Source of the DNA: Streptomyces nigrescens
GTDB lineage: Bacteria > Actinomycetota > Actinomycetes > Streptomycetales > Streptomycetaceae
Direction: 5' to 3'
Assembly: GCA_024349765.1 (NCBI GenBank)
Contig: AP026073.1
Location: forward strand, 7,006,001 to 7,070,000
Length of the DNA stretch: 64,000 bases
The stretch's first letter is position 1, and every line of letters begins with the position of its first letter. Below the pieces are notes generated by a model. It searched no databases. It saw nothing but the letters and a program-made list of their open reading frames with translations, and was not told the origin of the DNA. The position numbers were made by a program, and so were the translations under genes. Shown one piece after another: positions 1-64,000 of this stretch.

Positions 1-2
1 CA

Positions 3-809
3 ATTGGGCTGCTGGGTGTCGTCGCGCTGGTGCCGCGGACGAGCGTGCCGACCGGCGACGACCGCCCGCAGCTGCGCCGCGAGCTGACCATCTACAAGGA
101 CAAGCAGGTGTGGCTGGCGCTGACCGCGACGGCCATGAACGCAGCCGCGGTCTTCGCGCTGTTCTCCTACCTCTCGCCGCTGCTGACCGACACCGCCGGG
201 CTCGCCGAGAGCTGGGTGCCCACGGTGCTGGCGCTGTTCGGCGTCGGCGCGCTGATCGGCACCTTCATCGGCGGCCGGATCGCCGATGCGCATCTCTTCG
301 GGACGCTCTTCGGCGGCATCTCCGCGTCCACGGTCGTCCTGGCCGTACTGGCGCTGACCGCCCACAGCCCGGTGGCCGCGATCGCGCTGTCGCTGATGCT
401 CGGGGTGACCGCGTTCACCACGGCCCCGGCCCTGAACGCGCGGATGTTCAACGTGGCGAACGCCGCGCCCACGCTGGCCGGCGCGACCACCACCGCCGCC
501 TTCAACATCGGCAACACCGTCGGCCCCTGGCTCGGCGGCCTGGCCATCGGCGCGGGCTGGGGCTACCCGTCCGTGGCCTGGACCGGTGCGGTGCTGGCCG
601 CGGTCGCGGTCCTCACCACCGCCGTCGCCTTCCGGCTGCACCGCACGACGAACCGCTCGCGACTGATCGCGTCGTCCGGCACGACGGGCACATCCGGCGC
701 GGCGGGCACATCCGGCGCGGCGGGCACGTCCGGCGCGGCGGGCACGTCCGGCGCGGCGGGCACGGCGGCCGTCACGACGACCGCGCCGGAGACCGCCAAG
801 CGGCTCTAG
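3..809 (+). CDS. MFS transporter, 5' end outside window
   Basis: The reading frame is open from base 3, so this is the C-terminal part (about 268 residues) of a larger membrane protein. Its hydrophobic segments are spaced like the last six or seven helices of a major facilitator superfamily exporter, and the GALIGTFIGGRIAD stretch resembles the loop between helices in MFS drug/sugar efflux proteins. The last 45 residues are a hydrophilic tail made of Gly-Thr-Ser-Gly-Ala-Ala repeats, probably cytoplasmic. The family is clear; the substrate is not. A GTG at base 30 is only an internal codon. Confidence 0.85.
   Translation: MGLLGVVALVPRTSVPTGDDRPQLRRELTIYKDKQVWLALTATAMNAAAVFALFSYLSPLLTDTAGLAESWVPTVLALFGVGALIGTFIGGRIADAHLFGTLFGGISASTVVLAVLALTAHSPVAAIALSLMLGVTAFTTAPALNARMFNVANAAPTLAGATTTAAFNIGNTVGPWLGGLAIGAGWGYPSVAWTGAVLAAVAVLTTAVAFRLHRTTNRSRLIASSGTTGTSGAAGTSGAAGTSGAAGTSGAAGTAAVTTTAPETAKRL
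687..764 (+). repeat. 18-bp in-frame tandem repeat in MFS C-terminus
   Basis: Four full copies and a partial fifth of an 18-bp unit (GGCACRTCCGGCGCGGCG) encode repeated Gly-Thr-Ser-Gly-Ala-Ala. The unit is a multiple of three, so copy-number change would lengthen or shorten the tail without a frameshift. Confidence 0.9.
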
Positions 810-893
810 GCACGGCGAAGCAGCCCTGAGGACAGCGAGGCAGCTCCGGATACCGCAAGGCGACTCCGGAGACCGCGAGAAAACTCCCGACAT

Positions 894-943
894 CTGCGGC
901 AACGGCCCGGCGCACCGACAGGCGCGCCGGGCCGTTGCCGCAG
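894..943. terminator. Bidirectional terminator between convergent genes
   Basis: Perfect 20-bp inverted repeat (894-913 and 924-943, 10-nt loop), very GC rich, lying between the MFS gene and the convergent DUF4031 gene. No clear T-tract, as usual for Streptomyces terminators. Confidence 0.8.
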
Positions 944-951
944 CGGCTCGC

Positions 952-1026
952 GTCCGTACGGGTCACGTCCGTACGCCTCGCGTCCCTACGGCTCGTGTCC
1001 GTACGGGTCGCGTCCCTACGGCATGC
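952..1026. repeat. 15-bp tandem repeat at 3' end of DUF4031 gene
   Basis: Five consecutive, slightly diverged 15-bp units beginning GTCCSTACGG fill this stretch. The last unit overlaps the final codons and the stop of the minus-strand DUF4031 gene. Confidence 0.8.
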
Positions 1027-1291
1027 GCGCCGGCCGGTGCTTGGGCCGGCGCAGGCCGGCAGCCGTCAGCCGGCGCAGCAATTCCTTGCTGCCGACCTCC
1101 ACGGCCCCGGCGCGCACCGCATCGCCGTACCGCTCGGCCGGCAGGTCGTAGTGGTCGCGCTCGAAGGCGCCCCGGGGCACGCCGATGCGCGCGGCGAAGG
1201 CGTGCAACTCGGCGAAGGACACATCGCTGACCAGGTGCGACCACATACGGCCGTGCCCCGGCCAGATCGGCGGGTCTATGTAGATCGCCAA
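1016..1291 (-). CDS. DUF4031 domain-containing protein
   Basis: About 91 residues covering a full DUF4031 domain: it opens with IYIDPPIWPGHGR and contains the conserved HAFAARIGVP and DHYDLPAERY segments. The TTG at 1291 is chosen because an AGGTGG sequence lies just upstream and because longer starts would run deep into the preceding gene, whose TGA is at 1300-1302. The two genes are therefore almost certainly cotranscribed. Function is unknown; small proteins of this family are common in actinobacteria. The C-terminus is basic (RRPKHRPARMP). Confidence 0.8.
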   Translation of the reverse strand: MAIYIDPPIWPGHGRMWSHLVSDVSFAELHAFAARIGVPRGAFERDHYDLPAERYGDAVRAGAVEVGSKELLRRLTAAGLRRPKHRPARMP

Positions 1292-1299
1292 CGGCCACC

Positions 1300-1671
1300 T
1301 CAGCCTTCCGCCGGGGCACGGAGCCGGCCGACGCGGGCGACCGCGACCGCCGTCTTGGGGCAGACCCAGTGCGGGTCGGGCCCCAACTCCGGCTCCACAT
1401 CGAGGGCATGGGGGTCGCCCGACTCCGTACACACCGGGCACAACGGCCAGCGGCCGTACCGCTCCAGGAGGGCGTCCTGGACGTCCTGCGCTATCAGTCC
1501 CGCGACGAACGCCGCGCCTTCAGGCCATTGCTCCACCCACCACCGGCGGTGGACGACCGCGTCCTCCACGAGCGAGACGATGTCGGCGTCGGCCACCTCG
1601 TCCGCCATCAGGTCGGCGAGCACCAGCGCCCGCGCGGCGTGCAATGCCTGTTCCAGCTCCATGCCCCCCAT
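1300..1671 (-). CDS. Hypothetical protein with Cys pair
   Basis: A 123-residue soluble protein. The N-terminal half is acidic and helical (LADLMADEVADADIVSL), and the C-terminal half carries a CPVC motif near residue 79 with another Cys near residue 104, which suggests a partial zinc-binding site rather than a proven one. It is directly followed by the DUF4031 gene, a likely two-gene unit. I do not recognise the family and assign no function. It is transcribed divergently from murR. Confidence 0.7.
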   Translation of the reverse strand: MGGMELEQALHAARALVLADLMADEVADADIVSLVEDAVVHRRWWVEQWPEGAAFVAGLIAQDVQDALLERYGRWPLCPVCTESGDPHALDVEPELGPDPHWVCPKTAVAVARVGRLRAPAEG

Positions 1672-1701
1672 TGTCTCCCGTGCGCCGGACGCCGCTCGAC
1701 G

Positions 1702-1742
1702 TTGTCCACAGGCCCGGCGGCGGAGGCCGTGCGTTGTCCACA
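1702..1742. promoter_or_regulatory. Two DnaA-box-like sequences
   Basis: The nonamer TTGTCCACA occurs twice in the same orientation, at 1702-1710 and 1734-1742, 32 bp apart, in the divergent region upstream of murR. It equals the preferred DnaA box of Streptomyces. Whether DnaA acts here is inference. Confidence 0.55.
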
Positions 1743-1776
1743 GCCCTCACGGAGGGTATTGACGCGACGCCGGTGA

Positions 1777-1791
1777 TGAAATTACTTTTCA
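1777..1791. promoter_or_regulatory. Candidate MurR/RpiR operator
   Basis: TGAAA-N5-TTTCA inverted repeat ending 3 bp before the murR start codon. RpiR-family regulators typically bind TGAAA-type palindromes, so autoregulation of the mur operon from this site is likely. No separate RBS lies between it and the GTG, so the mRNA may be nearly leaderless. Confidence 0.5.
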
Positions 1792-1794
1792 AGC

Positions 1795-2727
1795 GTGAGC
1801 AGCAGCCTGAAGGAAACTTTCAAGGACGTGGCCGTCGAGACCCGACCGGCCCCGGCCCCACCCGCCCCCGCGGCGCTGGCCGCCAAGGTCCGCACCCTCG
1901 CGCCGACGATGACCCGCTCCATGCAGCGGGTCGCCGAGACCGTCGCGAGCGACCCGGCCGGCTGCGCCGCACTGACCGTCACCGGCCTCGCGGAGCGCAC
2001 CGGCACCAGCGAAGCCACCGTCGTACGCACGTCGAGACTGCTCGGCTATCCGGGCTACCGCGACCTCCGACTGGCGCTCGCCGCGCTCGCCGCGCAGCAG
2101 GCGGCCGGCGGCGCGCCCGCGGTGACGGCCGACATAGCGGTCGACGACTCCCTGGTCGACGTCGTCGCCAAGCTGGCCCAGGAGGAGCAGCAGTGCCTGG
2201 CCGACACCGCGGCCGCGCTGGACGTCACCCAGCTCGAAGCGGCGGTCGCCGCGCTCGCGTCCGCCCGCCGGATCGATGTGTACGGCATCGGCGCGTCCAA
2301 CCTCGTCGGCCAGGACCTCGCCCAGAAGCTGCTGCGCATCGGCCTGATCGCGCATGCGCACGCCGACCCCCACCTCGCGGTGACGAACGCCGTGCAGATG
2401 CGGACCGGTGACGTCGCCCTCGCGATCACCCACTCCGGCCGCACCACCGACGTCATAGAGCCGCTGCGGGTGGCCTTCGACCACGGCGCGACGACGATCG
2501 CCATCACCGGCCGCCCGGACGGCGAGATCGCCGCGTACGCCGACCACATCCTGACCACCTCCACCGCGCGTGAGAGCGAGCTGCGCCCGGCCGCGATGTC
2601 CTCCCGGACGAGCCAACTGCTGGTCGTGGACTGCCTGTTCATAGGCGTCGCGCAGCGGACGTACGAGACCGCCGCCCCCGCCCTCTCCGCCTCCTACGAG
2701 GCGCTGGCCCACCGCCACCAGCCCTGA
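1795..2727 (+). CDS. murR: MurR/RpiR family transcriptional regulator
   Basis: 310 residues with an N-terminal helix-turn-helix of the HTH_6 type (LAERTGTSEATVVRTSRLLG, about residues 65-85) and a C-terminal SIS sugar-phosphate-binding domain (YGIGASNLVGQDLAQK and ALAITHSGRTTDVIEPL, about residues 160-240). It heads an operon with murQ and a PTS permease, so it most likely senses N-acetylmuramic acid 6-phosphate and controls this operon. GTG start; an RpiR-like palindrome sits immediately upstream. The spacing to murQ is 56 bp. Confidence 0.9.
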   Translation: MSSSLKETFKDVAVETRPAPAPPAPAALAAKVRTLAPTMTRSMQRVAETVASDPAGCAALTVTGLAERTGTSEATVVRTSRLLGYPGYRDLRLALAALAAQQAAGGAPAVTADIAVDDSLVDVVAKLAQEEQQCLADTAAALDVTQLEAAVAALASARRIDVYGIGASNLVGQDLAQKLLRIGLIAHAHADPHLAVTNAVQMRTGDVALAITHSGRTTDVIEPLRVAFDHGATTIAITGRPDGEIAAYADHILTTSTARESELRPAAMSSRTSQLLVVDCLFIGVAQRTYETAAPALSASYEALAHRHQP

Positions 2728-2783
2728 CCGCCGCCCGCCGCACGGGGGCGGCGTGCGCCCGACCCGGAAAGAGCCGCCGAGCC

Positions 2784-3731
2784 ATGACCTCCACCGCCGA
2801 CCACCCCCACTACGCCGATCTGCGCGCCGAGTTGGACGGCCTCACCACCGAGGCGTTCCGTCCCGACCTCGCCGAGATCGACCGCCGCGCCACCCTCGAC
2901 ATCGCCCGCACGATGAACGACGAGGACGCCACCGTGCCCGCCGCGGTCGCCCGGCGGCTCCCCGAGATCGCCGCCGCCATCGACGCCACCGCCGCCCGGA
3001 TGGCCCGTGGCGGCCGGCTGGTCTACGCCGGCGCCGGCACGGCCGGCCGGCTCGGGGTGCTGGACGCCAGCGAATGCCCGCCGACCTTCAACACCGACCC
3101 CTCCGAGGTCCTCGGCCTGATCGCCGGCGGCCCGTCCGCGCTGGTCACAGCCGTCGAAGGGGCCGAGGACAGCAAGGAGTTCGCGGCCGAGGACCTGACC
3201 GCGATCGGGCTGACCGAACGGGACACCGTCGTCGGCGTCTCGGCCTCCGGCCGCACCCCCTACGCGATCGGCGCGGTCGAGCACGCCCGGGCCCGCGGCG
3301 CACTGACCATCGGCCTGTCCTGCAACGCCGGTTCGGCCCTGGCCGCGGCCGCCGAGCACGGCATCGAGATCGTCGTCGGCCCCGAGCTGCTGACCGGCTC
3401 GACCCGGCTCAAGGCGGGCACCGCGCAGAAGCTCGTGCTCAACATGCTCTCGACCATCACCATGATCCGGCTGGGCAAGACCTACGGGAACCTGATGGTC
3501 GACGTCCGCGCCTCCAACGACAAGCTGCGGGCCCGCTCGCGGCGGATCGTCGCGCTCGCCACCGGCGCCACCGACGCCGAGATCGAGACCGCGCTGGCCA
3601 TAACGGACGGCGAGGTGAAGAACGCCATCCTCACCCTGCTCGCCGGCGTCGACGGCCCGACCGCCGCCCGCCTCCTCAGCGCCTCCGACGGCCACCTGCG
3701 CGCGGCCCTGGAAGCAGCCCGAGCCCGCTGA
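2784..3731 (+). CDS. murQ: N-acetylmuramic acid 6-phosphate etherase
   Basis: 315 residues, the usual MurQ length. It cleaves the lactyl ether of MurNAc-6-P to give GlcNAc-6-P and D-lactate in cell-wall recycling. The SIS domain is clear (GAGTAGRLGVLDASECPPTF and VSASGRTPYAIGAVEHA), with Glu in DASEC and in EGAEDS at the positions of the two catalytic glutamates of the family. The C-terminal region is the small UBA-like helical domain. The product feeds NagA, encoded at about 21.4 kb. An RBS (GGAAAGAG) precedes the ATG. Confidence 0.95.
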   Translation: MTSTADHPHYADLRAELDGLTTEAFRPDLAEIDRRATLDIARTMNDEDATVPAAVARRLPEIAAAIDATAARMARGGRLVYAGAGTAGRLGVLDASECPPTFNTDPSEVLGLIAGGPSALVTAVEGAEDSKEFAAEDLTAIGLTERDTVVGVSASGRTPYAIGAVEHARARGALTIGLSCNAGSALAAAAEHGIEIVVGPELLTGSTRLKAGTAQKLVLNMLSTITMIRLGKTYGNLMVDVRASNDKLRARSRRIVALATGATDAEIETALAITDGEVKNAILTLLAGVDGPTAARLLSASDGHLRAALEAARAR

Positions 3732-3769
3732 CCCCCGCCCCGGTTCGTCCGCACAGCAAGGCACCGCAC

Positions 3770-5428
3770 ATGCCCGAAGACGCCCACCGCGCCACCGCCG
3801 CCGCGCTCCTCCCGCTGGTCGGCGGCGCCCCCAACGTCACCTCCGTCGCCCACTGCATGACCCGGCTCCGCCTCGGCATCCGGGACCGCTCCCTGGTCCG
3901 GGACGAGAACCTCAAGGCGCTGCCCGCCGTGATGGGAGTGGTCGAGGACGGGTCCACGTACCAGATCGTGCTGGGGCCCGGCGCGGTCGCGCGGGTCGCC
4001 CCCGCGTTCGAGACCCTGCTGGCACAGACCCGCGCCGCGGAACCGGAGACCGCGAAAGCGACAGCCACAGCGACCGCGACCGCCCAGCCCCCTGCCCCGG
4101 CCGACGCAGTGCCCGCCGGCACCGCACACCCCGCCACCCCGGCCCCGTCCACCAGCGCCGAGCAGCTCGCCGCGCAAGGTGCCACGCTCAAGGCGCGCCA
4201 GAAGGCGCGGAACACCACCCCGGTCAAGCTGTTCCTGCGCCGGGTGGCGAACATCTTCGTCCCGCTGATCCCGGCGCTGATCGGCTGCGGCATCGTCGCC
4301 GGGATCAACGGCCTGCTCACCAACCTCGGCTGGCTGCCGTCCGTCGTCCCCGCCCTGACCGCCATCGCCTCCGGCTTCATGTCGCTGATCGCGGTGTTCG
4401 TGGGCTACCACACCGCCAAGGAGTTCGGCGGGACACCGGTGCTCGGCGGTGCGGTCGCCGCGGTCATCGTCTTCCCCGGCGTCACCCACATCACCGCCTT
4501 CGGCCGGCACCTCTCCCCGGGCCAGGGCGGCGTCCTGGGCGCACTGGCCGCCGCGCTGCTCGCCGTCCAGGTGGAGAAGCACTGCCGCAGAAGAATCCCC
4601 GAGGCACTCGACGTCCTCCTCACCCCCACCCTGACCGTCCTGATCACCGGCCTGGTCACGCTCTTCGGCCTGATGTACGTCGCCGGTGAGGCCGCCACCG
4701 CCTTCGGGTCCTTCGCCACCTGGCTGCTCGCGCACGGCGGCGCGGCGGCCGGCTTCCTGCTGGGCGGGCTCTTCCTCCCCCTCGTCATGCTGGGCCTCCA
4801 TCAGGCCCTCATCCCGCTGCACACCACCCTCATCCAGCAGCAGGGCTACACCGTCCTGCTGCCGATCCTCGCCATGGCAGGCGCGGGCCAGGTCGGCGCC
4901 GCCCTCGCCGTCTACGTCCGCCTCCCCCGCAACCGCTCGGTCCGTACGACCATCAAGTCGGCCCTGCCCGCGGGCTTCCTGGGCGTCGGCGAGCCGCTGA
5001 TCTACGGCGTATCGCTCCCCCTCGGGCGGCCCTTCGTCACCGCCTGTCTCGGCGGCGCGTTCGGCGGCGGGTTCATCGGCCTGTTCCACCAGCTCGGCGA
5101 CACCGTCGGCGCCACCGCCATCGGCCCTTCCGGCTGGGCACTGTTCCCCCTGGTCCAGGGCAACCACGGCATCGTCACCACGCTCGCCGTCTACGCGATG
5201 GGGCTGGCCGTCGGCTATCTGACCGGCTTCCTGGCGACGTACTTCTTCGGCTTCAGCAAGCAGATGCGCACCGACCTCAACGCCCCACCGCACACGCCGC
5301 ATACGCAAGCAACGACGGAAACGCCGGAAGCGCCGGCCCCGGCGGAAACGGCGGAAACGGCGACGGCGACCCACGCCGCGCCGCCCTCCGTCGCCCGGGC
5401 ACCGGCCGGGAGCCAGGGCGCCGCCTAG
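3770..5428 (+). CDS. murP: PTS EIIBC permease, probable MurNAc transporter
   Basis: 552 residues. The N-terminal EIIB domain (residues 1-80) carries the phosphorylatable Cys in SVAHCMTRLRL. An Ala/Thr/Pro-rich linker (about 85-145) leads into an EIIC domain with about ten membrane helices and the GVGEPLIYGVSLP substrate-binding motif. There is no EIIA domain, so it must borrow an EIIA(Glc/Crr)-type protein encoded elsewhere. Its position after murR-murQ supports MurNAc import and phosphorylation; a glucosamine-type substrate cannot be excluded. The C-terminal 45 residues are low-complexity. The last codons overlap the convergent small gene by 4 bp. Confidence 0.85.
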   Translation: MPEDAHRATAAALLPLVGGAPNVTSVAHCMTRLRLGIRDRSLVRDENLKALPAVMGVVEDGSTYQIVLGPGAVARVAPAFETLLAQTRAAEPETAKATATATATAQPPAPADAVPAGTAHPATPAPSTSAEQLAAQGATLKARQKARNTTPVKLFLRRVANIFVPLIPALIGCGIVAGINGLLTNLGWLPSVVPALTAIASGFMSLIAVFVGYHTAKEFGGTPVLGGAVAAVIVFPGVTHITAFGRHLSPGQGGVLGALAAALLAVQVEKHCRRRIPEALDVLLTPTLTVLITGLVTLFGLMYVAGEAATAFGSFATWLLAHGGAAAGFLLGGLFLPLVMLGLHQALIPLHTTLIQQQGYTVLLPILAMAGAGQVGAALAVYVRLPRNRSVRTTIKSALPAGFLGVGEPLIYGVSLPLGRPFVTACLGGAFGGGFIGLFHQLGDTVGATAIGPSGWALFPLVQGNHGIVTTLAVYAMGLAVGYLTGFLATYFFGFSKQMRTDLNAPPHTPHTQATTETPEAPAPAETAETATATHAAPPSVARAPAGSQGAA

Positions 5429-5703
5429 GCCTCCGACCCCTCGTGCTCGCGGGTGGACACCGCCTCGACGTGGCCGCAGAACGCGCAGACCCAGACGGGC
5501 CCTTCGGTGTCCCGCTGCTGCCACATCGTGCGGCGGCAGCGGGTGCAGCCCGTCGTGCCGATTCCGTCCGCACCCATCAGCGGCGGCTCGGGGGTCGCGT
5601 CGGCATAGGCGATGATCTGCTTGCGCAGCCGGTCGTCCGTGGTGTTGGCCATTTGGAGCAGGCGCACCACACGGGAACGGACTTCTTCGACAAACTCGGT
5701 CAT
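5425..5703 (-). CDS. Small zinc-ribbon-like hypothetical protein
   Basis: 92 residues starting MTEFVEEVRSRVV. The C-terminal half contains CTRCRRTMWQQ followed by VWVCAFCGHVE, i.e. two CxxC pairs about 17 residues apart, a treble-clef or rubredoxin-like zinc site. A longer frame exists upstream but would run through a short-repeat tract, so the ATG at 5703 is preferred. It is convergent with the PTS gene. Role unknown; proteins of this shape are widespread in Streptomyces. Confidence 0.7.
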   Translation of the reverse strand: MTEFVEEVRSRVVRLLQMANTTDDRLRKQIIAYADATPEPPLMGADGIGTTGCTRCRRTMWQQRDTEGPVWVCAFCGHVEAVSTREHEGSEA

Positions 5704-6060
5704 CGTCGGAGCAGCGTACGCGTCCGGCGGGCGGCCATCGATCGGTTCGGTCAAATACCCGGACCTCCGGACACCCGCCACCCTCGAACGGGTGGGGACG
5801 CCCCCTGCGGTTGACGCCCGGCACCATCCGCCACCCGCCGCCCGCCCGTCCGGTCCAGCACGCCAGCACGCCAGCACGCCAGCACGCCAGCACGCCAGCA
5901 CGCCGCCGAACTGCGGCGCACCCGCCGTCGATACGTCCGCCGCCGACGGGGAGAGGAAGAGAAAGAGGCAGAGAAAGAGGCAGAGGAAGCGGAAGCCGTC
6001 GCCCTACCCGTTGATGCCGCGATGCCCGAGTGGCTCTCCCCCGAGTCGTGTGACGACCCC
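5704..6060. other. Gene-free stretch with simple repeats
   Basis: No convincing gene. It holds the 8-bp repeat at 5855-5902 and a purine-rich run at about 5950-5998 (repeated GAGAAAGAGGCA). It probably contains promoters for the small gene at 5703 (minus). Confidence 0.6.
5855..5902. repeat. 8-bp tandem repeat, six copies
   Basis: Six perfect head-to-tail copies of CCAGCACG. A non-triplet unit of this kind is prone to slippage; it lies about 150 bp upstream of the small zinc-ribbon gene. Confidence 0.95.
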
Positions 6061-6861
6061 TCAGGGAGTGTGCACGGGCGCCGGGATCTCCGCAGGGGCT
6101 GTCGCGGACGCCCGGGCCGCCGCGGCCGACCGGCGCGATTCGGCGGCCAGCAGCGCGAACCACACGCCCACCAGCACCAGATGGACGCGCTGCGGGACGC
6201 CGTGCCAGCCGGGCCGGCCGAACAGCGGGCCCACGGTGCACACGGCGGCCGGCAGGGCCAGCGCCAGCACCCGCGGCCCCCAGCGGCGGATCAGCCGCCG
6301 GTGCGGGCGCTCGACCACGGCGGCGCGACTGAGCAGCGCCATCGACGCGAAGAGGAAGAAGTGGGCCAGGGCGCTGGTGGCCGTGTGCCAGGGGTGCACG
6401 GCCTCGCACCCGGGCTCCAGTGAGGGCGCGCAGCGCATCGGCAGTGCCACGTCGGCCAGCGACGACAACCCCATTCCGGCCAGCGCCACCCACCCGGCAC
6501 GGGACCAGCCGCCCGCCGCCGGGCCGTACGCCAGCAGCGCCCCCAGGACGACGAGGGCGGCGCAGACGCACTCGATGCCGCCGAAGAGACCGCGCAGCGG
6601 CTGGTCGGCGGCGTACAGCTCACTGACGTACGAGTGCCGGGGATCGAGGCCGGTCGGCAGCACGAACTCCAGCAGCCAGCCGTTGTAGAGCACGGCGGCC
6701 ACGGCGAGCAGCCGGGCCGCCCAGGTGTCCCGGCCGCCCGGATCGCCGGACCGGCCCACACCCCGTTGCGTCAGCTCCCCTGCCCGCCGCGGACGCACCG
6801 CCCGGTCATCGCCTCGCGCCCGTCCCGCCGGCAGGTTCGGGTTCCGCTCTTGCCCGGACAT
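6061..6861 (-). CDS. DUF998 family membrane protein
   Basis: 266 residues. A hydrophilic, Arg-rich N-terminal 45 residues is followed by six to seven membrane helices (for example LLAVAAVLYNGWLLEFVLP and FFLFASMALLSRAAVV). The YVSELYA motif after the first helix and the length match DUF998, a family of uncharacterised integral membrane proteins. A shorter start near the first helix is possible, because no strong RBS marks the ATG at 6861. It is a single gene, divergent from nothing obvious, and no function can be assigned. Confidence 0.8.
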   Translation of the reverse strand: MSGQERNPNLPAGRARGDDRAVRPRRAGELTQRGVGRSGDPGGRDTWAARLLAVAAVLYNGWLLEFVLPTGLDPRHSYVSELYAADQPLRGLFGGIECVCAALVVLGALLAYGPAAGGWSRAGWVALAGMGLSSLADVALPMRCAPSLEPGCEAVHPWHTATSALAHFFLFASMALLSRAAVVERPHRRLIRRWGPRVLALALPAAVCTVGPLFGRPGWHGVPQRVHLVLVGVWFALLAAESRRSAAAARASATAPAEIPAPVHTP

Positions 6862-7063
6862 GATCAGTCGCCGCCCGCATCGGACCTGAGCAGACCCCTA
6901 CGCACCCTGGCTCGCACGAACACTCCTTCGTTTGCGATCACAGGGGGCGCGGCCACCCCGAGACCCTCGACCGTGACTGTCCATAGCCGATTCGGTGCAC
7001 AGCGTAACCATCATGCCGTCCTCGCCTCGGGAGGCTCAGGGCACGACGGCGGGCCGGGGGAAA

Positions 7064-7112
7064 AACGCCGCCGGGGCGGCACCCCCTGGGAGGAGGGTGC
7101 CGCCCCGGCGTT
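7064..7112 (-). terminator. Rho-independent terminator of groEL2
   Basis: Long GC-rich stem (AACGCC...GGCGTT with a one-base bulge) 65 bp past the groEL stop; on the minus strand it is followed by a run of T residues (GTTTTTCCCC). Confidence 0.85.
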
Positions 7113-7176
7113 CAGGACGGGTGATCCGGGAGGATCAGCGTTCTGGTCCAGCGGGCCGGAGGTCCGGCGCGGTGGA

Positions 7177-9096
<1,920 letters not shown>

Positions 9097-9120
9097 ACAA
9101 CGCAGCAGTCGGTCGGCGCC

Positions 9121-9324
9121 TCAGCCGGCCACCCGGACCATGTCCGCCTGCGGCCCCTTCTGGCCCTGCGAGATCTCGAACTCGACCCGCTGGCCCTCCT
9201 CAAGGGTGCGGTAGCCGTCCATCTGGATCGCGCTGTAGTGGACGAATACATCCGCACCACCGTCGACCGCGATGAAGCCGTACCCCTTCTCCGCGTTGAA
9301 CCACTTGACGGTGCCCTGAGCCAT
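9121..9324 (-). CDS. Cold-shock domain protein (CspA family)
   Basis: 67 residues, a single OB-fold cold-shock domain. The RNA-binding motifs RNP1 (KGYGFIAV) and RNP2 (DVFVHYSAI) are intact. It binds single-stranded RNA/DNA and probably acts as an RNA chaperone. The 5' flank to 9560 is comparatively AT-rich and gene-free, compatible with a long structured leader. Several paralogues per Streptomyces genome are normal, and whether this one is cold-inducible cannot be read from the sequence. Confidence 0.96.
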
Positions 9325-9823
9325 GCCTAACTCCCCTATTACTGGCCCTTGCGCAGGACCGCACTCCGCGGACCCGGGTCAGACCTCACCCCGCGAAAGG
9401 CCCGTGGGGTGTGCGCCGGAACGCGTCGACCGCCGCTGAATGTATCTGGACCGATGCCCAGCGCAACAGGTCAATCGGACGAGAATTCTGGCGCCGGAGA
9501 ATCGGCTATATGCGGCGAAATCGCGATTCTCCCGGGCAAGCCGGGCCGGGCATAGACGTGCCTAACCGACAAATGCCGCACACACTTTGAGCACAACTCA
9601 GCACGGATTCTTATGCGCTCGGCATACCCGGGGACATATACAGCGAGGAGATCGCCACAATGCTATCCCCTTTCACGAAACGGAATTGCCCCGTCCGATT
9701 TCGATGGACGGGGCAATTCCGGTCAAGCGGGGGGAGAGATGGCGCAAATCCACGCCTGTTCGATCACCATCCGGACGGTGCCGCGCGCCAGGAAGGGACA
9801 CGCGGCCGGGCCCGGACGGAAGG
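9325..9823. other. Gene-free stretch between csp and sulfur-carrier gene
   Basis: No supported gene. It contains the csp promoter/leader side, a lower-GC segment at about 9540-9680, and the strong hairpin at 9682-9720. A short frame from the ATG at 9660, behind GAGGAG, runs straight through the hairpin and is not accepted. Confidence 0.6.
9682..9720 (-). terminator. Terminator of the riboswitch operon
   Basis: Perfect 15-bp inverted repeat (9682-9696 and 9706-9720, 9-nt loop) about 100 bp past the sulfur-carrier stop, likely ending the ThrC-like/sulfur-carrier transcript. Confidence 0.75.
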
Positions 9824-10102
9824 TCAGCAGCCTCCGGCGACCGCGGGGATGATCGAGACGCCCGCGCCGTCCGGCGTCGGCGTCTCCAGGCCCTGCTCGA
9901 AGCGGACGTCGTCGTCGTTGACGTAGACGTTCACGAAGCGGCGCAGCTTGCCGGCGTCGTCGAGCACACGGGCCGCGATGCCCTGGTGGTTCTTCTCCAG
10001 GTCGGCGATCACCGCGGAGAGGGTCGCGCCCTCGGCGGTGACCTCGGCCTCGCCGCCGGTGTACGTGCGGAGGATGGTGGGGATGCGGACCTTGACGCTC
10101 AT
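9824..10102 (-). CDS. MoaD/ThiS/CysO-type sulfur carrier with GGC tail
   Basis: 92-residue ubiquitin-fold protein resembling CysO (VRIPTILRTYTGG...VNVYVNDDDVRF...IIPAVAGG). Family members carry sulfur as a C-terminal Gly-Gly thiocarboxylate made by an adenylyltransferase. Here the protein ends Gly-Gly-Cys, so one residue masks the diglycine and would have to be removed by a JAMM/Mec-type peptidase before activation. It lies 54 bp after the ThrC-like gene in the same SAM-riboswitch transcript. That places it in homocysteine or cysteine formation rather than molybdopterin synthesis (inference). Confidence 0.88.
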   Translation of the reverse strand: MSVKVRIPTILRTYTGGEAEVTAEGATLSAVIADLEKNHQGIAARVLDDAGKLRRFVNVYVNDDDVRFEQGLETPTPDGAGVSIIPAVAGGC

Positions 10103-10156
10103 GGTTCTGCCTTCCGGACGGGGATTACGGAGTACGGGTTCGGAAACGGCGCGGGC

Positions 10157-11449
10157 TCAGCCGGCCAGGCCGGCCGCGCGGAACGCATCCAGGTTCGGAC
10201 GGATCGTGGCCGTGGGCCCGGTGGTCGGCGCGACCGCGTCCAGCGTCTTCAGACCGTCACCCGTATTGAGGACAACGGTGGTCAGCGCCGGGTCGAGCAC
10301 ACCCTCCTCGATGAGCTTCTTGGTCACGCCGACGGTCACGCCGCCCGCGGTCTCCGCGAAGATGCCCTCCGTCCGGGCCAGCAGCTTGATCGCGTCCACG
10401 ACCTGCTCGTCGTTGACGTCCTCCACCGCACCGCCCGTCCGGCGCGCGATGTCCAGCACGTACGGGCCGTCCGCCGGGTTGCCGATCGCCAGCGACTTGG
10501 CGATGGTGTTCGGCTTCTGCGGGCGCACGACGTCGTGCCCGGCCTTGAAGGCCGTCGACACCGGCGAGCAGCCCTCCGCCTGGGCGCCGAAGATCTTGTA
10601 CGGCTTGTCCTCGACCAGCCCGAGGGCGATCAGCTCCTTGAGGCCCTTGTCGATCTTCGTCAGCTGGGAGCCGGACGCGATCGGGATGACGATCTGGTCC
10701 GGCAGCCGCCAGCCGAGCTGCTCGCAGATCTCGTAGGCCAGCGTCTTGGAACCCTCGCCGTAGTACGGCCGCAGGTTGACGTTGACGAAGCCCCAGCCCT
10801 CGCCGAGCGGGTCGCCGATGAGCTCCGAGCAGAAGCGGTTGACGTCGTCGTAGTTGCCCTCGATGCCGACCAGGTCACCGCCGTAGACCGCGGCCATGAC
10901 GACCTTGCCGGCCTCCAGGTCGTGCGGGATGAAGACGCAGGACTTGAAGCCCGCGCGGCGCGCCGCGGCGCCGACCGCGCCGGCGAGGTTGCCGGTCGAG
11001 GAGCAGGACAGGGTCGTGAAGCCGAAGGCGCGGGCGGCCTCGACGGCGATCGCGACGACGCGGTCCTTGAAGGAGTGGGTCGGGTTGCCGGAGTCGTCCT
11101 TGACGTACAGGCCGCCGGTGACGCCGAGCTCGGCGGCGAGCCGGTCGGCCTTGACGAGCTTGGTGAAGCCGGGGTTGAGGTTCGGCTTCTCGGCCACGTC
11201 GGTGGGGACCGGGAGCAGCGGGGCGTAGCGCCAGATGTTGTCCGGGCCGGCCTCGATCTGCTTCCTCAGGGCCTCGGGGTCGCCGCTCGGCAGGTCGTAG
11301 GCGACTTCGAGCGGCCCGAAACAGCTGGCGCAGGCGAAGATCGGACCGAGATCGAAGCGCTCACCGCACTCCCGGCAGGACAGCGCGACGGCGGGGCCCA
11401 GGGCGACGGGGGTCGTGTTTGCGGCGGTTTCGGTGACTTGCACAGCCAT
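10157..11449 (-). CDS. Threonine-synthase-like PLP enzyme, possible homocysteine synthase
   Basis: 430 residues (an alternative ATG at 11473 adds 8). The N-terminal zinc-ribbon-like segment has two CxxC pairs (CRECGERFDLG, CASCFG). A fold-type II PLP domain follows, with the cofactor lysine in THSFKDR and the SCSSTGNLAGAV phosphate loop. By family it converts O-phosphohomoserine to threonine. However, it is preceded by a SAM-I riboswitch and followed by a sulfur-carrier gene, with no hom or thrB nearby. Inference: it may use O-phosphohomoserine and a protein thiocarboxylate to make homocysteine. Ordinary threonine synthase activity remains the conservative reading. Confidence 0.85.
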   Translation of the reverse strand: MAVQVTETAANTTPVALGPAVALSCRECGERFDLGPIFACASCFGPLEVAYDLPSGDPEALRKQIEAGPDNIWRYAPLLPVPTDVAEKPNLNPGFTKLVKADRLAAELGVTGGLYVKDDSGNPTHSFKDRVVAIAVEAARAFGFTTLSCSSTGNLAGAVGAAARRAGFKSCVFIPHDLEAGKVVMAAVYGGDLVGIEGNYDDVNRFCSELIGDPLGEGWGFVNVNLRPYYGEGSKTLAYEICEQLGWRLPDQIVIPIASGSQLTKIDKGLKELIALGLVEDKPYKIFGAQAEGCSPVSTAFKAGHDVVRPQKPNTIAKSLAIGNPADGPYVLDIARRTGGAVEDVNDEQVVDAIKLLARTEGIFAETAGGVTVGVTKKLIEEGVLDPALTTVVLNTGDGLKTLDAVAPTTGPTATIRPNLDAFRAAGLAG

Positions 11450-11502
11450 GGAGGCGAGGCCCTTTCTCCTCATCTTCCTCGCGGCGCATCTCGTCGCGAG
11501 AC

Positions 11503-11612
11503 GGATTTGGCACCTTCCCTAGCCGGGAGCCTCGCGCGCTGTACGCGGAGACCGACTGGAGGGTTGCCGGGGCTTCAACGGGCCGTATCCCTCTGCCCCT
11601 CTGGATGAGCGG
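11503..11612 (-). promoter_or_regulatory. SAM-I (S-box) riboswitch
   Basis: Reading the minus strand, the conserved S-box blocks occur in order: CATCCAGAGGGGCAGAGGGA, then GGCCCGTTGAAGCC, CCGGCAACC, a variable stem, and GGTGCCAAATCC. These are the P1/P2 entry, the kink-turn, the pseudoknot loop and the SAM-pocket strand. It is followed by a small stem TCTCG-TCG-CGAGA (11489-11501). The CTCGCG segment at the end of the aptamer can pair with the CGCGAGG Shine-Dalgarno-like sequence just before the ATG at 11473. This suggests translational repression by SAM. Confidence 0.9.
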
Positions 11613-11797
11613 TATGGCGCTGGGCCGAAACCCAGGCGTTTGTCGCGTGGCGACCCCGACATGCGAGGGTCATCCGCGTTGTTCAAGACTGTAACCGAAG
11701 GCACTGACAGTTGAGATAGTCGTCCGAACCGCGAGATGGATCACACAATGGATCACATAGCGACCGCTGCACCGGCGGCCACCGAGGAGTCGTAGAC

Positions 11798-12760
11798 GTG
11801 CTGGAAGAGGTGGAGCGCTGGCTGCGCAGCCGCTCCTGGTCGGCTGCCGATCGCCCATTGGAGCAGCTGCTGGCGGCCAAGCGTCAGTCGGGCCGTACGG
11901 TCAGTGTCGTCCTGCCCGCGCTGGACGAGGAGGCCACGGTCGGCACGATCGTGGCGACGATCCGTGCCGAGCTGATGACCGAGGCCGTCCCGCTGGTCGA
12001 CGAGCTGGTGGTGCTGGATTCCGGGTCCACCGACCGGACGGCCGAGGTCGCGGCGGCGGCCGGCGCCAAGGTCGTCCACCGCGACGCGGTCCTGCCGCGG
12101 ATCCCCGCCGTCCCCGGCAAGGGCGAGGTGCTGTGGCGCTCGCTCCTCGCGACCACCGGCGACATCATCTGCTTCGTCGACGCCGACCTGCGCGAGTTCT
12201 CCGCGACCTTCGTCTCCGGGATCGTCGGCCCGCTGCTGACCGATCCGGACCTGCAGTTCGTCAAGGCGATGTACGACCGCCCGCTGGAGACCGGAGCCGA
12301 GGGCGCGGGGCCGGGCCAGGGCGGCCGGGTCACCGAACTCGTCGCCCGTCCGCTGCTCAACCTGCACTGGCCGCAGCTGGCCGGTTTCGTCCAGCCGCTG
12401 GGCGGCGAGTACGCGGCGCGCCGCGCCCTGCTGGAGCGGCTGCCCTTCCCGGTCGGCTACGGCGTCGAGCTCGGCCTGCTCGTCGACGCACTGCACACGG
12501 TCGGCCTGGACGCCCTCGCCCAGGTGGACGTCGGCGTACGCAGGCACCGCCATCAGGACGGCCAGGCCCTCGGCCGGATGGCCGCCGCGATCTACCGCAC
12601 CGCCCAACTCCGCCTGGCCCGCGGCCACTTGGTACGGCCCCGGCTCACCCAGTTCGACCGCGGTGAGGCGGGTTTCGTGCCCCGCACCACGGACGTGGAC
12701 ACCGAGGAACGGCCACCCATGGCCGACATCCCGGAATACGCGGCCAGGCGGGCGGCCTGA
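11798..12760 (+). CDS. gpgS: Glucosyl-3-phosphoglycerate synthase
   Basis: 320 residues of a GT-A fold glycosyltransferase. The nucleotide-sugar loop VVLPALDEEATVGTIV is near residue 40, LDSGSTDRTAEVA near 75, and the metal-binding DXD as FVDADLREF near 128. The RPLLNLHWPQLAGFVQPLGGEY segment is characteristic of GpgS, which transfers glucose to 3-phosphoglycerate, the first step toward glucosylglycerate or methylglucose lipopolysaccharide. GTG start. It sits just before otsA, linking it to compatible-solute or storage-glycan metabolism. Confidence 0.88.
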   Translation: MLEEVERWLRSRSWSAADRPLEQLLAAKRQSGRTVSVVLPALDEEATVGTIVATIRAELMTEAVPLVDELVVLDSGSTDRTAEVAAAAGAKVVHRDAVLPRIPAVPGKGEVLWRSLLATTGDIICFVDADLREFSATFVSGIVGPLLTDPDLQFVKAMYDRPLETGAEGAGPGQGGRVTELVARPLLNLHWPQLAGFVQPLGGEYAARRALLERLPFPVGYGVELGLLVDALHTVGLDALAQVDVGVRRHRHQDGQALGRMAAAIYRTAQLRLARGHLVRPRLTQFDRGEAGFVPRTTDVDTEERPPMADIPEYAARRAA

Positions 12761-12807
12761 CCCGCGTCGCACGTTTGCACGGATCTGTCACTGGTTAATC
12801 TCGCGAC

Positions 12808-14250
12808 ATGGTCTCCGAGCGCAGTGTGGTGCACGCAGGTGCCGAGGTTCTCGTCGCGTCCAACCGCGGACCGGTCTCGTACGCCCTGGGCGAGGACGGG
12901 GCGCTGACCGCGAAGCGGGGCGGGGGCGGGCTGGTGTCGGGGCTGTCGTCGATCGGGCCCGAGACCGACGCGGTCTGGGTGTGTGCCGCGCTCGGTGAGG
13001 GCGACCGGGAGGCGGTGCGGCGGACCGGGGACGCGCTGGACCCGGCCGACACCGGCGGACAGCGCGTCCGGATGCTGGACATCCCGTCTCATGTGCACGC
13101 CGACGCCTACAACGGCATCGCCAATTCGGTGCTGTGGTTCGTCCACCACATGCTCTACCAGACGCCGCTGGAGCCGGCCTTCGACGCGGAGTTCCGGCGG
13201 CAGTGGGGGGCGTACGAGGCGTACAACCACGCCTTCGCCAAGGCGCTCGCCGACGAGGCGGGCCCCCACGCGGCGGTACTGGTGCAGGACTACCACCTGG
13301 CGCTGGTGCCGGGGATGCTGCGGGCGCTGCGGCCGGACCTGCGGATCGCGCACTTCTCGCACACCCCCTGGGCGCCGCCGGAGTACTTCCGGATGCTGCC
13401 GGACGGCATCGCCGAGCAGCTGCTGCGCGGGATGACGGGCGCCGACCAGCTGGGGTTCCTGACGCACCGCTGGGCGGACGCGTTCCGCGCGTGCTGCGCC
13501 GAGGTGCTGGGCGGCACCGGCGGCGCCCGGCTCGGGGTGTACGGCCTGGGGGCGGACGCCGGGTTCCTGCGGGAGCGGTCGCGGCGGGCGGACGTGGACG
13601 AGCGGCTGGCGGCGCTGCGCGAGCAGATCGGCACCGGTCCGGACGGGGCGGCGCGCCGGAGCATCGTGCGGGTGGACCGCACGGAGCTGTCGAAGAACAT
13701 CGTGCGCGGGCTGCGGGCGTACCGGGAGCTGCTGGTGGACCGGCCGGAGTGGCGGGAGCGGGTGGTGCACGTGGCCTTCGCGTACCCCTCGCGGCAGGAC
13801 CTGGCGGTGTACCGGGAGTACACCGCACAGGTGGGGCGGCTGGCCGAGGAGATCAACGCCGAGTTCGGCACGGCGGGCTGGCGGCCGGTGGTGCTGCACG
13901 TGAAGGACGACTTCGCGCGGTCGCTGGCGGCGTACCGGCTGGCGGACGTGGCGCTGGTCAATCCGATCCGGGACGGGATGAACCTCGTCGCGAAGGAGAT
14001 CCCGGTGGTGTCCGAGGAGGGCTGCGTGCTGGTGCTGTCGCGGGAGGCCGGTGCCCACGAGGAGTTGGGGGCCGCGGCGCTGACGGTCAATCCGTACGAC
14101 GTGAGCGGCACGGCGCGGGCGCTGCACGAGGCGCTGTCGATGAAGGCCGGGGAGCGGGCGGAGCGCACCGAGCGGCTGGCCGCGGCGGCGACCGCGCTGC
14201 CGCCGGCCCGCTGGTTCATGGACCAGTTGCGGGCGTTGCAGGCGGGGTGA
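12808..14250 (+). CDS. otsA: Trehalose-6-phosphate synthase
   Basis: 480 residues, GT20 family. It transfers glucose from UDP- or GDP-glucose to glucose-6-phosphate. Motifs: SNRGPVSY at the N-terminus, GGGGLVSGLSSIG (donor loop), LVQDYHLALVPGMLR, HFSHTPWAPPEYF and NPIRDGMNLVAKE in the C-terminal Rossmann domain. The last segment REAGAHEELG...NPYDVSGTA is also typical. otsB lies 3.4 kb downstream on the opposite strand beyond an IS insertion. The gene starts 47 bp after gpgS and probably shares its transcript. Confidence 0.95.
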   Translation: MVSERSVVHAGAEVLVASNRGPVSYALGEDGALTAKRGGGGLVSGLSSIGPETDAVWVCAALGEGDREAVRRTGDALDPADTGGQRVRMLDIPSHVHADAYNGIANSVLWFVHHMLYQTPLEPAFDAEFRRQWGAYEAYNHAFAKALADEAGPHAAVLVQDYHLALVPGMLRALRPDLRIAHFSHTPWAPPEYFRMLPDGIAEQLLRGMTGADQLGFLTHRWADAFRACCAEVLGGTGGARLGVYGLGADAGFLRERSRRADVDERLAALREQIGTGPDGAARRSIVRVDRTELSKNIVRGLRAYRELLVDRPEWRERVVHVAFAYPSRQDLAVYREYTAQVGRLAEEINAEFGTAGWRPVVLHVKDDFARSLAAYRLADVALVNPIRDGMNLVAKEIPVVSEEGCVLVLSREAGAHEELGAAALTVNPYDVSGTARALHEALSMKAGERAERTERLAAAATALPPARWFMDQLRALQAG

Positions 14251-14367
14251 GCGGGGGCGGCGCGGGGCGCGGTCGGACGGCGGTGTCCGGGCCCGCGCCA
14301 CGAACTGTTCGGGTCCGCGCCACCGGGGCGCGGGCTGTTCCGGCCCGCGGTGGGGTAGTTCTTGTCC

Positions 14368-15054
14368 ATGCCGAACTCCGCGCGGGCCCTGCCGCTTTCC
14401 GTCCGTACGTCCACGTTGGCGGCCGTCGCCGTGCTGGCCCTCGCGGCCGGCGGGTGTTCGTCCGGCCGGACCCACTCCGACGCCAAGGGGGGTTCGGGCC
14501 CTTCGGGGACGCCGTCCCCCGCCTCGCCCTCGGGGGCGATAGCCGTGGGGCCCGGCCCCCAGGGTGCGTACACCGTGCAGCGGCAGCCCGCCGCCGGTAG
14601 CTGCCACGTCCGCCACACCGCCGACAAGCAGCCGCTGCCGGACCCGACGTGCACGCCGGGCGCGACGAACCCCAAGGTGACCCCGGCGACCCTCAAGTCG
14701 ACGATCTGCCGGAGCGGCTACACCAAGGACATCCGGCCCCCGGTGAACATCACCGGCCGCGAGAAGAAGGCCAACGCCGCGTCGTACGGCTACCGGGGCC
14801 CGCTGCACGACGCCGAGTACGACCACCTCATCAGCCTCCAGCTGGGCGGCGACCCCAACGATCCGCGCAACCTCTGGGTCGAGCCGCCGTCGCCGGGGCA
14901 CCGGCCGGGCGCCGGTCCCAACAACCCCAAGGACGTGGTGGAGAACCGCCTCAAGGCCGCGATCTGCTCGGGCAAGGCCGACCTGACGAAGGCTCAGCAG
15001 GCCATCGCGAGGGACTGGACGACGGCGGAGGCGGTACTGGGCCTGAAGAGGTAG
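14368..15054 (+). CDS. Secreted lipoprotein with HNH-like domain
   Basis: 228 residues. A signal peptide with lipobox (LALAAGGC, Cys near residue 28) is followed by a Ser/Gly/Pro-rich linker. The C-terminal domain carries EYDHLISLQLGGDPNDPRNLW, the D-H/LGG/N pattern of a degenerate HNH endonuclease fold. A few Cys residues (SCHVRH, CTPG, CRSGY) may form disulfides. Predicted membrane-anchored extracellular protein; nuclease activity is unproven. It lies between otsA and the IS pair. Confidence 0.8.
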   Translation: MPNSARALPLSVRTSTLAAVAVLALAAGGCSSGRTHSDAKGGSGPSGTPSPASPSGAIAVGPGPQGAYTVQRQPAAGSCHVRHTADKQPLPDPTCTPGATNPKVTPATLKSTICRSGYTKDIRPPVNITGREKKANAASYGYRGPLHDAEYDHLISLQLGGDPNDPRNLWVEPPSPGHRPGAGPNNPKDVVENRLKAAICSGKADLTKAQQAIARDWTTAEAVLGLKR

Positions 15055-15103
15055 CACCACCGGCCGCCTCGGGGCGTGGTGCCCGGGGGTCCTGGGGGCT
15101 CCC

Positions 15104-16144
15104 CTAGGTGTATTGACCTGGAGCGTTGTTCACACGGCTGATGGGTGGCTTGCCGCCGAGTGCGGTGTGGCTGCGGTGGTGGTTGTAGGTGTGGAGGAAG
15201 CCTGTCAGGGCTTGGGTGCGTTCGGTGTTGCTGGTGTAGGGCCGGCTGTAGGCCCATTCGTCGAGCAGGGTGCGGTTGAAGCGTTCCACTTTGCCGTTGG
15301 TCTGCGGCCGGTAGGGCCGGATGCGCTTGTGGGCGATGCCGGCCGCGGTGAGGGTCCGGGTGAACAGCTTGGACTTGTAGCAGGAGCCGTTGTCGGTCAG
15401 GACGCGCTCGACGGTGATGCCGTGCGAGGCGAAGAAGGCTTGGGCCCGGCGCCAGAAGGCGATCGCGGTTTCCTTGCGTTCGTCGAGGAGGACTTCGCTG
15501 TAGGCCAGGCGCGAGTGGTCGTCGACGGCGGAGTGGATATAGCTGTAGCCGATCACCGGCTTGGAGCTCTTGCGCTGGTCGGTGGTGGCCTGCTTGTTGT
15601 GGGCGCCCGCAGTCCTGCCGACCGTGCGCCAGCCGCCTCCGGCGGGGATGTTGCCGAGTTTCTTGATGTCGACGTGGACCATCTCGCCGGGCCGGGCTCG
15701 TTCGTAGCGGCGGATCGGCTCGCCGGTCGGCCGGTCCAGCCAGGCCAGCCGGTGCAGGCCACGGCGGGTCAGGACCCGATGCACGGTCGAGGCCGGCAGG
15801 CCCAGGATCGGGCCGATCCTGGCCGGTCCCAGCTTGCGGGTTTGTCGCAGCGTGCAGATGCGGTCTTCGACGTCAGGCGCGGTGCGGTGTGGGGTCCTGT
15901 GCGGTCGACTGGAGCGGTCTTGCAGGCCGGCGTCGCCTTCTGCCAGCCACCGTCGCATCCACTTGTGGGCTGTGGGCCGCGATATGCCCATTTCGGCGGC
16001 GACGTGGGCCACGGGCCGTCCGCAGCGGACCCGTTCGACCAGCAGCCGCCTGCCGTGAACGGTCAGCCGGGCATTACGGTGGGACACGAAGACCTCCGTG
16101 TGGCGAAGCGTAGACACCTCCACCACATCGGAGGTCTTCGCCAT
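15104..16144 (-). CDS. IS481 family transposase, copy A
   Basis: 346 residues: an N-terminal HTH (MGISRPTAHKWMRRW), a second HTH (GLPASTVHRVL) and an rve integrase core with DD35E residues in MVHVDIKK, VLTDNGS and NGKVERFNRT. It is identical to copy B except in one spot near residue 194, where copy A has RKSS and copy B has RSMSS. The TAG stop codon lies in the CTAG target sequence outside the element end. Both copies appear intact and could be active. Confidence 0.97.
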   Translation of the reverse strand: MAKTSDVVEVSTLRHTEVFVSHRNARLTVHGRRLLVERVRCGRPVAHVAAEMGISRPTAHKWMRRWLAEGDAGLQDRSSRPHRTPHRTAPDVEDRICTLRQTRKLGPARIGPILGLPASTVHRVLTRRGLHRLAWLDRPTGEPIRRYERARPGEMVHVDIKKLGNIPAGGGWRTVGRTAGAHNKQATTDQRKSSKPVIGYSYIHSAVDDHSRLAYSEVLLDERKETAIAFWRRAQAFFASHGITVERVLTDNGSCYKSKLFTRTLTAAGIAHKRIRPYRPQTNGKVERFNRTLLDEWAYSRPYTSNTERTQALTGFLHTYNHHRSHTALGGKPPISRVNNAPGQYT

Positions 16145-16188
16145 TGATCAAGCCGAGCGGCTGTTAACAACGCTCGTGATCAATACAC
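15108..16188 (-). mobile_element. IS481-family insertion sequence, copy A (1081 bp)
   Basis: The ends read GTGTATTGA...TCAATACAC with imperfect inverted repeats of about 28 bp (shared core GAGCGTTGTT). It is flanked on both sides by CCTAGG, the NCTAGN target known for IS481. It is oriented head-to-head with copy B. Confidence 0.95.
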
Positions 16189-16192
16189 CTAG

Positions 16193-17276
16193 GTGTATTG
16201 ATCACGAGCGTTGTTAACAGCCGCTCGGCTTGATCAATGGCGAAGACCTCCGATGTGGTGGAGGTGTCTACGCTTCGCCACACGGAGGTCTTCGTGTCCC
16301 ACCGTAATGCCCGGCTGACCGTTCACGGCAGGCGGCTGCTGGTCGAACGGGTCCGCTGCGGACGGCCCGTGGCCCACGTCGCCGCCGAAATGGGCATATC
16401 GCGGCCCACAGCCCACAAGTGGATGCGACGGTGGCTGGCAGAAGGCGACGCCGGCCTGCAAGACCGCTCCAGTCGACCGCACAGGACCCCACACCGCACC
16501 GCGCCTGACGTCGAAGACCGCATCTGCACGCTGCGACAAACCCGCAAGCTGGGTCCGGCCAGGATCGGCCCGATCCTGGGCCTGCCGGCCTCGACCGTGC
16601 ACCGGGTCCTGACCCGCCGTGGCCTGCACCGGCTGGCCTGGCTGGACCGGCCGACCGGCGAGCCGATCCGCCGCTACGAACGAGCCCGGCCCGGCGAGAT
16701 GGTCCACGTCGACATCAAGAAACTCGGCAACATCCCCGCCGGAGGCGGCTGGCGCACGGTCGGCAGGACTGCGGGCGCCCACAACAAGCAAGCCACCACC
16801 GACCAGCGCAGCATGAGCTCCAAGCCGGTGATCGGCTACAGCTATATCCACTCCGCCGTCGACGACCACTCGCGCCTGGCCTACAGCGAAGTCCTCCTCG
16901 ACGAACGCAAGGAAACCGCGATCGCCTTCTGGCGCCGGGCCCAAGCCTTCTTCGCCTCGCACGGCATCACCGTCGAGCGCGTCCTGACCGACAACGGCTC
17001 CTGCTACAAGTCCAAGCTGTTCACCCGGACCCTCACCGCGGCCGGCATCGCCCACAAGCGCATCCGGCCCTACCGGCCGCAGACCAACGGCAAAGTGGAA
17101 CGCTTCAACCGCACCTTGCTCGACGAATGGGCCTACAGCCGGCCCTACACCAGCAACACCGAACGCACCCAAGCCCTGACAGGCTTCCTCCACACCTACA
17201 ACCACCACCGCAGCCACACCGCACTCGGCGGCAAGCCACCCATCAGCCGTGTGAACAACGCTCCAGGTCAATACAC
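16193..17276 (+). mobile_element. IS481-family insertion sequence, copy B (1084 bp)
   Basis: Same ends as copy A in inverted orientation, flanked by CCTAGG at both junctions. The shared central CCTAGG serves as flank for both copies, so one copy most likely inserted into the duplicated target of the other. Confidence 0.95.
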
Positions 17277-17280
17277 CTAG
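16237..17280 (+). CDS. IS481 family transposase, copy B
   Basis: 347 residues. Catalytic residues are Asp159, Asp252 and Glu288, giving the DD35E spacing. The start ATG lies 44 bp inside the element. The final codon is ACC and the stop TAG is made from the flanking CTAG target, so the reading frame closes only when the element sits in its proper target. It is divergent from copy A; the two transposase promoters face each other across the centre of the palindrome. Confidence 0.97.
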   Translation: MAKTSDVVEVSTLRHTEVFVSHRNARLTVHGRRLLVERVRCGRPVAHVAAEMGISRPTAHKWMRRWLAEGDAGLQDRSSRPHRTPHRTAPDVEDRICTLRQTRKLGPARIGPILGLPASTVHRVLTRRGLHRLAWLDRPTGEPIRRYERARPGEMVHVDIKKLGNIPAGGGWRTVGRTAGAHNKQATTDQRSMSSKPVIGYSYIHSAVDDHSRLAYSEVLLDERKETAIAFWRRAQAFFASHGITVERVLTDNGSCYKSKLFTRTLTAAGIAHKRIRPYRPQTNGKVERFNRTLLDEWAYSRPYTSNTERTQALTGFLHTYNHHRSHTALGGKPPISRVNNAPGQYT

Positions 17281-17369
17281 GGCGGAGGCGAACACATCCC
17301 GTAGGGGACACGAACGCCCCCTGCGGGGCCACAACGGGGTGGGGGTGGCGGGTATTCCCGGCGAGGGGC

Positions 17370-17600
17370 GGGCGGGGCGGCGTGCTTCGGCGGGCCCGGG
17401 GGCAGCGTGCTTCAGCGGGCCCGGGGGGCATCGTGCTCCGGCGGGCGGGGCGGGGCAGCATGCTCCGACGGGCCCGGGAGGCGGCGTGCTCCGGCGGGCC
17501 CGGGGGCAGCATGCTCCGGCAGGCCCGGGGAGCGGCGTGCTTCGGCGGGGCGGGGCATCGTGCTTCGGCGGGCCCGAGGGGCGGTGCTTCGGCGGGTGGG
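17370..17600. repeat. Degenerate GC-rich tandem repeats
   Basis: About nine imperfect units of 23-28 bp with consensus CGTGCTTCGGCGGGCCCGGG fill most of the 330 bp between the IS pair and the otsB stop codon. No gene is supported here. They may act as a transcription barrier at the otsB 3' end. Confidence 0.8.
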
Positions 17601-17609
17601 TGGGTGAGG

Positions 17610-18473
17610 TCAGTGCTCGGTGAGGCCGGTCGCCAGTGCGCCGAGCAGGTTCACGACGCCGGTCGGGCCGTTGACGACCAGGTCGGCGCGGTCGGCGAGT
17701 TCGGTGACCTCGTTGCTGCCGCTGCAGACCAGGAGGCCGGTCAGGCCCTCGGAGCGGAGCTTTTCGACGGCGGCGAACGCGGCCAGGTCACCGAGGTCGT
17801 CGCCGGCGTAGAGGACCGTCGAGGCGCCGGTTTCGCGGATCCAGTCGGCGAGCGCGACGCCCTTGTCCATCCCGGGCGGCCGGAGTTCGAGGACCAGGCG
17901 GCCCGGTTCGACGATGAGGCCGTGGCGTTCGGCCAGCGCGGTGAGCGGTGCGCGCAGCCGCTCGAAGGCGCCCTGCGGGTCGTCGGCGCGGCGGGTGTGG
18001 ATGGCGATGGCCCGGCCGCCCTTGCGCTCGATGGCGGTCTCGACCCAGGTGCCGTGCCAGACGCCGGAGGCGTCCAGGACGCCGGGGAGTTCGGCCTGTA
18101 TGGCGGCGACGCCGGGGTGCGGCGGCGGGGCGTGCACGGTGCCGGTGGACGCCTCCCAGCGTTCGGCACCGTAGTGGCCGAGGACGGTGAGGTGTTCCAG
18201 TCCGGGGACGGCGGCGAAGCCGCCGAGGCGGACCGCGACGGTGGCCGGCCGGCCGGTGATCACCGCGGCGGCGCGCAGGTGCGGTACGAGGCGGCCGAGG
18301 GCGGCGACCGCGCCGTCGTGGGCGCGGGCCTTTTCCGGGTCGGGGACGATGTCGGCGAGGGTGCCGTCGAAGTCGAGGGCGACGACGGCGCGTTCCGGGT
18401 GGGCCAGCAGCGCGGCGAGGCCGTCGCGGCCGGCGGGGGTGACGGGAGTCGGCACGTTCGGGGGGCTGCCCAT
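17610..18473 (-). CDS. otsB: Trehalose-6-phosphate phosphatase
   Basis: 287 residues, HAD superfamily. DFDGTLADIVPDP holds the nucleophile Asp, VITGRP is motif II, and YAGDDLGDLAAF supplies the magnesium-binding acidic residues. It removes phosphate from trehalose-6-phosphate made by OtsA. The ATG at 18473 is preferred over a GTG at 18506 because homologues start near the PPNVPTP segment. Its stop is followed by the tandem-repeat tract. Confidence 0.93.
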   Translation of the reverse strand: MGSPPNVPTPVTPAGRDGLAALLAHPERAVVALDFDGTLADIVPDPEKARAHDGAVAALGRLVPHLRAAAVITGRPATVAVRLGGFAAVPGLEHLTVLGHYGAERWEASTGTVHAPPPHPGVAAIQAELPGVLDASGVWHGTWVETAIERKGGRAIAIHTRRADDPQGAFERLRAPLTALAERHGLIVEPGRLVLELRPPGMDKGVALADWIRETGASTVLYAGDDLGDLAAFAAVEKLRSEGLTGLLVCSGSNEVTELADRADLVVNGPTGVVNLLGALATGLTEH

Positions 18474-18573
18474 GGCGCCGACCCTACCGGCGGTGGGCGG
18501 GTGCACGGCCGGTGCACGGGCGCATCCGGCCGACGGGTCGCGGCACCGTCCGTGCCGCGAGCGGCGGGCCCGG

Positions 18574-18855
18574 TCAGCGGCGGGCGCGGCGCGCTTCGCG
18601 TATCCGGCGCAGGCGGTTGATGGTGACCGGGTCGTGGGCGAGCGCGCGGGGGTCGTCCAGCAGGGCGTTGAGGAGCTGGTAGTAGCGGGTCGGGGAGAGG
18701 CCGAGCCGTTCGCGGATGGCCCGTTCCTTGGGGCCGGGGCCGGGCCAGGAGCGGCGCTCGACGGCGAGCACCGCCTCGTCCCGGGCGGACAGCCCGGAGC
18801 CGCCCGCGCCGCCGGTGGCCTGCGGGTCGTCCGTACTGCCGGGGCCGCTCGTCAT
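18574..18855 (-). CDS. DUF3263 domain-containing protein
   Basis: 93 residues. The C-terminal 65 are a complete DUF3263 domain (LSARDEAVLAVERRSWP...GLSPTRYYQLLNALLDDPRAL), a small helical actinobacterial domain that looks like a winged-helix or sigma-like fold. The N-terminal 28 residues are Gly/Ser-rich. ATG at 18855; on the same strand as otsB and 100 bp upstream of it. Function unknown, possibly DNA binding. Confidence 0.85.
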   Translation of the reverse strand: MTSGPGSTDDPQATGGAGGSGLSARDEAVLAVERRSWPGPGPKERAIRERLGLSPTRYYQLLNALLDDPRALAHDPVTINRLRRIREARRARR

Positions 18856-18926
18856 CACGTTCCCACGATAAGCGCACGGTCGGACGGGCGGGGGCCGGGC
18901 GGGTGGCCCGGTCCCCGCGCGCGGCG

Positions 18927-20195
18927 TCATTCGCCGCTGTTGTCCTCGGTGTCCGCGGTGTTCTGGATGTCGGTGAGCACGCCGGCCGGGTTGCCGTTGG
19001 GGCCGACCGCGGCGCCCATCCTGGCCTTGACGGTCTTGGAGACCAGTGGCCAGGAGGTCTTGTCCGCCGGGTAGAACTCGGCGCCGGCCAGCTGCTTGAG
19101 GAAGCTGTGCAGCTTGGCGTAGTGGTCGTCGGCCATCATCGTCTGGGAGGCGGAGGTGGTGACGGGCAGCAGGCCGTAGTCGCCGGAGAACTTCTCGACG
19201 TTCTTGTCGCTGTAGACGAAGTCGAGGAACTTGCCGGCCTCGGCGCGGTGGCCGTTCTGCTTGAACGCCATCATCCAGTCGGCGACGCCCATGGTGGCCT
19301 TGGCCGGGCCCTTGACGCCGGGCAGGTCGACGGTGCCGTAGTCGATGCCCTTGGCCTCGGCCTGCTTCATGAGGGTGGGGTGGCCGTTGAGCATGCCGAC
19401 GTCGCCGTCGGCGAAGCCGGCGAAGGCGTCCTCGCGGTTGAGCTTGGCCGGGTCGCTGCCGGTCAGGCCCTTGCCGACGAGGTCGTCCTTCAGCCAGTTG
19501 AAGGTCTTGATGTTCTCGGGCGAGTTGATCTGGTACTTGCCGATGGTGTCGGTGTAGCTGCCGCCGCCGCTGAGCATCCACATCAGCGTCTCGGCCTGGG
19601 TCTCCTCGGGGCCGAGCGGCAGTGCGTAGGGCATCTTGACGCCGTGCGCCTTCAGCAGGGCGGCGTCGTGGGCGATGTCGTCCCAGGTCTTCGGCGGGCT
19701 GGTGATGCCGGCCTGGGCGAACAGCTTCTTGTTGTAGAAGAGCCGCCGGGTGCTGGCGCCGAAGGGCATGCCGTACTGGACGCGGTGGTATTCGCCGGCC
19801 TCCGCGAGGGAGGGGGTGAAGTCGGCCTGGACCGGTATGGAGAGCAGCTGGTCGGCGCTGTAGAGCTTGCCCTTGGCCGCGTAGTCGGCGTAGGCGCCTA
19901 TCTGGGCGAGGTCGGGGGCCTTGCCCTCCTTGACCAGGTCCTCGACGTGCTTGTCGACGTTGGTCCAGCTGTCGACCTCGACGTCGACCTTGATGCCGGG
20001 GTTCTTCTTCTCGAAGGCGCGGGCGAGCTGGTCCCAGTAGTGCTGGGAGCTGTTGGCCTCGCTGTCACCGTAGTCCGCGGCGATCAGCTTGAGGGTGACG
20101 TCGCCGTCGCCCGATCCGCCGCCGCAGCCGGTGAGTGTCAGTGTCATGGTGGTGGCCGTCGCTGCCGCCGCCAGGCTCAAGTACCGCCGCTGCAC
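18927..20195 (-). CDS. Sugar ABC transporter solute-binding lipoprotein
   Basis: 422 residues with a lipoprotein signal (TLTLTGC, Cys near residue 24) and a family-1 extracellular solute-binding fold (YWDQLARAFEKKNPGIKV, YGMPFGASTRRLFYNKKLF, SGDYGLLPVTTSA). No permease or ATPase genes adjoin it. In Streptomyces such orphan carbohydrate systems share the ATPase MsiK, encoded in this window at 47.5 kb. It is divergent from the amino-sugar kinase/nagA operon across a DasR-type operator, suggesting an amino-sugar or oligosaccharide ligand. GTG start. Confidence 0.9.
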   Translation of the reverse strand: MQRRYLSLAAAATATTMTLTLTGCGGGSGDGDVTLKLIAADYGDSEANSSQHYWDQLARAFEKKNPGIKVDVEVDSWTNVDKHVEDLVKEGKAPDLAQIGAYADYAAKGKLYSADQLLSIPVQADFTPSLAEAGEYHRVQYGMPFGASTRRLFYNKKLFAQAGITSPPKTWDDIAHDAALLKAHGVKMPYALPLGPEETQAETLMWMLSGGGSYTDTIGKYQINSPENIKTFNWLKDDLVGKGLTGSDPAKLNREDAFAGFADGDVGMLNGHPTLMKQAEAKGIDYGTVDLPGVKGPAKATMGVADWMMAFKQNGHRAEAGKFLDFVYSDKNVEKFSGDYGLLPVTTSASQTMMADDHYAKLHSFLKQLAGAEFYPADKTSWPLVSKTVKARMGAAVGPNGNPAGVLTDIQNTADTEDNSGE

Positions 20196-20383
20196 CCGCT
20201 GTTACCGCCCTTTTCCTGTCCCGAAATTCCGTGCCTGCCGGGTTCCTCAACACCGTCTCGGGGATCGCCCTCGCCCGGCGTGAACAGCGGGTTTCCCCCC
20301 GCGTCCGATACAAGGTCTACACCACAGGCGATCGCGCTTCGGTATCGGGCTCCCACACTTCCTTCACTTGGACCGGACCGGTG

Positions 20384-20399
20384 AGTGGACTAGACCTTT
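20384..20399. promoter_or_regulatory. DasR-responsive element (dre) before nagK-nagA
   Basis: AGTGGACTAGACCTTT matches 13 of 16 positions of the palindromic dre consensus ASTGGTCTAGACCAST bound by the GntR-family repressor DasR. It lies 27 bp upstream of the kinase start and in the divergent promoter region of the solute-binding protein gene. Confidence 0.8.
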
Positions 20400-20426
20400 C
20401 GGGGCGCAGCGCGCGAAACTGTTCCC

Positions 20427-21383
20427 GTGAGACATGTCATCGCCCTGGATGTGGGCGGCACCGGGATGAAGGCCGCCCTCGTAGGGGTGGATCCCGAACC
20501 GTCCGGGAAGACACCACCCGCCCTGCTCTACGAGGCACGGCGGCCCACCGGCCGCGAGCGCGGCCCCGACGCGGTGGTCGAGACGATCCTCGGCTTCGCC
20601 GCCGAGCTCCGCGACATCGGCGCCGCCCGCTTCGGCACCCCCGCCGAGGCCGCCGGCGTCGCGGTCCCCGGCATCGTCGACGAGACCTCCGGCACCGCCG
20701 TCTACGCCGCGAACCTCGGCTGGCGGAACGTCCCGCTGCGGGCGCTGCTCTCCGAGCGGCTCGGCGGGGTCCCGGTCTCGCTCGGCCACGACGTGCGCAC
20801 CGGCGGCCTGGCCGAGGGCCGGATCGGCGCCGGCCGGGACGCCGGCCGCTTCCTGTTCGTGCCGCTGGGCACCGGCATCGCCGGCGCCATCGGCATCGGG
20901 GGCCGCATCGAGGCCGGGGCGCACGGCAGCGCCGGCGAGATCGGCCACATCGTCGTACGGCCCGGGGGGCGGGCCTGCGGCTGCGGGCAGCGGGGCTGCC
21001 TGGAGACGCTGGCCTCGGCCGCCGCGGTGGGCCGGGACTGGGCGGCGGCCTGCGGCGACCCGGAGGCCAGCGCGGCGGACGCGGCCAAGGCCGTGGCGTC
21101 CGGCGACGCGCGGGCCCGCGCGGTGTGGCGGGACGCGGTGGACGCGCTGGCCGACGGCCTGGTCACCGGCCTGACCCTGCTCGACCCGGAGCTGCTGATC
21201 ATCGGCGGCGGACTGGCCGAGGCGGGCGACACGCTGTTCACGCCTCTGCGGGAAGCGGTCCGGCGGCGCGTTACGTTCCAGCGGCTCCCCTCGATCGTTC
21301 CGGCGGCCCTCGGGGACGCCGCCGGGTGCCTGGGCGCGGGACTCCTCGCCTGGGATCTTCTCTCCACGGAGGTAACCGCCTGA
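20427..21383 (+). CDS. nagK: ROK family sugar kinase, probable GlcNAc kinase
   Basis: 318 residues. The ATP-binding DVGGTGMKAAL opens the protein. ROK hallmarks follow: GHDVRTGGLAEGRIG (catalytic Asp), LGTGIAGAIGI, EIGHIVV and the zinc site CGCGQRGCLE. GTG start. The stop codon overlaps the nagA start (TGATG), so the two are translationally coupled. Together with NagA and the dre site this argues for phosphorylation of N-acetylglucosamine; glucokinase is the alternative. Confidence 0.85.
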   Translation: MRHVIALDVGGTGMKAALVGVDPEPSGKTPPALLYEARRPTGRERGPDAVVETILGFAAELRDIGAARFGTPAEAAGVAVPGIVDETSGTAVYAANLGWRNVPLRALLSERLGGVPVSLGHDVRTGGLAEGRIGAGRDAGRFLFVPLGTGIAGAIGIGGRIEAGAHGSAGEIGHIVVRPGGRACGCGQRGCLETLASAAAVGRDWAAACGDPEASAADAAKAVASGDARARAVWRDAVDALADGLVTGLTLLDPELLIIGGGLAEAGDTLFTPLREAVRRRVTFQRLPSIVPAALGDAAGCLGAGLLAWDLLSTEVTA

Positions 21384-22594
21384 TGGCACAGCAACTGTCC
21401 GTGCAGCCGGCCGCGGGTCCCCGGCGCACCGTCCTGGCCGGCGCCCGGATCGCCCGCCCGTCCGGGGTCGTCGAGCGCGGCCGGATCATCGTCGAGGGCG
21501 GCCGGATCGCCGCGGTCCACAGCCGCGACGCCGACCTGGCCGAGGACCGCGGCGCCGACGCCGTGGACCTGACCGGCCACCTCGTCGTGCCCGGCTTCGT
21601 CGACATGCATGTGCACGGCGGGGGCGGCGGCTCGTTCTCGTCCGCCGACCCCGGCGAGTGCATGACGGTCGTGGAGACCCACCGCCGGCACGGCACCACC
21701 TCGATGGTCGCCTCCACCGTCACCGGCGAACTGCCCGAACTCGCCCGGCAGGCCGGGGTGCTGGCCGAACTGGTCCAGCAGGGCGAGCTGACCGGCATCC
21801 ACTTCGAGGGCCCGTTCATCTCCCCGCACCGCTGCGGCGCCCACCAGCCGGGGCTGCTGCGCGACCCGGACCCGTCCGACGTCCGCAAGCTCCTCGACGC
21901 GGCCCACGGCACCGCCGCGATGATGACCCTCGCCCCCGAACTGCCCGGCGGTCTGGCGTCCGTACGGCTGCTCTCCGACGCCGGGGTGATCGCCGCCGTC
22001 GGCCACACCGACTCGTCCTACGACGCGGCCCGGCAGGCCATCGACGCGGGCGCCACCGTCGCCACCCACCTCTTCAACGCGATGCCCCCGCTCGGCCACC
22101 GGGCGCCGGGGCCGGTCGCCGCGCTCCTGGAGGACGAGCGGATCACCGTCGAGCTCATCAACGACGGCACCCATCTGCACCCCGCGATGCTCCAGCTGGC
22201 CGTCCGTGAGGCGGGCAACGGCCGGGTCGCGTTCATCACGGACGCGATGGGCGCGGCCGGCATGGACGACGGGATGTATCCGCTCGGGCCCATGCAGGTC
22301 GAGGTCAGGGACGGGGTGGCCCGGATCAGCGACGGCCCCACGGCCGGCTCCATCGCGGGCTCCACGCTCACCCTGGACCGGGCCTTCCAACGGGCCGTCC
22401 TGGTCGACGGCCTGACGGTGCATCAGGCCGTCCAGGCACTGTCCGCCACCCCGGCCCGCCTGCTGGGCATCGACGACCGCACCGGGTCCCTGGCGGCCGG
22501 CAAGGACGCCGACCTGGTGGTGCTGGACGCGGCGTTCGCCCTGGTCGGGGTCATGCGCCGGGGCGAGTGGGTGGTGCGCCCGCAGAGCGCGTGA
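21383..22594 (+). CDS. nagA: N-acetylglucosamine-6-phosphate deacetylase
   Basis: 403 residues, amidohydrolase fold. Metal and catalytic residues are visible in VDMHVHGGGGG, HFEGPFISP, VGHTDSSYD, THLFNAMPPLGHR and FITDAMGAAG. It deacetylates GlcNAc-6-P to GlcN-6-P, the common route for GlcNAc and for MurNAc after MurQ. An RBS (GGAGG) lies inside the end of the kinase gene. The start overlaps the preceding stop by one base. Confidence 0.95.
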   Translation: MAQQLSVQPAAGPRRTVLAGARIARPSGVVERGRIIVEGGRIAAVHSRDADLAEDRGADAVDLTGHLVVPGFVDMHVHGGGGGSFSSADPGECMTVVETHRRHGTTSMVASTVTGELPELARQAGVLAELVQQGELTGIHFEGPFISPHRCGAHQPGLLRDPDPSDVRKLLDAAHGTAAMMTLAPELPGGLASVRLLSDAGVIAAVGHTDSSYDAARQAIDAGATVATHLFNAMPPLGHRAPGPVAALLEDERITVELINDGTHLHPAMLQLAVREAGNGRVAFITDAMGAAGMDDGMYPLGPMQVEVRDGVARISDGPTAGSIAGSTLTLDRAFQRAVLVDGLTVHQAVQALSATPARLLGIDDRTGSLAAGKDADLVVLDAAFALVGVMRRGEWVVRPQSA

Positions 22595-22724
22595 GGTGAG
22601 CTGAGGGTCTGGGCCAACCGCCACCGACGATGGCATGATCGCTCGCGCACTTGTCCGCATGCCACCGCCGTGCGCGGTTGCCCGACCCCGGCCGCCCGGC
22701 CATGACTGCCCGGAGGGGGCGACC

Positions 22725-23651
22725 ATGATCCTCACGGTCACGCTGAACGCCGCCCTGGACATCACCTACCGTGTGCCACGGCTCCGCCCGCACCGTACGC
22801 ACCGGATCACCGAGGTGTCCGAACGCCCCGGCGGCAAGGGCGTGAACGTCGCCCGGGTGCTGGCCGCGCTCGGCCACCGCACGGTCGCCACCGGCTTCGC
22901 GGGCGGCGGCACCGGCGACGCGCTGCGCGCCCTGCTCGCCGAGACGGCGGTCACCGACGCCCTGGTCCCGGTCGGCGGCGCCACCCGCCGCACGGTCGCC
23001 GTCGTCGACGGGACCACCGGGGACACCACCCAGCTCAACGAGCCGGGCCCGACCGTCTCCCCCGCCGAATGGGACACCTTCCTCGGCACCTACCGCGAAC
23101 TGCTGGGCGAGGCCCGGGCGGTGGCACTGTGCGGCAGCCTGCCGCCGGGCGTCCCGGTCGACGTCTACGCCCGCCTCACCCGCGCCGCGCGCACCGCCGG
23201 CGTCCCCGTCCTCCTCGACACCAGCGGCGAACCGCTGCGCCGCGGCCTGGCCGCCCGCCCCGACCTCGCCAAGCCCAACGCCGACGAGCTGGCCGCCCTG
23301 ACCGGCAGCACCGAGCCGCTGCGCGCCGCCCGCGACACCCGCCGCCGCGGCGCGCACGCGGTGGCCGCCTCACTGGGCCCGGACGGGATGCTGGCGGTCA
23401 CCGCGGACGGCTCCTGGCAGGCCGCCCCGCCCCGGCGGTTCGCCGGCAACCCGACCGGCGCCGGCGACTCCGCGGTCGCCGGGCTGCTCTCCGGCCTGGT
23501 GGAGGACCTGCCCTGGCCCGCCCGCCTCGCCCGCGCGGTCGCCCTGTCCGCGGCGACGGTCCGCGCCCCGGCGGCCGGCGAGTTCGACCGGGCGACGTAC
23601 GAGGAGCTGCGGGAGCGCGTGGTGGTGACGGACCATTCGCCGGCGGCCTGA
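22725..23651 (+). CDS. PfkB family sugar kinase (1-phosphofructokinase-like)
   Basis: 308 residues starting MILTVTLNAALDITYRV behind CGGAGGGGG. It has the PfkB signatures ERPGGKGVNVARVLAALG and NPTGAGDSAVAGLL with the catalytic Asp. The sequence is closest to the 1-phosphofructokinase/tagatose-6-phosphate kinase branch. It follows nagA by 130 bp on the same strand and may handle a hexose phosphate from the same pathway. The precise substrate cannot be fixed from sequence. It is convergent with the CBM-like gene. Confidence 0.85.
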   Translation: MILTVTLNAALDITYRVPRLRPHRTHRITEVSERPGGKGVNVARVLAALGHRTVATGFAGGGTGDALRALLAETAVTDALVPVGGATRRTVAVVDGTTGDTTQLNEPGPTVSPAEWDTFLGTYRELLGEARAVALCGSLPPGVPVDVYARLTRAARTAGVPVLLDTSGEPLRRGLAARPDLAKPNADELAALTGSTEPLRAARDTRRRGAHAVAASLGPDGMLAVTADGSWQAAPPRRFAGNPTGAGDSAVAGLLSGLVEDLPWPARLARAVALSAATVRAPAAGEFDRATYEELRERVVVTDHSPAA

Positions 23652-23668
23652 ACCGGCCCCGGCGGGTA

Positions 23669-24583
23669 TCAGGGGCGGGCCAGCCAGACCTGGTCGAGGT
23701 TCACGTCGCACTGGTTACCGCTCTCGCAGGACAGCTTGACGGTGTTGGTGCCCTTGTTGAGCTGGACGTACGACCAGGTCTTGGTCCAGCCCTTGTCCCA
23801 GGCGCCCTCCGGGGCGTGGGCGAAGTTCTCCATGTTGACCGGGCGGGGGATCGCCGTGCCGTTCACGTTCAGCGTGAGGTTGGCGTCCTTGCCGGGCACG
23901 CCGTAGCCGACCCAGAGCTTGTACTTGCCGGCGGTGTCCACGTCGACCGACCAGGTGGCGGAGGCGCCGGGGGTGTTCATCCCGCCGATGTAGGTCCCGC
24001 CGGCCGAGCGGGCCCCGGGCACGTCCTTCGCCGTGGTCGCGCCGCCGTCCAGACGCAGGCTGCCGGCGTCCTCCTTGGGCAGTTCGCCGGGCTTGGGCTT
24101 GCTGTTGGGCGGTTCGCTCGGCTTGACGGTGTCACCGGCCGTGGGGCCGGGCTTGCCGGCGTTGGCGTCCTTGGTGTCCCCGCCGTTGTTGGTGAGCATC
24201 GCGACGCCGATGCCTATGCAGACCACCGCGACCACCGCGACCGCGCCGATCAGCAGCCCGTTGCGACGGCGCGGCTCCGGCTCGGCGCCGCGGCCGGGCG
24301 CCGGGACGGGCCGGGTGCGGTCGCCGCCGGGCAGGGTCTCCGGCGCGGCGTAGGTGGCGTTCGGCTGCCCGTAGGTGACCGGCTGCTGGGCCTGCTGGCC
24401 GTACTGGCGCTGGCCGACCGCCCGCACCTGGTTGTACGACGTGCGCGGCACCCCCGGCTGCCGGGCCGCCCCGCCGGCGCCCGCCGAGCCCGGTGCCCCG
24501 CCCTCGCCGCCTTCCGCGCGGTAGAGGTAGGCGAAGGGGTCGTCGTTCTCCGGCGTGTCCGCGCCGTTGTTGCCGGCCGTCAT
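23669..24583 (-). CDS. Membrane-anchored carbohydrate-binding module protein
   Basis: 304 residues. About 105 hydrophilic residues rich in Gln, Gly and Pro (probably cytoplasmic) precede one membrane helix (LLIGAVAVVAVVCIGIGVAML). A Pro/Lys linker then leads to an extracellular beta-sandwich of CBM6/CBM35 type (GTYIGGMNTPGASATWSVDV, YKLWVGYGVPG, LDQVWL). Two Cys near the C-terminus (SCESGNQC) may form a disulfide. Likely binds cell-wall or environmental glycans; it has no catalytic domain. ATG at 24583. Confidence 0.85.
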   Translation of the reverse strand: MTAGNNGADTPENDDPFAYLYRAEGGEGGAPGSAGAGGAARQPGVPRTSYNQVRAVGQRQYGQQAQQPVTYGQPNATYAAPETLPGGDRTRPVPAPGRGAEPEPRRRNGLLIGAVAVVAVVCIGIGVAMLTNNGGDTKDANAGKPGPTAGDTVKPSEPPNSKPKPGELPKEDAGSLRLDGGATTAKDVPGARSAGGTYIGGMNTPGASATWSVDVDTAGKYKLWVGYGVPGKDANLTLNVNGTAIPRPVNMENFAHAPEGAWDKGWTKTWSYVQLNKGTNTVKLSCESGNQCDVNLDQVWLARP

Positions 24584-24889
24584 TCCGTGTCACTCCCAAG
24601 CGATGTGTGCGCGTCATGAACGCGTCGGTCGGTACGCGTGCGCAGACGTCTTCTGCGCGAATCTCTGGTCCGGGCCCCCGGCGGCGCCGCGCCGCATCGG
24701 CGCAGCCTACCCCCTCGCGTCCGGGCCACACCGAGCCCGGCGGGCCACAGGATCGCTACGGATCGGTGAACTGCTGGTGCGGGGGCCGGCGGGCCGCGGA
24801 TGTGAGATGCGCCGCGCGGTGCGCGACGCCCCACCGCCCGGCTCCCGCCCGGTCCGTCGCACGGCGCCCGCGCGGCCCGCCGCCCGGTG

Positions 24890-26560
24890 TCAGCCCGCCG
24901 CCCGCCGGTTCGCCTTCGACCGGGAGCGCTTCTCGACGTACATCCGCTGGTCCGCCGACTCCAGGACCTCCTCGGCGGTCATCCCGCAGCTCGCCCAGCC
25001 GATGCCGAAGCTGGCGCCCACCCGGACCGCCCGGCCCTCCACCCGGATCGGCGGGATGATCGCGTTCCGCAGCCGCACCGCGAGGTCCTGGGCGTCGGCC
25101 GTGCCGAGACCGTCGGCGAGCACCACGAACTCGTCGCCGCCGAGCCGGGCGACGGTGTCGCCGTCCCGTACGCCGCTGGTCAGCCGGCGGGCGACCTCGA
25201 TCAGCACCGCGTCGCCGGTGTTGTGCCCGAAGCGGTCGTTGATCGACTTGAAGCCGTCGAGGTCGCAGAAGAGGACCGCGAGCCCCTTGGAGCCGTCGTC
25301 GGCCGGCCCGTCCGCGGGGGCGACGAGGTGGACGTGGTGGTCGAACGGGACCGGGGCCTTGCCCTCGAAGCCGTCGACGCCGTCGAAGGGCTCGTTGCCG
25401 TCCGGCCGGAAGCCGTGCGGGTCCCGCGGGTCCGCGCCGCCCGAGGAGGCGTAGGCGTCCGCCAGCGAGCCGGCCGGCCGGGAGCACAGCCGGGCGCCGA
25501 GCCGCGCCCGCAGTTCGGCGCTGTTGGGCAGGCCGGTCAGCGAGTCGTGGCTGGCCCGGTGCGCGAGCTGGAGCTCGTGCCGCTTGCGCTCCTCGATGTC
25601 CTCGACGTGGGTGAGCAGGTAGCGGGGGCCGTCGGCGGTGTCGGCGACGACGGAGTTGCGCAGCGAGACCCACACGTACGTGCCGTCGCGGCGGGCCAGC
25701 CGCAGCTCGGCGCGGCCGCCCTCGGCGGAGGTGCGCAGCAGGGTGCCGATGTCCTCGGGGTGGACCAGGTCGGAGAAGGAGTAGCGGCGCAGCCCGGAGG
25801 CCGTGCGGCCGAGCAGCCGGCACAGCGCGTCGTTGGTCCGTAGCAGCCGCCCGTGCTGGTCCCCACCCATTTCGGCCACGGCCATCCCGCTCGGCGCGTA
25901 CTCGAAGGCCTGTCGGAAGCTTTCCTCGCTGGCGCGCAGGGCCTGCTGCTCGCGCTCCAGCCGGACCAGGGCGCGCTGCATGTTGGCCCGCAGCCGGGCG
26001 TTGCTGATCGCGATCGCGGACTGGAAGGCGTACATCTGCAGCGCTTCCTGGCCCCAGGGGCCGGGGCGCCGGCCATTGCGCGGCCGGTCGACGGAGATCA
26101 CGCCGAGCAGCTCGCCGCCGCCGTTGCCGGCGGTGTACATGGGCGCGAAGAGGCGGTCCATCGGGTGCCACTCGTCGGGGAACCGCGGCGCCGGCCCGGC
26201 CGTGTGCCACTGCGGTACGTCGTCGTCATCCAGCACCCAGCCCTCGGTGTACGGGATGAAGCAGAGGTCGCCCCACCGCTCGCCCATGGACAGCCGGCGG
26301 TCCCAGGAGGAGCGCGAGCCGACCCGGCCGGCCATCAGGGCCTCGGCGCCCGCGCTGCCGGCGACCGCGGCCACCACGAGATCTCCGTCGGGCCGCACGA
26401 GGTTGACCGCGGACAGCTCGTAGCCGAGGCCGTTCACGGCGCCGTCGGCGACGGTCTGCAAGGTGTCCGCAAGGCTGCGTGCGGTGTTCAGTTCGGCGAC
26501 CACTTGGTGCAGCTGCCGCAGGGTCGCAAGACGGACGTATGGCTCCGACTCGGTCTCCAT
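24890..26560 (-). CDS. cdgB: Diguanylate cyclase with GAF and PAS domains
   Basis: 556 residues: GAF-like domain (about 10-190), PAS/PAC domain (about 205-330, ending VEDIEERKRHELQ) and GGDEF domain (about 345-550). The active site reads GGDEF intact, near residue 473, with an RDGD I-site five residues before it, so it should make c-di-GMP and be product-inhibited. An 80-residue acidic/Gly insert splits the GGDEF domain after RARLGARL. Domain order matches CdgB of Streptomyces, a BldD target in development. ATG 26560 has a good RBS (AGGGGAG); an upstream GTG at 26596 is possible. Confidence 0.92.
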   Translation of the reverse strand: METESEPYVRLATLRQLHQVVAELNTARSLADTLQTVADGAVNGLGYELSAVNLVRPDGDLVVAAVAGSAGAEALMAGRVGSRSSWDRRLSMGERWGDLCFIPYTEGWVLDDDDVPQWHTAGPAPRFPDEWHPMDRLFAPMYTAGNGGGELLGVISVDRPRNGRRPGPWGQEALQMYAFQSAIAISNARLRANMQRALVRLEREQQALRASEESFRQAFEYAPSGMAVAEMGGDQHGRLLRTNDALCRLLGRTASGLRRYSFSDLVHPEDIGTLLRTSAEGGRAELRLARRDGTYVWVSLRNSVVADTADGPRYLLTHVEDIEERKRHELQLAHRASHDSLTGLPNSAELRARLGARLCSRPAGSLADAYASSGGADPRDPHGFRPDGNEPFDGVDGFEGKAPVPFDHHVHLVAPADGPADDGSKGLAVLFCDLDGFKSINDRFGHNTGDAVLIEVARRLTSGVRDGDTVARLGGDEFVVLADGLGTADAQDLAVRLRNAIIPPIRVEGRAVRVGASFGIGWASCGMTAEEVLESADQRMYVEKRSRSKANRRAAG

Positions 26561-26649
26561 CGCTCGCTCCCCTGAGACCTCGACAGCAGACTCCACGATT
26601 CTTGTCGTCCGATTCCACGCTCACTGAATCACAGTGAGCTCTTCACTCG

Positions 26650-26664
26650 GTACACAGGGTCAAC
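26650..26664. promoter_or_regulatory. BldD-box-like sequence upstream of cdgB
   Basis: The core ACACAGGGTCA (26652-26662) fits the ACNCWGNGTNA core of the BldD operator exactly; one flanking base of the full motif differs. BldD-c-di-GMP is the known repressor of cdgB-type genes. Confidence 0.7.
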
Positions 26665-26677
26665 AATTAGAGGCCGC

Positions 26678-26693
26678 TGTGACTCAAGTCACA
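26678..26693. promoter_or_regulatory. Perfect Crp-type palindrome
   Basis: TGTGA-CTCAAG-TCACA, a perfect CRP/FNR-family palindrome that also fits the GTG-N6-GNCAC pattern reported for Streptomyces Crp. It is placed between cdgB (minus) and the flavin reductase (plus). Confidence 0.7.
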
Positions 26694-26883
26694 GACGGTG
26701 AGCGAGCGTTGACCGTGCCGTACCACCCCGCCGCAGCAGACCCGCCTTCACTCTTTCTACACTTTCTGAACGCAAATTCCGAGGGGTCGACCCGCTGTAT
26801 ACGACCTCCGTCGCTGGACCTAGGACGCGGGTGGTCCCGGGGCCCGATGCGCGCCCGGACGGCGGGAAGTTAGCGTTCATGGC

Positions 26884-27498
26884 GTGTTCACGGAAACCCC
26901 TGTCGATGCGGCGGCCCCCGGGCCCGCCGCCACCGCTGCTCCCACCGTCGCGCCGGCCTCCGTGCCGGGTGGCGCGCCGATCCCGCATGCTGTGGGGGTG
27001 AGTGACGACGAGTTCCGCGCCGCCCTGTCCCGGCTCGCCGCCGGCGTCGTACTGATCACCGCCCACGACCCGGACGCCGGGCCGCGCGGCGAGGACGCCG
27101 GCATGACCGCCACGGCCTTCCTTTCCGTGTCGCTCGACCCGCCGCTCGTGATGGTGAGCGTTCGCAACGGCTCCCGGATGGACGACCTGCTGGCGGAGCA
27201 GCCGCTGTGGGCGGTCTCCGTCCTCTCGGGGCATCAACGGCAGATTGCCGGACGATTCGCGATGAAGGGCCGTATCAGCGACCGGCTTCTCTTCGAGGAC
27301 ATCGCACACGTACGGGGCGAAGCCTCCGGCGCCCCGCTCGTCGGCGGCGCGCTGGCGACCCTGGAGTGCCGCACCGAACAGCGCGTCGCGGCCGGCGACC
27401 ACACCCTCGTCATCGGGCGGGTCCTGGCCACCGGGGTCCCGAACGAGGACGACGGGCCGCTGACGTACTTCCGGGGGCGCTACCGGCAGTTGGGGTGA
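26884..27498 (+). CDS. Flavin reductase family protein
   Basis: 204 residues. After about 40 Ala/Pro-rich residues comes a split-barrel flavin reductase-like domain: FRAALSRLAAGVVLITAH, MTATAFLSVSLDPPLVMVSV and WAVSVLSGHQRQIAGRFA are the conserved FMN-binding segments. It reduces FMN or FAD with NAD(P)H, usually to serve a partner monooxygenase, but none is encoded nearby. GTG start. The promoter region is shared with cdgB and contains the Crp-like palindrome. Confidence 0.88.
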   Translation: MFTETPVDAAAPGPAATAAPTVAPASVPGGAPIPHAVGVSDDEFRAALSRLAAGVVLITAHDPDAGPRGEDAGMTATAFLSVSLDPPLVMVSVRNGSRMDDLLAEQPLWAVSVLSGHQRQIAGRFAMKGRISDRLLFEDIAHVRGEASGAPLVGGALATLECRTEQRVAAGDHTLVIGRVLATGVPNEDDGPLTYFRGRYRQLG

Positions 27499-27528
27499 GC
27501 GGCCGGGGACCGGCAGCCGGGCCTCCGG

Positions 27529-27957
27529 TCAGGTCCAGTCGCGGCCCGAGCGGCCGCGCTTGGTCTCACCGCGCTGCTTCTTCTCGCGCAGCCGGCGCTC
27601 GTTGATGCCCCGTGGGATCCGCGACTTCCGGCGCGGCTTGGGCGGCGGTGCGCTGGCCTCGGCGAGCAGCGCGGCCATCCGGACGGCCGCGGTCTCGCGG
27701 TTGCGCCACTGGGAGCGGTGGTCGGAGGCGCGTACGGACAGCACGCCGTCGACCAGCCGGCCGGCCAGCCGCTCCAGCGCACGCTCCTTCCACACCGGCG
27801 GCAGCGCCTGCGTGCCGCCGAGGTCGAAGCGCAGCTCGACCTGGCTGTCGCTGGTGTTGACGTGCTGGCCGCCCGGACCCGAGGACCGTGAGAAGCGCCA
27901 GACGAGCTCGGCCTCGGGAAGGACGACCGAACCGCGGATGACATGGGGCCCGGACAT
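27529..27957 (-). CDS. arfB: Peptidyl-tRNA hydrolase ArfB (ribosome rescue)
   Basis: 142 residues, single RF-1-like domain with the GGQ motif (SSGPGGQHVN, about residues 22-31) and the basic, flexible C-terminal tail (PRRKSRIPRGINERRLREKK) that enters the mRNA channel of stalled ribosomes. It releases nascent chains without a stop codon. ATG at 27957; longer frames upstream are not supported by an RBS. It is convergent with the flavin reductase gene (30 bp apart). Confidence 0.93.
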   Translation of the reverse strand: MSGPHVIRGSVVLPEAELVWRFSRSSGPGGQHVNTSDSQVELRFDLGGTQALPPVWKERALERLAGRLVDGVLSVRASDHRSQWRNRETAAVRMAALLAEASAPPPKPRRKSRIPRGINERRLREKKQRGETKRGRSGRDWT

Positions 27958-28274
27958 GGCCCTATGATCCCGCGGATCCGGCCGCACCGTCACCCGCTTT
28001 TCACCCGCCTTGACCTGGCCGCACATCAGATTCCGCCGCCGAGCGGCCGAGCGGCGCGGCGCGCGGCACGGACACCAGGCACGGCGCGCGGGGGGCACCG
28101 GCACGCCACTCGGACACCGGTATGCCCCGTGGAGACCGGCATCAGGATCGGGCAAAGAAAGTAAAGGGAGCTGGAACCTCACGGTCCCCCGACGGCGTTC
28201 TGGTGGGTGACGGTAGCTTCGTGGCAGCACGGAGCCCGACGACTCGACGCGTTGACTAGGAAAGGGACATCCCC

Positions 28275-28850
28275 ATGGCTGTAAGCCTGTCCAAGGGCGG
28301 CAACGTCTCGCTCACCAAGGAGGCACCGGGCCTGACCGCCGTCACGGTGGGCCTCGGCTGGGACGTCCGCACCACCACCGGCACGGACTTCGACCTCGAC
28401 GCCAGCGCGATCGCGGTGAACACCACCGGCAAGGTCTACTCCGACCAGCACTTCGTCTTCTTCAACAACAAGAGCACGCCGGACCAGTCGATCGTCCACA
28501 CCGGTGACAACGTCACCGGCCAGGGCGAGGGCGACGACGAGCAGATCAACGTCAACCTGGCGGCGCTGCCGGCCGACATCGACAAGATCGTCTTCCCGGT
28601 GTCCATCTACGACGCCGACAACCGCAGCCAGAACTTCGGCCAGGTGCGCAACGCCTTCATCCGCATCGTCAACCAGGCCGGTGGCGCGGAGATCGCGCGC
28701 TACGACCTGAGCGAGGACGCGGCCACCGAGACCGCCATGGTCTTCGGCGAGCTGTACCGCAACGGCGCGGAGTGGAAGTTCCGTGCCGTGGGCCAGGGTT
28801 ACGCGTCGGGCCTGGTCGGCATCGCGAAGGACTTCGGCGTCAACGTCTGA
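28275..28850 (+). CDS. TerD family protein
   Basis: 191 residues, full-length Ter[21 protein letters not shown] at the start, [17 protein letters not shown] with the calcium-coordinating Asp residues, and [14 protein letters not shown] in the second half. TerD-domain proteins bind calcium and are associated with tellurite, stress and developmental phenotypes; Streptomyces carries many paralogues. RBS AGGAAAGG. Single gene followed by a terminator. Confidence 0.95.
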
Positions 28851-28908
28851 GTCGCCGGCGCCCCGGTGCGCAGAACCGTCCGCGGCCGGTAGACCGCGGG
28901 CTCGCTTC

Positions 28909-28938
28909 AGGGCCGGTCCCCTTCGAGGGGCCGGCCCT
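28909..28938. terminator. Terminator between terD and the Xre gene
   Basis: GC-rich stem AGGGCCGG...CCGGCCCT with a one-base bulge, placed between the convergent terD and Xre regulator genes. A second small hairpin (CCGCGG...CCGCGG) lies at 28880-28899. Confidence 0.7.
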
Positions 28939-28947
28939 GCGCGCGTT

Positions 28948-29235
28948 TCAGGCGGCCGCGTCGCTTCCGCTCCCGGCCCCGTCCGCCGGTCCGGGCGGCA
29001 TGGCCAGCACCGCCACCTCGTCCAGCGACAGTCCGAGCGTGCCGGCCAGCGCCGCGACCGTGAAGAACGCCGGGGTGGGCGCCCGGCCGGTCTCGATCTT
29101 CCGCAGCGTCTCGGCGGACAGCCCCGCCGCCGCCGCTACCTCGACCATGCTCCGCCCGCCACGCGCCGTCCGCAGCAGCGCGCCGAGCCGTTCACCGCGT
29201 TCCCGCTCCCAAGGAGTCAGTGGAGTCCGCACCAT
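28948..29235 (-). CDS. Xre-family helix-turn-helix regulator
   Basis: 95 residues starting MVRTPLTPWERERGERLG. It contains a Cro/C1-type HTH (MVEVAAAAGLSAETLRKIETGRAPTP, split across two helices, about residues 33-60) and an Ala-rich C-terminus. It is divergent from map, with a three-copy TACCGGT operator-like array in the 79-bp gap, so it probably controls itself and map. Short single-domain regulators of this class often repress the adjacent gene. Confidence 0.88.
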   Translation of the reverse strand: MVRTPLTPWERERGERLGALLRTARGGRSMVEVAAAAGLSAETLRKIETGRAPTPAFFTVAALAGTLGLSLDEVAVLAMPPGPADGAGSGSDAAA

Positions 29236-29249
29236 GCTCGTGATACTAA

Positions 29250-29284
29250 TACCGGTAAACAATTACCGGTAAAGAAATACCGGT
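29250..29284. promoter_or_regulatory. Three TACCGGT repeats at 14-bp spacing
   Basis: TACCGGT occurs at 29250, 29264 and 29278, each exactly 14 bp apart, in an AT-rich gap between the divergent Xre regulator and map. Each copy contains the self-complementary core ACCGGT. This is the best candidate operator for the Xre protein. Confidence 0.7.
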
Positions 29285-29314
29285 GCCACGTTCCTTGCCC
29301 TGCGGAGGTCATCC

Positions 29315-30082
29315 ATGGTGGAAATCAAGACGGACACCGCGGTGGACGCGATGCGGGTGACCGGCCGGGTCGTCGCCGACGCGCTGGCCGCGGCCCGCGC
29401 GGCCGCCGCGCCGGGCGTGCGGCTGCTGGACCTCGACGAGGTCGCCCGCGCGGTGCTGCGCGAGGCCGGCGCCACCTCGCCGTTCCTCGGTTACCGCCCG
29501 TCGTTCGCACCCACCCCGTTCCCGGCCGTCATCTGCGCGTCCGTCAACGACGCGATCGTGCACGGCATCCCGGACGGCTACCGGCTGCGCGACGGCGACC
29601 TGGTGAGCCTCGACTGCGGCGCGGTGGTGGACGGCTGGGCCGGCGACGCCGCCATCAGCTTCACGGTCGGCACCCCGCGCCCCGAGGACGAGCGGCTCAT
29701 GGAGACCACCCGGCGGGCGCTGGCGGCCGGTATCGCGGCCGCCGTACCGGGCGCCCGGATCGGCGACGTCTCCCATGCGATCGGCAGCATCGGACGCGCC
29801 GCCGGCCACGGCATCCCCCGCGACTTCGGCGGCCACGGCATCGGCCGGCAGATGCACGAGGACCCGCCGGTCCCCAACGACGGCCGGCCGGGCCGCGGCT
29901 TCGTGCTGCGCCCCGGCCTGGTGATCGCCATCGAGCCGATGTTCCTCGCCGGCGGCACGGACGCCTATCTCACGGACGACGACGGCTGGACCCTGCGCAC
30001 CGCGGACGGCAGCCGGGCCGCCCACTTCGAGCACACCGTCGCGGTGACGGAGGACGGGCCACGGGTGCTGACGCTGCCGTAG
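29315..30082 (+). CDS. map: Methionine aminopeptidase, type I
   Basis: 255 residues, pita-bread fold. The metal ligands are recognisable in LVSLDCGAVVDGWAGDAAISF (split Asp pair), GHGIGRQMHEDPP (His) and IAIEPMF plus FEHTVAV (Glu residues). It removes initiator methionine from nascent proteins. It is not in the usual secY-adk-map ribosomal locus, so it is probably a second, conditionally used Map; control by the divergent Xre regulator fits this (inference). The GGAGG RBS and ATG are well placed. Confidence 0.93.
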   Translation: MVEIKTDTAVDAMRVTGRVVADALAAARAAAAPGVRLLDLDEVARAVLREAGATSPFLGYRPSFAPTPFPAVICASVNDAIVHGIPDGYRLRDGDLVSLDCGAVVDGWAGDAAISFTVGTPRPEDERLMETTRRALAAGIAAAVPGARIGDVSHAIGSIGRAAGHGIPRDFGGHGIGRQMHEDPPVPNDGRPGRGFVLRPGLVIAIEPMFLAGGTDAYLTDDDGWTLRTADGSRAAHFEHTVAVTEDGPRVLTLP

Positions 30083-30166
30083 CCGACGCAGCACCCGATC
30101 CGTTCGGCCGGCCGGCCGTCGAGGGTGTGCACGGTTCGGCCGGCCGGCGAGGCCTGCGCGGTTCGG

Positions 30167-30832
30167 CTAGCCGTCGAGGGCGTGCACGCCGGCCTGCGCG
30201 AACTGCTCGTCGAGGGCCCCGCTCGGCGCCCCCGCCACGCCGATCCCGGCGATCGGCGCGTCCTCGTCCCGGACCGGCGCACCGCCCGCCAGGAAGAGGG
30301 TGCCGGGAATGTCCTTGAGCGTGGGCGCCTGGTCGAGGCGCTTGACCAGGTCGGAGGTGGGGGCGTTCCAGGACACCGCCGTGAACGCCTTCCGCGCCGC
30401 CGACTCGTACGCCTGCGGCCCGGCGCCGTCGCCCCGCAGCGCGACCAGCGTGCTGCCGTTGCGGTCCACGACGGCCACCGAGATCCGCTGCCCGGCCTTC
30501 TCGGCCGCCTTCAGCGCGGCCTGGGCGGCCTTGGTGGCGGCGTCGAGGGTGAGGTGGGTGGTGGTGCGCGTGAGGCCCTTGCCGACGTTCGCGGACGAGG
30601 ACGCGGCGGAAGCCGAGGACGCGGCGTCGGCATGCGTGGACGAGGGCACGGCGGTCGCGGAGGCGCCGCCGAGGACACCCGCGCCCACCAGGGCGGTCGC
30701 GACGGCGCCGGCCGCGGCGACGGCACCGACCGCGGAGACCTTGCGGGAGGCCTTGGAGGAGTCCCGGTGGGAGCCCTTGGGGGAGACCTCGCCGGAGACC
30801 TTGTGGGAGCGGAACGGAATTCTCGGATTCAT
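30167..30832 (-). CDS. hbpS: HbpS-like haem-binding sensor protein (GlcG family)
   Basis: 221 residues. A basic N-terminus with an SRKVSAVG sequence and a long hydrophobic stretch resembles a Tat-type export signal. A Ser/Ala linker and a GlcG/HbpS domain follow (LTLDAATKAAQAALKAAEKAG, ISVAVVDRNGSTLVALRGDGA, GVAGAPSGALDEQFAQAG). HbpS is an extracellular haem- and iron-binding octamer that modulates the SenS-SenR two-component system, and those genes follow immediately in divergent orientation. This supports an oxidative-stress sensing role. Confidence 0.88.
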   Translation of the reverse strand: MNPRIPFRSHKVSGEVSPKGSHRDSSKASRKVSAVGAVAAAGAVATALVGAGVLGGASATAVPSSTHADAASSASAASSSANVGKGLTRTTTHLTLDAATKAAQAALKAAEKAGQRISVAVVDRNGSTLVALRGDGAGPQAYESAARKAFTAVSWNAPTSDLVKRLDQAPTLKDIPGTLFLAGGAPVRDEDAPIAGIGVAGAPSGALDEQFAQAGVHALDG

Positions 30833-31018
30833 GCCCTCATCGTCGAGGGGAGACCGGCCCGCCCGGATCGGCGGTCCGGCCGGGATCGCCGTGCATGATG
30901 GGGGATACCGGTGTCGGCCGATCGGTTGATGCGGGCGCCGCTCCGCCCGGGTTACGACTACCAGGTCGGCGCCCGGCCAGGGCCCGTCCGACGGACGTCG
31001 GCCTACGAGGAGACCACG

Positions 31019-32440
31019 GTGCACATCACTCAGCAGCCGCCGGACAGGGGCGCGGACAGGGGCCCCGGCAAGGGCGAGGGCGCGAGCAGGGACGCGGGCC
31101 GGGACCCCGACGCCCGCTGGTTCGAGCCGGTGCTGCACCTGACGTTCTTCCTGCTGCTCGCCGCCTCGCTCACCCGCTTCCTGCTCCACCACCCGGGCGA
31201 ACCCCGCACCCCGTGGATCATCGCCCTCAGCATCACCCTGGCCCTGCTCCACGTCCTCGGCCCGACCCCCGGTCGCCCTGCGCTCCGTATGCCCCGTACG
31301 CCCCGTACGCGGGACGCCGGGCAGGCCGACACCCGCCGGCTGCTCTGGCTGGCCGCGGTCGTGGCGGTCTGGGTCGTCGTGGTCGTGCTCGCACCGAGCT
31401 TCGCCTGGTGCGCCGTGCCGCTCTTCTACACCGGCCTGCGAACGCTGCCGGCCGGCGCCGCGTCGGTGCTGGTCGGCCTGCTCACCGCGTTCGTCGTCGC
31501 CGCCCAACTCCGGCTGTCCACCGGCTTCGACCCGATCCTGGTGCTGGCCCCGCCGGCCGTCGCCGCGCTCGCCACCGCCGTCTTCGTCCACATGGAGCGG
31601 CAGGCGGCCCGCCAGCGCGCGCTGATCGACGATCTGCTGCGCACCCGCCGCGAACTGGCCGCGACCGAGCGGCGCGAGGGCACGCTCGCCGAGCGGCAGC
31701 GGCTCTCGATGGAGATCCACGACACGCTCGCCCAGGGGCTGTCCAGCCAGCAGATGCTGCTACAGGCCACCGACCGGACCTGGGACAGCGACCCGGCCAC
31801 CGCCCGCGGCCATCTCCGTACGGCCACCGAGATCACCGCCCGCAACCTCGCCGAGGCCCGCCGCTTCGTCCACGACCTCGCCCCGGCCGACCTGGCCGGC
31901 GGCACCCCCCTCCCGGAGGCCCTCCGCCGACTGGCCACCCGCACGACCGGTCCCACGACCGTCCCTGCGGCCGGCCCCGTGGCTGCCCCCGCGACCGGCC
32001 CCACGACTGGTCCCACCGGTCCCACGGCCGGTCCCACGGCTGGTCCCACGGCCGGTCCCCCTGCGGACGAGCCGGGCGGCGGCGGGCCCGGCGGGCGGCT
32101 GAGTGTGCGCTTCCACCAGGACGGCACCCCCGTACCGCTCCCGGACCGGGTGCAGTCCGCGCTGCTGCGCATCGCCCAGGGCGCCCTCGCGAACGTCCGC
32201 GAGCACGCCGCCGCGCGCACCGTCACCCTCACCCTCAGCTACCTGGGCGACCAGGTCGTCCTCGACATCGCCGACGACGGCCGGGGCTTCACCACCACCG
32301 CCGCCGCACAAGGACGCGGCCACGGCCTGCCCGCCATGCACGCCCGGATGCGGCAGCTCGGCGGGACGCTCACCATTGAATCCGCACCGGGCGAGGGCAC
32401 CGTCCTGTCCGCCGCCGTCCCCCTGGAGCGCACGCCATGA
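31019..32440 (+). CDS. senS: SenS-like sensor histidine kinase
   Basis: 473 residues. Five or six membrane helices (about 45-190) are followed by a HisKA_3 dimerisation box (QRLSMEIHDTLAQGLSSQQM, phospho-His in EIHDT) and a HATPase_c domain (DIADDGRGF, GHGLPAMHARM). A Gly-Pro-Thr-rich insert of about 50 residues separates DHp and ATPase domains and carries near-repeats. GTG 31019 is chosen for its GAGGAG RBS; an in-frame GTG at 30911 would add 36 residues. The stop overlaps the response-regulator ATG. Confidence 0.9.
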   Translation: MHITQQPPDRGADRGPGKGEGASRDAGRDPDARWFEPVLHLTFFLLLAASLTRFLLHHPGEPRTPWIIALSITLALLHVLGPTPGRPALRMPRTPRTRDAGQADTRRLLWLAAVVAVWVVVVVLAPSFAWCAVPLFYTGLRTLPAGAASVLVGLLTAFVVAAQLRLSTGFDPILVLAPPAVAALATAVFVHMERQAARQRALIDDLLRTRRELAATERREGTLAERQRLSMEIHDTLAQGLSSQQMLLQATDRTWDSDPATARGHLRTATEITARNLAEARRFVHDLAPADLAGGTPLPEALRRLATRTTGPTTVPAAGPVAAPATGPTTGPTGPTAGPTAGPTAGPPADEPGGGGPGGRLSVRFHQDGTPVPLPDRVQSALLRIAQGALANVREHAAARTVTLTLSYLGDQVVLDIADDGRGFTTTAAAQGRGHGLPAMHARMRQLGGTLTIESAPGEGTVLSAAVPLERTP

Positions 32441-33147
32441 CCTCCTCCGCGACCTCCTCCGCAGGCGAAGCGCCGCACACCCCCGTACGCGTCCTGCTCT
32501 GCGACGACCACGCGGTCGTCCGCGCCGGACTGCTCGCCCTGCTCAGCAGCGCCCACGGCATCGAGGTCATCGCCGAGGCCGGCGACGGCGAGGAGGCCGT
32601 GGCGCTGGCCGCCGCGCTCCGCCCCGACGTCGTCCTGATGGACCTCCAACTCGGCTCGGGCATCGACGGCATCGAAGCCACCCGCCGCATCACCGCCCGA
32701 GCCCGGGAAGCCGCAGGAGCCGGTGTCACTCCGGCCGGCTCGACCGGCCCGATCCCCCACGTCCTCGTCCTGACCACCTACGACACCGACGCCGACATCA
32801 CCCGCGCCATCGACGCCGGTGCCACCGGTTATCTCCTCAAGGCCGAGCGGCCGGAGGAACTGTTCGCCGCCATCCGGGCCGCGGCCGCGGGGCGCAGCAC
32901 GCTCTCCGGGCCGGTCGCCCACCGGGTACTGGCCCAGATGCGCAGCCCGCGCCCCACCCTCACCGACCGCGAGCTCGACATCCTCGGCCAGCTCGCCCGC
33001 GGGCTGAGCAACCGGGAGATCGCCCGCGCCCTGTTCATCAGCGAGGCCACGGTCAAGACCCACCTCGGCCGCATCTACGACAAACTCTCCGTGGACACCC
33101 GGGCCGGCGCCGTCTCCGTGGCCAAGGAACAGCGCCTGCTGCCCTGA
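32437..33147 (+). CDS. senR: SenR-like response regulator (NarL/LuxR type)
   Basis: 236 residues. The receiver domain has the phospho-Asp in VVLMDLQL (near residue 68 because of a 14-residue N-terminal extension), the conserved Thr/Ser and Lys region (LVLTTYDTDADI, GYLLKAE), and a C-terminal LuxR HTH (LTDRELDILGQLARGLSN, EIARALFISEATVKTHLGRI). It overlaps senS by 4 bp (ATGA). Likely targets, by family knowledge, are hbpS and antioxidant genes. Confidence 0.93.
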   Translation: MTSSATSSAGEAPHTPVRVLLCDDHAVVRAGLLALLSSAHGIEVIAEAGDGEEAVALAAALRPDVVLMDLQLGSGIDGIEATRRITARAREAAGAGVTPAGSTGPIPHVLVLTTYDTDADITRAIDAGATGYLLKAERPEELFAAIRAAAAGRSTLSGPVAHRVLAQMRSPRPTLTDRELDILGQLARGLSNREIARALFISEATVKTHLGRIYDKLSVDTRAGAVSVAKEQRLLP

Positions 33148-33388
33148 CTGCTCCCCCCACCCCCGCCCCCGCCTCCGCCCCCGCGAGGCGAGGCAGCGGC
33201 CCCCGCCCCCGCGTGAGGCGAGCCAGTAGCCCGCGCTCCCAGGTCACATCCCCGGGTCACATCGCCAGGTGGCATCCGCGCGCACATGGCCCGACGCCGG
33301 GTGCCGATCATGCCCTCCGGGCCGCGAGCGGCCCCGGTCAGAGCCGGTGCGCACATCCGTCCACCGACCGGCGTGACACCATCAAGGC

Positions 33389-33886
33389 GTGATCGACCTC
33401 GGCTACTCCCTCTCCCGCCGCTTTCCGGACCCACCGCAGACGGACTACCGGACCGCGGGGGTGCACGCGCTCCGCCACGACCTGTTCTGCGGCGACGTGT
33501 ACCTGGCGGACACCACGGCGGACCGCGAACTGTCCACCGCCTGGGGCTGGGTGCCGGTCCTCGACTTCGCCTGGGCGCTGTGCGACATCGTCGAGCAGCT
33601 CGACACCGACCCCCGCGGCAGCCGCTCGGCCCGTCCCGTCCACGCCGAGCTCGACTTCACGGAATCCGCCGACCTGATGCGCTTCGAGCGGCGCTTCGGC
33701 TGGGTGGACGTCGAGGCCGACTGGATGCCGGCCGACGAGCCCCCGCTCACCTTCAACCACGCCGCGCTCCGCCGCGAGGCCCGCGACTTCCTGCACGACC
33801 TGATCGCCGACCTCACGGACATGCACGACGGCCTCGGCGACAACCCCGCCATCTGGGACCTGCAGTCCCGCTTCCCCCGCGTCTGA
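33389..33886 (+). CDS. Hypothetical protein
   Basis: 165 residues, acidic and soluble, with no signal peptide or membrane helix. It is rich in Asp and aromatic residues (DLFCGDVYLADTT, GWGWVPVLDFAWALCDIVEQLD, RRFGWVDVEADWMPADEPP). The composition and length suggest a compact alpha/beta protein of the type found in Streptomyces contact- or immunity-like families. I cannot name the family and assign no function. GTG start with a weak RBS; a single gene between senR and the convergent pentapeptide protein. Confidence 0.7.
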   Translation: MIDLGYSLSRRFPDPPQTDYRTAGVHALRHDLFCGDVYLADTTADRELSTAWGWVPVLDFAWALCDIVEQLDTDPRGSRSARPVHAELDFTESADLMRFERRFGWVDVEADWMPADEPPLTFNHAALRREARDFLHDLIADLTDMHDGLGDNPAIWDLQSRFPRV

Positions 33887-33938
33887 CCACCGCCAACAGC
33901 CCGGCGGGGGCCGGAACCCCGGCCGCCCCTCCACTCCC

Positions 33939-34607
33939 CTACTCGACCCTCACCCCTGCCTGCGCCGCGAACGCCGGTGCCAGATCCATCAGTTGGGTCG
34001 TGCTGATCACCGCCCCGGACAGCCGGTCGATCCCCCGCGCGATGTCCACCGCCGCCGCGCCGCGCAGATCGACGTCCTTCATCCGCGCCTCGGAGAAATC
34101 GATCCGCGCCAGGGTGCAGTCGTCGAACGTGACCCGCTCCAGCTCGGCCCCCGCGAAGTCCGCCTCGATGAGCACGCACCCCTCGAAGGCGACGTCCCGC
34201 AGCTTCGCGCTGCGCAGATTCGGGAAGTCGATCTTCCCGCCGCGCACCACGACCCGCTCCAGGACCGCGCCGTGCAGCTGCGTCCCGCCGAGCCTGGCGT
34301 CCGAGACCTCGACATCGCGCAGGGACGCCCCGGACAGATCCGTCCCGACCCCGCGCACCCCGCTCAGCACGCTGTCGATGATCCGCGCCCGGCCGAGCAC
34401 CGTCCCGTCGAGCCCGCAGCGGCGCAGCGCACAGTCCATGAACCGCGCGCCCCGCGCCGACTGCCGCGCCCAATCGGCGTCCGCGAACTCCAGCCCGTCG
34501 TAATCCCCGCCCTCCTCCAACTCCCCGCCGTCGTACGCCACCAGCTCCGGCAGCCGCACCTCCGGCCGCCGCACCGCCCGCACCGTCTCCTTACCGCGCC
34601 CGGCCAC
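33939..34607 (-). CDS. Pentapeptide repeat protein
   Basis: 222 residues with repeated A(D/N)LXX-type units throughout (for example ARFMDCALRRCGLDG, TDLSGASLRDVEVSDARLGG, ADFAGAELERVTFDDCTLAR). It should fold as a right-handed quadrilateral beta-helix. Related proteins mimic DNA or protect gyrase, but that cannot be claimed here. GTG at 34607 follows GGGGTG at suitable spacing; a longer frame to 34760 exists and is less likely. It is divergent from the oxidoreductase. Confidence 0.85.
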   Translation of the reverse strand: MAGRGKETVRAVRRPEVRLPELVAYDGGELEEGGDYDGLEFADADWARQSARGARFMDCALRRCGLDGTVLGRARIIDSVLSGVRGVGTDLSGASLRDVEVSDARLGGTQLHGAVLERVVVRGGKIDFPNLRSAKLRDVAFEGCVLIEADFAGAELERVTFDDCTLARIDFSEARMKDVDLRGAAAVDIARGIDRLSGAVISTTQLMDLAPAFAAQAGVRVE

Positions 34608-34822
34608 GCGATCACCCCTTTCACCCTCGACCCGCATACGCGTCGCACGCACGCACCGCACCTGCGCAACACAACCCGTCGTGCTCCGGCCGGAAATCCG
34701 TCCGCCGGAATCCGTCCGCCGGAAACCGTCGTAACCCATCGTGAACCACCCCACTGACAACGCCCCCCGACCAGCGCGGAAGCACCCCTCAACCGCTCAC
34801 CCGAACCCCTCACCCCTCACCG

Positions 34823-34853
34823 TTGACCTCAACCCAACTTGAGGTCGCAGACT
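34823..34853 (+). promoter_or_regulatory. SoxR-like promoter/operator
   Basis: ACCTCAA-N6-TTGAGGT dyad (34826-34832 and 34839-34845) lying between TTGACC (-35, 34823-34828) and CAGACT (-10, 34848-34853). The spacer is 19 bp, the elongated geometry of MerR/SoxR-controlled promoters, and the arms match the SoxR box. Two TCCCACCAGACGTCG direct repeats (34869 and 34892) lie in the leader. Confidence 0.75.
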
Positions 34854-34926
34854 GACGGCGCCCCGGGATCCCACCAGACGTCGGCCCGGGCTCCCACCAG
34901 ACGTCGACAAGGAGAGAACCCCCACC

Positions 34927-35925
34927 ATGCGCGCCATACGCCTGCACGCCTTCGGCCCCGCCGAGAACCTCCTGCACGAGACCGTCGACGACCCCGCCCC
35001 CGGCCCCGGCGAGGTACGGATCTCCGTCGCCGCGGCCGGTGTGCACCTCCTGGACACCACACTGCGCGCCGGCCACTCGGGCGGGCCGTTGCCCCTGCCC
35101 GACCTCCCGACCGTGCCCGGCCGCGAGGTCGCCGGCACGGTCGACGCCCTCGGCGAGGGCACCGACCCGTACTGGCTCGGCCGGCGGGTCGTCACCCACC
35201 TGGGCGCAGCACCCGGCGGCTACGCCGAACTCGCCGTCGTCGCCGCCGACCGCCTGCACGACATCCCGGACGGGCTGGACGCCGCCCAGGCGGTCGCCAT
35301 GATCGGCACCGGCCGCACCACCATGGGCATCCTGCTCTTCGCCGACCTCACCCCCGACGACATCGCCCTCGTCCCCGCGGCCGCCGGCGGCATCGGCTCA
35401 CTGCTCGTCCAGCACCTCAAGAACACCGGCGCCACTGCCATCGGACTGGCCGGCGGCCCCGCCAAGGTGGCCCGCGTCCGTGACCTGGGCGCCGACCTCG
35501 CCGTCGACTACACCGACGACACCTGGCCGGCCCGTGTCCGCGCCTTCCTCGATGACCGGGGCGCGCCCGGCGCCACCCTCGTCTTCGACTCGGTCGGCGG
35601 CGCCCCCGGACGCGCGGCCGTCGACCTGCTCGCCGAAGGGGGCCGCCATCTGCTCTTCGGCTGGTCCTCCGGAGCCCCGACGGAGTTCGCCGACGGCGAG
35701 TTGGCGGCTCGCGGGATCACCTCCCGGCAGGTGCTGGGCCCGCCGATGCTGGCCCGGGCCGGGGGCGACAACCCGATCCGCACCCTGGAGACCGCCGCCC
35801 TCGCGGAGGCCGCAGCCGGCCGACTCGTCCCGTCCGTCCAGCGCTTCCCCCTGGCGGACGCCGCGGCCGCCCACCGCGCCCTGGAGACCCGCACCACGAT
35901 GGGCAAGGTGATCCTGGTGCCGTGA
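34927..35925 (+). CDS. Zinc-type alcohol dehydrogenase/quinone oxidoreductase
   Basis: 332 residues of the medium-chain reductase, quinone oxidoreductase branch. It has an N-terminal GroES-like domain (VAAAGVHLLDTTLRAG, VPGREVAGTVDALGEG) and a Rossmann NADPH-binding domain (VPAAAGGIGSLLVQHLKNTG). It lacks the structural zinc Cys cluster, as NADPH:quinone reductases do. The SoxR-like promoter makes it a likely redox-cycling-response gene that reduces quinones or redox-active secondary metabolites. Strong RBS (AAGGAGAG) before the ATG. Confidence 0.92.
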   Translation: MRAIRLHAFGPAENLLHETVDDPAPGPGEVRISVAAAGVHLLDTTLRAGHSGGPLPLPDLPTVPGREVAGTVDALGEGTDPYWLGRRVVTHLGAAPGGYAELAVVAADRLHDIPDGLDAAQAVAMIGTGRTTMGILLFADLTPDDIALVPAAAGGIGSLLVQHLKNTGATAIGLAGGPAKVARVRDLGADLAVDYTDDTWPARVRAFLDDRGAPGATLVFDSVGGAPGRAAVDLLAEGGRHLLFGWSSGAPTEFADGELAARGITSRQVLGPPMLARAGGDNPIRTLETAALAEAAAGRLVPSVQRFPLADAAAAHRALETRTTMGKVILVP

Positions 35926-36067
35926 GCGAGGTGACCCTGGCGCCGTGAGTACGGGCAGGCCGAGGCCGAGGGAGGAGCCGAGCCGGGGCACCACTACGGC
36001 CCTCACTCGCCCACGGCCCCCGCCCACAAGCCCCCCGCTCGCCCGGAGGCCGCCCCGCCCCCGCCCG

Positions 36068-37183
36068 CTACCGCACCACCGCCATCTCCCTGGCCGTCTC
36101 GTTCAGCCGCCGGCCGCCCGACTCCGTGCACGTCACGATGTCCTCGATCCGCACCCCGAACCGTCCCGGCAGGTAGATCCCCGGCTCGATCGAGAAGCAC
36201 ATCCCCGGTACGAGCGGCAGATGCTCGCCCTCCACCAGGTACGGCGGCTCATGCGTGGTGACCCCGATGCCGTGCCCGGTCCGGTGGATGAAGTACTCGC
36301 CGTACCCCGCCGCCTTGATCACCCTCCTGGCCACCCGGTCGACCTCCTGGCAGGCGATGCCCGGCCGCACCGCCTCGAAGGCCGCCTGCTGCGCCTCCCG
36401 CACGATGTCGTGCACCTTGCGCTCCTCGGCCCCCGGTTCCCCGACGTGCACCGTGCGCGACGTGTCCGACCCGTAGCCGTCCTTGAGGCCACCGAAGTCG
36501 AGCACCACCATGTCGCCGTCCTCGATGACCCGCTCCCCCGCCTCGTGGTGCGGGTTCGCGCCGTTGGGGCCCGACCCGACGACCGTGAAGTCCACCTGGC
36601 TGTGCCCGTGTTCGATCAGCAGCCGGGCGAGATCCGCGGCCACCTCCGACTCCCGCCGGCCCTCGAAGCGGACCCCCAGGATCTTCTCGTACGTGGCGTC
36701 CGCGGCCGCCCCGGCCGCCGCCAGCCGCGCCACCTCGTGGGCGTCCTTGACGGCGCGCAGCATCGGCAGCACCTCCGTCAGCGCCGCGTACGCAGCCCCC
36801 GGCACCGACCGCTGGAGGCCCAGCAGATGCAGCGCCCAGGTCGCGTCGGACACCCCGTAACGCCCGTCCGGACGCATCCACGTGGCGAGCTCCGCATACG
36901 GGTCCGCGCCATCGCTCCACCCGGACACCTCCAGCGCGCCCGCCCCGGCGGCCTGCTCCGCGTCCGGCTGCTCCAATACGGGCACCAGCAGCCGCGCGCG
37001 CCGGCCGGGCTCGATCAGCAGGGCCGTCAGCCGCTCGGTGACGGCGGGCGGCCGATAGCCGCACAGCCACACCAGATCCGGCCCGGGCGTCACCAGCAGC
37101 CCGGCCAGCCCGGCAACGGCCGCCGCCCGCCCCGCCCGCTCCAACCGCCGCTCGTAGTCCTCTTGCATCATCGAAGTCACCAT
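36068..37183 (-). CDS. M24 family aminopeptidase (Xaa-Pro type)
   Basis: 371 residues. The creatinase-like N-terminal domain (VWLCGYRPPAVTERLTALLI, about 40-130) precedes a pita-bread catalytic domain whose five metal ligands are visible: Asp in VVLDFGG, Asp in GSDTSRTVH, His in HRTGHGIG, Glu in FSIEPGIY and Glu in VRIEDIV. It removes N-terminal residues ahead of proline from peptides. ATG 37183 is the first start that avoids a low-complexity upstream extension; no strong RBS is seen, so an ATG a few codons downstream is possible. Confidence 0.9.
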   Translation of the reverse strand: MVTSMMQEDYERRLERAGRAAAVAGLAGLLVTPGPDLVWLCGYRPPAVTERLTALLIEPGRRARLLVPVLEQPDAEQAAGAGALEVSGWSDGADPYAELATWMRPDGRYGVSDATWALHLLGLQRSVPGAAYAALTEVLPMLRAVKDAHEVARLAAAGAAADATYEKILGVRFEGRRESEVAADLARLLIEHGHSQVDFTVVGSGPNGANPHHEAGERVIEDGDMVVLDFGGLKDGYGSDTSRTVHVGEPGAEERKVHDIVREAQQAAFEAVRPGIACQEVDRVARRVIKAAGYGEYFIHRTGHGIGVTTHEPPYLVEGEHLPLVPGMCFSIEPGIYLPGRFGVRIEDIVTCTESGGRRLNETAREMAVVR

Positions 37184-37380
37184 GCCGGCGAACTTACGCC
37201 GCCCACCCCGCCACCCCAGCCGAAACCCGCCGTCGACGAGCGCCTTCTCGACCCCGCCACGGCTGCACGCCCCCTGTCCCGGTACGCCCCCGCCCCGGCA
37301 CGCCCCCTGACCCGGCGCGGTCAGGGCGACAGGAGCCGGGCGATGCGGGCCGTGTGGGGACTCCGGGTCCCGTGCCCCTG

Positions 37381-38703
37381 TCAGTGCCTGCGCTTGCCGT
37401 GCCGGTTGGCCTTCTTGGGGCCTGGTGTGACGTCGGGCGCCCTCTCCGGCTTCCGCTCGGCAGGCTCCGGGGGTGCGGAAGCAGTCCCGTACGACGTCGA
37501 GGGGGGCGGCGTGGCGGGGCTCGTGCTCGTGGACGGGTTGGTCTGCGACCCCTGCGCCGAGCCGGTGCCGGGCGAGAACCACACCATGCCCGCCACCAAC
37601 GCCAGGGTGAAGAGGCCGGCACCGCCCAGCACAGCCACCAGCCGGGAACGGCGGAGAAACGGCAGGCGTGAGCGGCGGCTCGCGGCCCGGTGCACGCTCG
37701 TTCGCCACTCGGTGTCCGCCACCGGGGCGAAGGCACCGTCCAAGTGGCCGGTGCGGGCGGGGACGGAGCTTGCAGGGGAGCCGGTGGCGTGCGGCCGGTC
37801 CGGACGGCCGGGATGCCGGTGCTCACTCGGCAGCGGCTCCCGCGCACCGCGCCAGGCTCCGCGCCCGAACCAGTCCGCCACCTCGTCAGCCGTGGGTCGG
37901 CCCTCGGGCTCCTTGGCCAGCAGACCGAGCAGATAGCTCTCGAAGGCGGGCGGTAGAGCGGCGCCGAGTTGCCGGGGTGGGACCGGGGCGGCATCGAGGT
38001 GCTGATGAAGCACCGCGAGCGCACTGTCCGCCTGGAACGGCGGCCGACCGGTGAGGAGTTGGTAGAGCACGCAGCCCAGGGAGTACACGTCGGATGCCGG
38101 GCCGGCGGTGCGGCCCAGGGCCCGCTCGGGCGCGAGGTAAAGGCTGGTGCCGACGATCTGCCCGGTGGCGGTGAGCGCGGCACCGGGGTCGTCGAGGAAG
38201 CGGGCGATGCCGAAGTCGCCGATCTTCAGGGTGCCGTCAGCGCCCAGCAGGAGGTTGGCCGGCTTGATGTCCCGGTGCACGATGCCCTGCCGGTGCGCGG
38301 CGGCCAGCCCCACGGCGGCCTGTGCGGCGATACGGGCCACGTCCGCGGCGGGGCGCGGTCCGGAGACGAGGAGCAGGTCGGCGAGGCTGCCCCCGTCGAC
38401 GAGCTCCATCACCAGGAACAGACGGTCTTCGTACTCGCCGAAGTCGAGAACGCCGACCACATGCGGGTGGCTGAGGCGGCCGGCGGTCTGCGCCTCCAGC
38501 CGGAAGCGGGAGGGCGCGGTGGGGTCGGAGCCGTGGGAGAGCAGGAGTTTCACGGCAACCGGTCTGCCGAGGGTCTCGTCGAAGGCCCGCCAGACCTCCC
38601 CCATCGCGCCCCGCCCGATGGTGTCCCGCAGCCGGTATCGGCCCGCTATCAGCACTTGTTCTTCATCCTCATGCCCAAAGACGTCTTGATCACCGCAAGC
38701 CAT
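37381..38703 (-). CDS. Membrane Ser/Thr protein kinase (PknB-like)
   Basis: 440 residues. The Hanks-type kinase domain (about 20-275) is complete: IGRGAMGEVWRAF (P-loop), VAVKLLL (Lys), GIVHRDIKPANLLLG (catalytic loop), IGDFGIARF (Mg loop) and LYLAPERALG. A juxtamembrane segment, one membrane helix (VAVLGGAGLFTLALVAGMVWF, about residues 345-365) and a short Ser/Thr/Pro-rich external tail ending in KKANRHGKRRH follow. There are no PASTA repeats. Single gene; the ligand is unknown. Confidence 0.93.
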   Translation of the reverse strand: MACGDQDVFGHEDEEQVLIAGRYRLRDTIGRGAMGEVWRAFDETLGRPVAVKLLLSHGSDPTAPSRFRLEAQTAGRLSHPHVVGVLDFGEYEDRLFLVMELVDGGSLADLLLVSGPRPAADVARIAAQAAVGLAAAHRQGIVHRDIKPANLLLGADGTLKIGDFGIARFLDDPGAALTATGQIVGTSLYLAPERALGRTAGPASDVYSLGCVLYQLLTGRPPFQADSALAVLHQHLDAAPVPPRQLGAALPPAFESYLLGLLAKEPEGRPTADEVADWFGRGAWRGAREPLPSEHRHPGRPDRPHATGSPASSVPARTGHLDGAFAPVADTEWRTSVHRAASRRSRLPFLRRSRLVAVLGGAGLFTLALVAGMVWFSPGTGSAQGSQTNPSTSTSPATPPPSTSYGTASAPPEPAERKPERAPDVTPGPKKANRHGKRRH

Positions 38704-39415
38704 GGCTCACCGTGGGGCGCGGATCAAGGTGCGGGGTGCCGCAGCGCCCCAGCGTATCGGCCCTGCGACCTCGTCCTTTCCGGGCGGCGCAGCGCCCGGC
38801 CGCTACGGGCAGCCCCACCAGAGGACGAGGATGCGTGCATGGTTCCCGGCCGAGTCGTGACGGCTTTGGGTTGCGCCGTTCACAAGAGCGCTGGGTTCGT
38901 GGCCATCTCCCGCCACCAGTGACATTCCAGGGCCACAACGCGCAGGAAGGAGTGACCCGATGATGAGGGTCGAGGCGCCCGCCCTCGTGGCGAGGTAAAC
39001 GCGGGCGCCGAGCGCAGGAGCGGACTGGTTCCCCCCGTGCCGGCCCGCTCCTGCGCGCATACGGCAGTTCTCGCATGCGTGCACGACTATCTGCCCGGCA
39101 TGCGACGCGGTGACGCGCGACTGTCAGATCTCCATCCGGAGCGTCATCTCTGCATCCGGAGCATCATCGCGCTCCGGCATTCTTCGGTGCAGCGCGCCCG
39201 CGGAAAGCGGACGAGGATGAGGATGAGGTCGTCGGAAGAAGCGGGTGCTTTCACGCAGAGCGCCGATGACGTTCGTCGCGAGACCCGGGTGCCGGTGCCG
39301 GCTCCGCGCTCGGCGTCACTCGGCACCCCGGTGTTCTGAAATCCGGGTTCTCATGGCCCGATAACCAACGCCGTGGACTCGAGGCGCCAAAAGCGAGCAC
39401 TCTCGGATGGTTACC
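38704..39415. other. Gene-free left flank of accessory island
   Basis: About 700 bp with no open frame showing Streptomyces codon bias, an RBS and recognisable sequence together. It contains short direct repeats (ATCCGGAGCGTCATC and ATCCGGAGCATCATC near 39134 and 39154). Probably promoter DNA for the kinase plus decayed foreign DNA. No third copy of the tRNA-Thr attachment sequence was found here. Confidence 0.55.
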
Positions 39416-39709
39416 TCAGGCCGGGCTTTTCGCCCAATCGATGAGCCGAGCCCACCAGCCGCTCCTCGACCGATCCGGTGGACTTCCCGAGCCCCCGGGA
39501 GCGTGTGTGCGTCGCGCCACCCCGTCCTGTCGGGCTGGTGCCGATTCCGATCGAGTCGGCGCCTCCACTGCGCGCGCACGCTTGCGTTCCCCAGGCTCAC
39601 ACGTGCACCGCCGAGCAGCTGGTACACCCATGAGCACTTGGTCCACATGCCTCCCGCACCCCTCATAGGTCAACTTCCGGCACGACGGACAGACAGCACG
39701 TTGGCACAT
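39416..39709 (-). CDS. Small Cys-rich protein with GWW-DW tail
   Basis: 97 residues beginning MCQRAVCPSCRKLTYEGCGRH. The Cys/His pattern (C-x4-C-x2-C-x7-C-x2-H, then C-T-C) suggests a zinc or other metal site in the first 40 residues. A basic, low-complexity linker follows, and the protein ends SGWWARLIDWAKSPA. A tail of the same pattern ends the divergently encoded 178-residue protein. ATG at 39709 has a GGAGG RBS. Small proteins with the MC-x5-CxxC start are widespread in actinobacteria without known function. Its location opposite a YeeE/YedE operon suggests sulfur handling (inference). Confidence 0.78.
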   Translation of the reverse strand: MCQRAVCPSCRKLTYEGCGRHVDQVLMGVPAARRCTCEPGERKRARAVEAPTRSESAPARQDGVARRTHAPGGSGSPPDRSRSGWWARLIDWAKSPA

Positions 39710-40149
39710 GATCGCCTCCATGAGTTCTTCGTTCGATATCCACGATATTCACGCCATCACCACAAGAGACTCCAGAATTTACAACCCCTTCAGAAACATC
39801 TGCCTCACACCCGCGCGGACGGCGCCCGCGAAGTCGCATCACGACCCGAGAAGCCTCGCCCACGGTCGCAATTCATCCGGACATGAGAGGCAGACGCCGC
39901 ATATCCGTCGCGGAGAGTATCTCACCAAGTAGTGCCAAGTGACCTGTTTGAAAAAAATCCCTGAGTTGCTCGGGACGCCGAAACAATGGTTGCATCGCGC
40001 CCGGTCGAGAACGGGAGGCACCGCGCCTTATTTTCATTGCCCATCACCGCATTGCTTTTGAGGCCGTCGACCGGGCACAGCAAGGGCAGGAATCGAGAAC
40101 GGCAACCACTCTCCCCGAACGGGTGGTGCGCCGGTCAGAAGGGAGCAAC
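39710..40149. other. Divergent promoter region of the sulfur module
   Basis: 440 bp, clearly lower in GC than the surroundings, with A-rich runs (TTTGAAAAAAATCCC near 39947). Just upstream of the small Cys-rich gene is GATATC-CAC-GATATT (39735-39749), a possible operator half-site pair. No gene supported. Confidence 0.55.
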
Positions 40150-40686
40150 GTGAGTTGCTCGCATGCCACAGGATGCCCCCTTTTCCCCCTACTCAGGGCG
40201 AGCTTGCAAGGTTGGCGCGAGTACTACTGCGACAGCGCAGACCGATGGCTCGGCTGTGCGCGCTACCAGATGTCACTCACCGGCGAGCGCGTGCCGATCA
40301 GCCTGCTACCCAACGGAGTCCGCGCGCGACACCTCGAAGCCCCGGCCGAGGCGGGCCGATCCGGCGCCGCCGGCACGGCGGCGACCCCCCGACAGTCCCC
40401 GCCGCCACGACCCGCTCCGGCGTCGCCGGAGACCGCGTCCCGGCCCCGGCCGGCACCGGCCCGGCCACGTGAGCGGTCACGGCCAGGGCCTGCAACCGCG
40501 CCACCGGAAGCCATGGACCGGTTCGGGGCACCACCTCCGCCAGCAGCTGTCCGGCATGACCAGCCGTCACCGCCCCCACAGGCTCTCCGACCTTCGGACA
40601 GCCCCGCTCGACACACCCGGCAGGCGCGCGGCTCGAAGCGCGGCTGGTGGGCTCGATTCGCCGATTGGATGAGAGGACCCGCATGA
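40150..40686 (+). CDS. Cys-rich protein with GWW-DW tail, first gene of YeeE operon
   Basis: 178 residues, GTG start behind GAAGGGAG. The N-terminal domain (about 1-58) reads [32 protein letters not shown] and ends VPISLLPNG. Its four conserved-looking Cys suggest metal or Fe-S binding or sulfur relay. A Pro/Ala/Arg-rich disordered linker of about 100 residues leads to the tail [15 protein letters not shown], which matches the tail of the divergent 97-residue protein. The stop overlaps the transporter start (ATGA). I recognise the domain shape but no assigned function. Confidence 0.75.
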
Positions 40687-41339
40687 GCACCTACTGGCCC
40701 TGGTGGGCGGGCGCTGTCGGGCTCGCTCTGGTCACCGTCAACCACACCCTCATCACCGATCGGTCCCTCGGGGTGTCGGCCGCGTGGGATCGCGTGCTGC
40801 ACTGGCGTCGCGAACGCCAACTGGAGCGGATGGACGAGGAGTTCGCCGACGACCAAGCTCTGGCCGAGGCCCTTGCCGCAGCCACGGCGGAGCACTTCGG
40901 CACGGACACCGGCGCGCCTACCGCGCCGCAGGTTCCGCACGAGACGTCGCAGCCGCTCGAAGCCGACGCCGAATCGGCGGCGAGCGAGCGCCCGGCGGCC
41001 ACCGGCCTGCGCCCGGCCCCGCTGGTCACTCAGGCCGCCCTGCTGATGTCGATCTTCCTCGGTGGGTTCATCGCCGCGGTCACCTCCGGGCGGTTCCACC
41101 TCCGCTACGACATGGGCCCGGGTTTCCGGCACCTGGTCACCGCCGATTCGACCACCATGATCGCCACGCTGTTCGTGGGAGGTGTGCTGGTCGGCTTCGG
41201 CACCCGGCTGGCCGGTGGGTGCAGCTCCGGCCACGGACTCAGCGGCTGCGGCCGGCTGCGCCCGGTCAGCATCGTCGCGACCGCCGTGTTCTTCGGCACC
41301 GCCGTCGCGGTGTCGTTCCTCCTGTGGAAGGTGATCTGA
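40683..41339 (+). CDS. YeeE/YedE-type sulfur transporter, N-terminal half protein
   Basis: 218 residues. One membrane helix ([20 protein letters not shown]) and an unusual acidic soluble insert (about residues 30-105, [20 protein letters not shown]) precede three to four helices. The hallmark [20 protein letters not shown] carries the conserved Cys of thiosulfate or persulfide transporters. It corresponds to the PmpA half of split YeeE/YedE systems. It overlaps both neighbours by 1-4 bp, so the three genes form one translationally coupled operon. Confidence 0.88.
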
Positions 41340-41755
41340 TGCGCACCCGAGGCGCGATCCTGCTGGCCAGCATCATCACCGGACTGGCCCTCGGCTACAC
41401 CGTCACCAACATCGGTTTCGGCGACTACGCCGAGCTGAACCGCATGTTCACCTTCCAGGACCTGCGCATGTTGCTCTCCTTCGCGGGTGCCGTGGTGATC
41501 CTGGTGTGCGCGTTCGCTCTGCTGCGGGTCCGCCGCACCCCAGGGCGCATCCACGCCGGCGTGATCCCCGGCGCGGTGTTGTTCGGTACCGGCTGGGCGA
41601 TCTCAGGCGGGTGCCCGGCGATCCCGATCATCCAGGTCGCCAGCGGATACCTGCCTGCCCTGATCACCATCGTCGGCGTCATCGTCGGCATCCGGTTGTG
41701 CCGTTGGGCCAACGCCCGGTACTTCCACCTCGACCGCGGATCCTGCGGGCTGTGA
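41339..41755 (+). CDS. YeeE/YedE-type sulfur transporter, C-terminal half protein
   Basis: 138 residues with four membrane helices (ILLASIITGLALGYTVTNIG, MLLSFAGAVVILVCAFALL, IPGAVLFGTGWAISGG, LPALITIVGVIVGIRL). GWAISGGCPAIPIIQ is the second conserved Cys motif of the family (PmpB half). Together with the preceding gene it should form the inward sulfur-compound channel. TGATG overlap with the preceding stop. A decayed integrase end follows. Confidence 0.88.
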   Translation: MRTRGAILLASIITGLALGYTVTNIGFGDYAELNRMFTFQDLRMLLSFAGAVVILVCAFALLRVRRTPGRIHAGVIPGAVLFGTGWAISGGCPAIPIIQVASGYLPALITIVGVIVGIRLCRWANARYFHLDRGSCGL

Positions 41756-41786
41756 CCCGGCACCCCCGCCGCGTCGTCCGCTGCGG

Positions 41787-41912
41787 GAGATCCTCGGGCG
41801 CAGCCGGATCAGCATGACCACGCACGCCTACGCACATGTGGCGCAGGACACACAGCGCGAGGCGATCAGCCGCACGGACAGGCCGCCGGAGCGACGGATC
41901 GCTCGCGAATGA
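41787..41912 (+). pseudogene. Tyrosine integrase, C-terminal remnant
   Basis: The last 41 codons of a tyrosine recombinase (EILGRSRISMTTHAYAHVAQ, containing the catalytic Tyr, to RRIARE) aligned closely with the end of the integrase at 47151. No upstream integrase sequence is left; the preceding bases belong to the transporter operon and a 30-bp junction. Confidence 0.85.
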
Positions 41913-41955
41913 TCGCCGACGCCGTTGATGTCGCCCATGGATGTCGATGGACGTC

Positions 41956-41990
41956 AGAAGCCCCGGGCCGCCAACTGGCCCGGGGCTTCT
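41956..41990. terminator. Terminator after integrase remnant
   Basis: Perfect 14-bp inverted repeat AGAAGCCCCGGGCC...GGCCCGGGGCTTCT with a 7-nt loop and trailing TT. A diverged copy lies at 47185-47219 beside the tRNA. Confidence 0.85.
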
Positions 41991-42005
41991 TCCCTGTTCA
42001 CGTCC

Positions 42006-42048
42006 AGAGCCCCTGTCGGATTCGAACCGACGACCTTCGCTTTACAAG
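42006..42048 (-). other. tRNA-Thr 3' half, attachment-site remnant
   Basis: Identical over 38 bp (42011-42048) to 47241-47278, the T-arm to anticodon part of tRNA-Thr. One C of the acceptor stem is missing and the 5' half is absent, so it is not a functional tRNA. It is best read as an att site duplicated by integration. Confidence 0.85.
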
Positions 42049-42284
42049 TGGGGTCGAATCCTTGATCGAGGGCGTTCACATCTGCCGGGTGGTGCTGTTC
42101 TTGCCGTTCAGCGCCACCCGGTCTGATGCTGGGTCCGGCTTTCAGCGCCGCGTGTTCGGCCGTCCGCTCACGCATCGCTCACGCAGGAAGAGGGTCGGCA
42201 CAGCGGGATTGTGAACCCAAGACCTCTTCGGCTCTGTCTCGGCGCGCCACGCCCACGTCACCCCGTCATGCGCCGACGCCTCAT

Positions 42285-42840
42285 ACATTGCCTTTCCGGC
42301 GATTGCCAGATCGGCGTCAGTGTGAACCTGGTGTCCGACCGCGCCTCCTCAGCCGTCGACTGACGCCTGTTCCTGCCCGAGAGCTGGGACGACGCCAAGA
42401 ACACCGACGATGCGCGGCCGGCCGAGGCGATCCGCCGGGCCAAGGCCGCCATCCCGGCACCGAGCGGCACCGGGAAAAGTGGCGCCTGGCCCTGGACATG
42501 CTCGTTGAGGTCGCCGGGACTGGGAGCTGCCCGATCTGCCGGTCGTCGCCGACGCCGCTACGGAGACGCCACGGGCTTTCGGGAGGGCCTGACCGAGCGC
42601 GGCCTGCCTACGCGTTCGCGGTCAAGGCCACCATCATCGCCCACCCGGGCGACGCCATACCGAGCGCCCGCCGCATTCCAGGCAGGGCCGCCCTCTCACG
42701 AGCGCCTACCCGAAGCCGCACACCACCACCCTGCGTGCGCTGGCCCCTGGCCGCCGGAAAGGTGGCGCCCCACACCGTCTTCTGGCGCCAGGGCCGCAGA
42801 GCCACCAAGCACCATCCCGACGCCGATCTCACATTGGCCT
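42285..42840 (+). pseudogene. Transposase relic (IS701/DDE_5-like)
   Basis: Translations in alternating frames give pieces typical of this transposase type: SVNLVSDRASSAVD, RLFLPESWDDAKN, HREKWRLALDMLVEV, FREGLTERGLP and FAVKATIIAHPGDA. An in-frame TGA replaces the Trp before RLFLPE (near 42361) and at least two frameshifts follow. Clearly inactive. Confidence 0.75.
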
Positions 42841-43056
42841 GTCGAGTGCGCGTGGTGGTTTCGTGGGAACCGGTAGGTATGTCCTTTCGTCTAGCACGTG
42901 GGTGAACCCAGGCAAAGCCCTCTGTGGGTGCAGGTGCGCAATCGCGCGACGATCACAGAGGACACTGGCTAGACGTTGAGTGAAGTCCGGACCTTGAAGC
43001 GTGTTGGCGCTTGAAGCGCTACAGGTGTACGGCGCGGAGATTCTGAGGAGCCATCG

Positions 43057-45537
43057 GTGGCGGGCGAGTCCCCCGACATGTCGGAGCAGCGGAGCGGCCT
43101 GCGGCAGGCTTCGGGCGCGGGTACCGGTGCCGGTCGGCCTGCAGCCAGGGCCGGTACGGGTGTTGCCGGCGGCAGGGACAGTGGTTCCGGCGCCGTCGCC
43201 GCTGACGGCGGTCGGGGCGAGGGGCGACCAGCCGGTGCCGCGGCCGGAGACGGTGCGACCGGCGCTGCCGGTTCGGGAACCGGGGGTTCCGGGGCGGCCC
43301 GACAGAGCGCGGACGGCGGCCGTCCGGATCCAAGGCTGGCTGTGCGTGACGGCGCGGCCGGTGCCGCCGGCAAGGCCGGCGGGGCGCCTGCGTCCGCGTC
43401 GGCGAAGGCCGGTGACGGCGAGGGCACCCAGGCATCGATGGAAGCCGACCGAGCCGATAACCACGAGGGCACCCAGGCATCGACGGAGGCCGACGGGGCT
43501 GATAACGGCAAGGCTGGTCAGTCGGCCGGGCCCGCGAAGCCCGGCGCCACCGGTAGCGGCAAGGCCGAACAGGACACTGCTGCCTCCGGCGCCTCGAAGG
43601 CCGGCGCCGCCGATGGCGCCAGTGCGGCCGAGGCGGGTGCGGCGTCCGGCGCGGCAGGCGACGGCAAGGCCGATCAGGCTCCCGGGAAGCCCGGCGCCAC
43701 CGGTGGTGGCAAGGCTGACCAGGCGACCGCGGTGTTCGGTGCTGTGAAGTCCGGCATCGTCGAAGGCGGTAAGGCCGAGCAGGCCACCGACAAGCCCGGC
43801 GCCGCCAGCAGCGGTAAGGCCCCCGAGGGCGAGGCCAAGTCCGGGCCCGAGGCTGCCTCCTGGGGGGCCGGTGCAGACGGTGACGACAAGCCCAAGGAGG
43901 ACTCCCGGCTCAAGACCGCCGTCGCCGAGGCCGAGGGCGACAGCGACGGCGATGACAAGGCGGGCTCGGTCGATCAGGCCACCCAGCTGCTTGCGGCCCC
44001 CAAGCCGGCGGCGGCCGGCTCCGCCGACCAGCCCACCGGGCTGCTCAAGGCTCCCGCCAACCCGGACTCCGAGTCCGAGCGCACCAGCCAGTTCATCCCG
44101 CTGAAGAAGGACGACGCCCCGGCGCCGAAGCCGCTCAAGGCCCCCAAGCCGGAGGCCAAGCCCAAGGCGAGACCGTCGGCTCCTCCGAAGCCGGCGTCAG
44201 CTCCTCCCGCCGGCTCTCCGGCGGAGCCTCAGGCTCCGCTTGACCTGCTCGCCCAGCTGACGAACACTCCGCCCCCACCGGAGACTTTGGTGCGCACGGT
44301 GGTGCGCCGGGTGAAGATCTGGACGCCGCTGGTGGTGCTCCTCGGGATCATCTTCGTGGTCGTGCAGACGATGCGCCCGCTGCCTGACCCGAAACTGGCG
44401 ATCGCCGGCAAACCGTCCTCCGTCTTCGAGGGCGACACGCCGTCGCTGTCCTGGCCCCCTGAGGGCCAGGCGATCGTGGACGTCGACGGCCTCGGCCGGG
44501 TCGGCTCCTACGGTGAGATGAAGCCGCTGCCCATCGGCAGTGTGGCCAAGGTGATGACGACGTACATCATCCTGCGTGACCACCCGCTGAAGAAGGGTGA
44601 GGACAAGCCCCTGATCGACGTCGACCAGAAGGCCGAGGACGACTTCATCAACGGTGTCAGGCAGAAGGAGTCGGTCGTCGAGGTCCACAAGGGTCAGAAG
44701 ATCTCCGAGAAGGAGGCCCTCCAGGCCGTCATGCTGCCGTCCGCGAACAACGTCGCGCGGCTGCTGGCCCGCTGGGATGCGAGCACTGAGGCGGCGTTCA
44801 TCAAGAAGATGAACGACACCGCCAAGGAGCTCGGCATGACGAACACCACCTACACCGACGCGAGCGGCCTCCTGGAGAGCACCGTCAGTACGGCCGAGGA
44901 CCAGGTGAAGCTGGGCAAGAAGGCGATGCGGGACCCGGTCTTCCGGGAGATCTCCAAGGCGACCGAGTACCACTCCACGACCGCCTCCGGGAAGGGCAGC
45001 GGCCTCGCCTACCAGAAGACGCAACGCAACTTCAACAAGCTTGTCCCCATGTACGGCGTCGTCGGTATCAAGACCGGTTCCACGACCAAGGCCGGCGGCA
45101 ACCTGCTCTTCGCCGCGGAGAAGAAGGTCGGCAGCTCCACGCAGCTGATCATCGGCGCGGTCTTCGGGCAGCACAAGGCCCCGATCATCGACACCACCAC
45201 CGCCTACAGCAAGCAGCTCATCCTGGCCGTGGGCAAGGTGCTGACCACCAGCACCGTCGTGAAGAAGGGCGCGGTCGTCGGCCACGTCGACGACGGCCTG
45301 GGCGGAACGACCCCGCTCGTGGCGACCCACGATCTGACGGCGGTCGGCTGGCCCGGCCTCAAGGTCGACCTGAAGCTCACCGCCGGGGGCAAGGCCCTCC
45401 CGCACACGGCGAAGGCCGGTACGCAGGTCGGGGAGCTGACCGCGGGTGGCGGCATGGGTGAGGTGAAGGTGCCCGTGGTGCTGCAGAAGAACCTCGCCGA
45501 GCCGTCGTTCGGCGCGAAGCTGACACGAGTCTCCTGA
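43057..45537 (+). CDS. D-alanyl-D-alanine carboxypeptidase with giant disordered N-terminus
   Basis: 826 residues. Residues 1-415 are Gly/Ala/Lys/Asp-rich low complexity with repeated GKADQA and GKPGATGGGKA-like units, predicted cytoplasmic. One membrane helix (PLVVLLGIIFVVVQTM, about 422-440) precedes an extracellular peptidase S11 domain with S495-V-A-K498, S562-A-N564 and K672-T-G674. It trims the terminal D-Ala of peptidoglycan stem peptides. The start is GTG behind GAGGAG; ATG 43078 is an alternative. Its position between the two tRNA-Thr att copies is unusual for a cell-wall enzyme. Confidence 0.9.
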   Translation: MAGESPDMSEQRSGLRQASGAGTGAGRPAARAGTGVAGGRDSGSGAVAADGGRGEGRPAGAAAGDGATGAAGSGTGGSGAARQSADGGRPDPRLAVRDGAAGAAGKAGGAPASASAKAGDGEGTQASMEADRADNHEGTQASTEADGADNGKAGQSAGPAKPGATGSGKAEQDTAASGASKAGAADGASAAEAGAASGAAGDGKADQAPGKPGATGGGKADQATAVFGAVKSGIVEGGKAEQATDKPGAASSGKAPEGEAKSGPEAASWGAGADGDDKPKEDSRLKTAVAEAEGDSDGDDKAGSVDQATQLLAAPKPAAAGSADQPTGLLKAPANPDSESERTSQFIPLKKDDAPAPKPLKAPKPEAKPKARPSAPPKPASAPPAGSPAEPQAPLDLLAQLTNTPPPPETLVRTVVRRVKIWTPLVVLLGIIFVVVQTMRPLPDPKLAIAGKPSSVFEGDTPSLSWPPEGQAIVDVDGLGRVGSYGEMKPLPIGSVAKVMTTYIILRDHPLKKGEDKPLIDVDQKAEDDFINGVRQKESVVEVHKGQKISEKEALQAVMLPSANNVARLLARWDASTEAAFIKKMNDTAKELGMTNTTYTDASGLLESTVSTAEDQVKLGKKAMRDPVFREISKATEYHSTTASGKGSGLAYQKTQRNFNKLVPMYGVVGIKTGSTTKAGGNLLFAAEKKVGSSTQLIIGAVFGQHKAPIIDTTTAYSKQLILAVGKVLTTSTVVKKGAVVGHVDDGLGGTTPLVATHDLTAVGWPGLKVDLKLTAGGKALPHTAKAGTQVGELTAGGGMGEVKVPVVLQKNLAEPSFGAKLTRVS

Positions 45538-45551
45538 CGGGTGGACATGGG

Positions 45552-45589
45552 CCGGGCCCCGGTACGCGCTGGCGCGTACCGGGGCCCGG
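45552..45589 (+). terminator. Terminator of the carboxypeptidase gene
   Basis: Perfect 18-bp stem (45552-45569 and 45572-45589) with a 2-nt centre followed by TTGTGTT, 14 bp past the stop. Confidence 0.88.
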
Positions 45590-45631
45590 TTGTGTTGCGG
45601 GGGCTCAGCTGCAGTGGCCCTGTGTGGGTTC

Positions 45632-45721
45632 TCAGCAGTCTCCGGCGAACTTCACCGAGGCATTGTTGTTGTACGTGTTCTTCAAGGGACCCGAACCGGG
45701 GAGGTGGCTAAAGCCGTGGAG
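45632..45721 (-). pseudogene. 3' fragment of a small secreted-protein gene
   Basis: The minus strand encodes GFSHLPGSGPLKNTYNNNAS followed by VKFAGDC and a stop. This resembles the C-terminal end of peptidase-inhibitor I36-like or related small secreted proteins. No start, signal peptide or RBS is left upstream. Low confidence in the family name. Confidence 0.4.
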
Positions 45722-45975
45722 CCGACCGCCCCCACCCCCGGCCTCGTCTTTCGCCCCTTGTGGGCGCGGGCGGCGACGGCGCGCGGCCCGGTGACGAAGG
45801 CGAGGAGGGCGGCGCGGCGGCGACGGCCGGCGCCGCCGCGCGTGCGTGGCACCTCTGATCTGTGATCTGACTGCTTGCAGTTTCAGGAGGCCGGGAACGT
45901 CAACGCCCCTACGTCAACGTGCGGTGCACTCCTGAAGTGCCCCTACCGTGGGGCCGGGGAGCGAGCGCAGCGAAC

Positions 45976-46059
45976 CTTGATGAAGTAGGGAAAGTTCTAT
46001 CGCGCCGGCGTCAGTTGCTTGATGAAGTAGGGAAAGTTCTATCGCGCCGGCGTCAGTTG
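45976..46059. repeat. 42-bp tandem duplication
   Basis: Two perfect adjacent copies of a 42-bp unit beginning CTTGATGAAGTAGGGAAAGT. The second copy contains the last codons and stop of the Nudix fragment. Confidence 0.95.
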
Positions 46060-46305
46060 CTTGCCGTCGTGGCTTCGTACGTGAGGGCCCGCTCCGTCCA
46101 GGGCGTCCAGGAAGCGGAGCGCGTAGACCTCGGACATGGACTCTGCCACCTCGTCCGGCGTGAGCCAGGTGACTGCCGTCGCCTCGCTGGAGGTTCGTTC
46201 CTCGCTGCCGACCGGCTTGCAGCGGAAGACCTGGGCGACGATGCCGCGCGTTGTGTTCTTGTAGACCCCGGTGAGCTCGTCGACCTCGACGTGGATGCCC
46301 GTCGC
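46039..46305 (-). pseudogene. NUDIX hydrolase, C-terminal fragment
   Basis: The minus strand gives about 86 residues (GIHVEVDELTGVYKNTTRG, IVAQVFRCKPVG, VTWLTPDEVAESMSEVYALR) matching the second half of Nudix hydrolases. The catalytic Nudix box that should precede them is gone; the frame instead runs antisense into integrase sequence at about 46300. Truncated by a rearrangement. Confidence 0.7.
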
Positions 46306-47151
46306 CTCTACCTCGTGCCCCTGCTCGGTACGAAGCGGCTGGAGACCCTCGGCCCGCGTCACGTCCGGGTGTTCCTCGCCGAGGTCGCCCGCAAGTCCTC
46401 CCCCGCCACGGCCAAGGAAGCTCACCGCGTGCTCCGTACGGCCCTGACAGCAGCCACCCGGGAGGAGTTGGTCACGCGGAACGTTGCCTCGCTCGTAGAG
46501 GCCCCCAAGGTCGTCAGCCGCGAGACAACGCCCTGGACGCTGGACGAGACGCTGACGTTCCTCGAAAAGGCCCGTCGCGATCCGCTCTACGCCGCCTCCG
46601 TCCTCGCCATCGCCATGGGCCTGCGCCGCGGTGAGGTCCTCGGGCTGCGCTGGTCGGACGTGGATCTCGACGGCCGGGTGATCCGCATCAGCAACCAGGT
46701 GCAGCGCATCGGCGGCGAGCTGTACCAGGACACCGCCAAGACCGGGAAGATCCGCCCCGTACCACTCCCCCTGATCTGCCTGGCCGCGCTCCGCTGGCAC
46801 CGGCTCCGTCAGACCCACGAGGCAGAGAAGCGGGGCACCGCGCTGAGCTCAGCCGGCCTCGTCTTCACCACCCGCTCCGGTCGCCCCGTCGAGCCGCGGA
46901 ATCTGAACCGCTCCTTCTCCCGGCTCACGGCCTCGGCGGGCCTCCGCCCGATCCGTCTGCACGACGCCCGGCACGGCTGCGCCACCCTGCTCACCGCGGC
47001 CGGCGTGGCTCCGCGCGTGCTGATGGAGATCCTCGGGCACAGCCAGATCAGCATGGCCATGGACGTCTACACGCATGTGGCGCAGGACACACAGCGGGAA
47101 GCGATCAGCCACATGGACCGGCTGCTGAAGCGGCGGATCGCTCGTGAGTGA
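46297..47151 (+). pseudogene. Tyrosine integrase, 5'-truncated
   Basis: About 284 codons: part of the SAM-like core-binding domain (LYLVPLLGTKRLETLGPRHVR) and a complete catalytic domain with Arg in GLRRGEVLGLRWSDV, HDARHGCATLL, the GHS motif and the Tyr in MAMDVYTHVAQ. The first 60-70 residues (AP2-like arm-binding domain) and a start are missing, cut at the Nudix fragment junction. It sits next to tRNA-Thr, as expected for a site-specific integrase, but is unlikely to work. Confidence 0.75.
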
Positions 47152-47184
47152 TCGCTGACGGCGTTGATGTCATCCGTAGATGTC

Positions 47185-47219
47185 AGAAGCCCCAGGCCAC
47201 CAACCGGCCAGGGGCTTCT
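47185..47219. terminator. Terminator between integrase and tRNA-Thr
   Basis: AGAAGCCCC-A-GGCC...GGCC-A-GGGGCTTCT stem with one mismatch and TTCTTGCC after it; homologous to 41956-41990. Confidence 0.8.
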
Positions 47220-47236
47220 TGCCTGTTCAAGCTCAG

Positions 47237-47310
47237 AGCCCCCTGTCGGATTCGAACCGACGACCTTCGCTTTACAAGAGCGGTGCTCTGACCAGCTGAG
47301 CTAAGGAGGC
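47237..47310 (-). tRNA. tRNA-Thr (anticodon TGT)
   Basis: 74 nt on the minus strand. The acceptor stem GCCTCCT pairs with AGGGGGC; the D-arm GCTCAGCTGGTCAGAGC, the anticodon loop CTTGTAA and the T-arm GTCGG-TTCGAAT-CCGAC are standard. CCA is not encoded. The outermost anticodon-stem pair is C-A, a small oddity. Its 3' half is duplicated at 42006-42048. Confidence 0.95.
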
Positions 47311-47422
47311 GTGCCGGAAGAAGTGTACCCAGGCGGGCCGGGTGCGGGGCTCCTCAATTTGATGGGGCCGGACTACTGACACCGGGGGCCGCCGCGGGTA
47401 GCGTCACGGGGAAGTCCGCATC

Positions 47423-47438
47423 AGTGGACTACACCACT
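47423..47438. promoter_or_regulatory. DasR-responsive element (dre) before msiK
   Basis: AGTGGACTACACCACT matches the palindromic dre consensus AGTGGTCTAGACCACT in 14 of 16 positions, 51 bp upstream of the msiK ATG. Confidence 0.8.
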
Positions 47439-47489
47439 CCTTTTACTCGGATCGTCCGGCACGTTCCTGCCGGTGAAGGGACTCTCACC

Positions 47490-48626
<1,137 letters not shown>

Positions 48627-48677
48627 GCGGGGCTGAGCCGGACTGAGCAGCCACCCGGAGCGGGTGTGCGTGTGAGT

Positions 48678-48712
48678 GGTGGCGGTGACGGGTAGGACCC
48701 GGCACCGCCACC
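48678..48712 (+). terminator. Terminator of msiK
   Basis: 10-bp stem GGTGGCGGTG/CACCGCCACC enclosing a second stem CGGGT-AGG-ACCCG, 52 bp after the stop. Confidence 0.8.
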
Positions 48713-48867
48713 GCTGCGTTCCCGGCCGTACGGCGCTCGCCACACAGGGACAGAACGGGCTTTTCGTACCAGTGCGTCAACATCACTACTGGACCGACGA
48801 GGCATTACGTCGCTCGATAAGGTGACCAAATGTCGCCAAATCATCACTCCTCGCTACCATCACGACC

Positions 48868-49284
48868 GTGAACTCCGCAGCCCGCCGCATCGGCAGAACC
48901 CTCGCTCTCGTCCTCCCCGTCGTCCTCGTACTCTCCGGGACCCTCGCGGTCACCCGGGTCCCGTGGGCGACGACGGCCACCGACTCCCAGATGCTGACCG
49001 CGTCCGCCGGGAAGGCCTCCACCAAGGCCAACCCGGTCGCCCCCCAGGAGGCCCTGCGCAAGCGCCTCCTGGTCGAGCTCCAGGAGAAGGACCCCGGCGT
49101 CGCCCTCACCGACCTCCAGAAGGCGACCACCAAGCACCCCTCGCTCGCCAGGCACTGCGCCTCGATCGCACGTGACCTCGGCCGGGCCGCGGTCGCCAAG
49201 TACGGTGCCGCGCACCGCGCCCAGGCCTACTCCCGTCCGGTCTGCGACACCTCCTTCGCCACCGGCGTCGCGGGCGCCCAGTGA
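48868..49284 (+). CDS. Small exported hypothetical protein
   Basis: 138 residues, GTG start. A hydrophobic signal or anchor (TLALVLPVVLVLSGTLAVT, about 10-28) is followed by a mostly helical mature region (ALRKRLLVELQEKDPGVALT, HCASIARDLGRAAVAKYGA) with two Cys that could pair. I do not recognise the family. The layout looks like a secreted or membrane-tethered helical domain; the gene lies between msiK and the nucleotidyltransferase. Confidence 0.75.
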   Translation: MNSAARRIGRTLALVLPVVLVLSGTLAVTRVPWATTATDSQMLTASAGKASTKANPVAPQEALRKRLLVELQEKDPGVALTDLQKATTKHPSLARHCASIARDLGRAAVAKYGAAHRAQAYSRPVCDTSFATGVAGAQ

Positions 49285-49341
49285 CCGTGCCCCGCCCCGC
49301 GTAGCCACCGACCGCTCCTCGCACCCCATAGGGTGCGAACC

Positions 49342-50070
49342 ATGACAGGCGCCCAGCATTCGTACCCCACGCAGGCCGTGGTCCTGGCCGGCGGCCAGGG
49401 CTCGCGTCTCCGCCCGTACACCGATGACCGCCCCAAGCCGATGGTCGAGATTCCCGGAACCGGAACCCCGATCATCGGCCATCAGCTGAACTGGCTGGCC
49501 GACGAGGGCGTGACCGATGTCGTCATCTCCTGCGGTCATCTCGCCGAAGTGCTCCAGGAGTGGCTGGACCACGCCCAACTCCCCCTGCGCGTCACGACGG
49601 TGGTCGAGACCGAGCCGCTGGGCCGCGGCGGTGGCCTCAAGTACGCGGCCGGCTCGCTGCCCCGCCCGGACGAACCCTGGTACGCCACCAACGGCGACAT
49701 CTGGACCCGCTTCCCGCTGCGCGAGATGGCGGCCTTCCACCACGAACGCGACGCCGAGGCCACGCTGGCGCTGGCCCGCCCCCGCATCCCCTGGGGAGCC
49801 GTGGAGACCGACGCGTTCGGGCACGTACTGGACTTCATCGAGGCGCCGCCCTCCCCGTACCTCATCAACGCCGGCGTCTACGTCTTCTCCGCCGCCTTCA
49901 CGGACCTGCTGCCGGTACGCGGCGACCACGAGCGCATGACCTTCCCCCGCCTCGCCCGCGAACGCCGACTGGCCGGCTACCCGCTTCCGCACGGCGCGTA
50001 CTGGCGCGCCATCGACACGGCCAAGGACCTCGCCGAGGCCGCCAAGGAACTGAGCGCCCAGGGGCGTTGA
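49342..50070 (+). CDS. Sugar-phosphate nucleotidyltransferase
   Basis: 242 residues, Rossmann-like nucleotidyltransferase: the signature VVLAGGQGSRLRPYTDDRPK, KPMVEI with the phosphate-binding Lys, and NGDIW with the metal-binding Asp. It lacks the C-terminal left-handed beta-helix of GlmU/ManC types, so it resembles short NDP-mannose/glucose pyrophosphorylases (RmlA/HddC-like). It would activate a hexose-1-phosphate; the sugar is unknown. ATG at 49342 is taken rather than a GTG three codons earlier. Confidence 0.88.
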   Translation: MTGAQHSYPTQAVVLAGGQGSRLRPYTDDRPKPMVEIPGTGTPIIGHQLNWLADEGVTDVVISCGHLAEVLQEWLDHAQLPLRVTTVVETEPLGRGGGLKYAAGSLPRPDEPWYATNGDIWTRFPLREMAAFHHERDAEATLALARPRIPWGAVETDAFGHVLDFIEAPPSPYLINAGVYVFSAAFTDLLPVRGDHERMTFPRLARERRLAGYPLPHGAYWRAIDTAKDLAEAAKELSAQGR

Positions 50071-50266
50071 GGGCTCGCGGGTGACCCCGTACGCCGCGGC
50101 CGACCCACGCGCCCCCTACGCGGCCTGAACGCCCCTGAGCGGCCACTGCAGCCTCCCGGCCGCCCGTCGGCCCACCGGGGCTCGCCCTCGCCACGTACGC
50201 GCGCCTGACGGTCGCACGCGGCGCTCCGCGGAGCCATACGCAGGTGTTCGGGGCGGCCGGTGCGAC

Positions 50267-50605
50267 TCAGCTGTTCGCTTCGGACCAGGCGTTGAACGCG
50301 ACGGCCCAGGCCATGACGTTCTGGGCCTTCTTCGCCGAGACCTTCACCGTTGCGCTGTCTCCGTCCGCTGCACACACCACGACGGACAGTGCGCCGGTCT
50401 TCTTCTTCAACGCGAAGGCGAACACGCCGGTCACGAACAGTCGGGTCACGGTGACCCGCTTGCCCGTGCCGTCGATGGTCTGGACGGTCGCGCCCCTCGC
50501 GGGAGCCCGCCACTGGTTGACCCTCAGGGTTCCGTCGCCGTCGAGGTATATCGGTGCACCGCGAGGCGGCCGAGGTGGCTCCGGAGCAGGCTTCTGAGAC
50601 GACAT
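50267..50605 (-). CDS. Hypothetical beta-rich protein
   Basis: 112 residues. The N-terminal 18 are Pro-rich, then comes a compact basic domain with alternating hydrophobic residues (VTVTRLFVTGVFAFALKKK, GALSVVVCAADGDSATVKV) that looks like a small beta-barrel. The C-terminus is an aromatic helix (VMAWAVAFNAWSEANS). No signal peptide. Family not recognised; ATG at 50605. Confidence 0.65.
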   Translation of the reverse strand: MSSQKPAPEPPRPPRGAPIYLDGDGTLRVNQWRAPARGATVQTIDGTGKRVTVTRLFVTGVFAFALKKKTGALSVVVCAADGDSATVKVSAKKAQNVMAWAVAFNAWSEANS

Positions 50606-50738
50606 GGCGGGCCCCATTCGCTGGTCGGTCAGCACATGATGCCCGCGCCACAAAAGCCGTGTGCCGATATTGCCGATCCGTGATTCCGGCCGCGCCCCGC
50701 ACACTGCGCCCCGTACCGCGGCAACCGCCCCACACACC

Positions 50739-50768
50739 GCCGCCCACCCCCCGAAGGGGGTGGGCGGC
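50739..50768. terminator. Hairpin downstream of the DoxX gene
   Basis: Perfect 13-bp stem GCCGCCCACCCCC with CGAA tetraloop and GGGGGTGGGCGGC. It lies about 50 bp past the doxX-like stop (minus strand). Confidence 0.8.
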
Positions 50769-50814
50769 GGCAAAACCCAGGGGGTGGGCGGCGAGGAGCC
50801 CCCTGATCAGGAGC

Positions 50815-52449
50815 TCAGCCCAGCAGCCCGCCCAGTGTGCTTCCGCGGCTGCCAGAGTCGCCGGAGCCGGCCGAGCCCGTGGAGTCCGTGCCGGTCGTGC
50901 CGCCGCCGGTGCCGCCCGCGGAGGGGGCGTGGGTCGGGACGGGGACGCGGGTCGGGACGGTCTGCTGCGGGGCGCTGGTGGTCGCGCCGGGCTGCTGCGA
51001 GAGGCCGCTGGTGGAGCCCGTCGAACGGCCGGTGCCCGGCGTCGACGCGGACGGGCGGGGCTTGTGGGCCTTGTGCGAGGCGCCCGCGGACGGCGTGCCG
51101 GCGCGGGAGGAGGCGCTGCCGGGGTGGTGCCGGCCCGGCCGGGTGGCGTCCTTGCCGGGGCGGGGCAGTGGCGAGCCGGGCAGGTTGTTGATCGCGGGCT
51201 CACCGGGCCGCGGCACGGGCGTGACCGTCGCGGACCGTACGGCGCCGCCGAGCAGCGAGCCGATGAGCAGGGTCAGCCCGGCCACCATCGTGGTCATCAT
51301 CGCGCCGCGGCGCAGCACCCGGCGGCGCAGGTCGGCGACCTCCACGCGGGGCCCGAGCCGCCGCCACGCCTCGCCGGCCAGCCGGGCGTCCATGGAGTAG
51401 ACGGGCGCGCCCGCGATGATCAGCGGGCTCCAGGCGGCGAGGTAGATGATGTCGGGCGCGTCGTAGGCGGGGACCGTGCGCCAGCTGACGGTCATCAGCA
51501 GGGCGGCGGAGAGCAGCGCGCCGATCGACGCGGCGAGCCGCTGCCACAGTCCGCACATGGTCAGGACGCCGACGACGACCTGGAGGAAGGCGACGGTCAG
51601 GCCGGCGCCCACGGGGTGGGCGACGGCGAAGTCGCGCAGCGGTACGGCCAGCGCCCACGGGTCGAGCGACAGCAGCCACTTGACCATCGAGCCGCGCTCC
51701 CCGCCGTCGAAGTAGACGGGGTCGCAGAGCTTGCCCATGCCGGCGTAGACGGAGATCAGGCCGAGGAAGATCCGCAGCGGGAGGAGGACCACGCCGAGGT
51801 TCATCCGGCGGCCCGGGTAGTAGGCGTGCCGGACGGTGTCGGCGCCACGACGGCGGGACCCGGTGTCGTAGGGGTCCCGGGCCTCGAAGTGGTCGTCGTC
51901 GTAGCCGTCCTCGGCGGGGCCGCGGCCGCCGTAGGCGGGGCGGTAGGGGGGCGCGCCGCTGTTGTCGGCGTAGGCGCTGACCACCGGGCGTACGCCGCGC
52001 AGCAGGGTGCGGTCGGATTCGGCGGGGCCGCGCTGGCCGATCACGGTCTGGGCGGGGGCGGACTCGTCGAGCCGGACCCGCGGCAGGACCTGGGTCGTGC
52101 CGACGTCGTCGCCCTGGCCGCCGTCGAGGCCGATGCCCGTGTCGCGCACCGCGTGCAGGAGTTGGGTGGTGGCGCCGGCCGTGCCGCCCGGCGTGGTGCG
52201 GCCGCTCCACACCACGGGAGCCCGGCGTCTGGCACCGGAGGACGGTGCGCGGACGGCGGGGATGCGCGCGGTGTCGGCCATGGCGTCACCCGCCATGGGC
52301 GCGGCGAGCTGTACGCGGAAGCTGGCGTGGTTGACGATGACCTGCGCGGGATCGCACGGCACCTTGACCGAGCTCAGGCCCGGCTCGTCATCGAAGCCCG
52401 GCGAGCGTCCCCCCGTAGGCGTGCGGGGTGTTCTGGTGTCCACGCTCAT
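50815..52449 (-). CDS. DoxX family membrane protein with disordered ends
   Basis: 544 residues. A long soluble N-terminus (about 1-215) with acidic/aromatic segments is followed by a DoxX domain of four to five helices (MNLGVVLLPLRIFLGLISVY, AGMGKLCDPVYF). The C-terminal 120 residues are Ser/Thr/Pro-rich and probably extracytoplasmic. DoxX-type proteins are linked to thiol/redox stress at the membrane in actinobacteria. Much longer than minimal DoxX (about 140 residues), a form seen in other Streptomyces. Single gene, ATG at 52449. Confidence 0.85.
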   Translation of the reverse strand: MSVDTRTPRTPTGGRSPGFDDEPGLSSVKVPCDPAQVIVNHASFRVQLAAPMAGDAMADTARIPAVRAPSSGARRRAPVVWSGRTTPGGTAGATTQLLHAVRDTGIGLDGGQGDDVGTTQVLPRVRLDESAPAQTVIGQRGPAESDRTLLRGVRPVVSAYADNSGAPPYRPAYGGRGPAEDGYDDDHFEARDPYDTGSRRRGADTVRHAYYPGRRMNLGVVLLPLRIFLGLISVYAGMGKLCDPVYFDGGERGSMVKWLLSLDPWALAVPLRDFAVAHPVGAGLTVAFLQVVVGVLTMCGLWQRLAASIGALLSAALLMTVSWRTVPAYDAPDIIYLAAWSPLIIAGAPVYSMDARLAGEAWRRLGPRVEVADLRRRVLRRGAMMTTMVAGLTLLIGSLLGGAVRSATVTPVPRPGEPAINNLPGSPLPRPGKDATRPGRHHPGSASSRAGTPSAGASHKAHKPRPSASTPGTGRSTGSTSGLSQQPGATTSAPQQTVPTRVPVPTHAPSAGGTGGGTTGTDSTGSAGSGDSGSRGSTLGGLLG

Positions 52450-52648
52450 CTAACCGAGTGACCCGCGGTTAAGACACTGCCTTGACCGGGTCGATCTGTC
52501 CGAGACCCGTCAAAAGATCACGGGATGCGGGATGAGCGTCCAAAAGCCGCACGGAGGGTCAGGTTGTGCCCCAGGGTGAGGAGGGGCGGGGCGCGGAGCC
52601 GTGGGCCCCGGGGGCGTACGCGGACGTACGCCCCCGGGCCGCGGACGG

Positions 52649-53599
52649 TCAGGCGCGCCGGCGGGCCGCCTCCCACAGGACGACGCCGGCCGCGACACCG
52701 GCGTTCAGCGATTCCGCGCCGCCCGGCATCGGGATCCGCACGCGCAGGTCGCAGGTCTCGCCGACCAGCCGCGACAGGCCCTTGCCCTCGCTGCCGACGA
52801 CGATGACGACCGGGCCGTCCAGGACCTCCAGGTCCTGCAGCTCGGTGTCGCCGTCCGCGGCCAGGCCGACGACGGTCAGACCGGCCTTCTGGTACGACTC
52901 CAGGGCGCGGGTGAGGTTGGTGGCCCGGGCGACCGGGGTGCGGGCGGCGGTGCCCGCGGAGGTCTTCCAGGCGCCGGCCGTCATCCCGGCGGCCCGGCGC
53001 TCCGGCACGACCACGCCGTGGCCGCCGAAGGCGGAGACGGAGCGGACGACCGCGCCGAGGTTGCGCGGGTCGGTGACCCCGTCCAGCGCGACGATCAGCG
53101 GGTCCTCGCCGGCGTCGAAGGCGGCCGCGGCCAGGTCCTCGGGGTGCGCGTAGTCGTACGGCGGGATCTGGGCGACCAGGCCCTGGTGGTTGAGGCCGTT
53201 GGTCATCCGGTCCAGCTCGGGGCGCGGCGCCTCCAGGATGTTCATCCCGCGGTCGGCGGCGAGCTGCAGCGCCTCGCGGACCCGCTCGTCGCTGTCGATG
53301 AACTGCTGCACGTACAGCGTCGTGGCGGGCACGCCCTCGCGCAGCGCCTCGACGACCGGGTTGCGGCCCACGACCAGCTCGGCGGTGCCCTTGGCCCCGC
53401 CGCGGCGCGGCGCCGGGCGCTTGGCGGCCTGCTTCGCCTTGGCGTTGGCGAGACGGTTCTTGACGTGTCCCTTGCGCGCGGAGGCGGGCGGGGTCGGGCC
53501 CTTGCCCTCCAGGCTCCGGCGCCGCTTACCGCCGCTGCCGACCTGCGCGCCCTTCTTGTTGGACGTGCGGCGGTTCCTGCGCTGGCTGTTGCCGGCCAT
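52649..53599 (-). CDS. rlmB: 23S rRNA (guanosine-2'-O)-methyltransferase RlmB
   Basis: 316 residues. A basic, disordered N-terminus ([15 protein letters not shown]) of about 65 residues precedes the L30e-like substrate-binding domain ([20 protein letters not shown]) and the SpoU trefoil-knot domain with its three motifs: [25 protein letters not shown] and [20 protein letters not shown]. It methylates the ribose of G2251 in 23S rRNA. It lies downstream of cysS on the same strand, spaced 128 bp. Confidence 0.95.
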
Positions 53600-53727
53600 G
53601 GGTCACCTGTTTCTTCACTGCTCTCGACGTCTCGCGACGTGGAGTGGGTACGTACGTATGGATTGAGTGTCGCCCGTGTCCGCCGGGAAGGGCGAATCCG
53701 GTGGGCCGCCCACGGGCGCGACGGGGG

Positions 53728-55122
<1,395 letters not shown>

Positions 55123-55279
55123 GGAACCAGGGTAGTCGGAACCTGGCAGTGCCCCGTGACGCATCGGCCACGGGGACACAGAACCGTCATATCCGTCCGA
55201 TTTGCCGGAAGTAAAGCCTGAAGTGCGGGCCGCCCGCGGGGCACTTCCGTCCCCGGTGGGCGGCGCCGGACACGGCCTC

Positions 55280-55684
55280 TCAGATACGGCCGACCACCTT
55301 GCGCGGCGTGATCCGGACCACCACCCGCTGGGCGTCCTCGCCCGCCGCCGGGTTGAACTCGGCATACCGCTTGCCGGTGTACTTCAGCGACAGCTCGTCG
55401 ATCAGCTCCGACCCGCCCTCGGTCGTCAGCGACGCCGTACCGCGGACCTCGGCGTAGGTGTACGGGGCGTCGAAGGGCTGGAGGACGACCGAGACGCGCG
55501 GGTCCCGGCGGAGGTTGGCCTCCTTGCGGCGGCCGACGGTCGTCGAGATCAGCAGGTCGTCGCCGTCCCGCTTCACCCACACCGGCGAGACCTGGGGGCT
55601 GCCGTCGGGCTGGATCGTCGCCACGGTCACGAAGACCGGGGTGTCGAGGAGCATCTTGAGGTCGTCGGACAGGGTGGCAGTCAC
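55280..55684 (-). CDS. PPOX-class F420- or flavin-dependent oxidoreductase
   Basis: 134 residues, split beta-barrel of the PNPOx/FDOR type: FVTVATIQPDGSPQVSPVWV, ISTTVGRRKEANLRRDPRV and YAEVRGTASLT are the conserved strands around the cofactor. Such proteins in actinobacteria use coenzyme F420 or FMN/haem; the substrate is unknown. GTG start behind AGGAAGGACC. The C-terminus carries VVVRITPRKVVGRI. Confidence 0.88.
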   Translation of the reverse strand: MTATLSDDLKMLLDTPVFVTVATIQPDGSPQVSPVWVKRDGDDLLISTTVGRRKEANLRRDPRVSVVLQPFDAPYTYAEVRGTASLTTEGGSELIDELSLKYTGKRYAEFNPAAGEDAQRVVVRITPRKVVGRI

Positions 55685-55805
55685 GAGAGGTCCTTCCTGC
55701 GGGCCGTTCCGAGGGACACGAGCACTCCGATCCTGCCTCAACACCCGTGCGCCGCCCGGCATTCCCGCCGGCCGCCGCCGGTCCGACCGGCCGCTGTTGG
55801 GCCGA

Positions 55806-55898
55806 TCGGACCCGCGCCTTCCGGATGGCGCCGTGGTCGGACCCGCGTCTTCCGTATGACGCCGTGGTCGGACCCGCGTCTTCCGTATTACGCCGTCA
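55806..55898. repeat. Three 31-bp direct repeats at ispF 3' end
   Basis: Units at 55806, 55837 and 55868 beginning TCGGACCCGCG. The third contains the last codons and stop of ispF, so the other two look like downstream duplications of the gene end. Confidence 0.92.
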
Positions 55899-56409
55899 CA
55901 CGGAAGACGATGGCCGTGGCGACCGCCGCCAGGCCCTCGGCGCGGCCGGTCAGGCCCAGCCCGTCCGAAGTGGTCCCGGAGACCGAGACCGGCGCGCCGA
56001 CGGCCGCCGAGAGCGCCTTCTGCGCCTCGTCGCGCCGCTTGCCGACCTTCGGGCGGACGCCGATCACCTGCACCGCCACGTTGCCGATGGTGAAGCCCTC
56101 GGCGCGGACGATCCGGGCGGCCTCGGCCAGCAGGGTCACCCCGGAGGCACCGGACCACTCGGGGCGGCTCGTCCCGAAGTGCGCCCCCAGGTCGCCGACG
56201 CCGGCCGCCGAGAACAGCGCGTCGCAGGCGGCGTGCGCGGCCACGTCGCCGTCGCTGTGGCCGGCCAGCCCGTAGCCGTCGCTCTCCGCGGCGTCCCACA
56301 GGAGCCCGGCGCACCACAGCTCACGGCCCTGCTCGAAGGCGTGCACGTCGGTGCCGATGCCCACGAGGGGGACCAGCGGGCCGGCGGGGGTCTGCTCAGA
56401 CGTAGCCAT
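55888..56409 (-). CDS. ispF: 2-C-methyl-D-erythritol 2,4-cyclodiphosphate synthase
   Basis: 173 residues. Zinc ligands and catalytic motifs are [29 protein letters not shown] and the C-terminal [19 protein letters not shown]. It cyclises CDP-methylerythritol phosphate in the MEP isoprenoid pathway. The start overlaps the end of ispD by 14 bp, so the two are coupled. Its C-terminus RVTA and stop lie in a 31-bp repeat. Confidence 0.96.
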
Positions 56410-57142
56410 CGGTGGCCCTCCTCCGGGCGAGTACGGCCTCGGCCAGGACCAGGTCCAGCGGCCGGGTCACCTTGAACGCCTCCTCGTGACCGGGCACGAC
56501 CACGACCGGTACGCCGAGGCGTTCCGCCAGCCCGGCGTCATCGGTGGCGCCCTCGCCCTCCACGACGGTGTCATGCGCCTTGCGCAGCGTCTCCGGGTCG
56601 AAGCCCTGCGGGGTCTGCACGGCGCGCAGCAGGGACCGCTCGGGGGTGCCGACGACCGGCTCGGGGGTGCCCTGGGGCTGCGGCTCGACCTGCTTGACGG
56701 TGTCGGCGAGCGGCAGCGCGGGGACCACGGCGGGGGCTCCGGCGCGTACCGCCGCGATCACCGCGTCGACCGTGTCGACCGGGACCAGCGGGCGCGCCGC
56801 GTCGTGCACCAGCACCACGTCGATGCCCTCGGGCAGCGCGGCCAGGCCGAGGCGTACGGATTCCTGGCGGGTCCGCCCGCCGGGGACCACGACGAGCTCG
56901 GTGCGGTCGGCGAGCGGGTACTCGTGCAGCAGGCGGTCGACCTCGGTGGCGCCGTCGGACGGGGCGACCACGACGATGTGGGAGACGGCTCGGGAGGCGG
57001 CCATCGCGCGGACGGCGTGCACCAGCATGGGAGTGCCGCCCAGCGTGCGCAGCGCCTTGGGGGTGCCGGGACCGAGCCGGACACCGCGGCCGGCGGCCGG
57101 GATCACCACGGCGGTGCGGATCGGGCGGGTGGGATCTGACAT
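56396..57142 (-). CDS. ispD: 2-C-methyl-D-erythritol 4-phosphate cytidylyltransferase
   Basis: 248 residues. The CTP-binding signature [35 protein letters not shown] and [16 protein letters not shown] are present. It makes CDP-ME, the substrate two steps before IspF. ATG 57142 gives [10 protein letters not shown]; an in-frame extension to 57289 without conserved sequence is rejected. Downstream of carD by 504 bp on the same strand. Confidence 0.96.
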
Positions 57143-57646
57143 CGATGGCTCCGGAGTCCGGGGCGAGCCCGGAATTGGGGCAGACAGGTTTGTTTCCTCG
57201 GACGAGGTGGGTATGGCCTGGGAGAACCCCCGCCCGTAAGAGCTGGGGAGTGCCGGGTGCGACGCCTTGACCGGACCCTTCCGTGACATCGGTCGGGGCA
57301 GCTGCCCGGGCCCGGCACACCTGGGTGGGCCCGGCGTCCCGTCGGCAGCCCGCCTTTCACGGACCGGCCCCGTTTCACCGCCGGTCCGTCACCACGCGAT
57401 ATTCACAGCGTGACTTTCAGGCGCGAGTTTCACCGCCAGATCGTCACAGCCGCCAGATCGTCGCGGCCACAATGTCGCAGTCGGACGTCCGCAGTCAGAC
57501 GTCCGCAGTCAGACGTCACAGCCAGATATGCCGCAGCGCCCGGCAACAGACCCTCCACAGAGGAGGTCGTCACTCGGGCACCGCGGCATTGCTACGTCAT
57601 TGCTACGTCGCTCGTCGCTGCGTCGGCGGGGCGCCGGACAGCGTCG
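57143..57646. other. carD-ispD intergenic stretch with 14-bp repeats
   Basis: No gene. Contains three tandem 14-bp units CAGTCRGACGTCCG (57478-57519, third imperfect) and a doubled ATTGCTACGTC near 57588-57608. It probably holds the ispD promoter and the carD 3' end. Confidence 0.6.
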
Positions 57647-58129
57647 TCAGGACGCGAGGACCTCGTCGAGCAGGGCCTCGGCCTTGTCTTCGTTGGTGTT
57701 CTCGGCGAGGGCCAGCTCGCTCACCAGGATCTGGCGGGCCTTCGCGAGCATCCGCTTCTCACCTGCGGAGAGTCCACGCTCCCGCTCGCGCCGCCACAGG
57801 TCACGCACGACCTCGGCGACCTTGATCACGTCGCCGGAAGCGAGCTTCTCAAGATTTGCCTTGTAGCGACGGGACCAGTTCGTGGGCTCTTCGGCATACG
57901 GTGCACGCAGCACCTCGAAGACCCGGTCCAGCCCGTCCTGACCAACCACGTCGCGTACGCCGACGAACTCCGCATTGTCCGCTGGCACACGAACAGTCAA
58001 GTCGCCCTGGGCGACCTTCAGCACCAAGTAGGTCTTGTCCACGCCTTTGATCTGGCGAGTTTCGATGGCCTCGATCAGCGCGGCCCCGTGATGGGGATAG
58101 ACCACGGTGTCGCCAACCTTGAACGTCAT
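57647..58129 (-). CDS. carD: CarD family RNA polymerase-binding regulator
   Basis: 160 residues. The N-terminal Tudor-like RNAP-interaction domain ([20 protein letters not shown]) and the C-terminal DNA-minor-groove domain with the key Trp ([17 protein letters not shown]) are complete. CarD stabilises open complexes at housekeeping promoters, especially rRNA. The genomic link to ispD-ispF is conserved in actinobacteria. A fairly AT-rich flank upstream carries its promoter. Confidence 0.97.
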
Positions 58130-58914
58130 GTGACAGGTACCCCTTCCGTGGCTATCCATGCTAACACGGGAACGGACCGTTCTGAATGGCGTTTTCGCAG
58201 GTCAGGGCATATCTCGGGGCTTGACAACAGCGGCCGGGACGTGCTTCGAGGGGGTCCGGGACGCGGGTATTCGCAGGTCGGAGGGGCTTCTCGGGTGGGC
58301 GGAAACGTGCCCGTCACACACCTGGAAGCCCTTGATCGAGAGGTCGAAAGTCCCGTTTTGCACGGATCCGCATGAGCGAGTTCCGCTACTCCGTTCGGCT
58401 GCTCACGGGCCCCTTGCGGCCGTTTCCCGAATTGATCACCGCTCGACGGCCGAACAGTGTGATCAATTCCGCGGGGCCTTCACATTCCCTTCGAATACTC
58501 CTTTTCGGCCGGGGAAAACGGCGCGGATTCGGCGGGCCGGCACCCGAACGGCCGTCCGAAGATATTCCGGCGTGTTGTCGGTGCCCGTTCATCCCGGTTG
58601 TCGTCGGGTGTTCCGCACCCTCGTGGGTGTTCCGCGCGGGCGGCCGCGGATTCCCCGTCCCTTCGCCGGCCGGGGCCCCGAACCACGGCCGGCTTTCGCC
58701 GGGGCGCGCGCGGGCCGGGGGCCCGTGATCCCGCTGGGGGCGGGTCGGGTGCGGCGGCGCGGGGACGGCTCGGTAACCTAGCGGCGCTGACACACCCTTA
58801 GGGCGGCTTTACGTGCCCGTCGTCATGACGCGTACGCAGGACCGCCCCAGCCGTCCATCCGCGACCGGGCACGAACGTTCGGCCGCCGTAGCTCGTCAAG
58901 GAGATGCCGCCGCC
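58130..58914. other. Long gene-free region between carD and lipoprotein gene
   Basis: 785 bp without a supported gene. Longer frames exist on both strands but lack codon bias or RBS. The middle (58370-58600) is lower in GC and holds a perfect 11-bp inverted repeat GAATTGATCAC/GTGATCAATTC (58429-58439, 58459-58469). Likely promoters for carD and the lipoprotein. Confidence 0.55.
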
Positions 58915-59565
58915 GTGAGCCGCAGCCTTCGACGCGGCGTCCTCGCCGCCACCGTCCTTTCGCTCTCGATCGCCTCGCTGTCCGCCTGCGGGGCCGGGAA
59001 CGACGCCCAGACGCTGCAGGTCAAGCCGGACAACGCCGCGACCTCCGCGGGCGACATCAAGATCCAGAACGCGTCCGTGGTCACCCAGCCCGACCTGAAC
59101 GCCAAGGGCCCGGCCGTGGTCACCGCGACGGTCTTCAACAACGGCGCCAAGGACCAGAAGCTGACCGCCATCTCCGTCAACGGCACCGGCCAGTCGGCCA
59201 AGCTGTCGCCGGCCGGCGGCTCCGCGGGCGCGATCACCGTGCCCGCCGGCGGTTCCGTCGTGATCGGCGGCCAGGGCAACGCCTCGGCCGTGCTCGCCAG
59301 CGGCCGGGAGGCCGTCCAGGACGGCAACCTCCAGCCGCTGACGTTCAGCTTCAGCTCCGCCGGCAAGGTGGAGCTGGGCGCGTACGTCGTCCCGGCGAAG
59401 GCGTACTTCGAGGGCTACGGGCCCTCCCAGGTGCCGCAGCCGTCCGGCTCCGCCTCGCCGTCCGGCTCGGCCTCGCCGTCCGAGTCGGCCTCGCCGTCGG
59501 AGTCCGGCAAGCCCAAGGCCGGCGCCGGCTCCGCCTCGCCCAAGGCGTCGGCTTCGGCCCACTGA
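58915..59565 (+). CDS. Secreted lipoprotein (DUF461/copper-chaperone-like fold)
   Basis: 216 residues. GTG 58915 follows AAGGAG; the signal peptide VLAATVLSLSIASLSAC has a lipobox with Cys near residue 24. The mature part is a beta-sandwich (IKIQNASVVTQPDLNAKGPA, VVTATVFNNGAKDQKLTAI, LTFSFSSAGKVELGAYVVP) resembling PCu(A)C/DUF461 proteins, but the Met/His copper motif is not evident. The tail of 45 residues repeats Ser-Ala-Ser-Pro. Earlier in-frame starts from 58813 are not needed. Confidence 0.85.
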   Translation: MSRSLRRGVLAATVLSLSIASLSACGAGNDAQTLQVKPDNAATSAGDIKIQNASVVTQPDLNAKGPAVVTATVFNNGAKDQKLTAISVNGTGQSAKLSPAGGSAGAITVPAGGSVVIGGQGNASAVLASGREAVQDGNLQPLTFSFSSAGKVELGAYVVPAKAYFEGYGPSQVPQPSGSASPSGSASPSESASPSESGKPKAGAGSASPKASASAH

Positions 59566-59595
59566 GCCACGGCCCGCACGGGCCCGGAGAACGTG

Positions 59596-59631
59596 TCAGG
59601 GGCGCCCATCCCCCCGGATGGGCGCCCCTGA
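59596..59631. terminator. Bidirectional terminator between lipoprotein gene and phoP
   Basis: Perfect 16-bp stem TCAGGGGCGCCCATCC/GGATGGGCGCCCCTGA with a CCCC loop, between the lipoprotein (plus) and phoP (minus). Confidence 0.88.
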
Positions 59632-59699
59632 CGCGTACTCCGGCGCGCCGCCGCGCACACCTGCCCGCGGCGGCCGTCGGCGTCCCCGAGAAGGTGTCT

Positions 59700-60380
59700 C
59701 TACGGCTCGAACTTGTAGCCCAGCCCGCGGACCGTGACGAGGTAGCGCGGCGCGCCCGGGTCGGGCTCGATCTTGGCCCGCAGGCGCTTGACGTGCACGT
59801 CGAGGGTCTTGGTGTCGCCCACGTAGTCGGCGCCCCAGACCCGGTCGATCAGCTGCATGCGGGTCAGCACCCGGCCCGCGTTGCGCAGCAGCATCTCCAG
59901 GAGGTCGAACTCCTTCAGCGGGAGGTCGACCTTGCCGCCGGAGACCGTGACGACGTGGCGGTCCACGTCCATCCGGACCGGGCCGGCCTCCAGGGCCTGC
60001 GGGGTGACCTCCTCCGGCTCGCCGCGGCGGCGCAGCACGGCGCGGATGCGGGCGACCAGTTCGCGGGAGGAGAAGGGCTTGGTGACGTAGTCGTCGGCTC
60101 CTATCTCCAGGCCGACGACCTTGTCGATCTCGCTGTCCTTGGCGGTCACCATGATGACCGGGACGTTGGAGCGGCTGCGCAGCTGGCGGCAGACCTCGGT
60201 GCCGGGCAGGCCCGGCAGCATCAGGTCCAGCAGGACGAGGTCGGCGCCGTTGCGCTCGAACTCGTCCAGTCCGTCAGGGCCCGTAGCCGCGATGGCTACC
60301 TCGAAGCCCTCCTTGCGGAGCATGTACGACAGTGCATCGCTGAACGATTCCTCGTCCTCGACGACGAGCACTCGGGTCAC
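59700..60380 (-). CDS. phoP: Phosphate response regulator PhoP
   Basis: 226 residues, OmpR type. The receiver domain starts VLVVEDEESFSDALS and has the phospho-Asp in LVLLDLMLPGLPG, with VTAKDS and DDYVTKPFS. A winged-helix DNA-binding domain follows (LPLKEFDLLEMLLRNAGRVL, DVHVKRLRAKIE). It activates phosphate-scavenging genes and links phosphate supply to antibiotic production. It overlaps the phoR stop by 4 bp. Confidence 0.97.
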   Translation of the reverse strand: MTRVLVVEDEESFSDALSYMLRKEGFEVAIAATGPDGLDEFERNGADLVLLDLMLPGLPGTEVCRQLRSRSNVPVIMVTAKDSEIDKVVGLEIGADDYVTKPFSSRELVARIRAVLRRRGEPEEVTPQALEAGPVRMDVDRHVVTVSGGKVDLPLKEFDLLEMLLRNAGRVLTRMQLIDRVWGADYVGDTKTLDVHVKRLRAKIEPDPGAPRYLVTVRGLGYKFEP

Positions 60381-61645
60381 GGAAGGACCTCCGGGGCTGG
60401 ATGAGCAGGGAGCGGATCGTTGAAGGTCTCGTACGGGCGGTCCTCGTCGTCGAGGCCCTCCGCGGCGAGGTCGTCGGGCCGTTCGCGGTCGCGTACGGCC
60501 CCGGCTTCCGGGAGACGCAGGGTGAAGGTGGAGCCCTGTCCCTCAGCGCTCCACACCGTGACCTCCCCGCCGTGCGAGGCGGCCACGTGCTTGACGATGG
60601 CGAGGCCGAGGCCGGTCCCGCCGGTGGCGCGGGAGCGCGCCGGGTCCACGCGGTAGAACCGCTCGAAGATGCGGTCCCGGTCCTTTTCGGATATCCCGAT
60701 GCCCTGGTCGGTCACGGCGAGCTCGATCAGATCGCCTCCGGGCGCGGAGATCCGCCGGCCGGCGATCCCGACGCGGGTGCGGGCCGGGGAGTAGTTGACG
60801 GCGTTCTCGACGAGGTTGCCCAGGGCCGCGGCGAGCTGGCCGCGGTTGCCCCAGACGCTCAGGTCGGCGGTGCCTCCGGAGGCCATGGTGATCTGCTTGG
60901 CGCCGGCCTGCTGGCGGCAGCGGTCGATCGCCTCGGCGACCAGCTCGTCGACGCGGACCGGCTCGGCGTCCTCCAGCGGGTCGTCGTTCTGGACCCGGGA
61001 GAGGTCGATCAGCTCCTGGACGAGGTTGGTCAGGCGGGTGGCCTCGTTCTGCATCCGGCCGGCGAAGCGGGTGACCGCCTCGGGGTCGTCGCTGGCGTCC
61101 ATCACGGCCTCGGAGAGCAGCGACAGCGCGCCGACCGGCGTCTTGAGCTCATGGCTGACGTTGGCGACGAAGTCCCGGCGGACCGCCTCTATGCGGCGGG
61201 CCTCGGTGAGGTCCTCGACCAGCAGCAGGACGAGCCGGGAGCCGAGCGGGGCGACCCGGGCGGAGACCGCGAGCGCCTCGCCGCGGCCGGTGCCCCGGCG
61301 CGGGAGGTCCAGCTCGACCTGGCGTATCTCGCCGTCCCTGCGGGTGTCCCGGGCCATCTGCATCATCGGCTCGACGGCGAGCTTGCCGCCGCGGACCAGC
61401 CCGAGCGCGTACGCCGCGGAGCTGGCCTTGACGACCGCGTCGGCCTCGTCGAGGACCACGGCGGAGGAGCGGAGCACCGACAGGACGGTGTCGACGCCGG
61501 GCGGCAGCACCGCGTCCGTGTGGAGCGAGGAGCGGGTGGGCTTGGCCTGGTCGCGCTCGCTCCAGCGGAACGCCAGCATGGCGAAGACGCCGGTGCACAA
61601 CCCGGCGATCGCTGCCACTGCGGCAACGGCCGCATCCACGTTCAT
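60377..61645 (-). CDS. phoR: Phosphate sensor histidine kinase PhoR
   Basis: 422 residues. A single N-terminal membrane helix (AAVAAIAGLCTGVFAMLAF), a PAS-like sensing region, then HisKA (FVANVSHELKTPVGALSLL) and HATPase_c (NLVENAVNYSPARTRVG, VTDQGIGISEKDRDRIFERF, GTGLGLAIVKHVAA). The C-terminal 40 residues are acidic. ATG 61645 agrees with homologues; the longer frame to 61810 would read through PHO boxes. It forms an operon with phoP, divergent from phoU. Confidence 0.97.
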   Translation of the reverse strand: MNVDAAVAAVAAIAGLCTGVFAMLAFRWSERDQAKPTRSSLHTDAVLPPGVDTVLSVLRSSAVVLDEADAVVKASSAAYALGLVRGGKLAVEPMMQMARDTRRDGEIRQVELDLPRRGTGRGEALAVSARVAPLGSRLVLLLVEDLTEARRIEAVRRDFVANVSHELKTPVGALSLLSEAVMDASDDPEAVTRFAGRMQNEATRLTNLVQELIDLSRVQNDDPLEDAEPVRVDELVAEAIDRCRQQAGAKQITMASGGTADLSVWGNRGQLAAALGNLVENAVNYSPARTRVGIAGRRISAPGGDLIELAVTDQGIGISEKDRDRIFERFYRVDPARSRATGGTGLGLAIVKHVAASHGGEVTVWSAEGQGSTFTLRLPEAGAVRDRERPDDLAAEGLDDEDRPYETFNDPLPAHPAPEVLP

Positions 61646-61719
61646 GACTCCAGAGTATGTGCCGGGTCCGACACTCCCCCAAGCCTCGCGAGCCGCTGCT
61701 CGGACAGCCGTCGCCCAGA

Positions 61720-61752
61720 GTTCACCGGGGCGTCCGCGCGGGTTCACTCCGG
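61720..61752. promoter_or_regulatory. PHO box 1 (PhoP operator)
   Basis: GTTCACCGGGG-N11-GTTCACTCCGG: 11-bp direct-repeat units in correct 22-bp register, 75 bp upstream of the phoR start. Confidence 0.85.
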
Positions 61753-61804
61753 ACGCCGGCGCCGGGCGGGCGGCCGCCCCGGAGGCGGTGGCAGGTCGCC
61801 CAGA

Positions 61805-61837
61805 GTTCACCTTGACGTCGGTGCCGGTTCACCCCCG
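61805..61837. promoter_or_regulatory. PHO box 2 (PhoP operator)
   Basis: GTTCACCTTGA-N11-GTTCACCCCCG, a second pair of direct-repeat units in the same orientation, beginning 85 bp after the first pair begins, in the phoR-phoU intergenic region. Confidence 0.85.
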
Positions 61838-62029
61838 GTGGCACCGCAGGTCGCGATCCGGCCGCAGGGTGAGGGTGCGGTCCGGGTGACGGGCCGGTGC
61901 CGCCCGGGGAGGGACCCGCGCGGACACGGACCGTGAGAGCGTGGACACCGGACCACCGCCGGGACCCACCGCCGCACTCCCCCCACGCGACACACGACAC
62001 CCGACACTCGACGCGAGAGAAGGACACAG

Positions 62030-62707
62030 ATGCGGGACGCGTACCACGAGGAGCTGGATTCGATCGGCGAGGGCCTGGTCGAAATGGCCCGGCTCGTCGG
62101 CTCCGCGATCGGGCGCGCCACCACGGCGATACTCGACGCGGACCTGAAGCTGGCCGAGCACGTCATCGCCGGCGACGAGAAGGTCGACGACCTCCAGCGC
62201 GATCTGGAGGCCCGGGCGATCGCCCTGCTGGCGCGGCAGCAGCCGGTCGCCACCGACCTGCGGATCGTCGTCACCTCGCTGCGGATGAGCGCCGATCTGG
62301 AGCGCTCCGGCGACCTGGCCCAGCACGTGGCCAAGCTGGCCCGGCTGCGCTTCCCGGAGACGGCCGTGCCGCGCGATCTGCACGCCACCATCCTGGAGAT
62401 GGGGCAGCTGGCGCAGCGCCTGATGGCGAAGGCGGCCGAGGTCATCATCACCAAGGACGTCGACCTGGCGCTCCAGCTGGAGCAGGACGACGACGCGATG
62501 GACCTGCTGCACCGCACGCTCTTCCAGCACCTGATGGACGACCGCTGGAAGCACGGCATCGAGACGGCCGTGGACGTGACCCTGCTCGGCCGCTACTACG
62601 AGCGCTTCGCGGACCACGCGGTGTCGGTCGCCAAGCGGGTGGTCTACCTCGTCACCGGCGAGCACGCCGACGAGATCGCCCCGGCGGCGCCGGTCGAGGG
62701 CGCGTAG
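62030..62707 (+). CDS. phoU: Phosphate signalling regulator PhoU
   Basis: 225 residues, two PhoU three-helix bundles. Metal-binding E/DxxxD patterns appear in YHEELDSIGEGLVEMARLV, DLERSGDLAQHVAKLARL and YYERFADHAVSVAKRVVYL. It down-modulates PhoR under phosphate sufficiency. It is divergent from phoR-phoP with the PHO boxes between, so PhoP likely controls it. An RBS (GAGAGAAGGA) lies before the ATG. Confidence 0.96.
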   Translation: MRDAYHEELDSIGEGLVEMARLVGSAIGRATTAILDADLKLAEHVIAGDEKVDDLQRDLEARAIALLARQQPVATDLRIVVTSLRMSADLERSGDLAQHVAKLARLRFPETAVPRDLHATILEMGQLAQRLMAKAAEVIITKDVDLALQLEQDDDAMDLLHRTLFQHLMDDRWKHGIETAVDVTLLGRYYERFADHAVSVAKRVVYLVTGEHADEIAPAAPVEGA

Positions 62708-62835
62708 GTCCGCGGTCGGCCCGGTACGTCTGCCTGCGCGCCACCGTGCGCCGTTGCGGTGTGCCTCCGCGCGCCGTTGACGCGCCTCGGCGCGCGGGCA
62801 TGCAATGGCTTCAGGTGACCCCTAGGAGGCAATGC

Positions 62836-62994
62836 ATGGCACTCATGGCGGACTCTCCGAACCCCGCGTCCCCGCACACCCCGACGGCCGGCGACCGCCC
62901 GCAGCTCCCGCTGCTCGCCGGGTGCAGCTGCGGTCCCGGCTGCAGCTGCGGCTGCCAGTCGGGCGGCGCCTGCCAGTGCGGCGGCGGCTGCTAG
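62836..62994 (+). CDS. Metallothionein-like Cys-rich peptide
   Basis: 52 residues; ATG behind TAGGAGG. The first 28 residues are polar and Pro-rich. The last 24 read GCSCGPGCSCGCQSGG-ACQCGGGC, i.e. eight Cys in CxC and C-x3-C patterns, with no secondary-structure-forming residues. This is the composition of a small metallothionein that would bind Zn, Cu or Cd clusters. It lies 128 bp after phoU and before the DUF4242 gene, whose family has a nickel-binding member. Function inferred only. Confidence 0.72.
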   Translation: MALMADSPNPASPHTPTAGDRPQLPLLAGCSCGPGCSCGCQSGGACQCGGGC

Positions 62995-63039
62995 CGGCCC
63001 GTCACGACAGGCCCGCGTCACGACAGCACGGCGCCACCC

Positions 63040-63073
63040 GGGCCCCGGCCGGCAGCGATACCGGCCGGGGCCC
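63040..63073. terminator. Bidirectional terminator
   Basis: Perfect 13-bp stem GGGCCCCGGCCGG/CCGGCCGGGGCCC with an 8-nt loop between the Cys-rich peptide gene and the convergent DUF4242 gene. Confidence 0.85.
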
Positions 63074-63083
63074 GTTGTGCGGG

Positions 63084-63332
63084 TCACACGCTGAGCGTCA
63101 GCTGGTGGACCTCGTCCGCCTTGTGTCCGGCGCGCTCGTGGATGCGCTGGACGGCCTCCGCCGAGGGCGCCTCCGACAGGCAGAACACCTCACCGGAGTC
63201 GGTGTCGGCCCAGGCGTGCTCGAACGTCACGCCCTCCTCGCCCTGGATGTCGAGGTCCGCCTGGTGCGCCTCTTTGAGCTGCTCGGCCGTGAGGCCCTTC
63301 ATGTTGCGATGGATGTCCATGAACTTGGGCAT
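63084..63332 (-). CDS. DUF4242 family protein, possible nickel-binding
   Basis: 82 residues, complete ferredoxin-like DUF4242 domain: MPKFMDIHRNMKGLTAEQLK, ADLDIQGEEGVTFEHAWADT and VFCLSEAPSAEAVQRIHERA. It closely resembles the small Streptomyces DUF4242 protein characterised structurally as a nickel binder, and the His residues expected for that site are present (DIHRNM, FEHAW). ATG 63332. It is a single gene next to a Cys-rich peptide, hinting at a metal theme. Confidence 0.88.
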   Translation of the reverse strand: MPKFMDIHRNMKGLTAEQLKEAHQADLDIQGEEGVTFEHAWADTDSGEVFCLSEAPSAEAVQRIHERAGHKADEVHQLTLSV

Positions 63333-63500
63333 CGCTCTCACCCTTCCCGTCGCGGAGGAATACCGCCTGCCCCTCCCCCGGCCGCCCCTTCCCTCCCTTC
63401 CATGCTGCCTCCGCACGCGCCGGACGTCCCCCGGGACACCGCCCGGCGCCTCGTCCCAACGGCCCCCCGCCGGTTGCGCCGCCGTCCCCCGCCCGGCTCG

Positions 63501-63947
63501 ATGGGACACATGGAGTCGAGTCAGCCCACACCGGAAAGCCGTTCCGTACCGCCCGCCGAACGGTCCCACTGGGTCGCTTTCGCCGGCATCCTGCTGATGC
63601 TGAGCGGCCTGTTCGACCTGATCAACGGCTTCGTCGCCCTGCTCGACCACGGCTACTACGCCACGACCGCCAACCACGGCAACCGCCTGCTGATCTTCAA
63701 CTTCGCCTTCTGGGGCTGGGTGTGGATCATCATCGGCGTGGCCCAGGTCCTGGCGAGCCTGGGCGTCTTCCTCGGGGCGCGGGCCGCGCGGATCACCGGC
63801 ATCGTGCTGGCCTCCGCCTGCCTCGTGGGCCAGCTCATCTTCCTGTCGGCGTTCCCCTACTGGTCGATCTTCGTCATGGCCATGTCCCTGCTCGTCATCT
63901 ACGGCCTGGTCTCCGTCCCCCGGCACGTACCGGGGGAGCGCGTCTGA
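63501..63947 (+). CDS. Small four-helix membrane protein (DUF7144-like)
   Basis: 148 residues. After about 25 polar residues come four membrane helices (WVAFAGILLMLSGLFDLING, FNFAFWGWVWIIIGVAQVLA, ITGIVLASACLVGQLIFLSA, WSIFVMAMSLLVIYGLVSV). Sequence and layout match a very common actinobacterial integral membrane family of unknown function. ATG 63501 or, nine bases on, 63510. It ends 53 bp before the window edge. Confidence 0.82.
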   Translation: MGHMESSQPTPESRSVPPAERSHWVAFAGILLMLSGLFDLINGFVALLDHGYYATTANHGNRLLIFNFAFWGWVWIIIGVAQVLASLGVFLGARAARITGIVLASACLVGQLIFLSAFPYWSIFVMAMSLLVIYGLVSVPRHVPGERV

Positions 63948-64000
63948 GGGCCACCGGGACCGTTCCTCCCCCCTGGTCGGCAGCCCCTGCGCCCCAACCG

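Follow-up and report, generated by a model that had tools for sequence, protein, structure and literature searches.

Which amino acid is served by a threonine synthase-like enzyme whose gene lies behind a SAM riboswitch and in front of a gene for a sulfur carrier? The question is raised by a locus in a window of 64,000 nucleotides (positions 7,006,001-7,070,000 of contig C1, in a 9.33 Mb genome of two contigs). An initial annotation had described an S-box aptamer, a ThrC-like PLP enzyme with N-terminal Cys pairs, a CysO-type carrier ending in GGC and a terminator after the gene pair. It had proposed that the enzyme uses O-phosphohomoserine and protein-bound sulfide to make homocysteine, while allowing that such a route might already have been described. 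All of these elements were recovered, in the minus-strand transcription order riboswitch, metM, metO and hairpin (Table 1). The locus is very probably a Streptomyces metM-metO operon with a predicted route from O-phosphohomoserine to homocysteine, and as such it is an ordinary instance of the MetM/MetO system, which is already known.

Table 1. Features of the metM-metO locus, in window coordinates.
Feature	Position	Strand	Basis
SAM-I (S-box) riboswitch aptamer, metM leader	11467..11611	-	Rfam RF00162
Expression platform: 3' strand of helix P1 and purine-rich stretch before ATG	11450..11480	-	sequence
metM-like gene, ThrC-fold PLP enzyme, 430 aa	10157..11449	-	Pfam PALP, NCBIfam TIGR00260, tree
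metO-like gene, ThiS/MoaD-fold sulfur carrier, 92 aa	9824..10102	-	Pfam ThiS
Perfect 15-bp hairpin 3' of metO, probable terminator	9682..9720	-	RNA fold

The aptamer matches RF00162 over the complete model (positions 1-108) with 78 bits, above the gathering score of 44.4 (E 1.2e-16). The metM product is recognized by Pfam PALP (220 bits) and by the NCBIfam thrC model TIGR00260 (268 bits, cut-off 167), and a four-cysteine motif (C25/C28/C40/C43) precedes its catalytic domain; by alignment, the PLP lysine is K128. The mechanical open reading frame runs from 11473, but the Met at 11449 is preferred as the N-terminus, since the alignments of many relatives begin there with residue 1. The metO product, which ends in PAVAGGC, matches Pfam ThiS (61.7 bits), and its nearest solved chain is 3dwg_C (E 1.2e-29), labelled '9.5 kDa culture filtrate antigen cfp10A', which we take to be CysO. 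The gene order is widely kept: in 106 of 110 loci, metO follows metM on the same strand, and of the other four loci three have no MetO within ~1.5 kb, while the fourth (L088) runs off its contig. The hairpin lies outside the segment first delimited, yet it is strong, the surrounding 81 bases (9740-9660) folding at -44 kcal/mol (z -6.3, equalled by 0 of 200 shuffles), and a role as terminator is probable. It was absent from a scan for consensus (T-run) terminators because it has no T-run. Further downstream on the same strand, at 7177-9324, are genes for a cold-shock protein and for a member of the GroEL/Cpn60 family.

Despite a TIGR00260 score over the cut-off, MetM groups apart from canonical ThrC. 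A tree built from 14 MetM and 16 ThrC proteins places the two groups on opposite sides of one branch (SH-aLRT 100). Across the same rows, 48 positions are invariant with the same residue in both groups, the SFKDR lysine among them, and another 26 are fixed to a different residue in each group. Canonical ThrC (solved chains 2d1f, 2zsj, 6cgq and 1uim) has its fold, the SFKDR lysine motif and its substrate in common with MetM. However, MetM has the extra N-terminal four-cysteine stretch, and several of the 26 substitutions fall in STGNT, NSVNPxR and VGNAG, which are present in all four solved chains. From ThrC to MetM, NSVNPxR becomes NVNLRPYY, PVGNAG becomes PIASGS and STGNT becomes STGNL. Among MetM-type frames, STGNL is found in 110/110, ASGS in 107/110 and N-x-N-L-R in 100/110, and a regular expression for two cysteine pairs (C..C, 8-16 residues, C..C) matches all 110. 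The nearest named loci are from Streptomyces, and 80 named loci encode proteins 87-96% identical to MetM of the window. Judged from the alignment, the fixed motif differences fit a changed reaction on the same substrate. The residues assigned to the phosphate site of Thermus ThrC were not confirmed, their numbering being one off against the alignment of the solved chains, and no roles are assigned to single residues.

The remainder of the genome bears on the same question. A second, canonical ThrC, 37% identical to MetM, is encoded at C1:6,334,637-6,335,719 between the homoserine dehydrogenase (hom) and homoserine kinase (thrB) genes, so that metM is not the sole threonine synthase gene and the homocysteine proposal survives. 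The search for metX that had been suggested found no MetX in the genome, the best match reaching 21.8 bits (9 of 14 controls gave a signal, Corynebacterium glutamicum among them, none over the 500-bit cut-off). MetA likewise had no match in the genome (8 of 14 controls gave a signal). The genome also encodes a threonine ammonia-lyase (L004).

The biochemistry comes from related strains. According to PMC12172450, Hasebe et al. (2024; Appl Environ Microbiol 90:e01247-24) identified in MetM a new homocysteine synthase of Streptomyces. In S. albulus, where a SAM riboswitch lies upstream of metM, the enzyme forms homocysteine from O-phosphohomoserine and keeps the organism from being auxotrophic for methionine, and metO of that species is a relative of the sulfur-carrier gene next to Microcystis thrC (PMC12172450). 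The ThrC-like enzyme, the neighbouring carrier, the SAM riboswitch, the Streptomyces host and O-phosphohomoserine are all shared between the published system and the locus, and no essential difference was found from MetM/MetO as described in PMC12172450. The proposed use of O-phosphohomoserine and protein-bound sulfide is thus supported by a published MetM reaction, a separate ThrC and the lack of MetX and MetA, and the route that was thought possibly described is indeed in print as MetM/MetO. The abstract of the original description is said to name thiocarboxylated MetO as the sulfur donor, to report wide conservation in Streptomyces and to state that acyl-homoserine synthesis genes are missing in many strains; the window genome, without MetX and MetA, matches that trait of the system. 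A Microcystis relative 51.6% identical to MetM, in turn, has threonine synthase and threonine deaminase activities in vitro, and methionine did not rise when it was highly expressed (PMC12172450). Given the Microcystis activities, members of the MetM family need not be strictly homocysteine synthases.

Two other systems in which a carrier thiocarboxylate delivers sulfur invite comparison. In the HcyS/HcyD route of Wolinella, a MetY-type enzyme acts on an acylated homoserine. Its carrier thiocarboxylate provides the sulfur of homocysteine, as proposed for MetO, but, unlike with MetM, neither O-phosphohomoserine nor a ThrC-type enzyme is known to take part. In the second system, CysM couples O-phosphoserine with thiocarboxylated CysO, and the CysO-cysteine adduct is hydrolysed by Mec (PMC3227635). 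The likeness to MetM/MetO extends to a ThiS-fold carrier, a thiocarboxylated glycine and a PLP enzyme acting on an O-phospho amino acid, with Mec freeing the product. However, the CysO-CysM-Mec system makes cysteine from O-phosphoserine (PMC3227635), its counterparts in the window genome lie in a separate cluster and the carrier groups are separate. Four genes of the ThiS fold (PF02597) are present in the genome. The one Prok-JAB protease gene reported there (PF14464) adjoins a ThiS-fold gene and a cysteine-synthase gene (at about C1:529.9-532.1 kb), and by analogy these three may be mec, cysO and cysM; matches to the corresponding NCBIfam equivalogs (cysM, desampylase) do not reach the cut-offs. 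In a carrier tree of 93 columns, MetO rows are apart from CysO-like rows (SH-aLRT 97), whereas the deeper order is weak because of the few columns and because 3 of 36 inner branches are starred. The carrier of the operon is accordingly MetO and not CysO, as it belongs to its own group and the CysO-like gene of the genome lies elsewhere, beside the Prok-JAB and cysteine-synthase genes.

By these comparisons, MetM, a paralogue of threonine synthase, would draw O-phospho-L-homoserine from the threonine pathway and eliminate its phosphate on the PLP held by K128. Sulfur from the thiocarboxylated C-terminal glycine of MetO would then be added at the gamma carbon, and the resulting MetO-homocysteine adduct would be released by hydrolysis or by Mec, the homocysteine passing to methionine synthase. 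An E1-like sulfurtransferase of the MoeZ type would thiocarboxylate MetO, by analogy with CysO. Since MetO is encoded with a GGC terminus, the terminal Cys must be removed to expose GG; this step would come first, and the likely agent is the one Prok-JAB protease reported for the genome. The Gly-Gly-Cys of the tail is the same linkage as that of the CysO-cysteine adduct, the substrate of Mec, and this single protease should therefore be able to remove the tail.

Of the readings that compete with this mechanism, the one that fares best, though unlikely, holds that free sulfide or mainly CysO is the sulfur donor of MetM and that MetO is accessory. An unidentified peak was seen when sodium sulfide was supplied with the Microcystis relative (PMC12172450), and in three of 30 genomes (G375, G192 and G327) MetM occurs with the SAM riboswitch but with no MetO within ~1.5 kb. 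All three were among 12 genomes checked with the MetO query, and each contains a single carrier at E <= 1e-6, which stands beside a Prok-JAB gene and groups with CysO. Because MetM and its riboswitch are kept there and the sole close carrier is CysO-like, CysO may feed MetM in these three genomes. Against a general role of this kind stand the position of MetO 3' of MetM in nearly all loci and the separation of its group from the CysO-like rows. MetO as the donor in the window genome therefore remains the preferred reading. A further suggestion combines the two pathways: Mec would mature GGC-ending MetO and free the products from both carriers, and where metO is missing, CysO would feed both enzymes. 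We regard this as possible but doubtful; if it is true, a shared Mec ties methionine synthesis to the carrier pathway of cysteine.

Less probable still is that homocysteine arises by transsulfuration through L007, from O-phosphohomoserine and cysteine as in plants, with MetM as a side route. L007 scores 685 bits with the cystathionine gamma-synthase model (NCBIfam cut-off 513), well ahead of L008 (315 bits) and L009 (206 bits) among the eight PF01053 matches of the genome, and with these proteins present transsulfuration chemistry is not absent. However, neither MetX nor MetA is there to make an acylated homoserine, metM carries the sole SAM riboswitch reported for the genome (from 150 scored first-look candidates out of 530), and it is MetM that prevents methionine auxotrophy in S. 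albulus (PMC12172450). Homocysteine synthesis by MetM is favoured on these grounds. One of the Cys/Met-metabolism PLP genes, L009/L010 (C1:7637721-7638723), is split over two frames, by a frameshift or a sequencing error. Least probable of all is that metM is merely a second threonine synthase whose carrier and riboswitch serve another purpose: the TIGR00260 score and the in vitro threonine synthase activity of the Microcystis relative (PMC12172450) speak for it, but it is rejected on neighbourhood, tree and motifs, as a canonical ThrC already sits between hom and thrB, MetM, which is accompanied by a SAM riboswitch and a carrier gene, stands on a separate branch with changes at positions conserved in ThrC, and the published function is homocysteine synthesis (PMC12172450).

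The metM aptamer is the only RF00162 match reported genome-wide, with the scoring scope given above. Besides the window, 109 related loci were available; 20 of these were scanned, and in 19, with proteins as little as 59% identical to MetM of the window, a SAM-I element precedes metM, while among the same 20 the locus L049 (MetM 58% identical) has none over threshold. A consensus terminator scan found no T-run terminator between the aptamer and metM. The 3' strand of P1 (GAUGAG) extends into the purine-rich stretch before the ATG, and translational control is therefore inferred. A similar stretch recurs in the Streptomyces leaders among 24 loci compared (start codons were picked mechanically and are wrong in some). 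Plentiful SAM would thus shut the metM-metO operon through the SAM-I riboswitch, probably at translation. The available portions of a review (PMC13257386) and of the contiguous-riboswitch paper contain nothing on the metM-metO locus.

The distribution of MetM was followed in 396 sampled Actinomycetota genomes, 258 of which have a match to the MetM query at E <= 1e-40. With MetM-type enzymes defined by E <= 8.1e-79 (including a few partial matches) and MetX by E <= 1e-40, 147 genomes have a MetM-type enzyme (44 with MetX and 103 without), 118 have MetX only and 131 have neither. The association of MetM with MetX is negative (odds ratio 0.47, ignoring kinship). Within the sample, the 20 genomes of the window's own genus all have MetM and a close ThrC, and 6 have MetX. 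Strict alternation of MetM and MetX was rejected, as both occur in 44/147 MetM genomes; these genomes and the 6/20 of the own genus imply that MetM is not always the sole route. At least three MetM-bearing genomes (G241, G056 and G094) have no strong match to canonical ThrC (best E 4e-56 to 2e-47); in these, threonine might be a further product of MetM, or ThrC might be missing from the assemblies. The concern that annotation as plain thrC would hide a methionine route was justified: as MetM scores above the NCBIfam thrC cut-off, the route can escape automated reconstruction. At the thresholds used, 103 of the 396 genomes have a MetM-type enzyme without MetX. Organisms for which no homocysteine route is known, Acidimicrobium ferrooxidans among them, are listed in a 2018 paper, which in its available portion mentions only 'the protein thiocarboxylate pathway' (PMC5764234). 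MetM is a candidate for the homocysteine route in such organisms.

The tail of MetO varies among close relatives. In 20 evenly drawn genomes of the genus it is GGC in 5 and GG in 15, whereas in 79 further named loci, those nearest to MetM of the window (one of them Streptantibioticus), it is GGC in 52 and GG in 27; the share of GGC is sample-dependent. Over the 99 genus-level loci combined, 57 end in GGC and 42 in GG, no other residue is found and every Cys codon is TGC. Ten loci outside the genus comprise four with GG, one each with GGC, GGA and GGI, and three with no metO nearby. GGC as an oddity of one strain was rejected, given its presence in 5/20 own-genus genomes and 57/99 loci. A one-time clade marker was rejected as well: on a quick tree of metM DNA, in which 29 of 96 inner branches are unsupported, the tail switches ~12 times, or 5 times if starred branches alone are trusted, compared with a mean of 32 for shuffled labels. 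A change from GGC-TGA to GGC-TGC-TGA is the duplication of one GCT triplet, and the recurrent appearance of Cys alone may thus have a mutational cause; the tail Cys was not accepted as proof of selection, as slippage alone could yield TGC. The presence of a JAMM protease is uninformative as a tail marker because PF14464 is found in 30/30 genomes whatever the tail. The CysO-like gene encodes residues after GG in 23 of the 25 genomes where it was found, with GGMV in the window genome. No description of the tail variation, or of MetM without MetO, was found in the literature on carriers and their processing that was covered, most subscription journals lying outside that coverage. The variation of the tail and the occurrence of MetM with only a CysO-like carrier pose small questions on carrier maturation and sharing.

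Two further features of the window lie apart from the operon. At 15102-17282, two IS481-family transposase genes stand head to head without a spacer, forming a near-perfect palindrome of ~2.2 kb between trehalose-phosphate synthase-like and trehalose-phosphatase-like genes. Its arms are 100% identical at 15571-16190/16191-16810 and 98% at 15102-15588/16796-17282; such an arrangement is uncommon and may be an artefact of the assembly. An Rfam msiK RNA element is located on the plus strand at 47431-47488 (51.1 bits).
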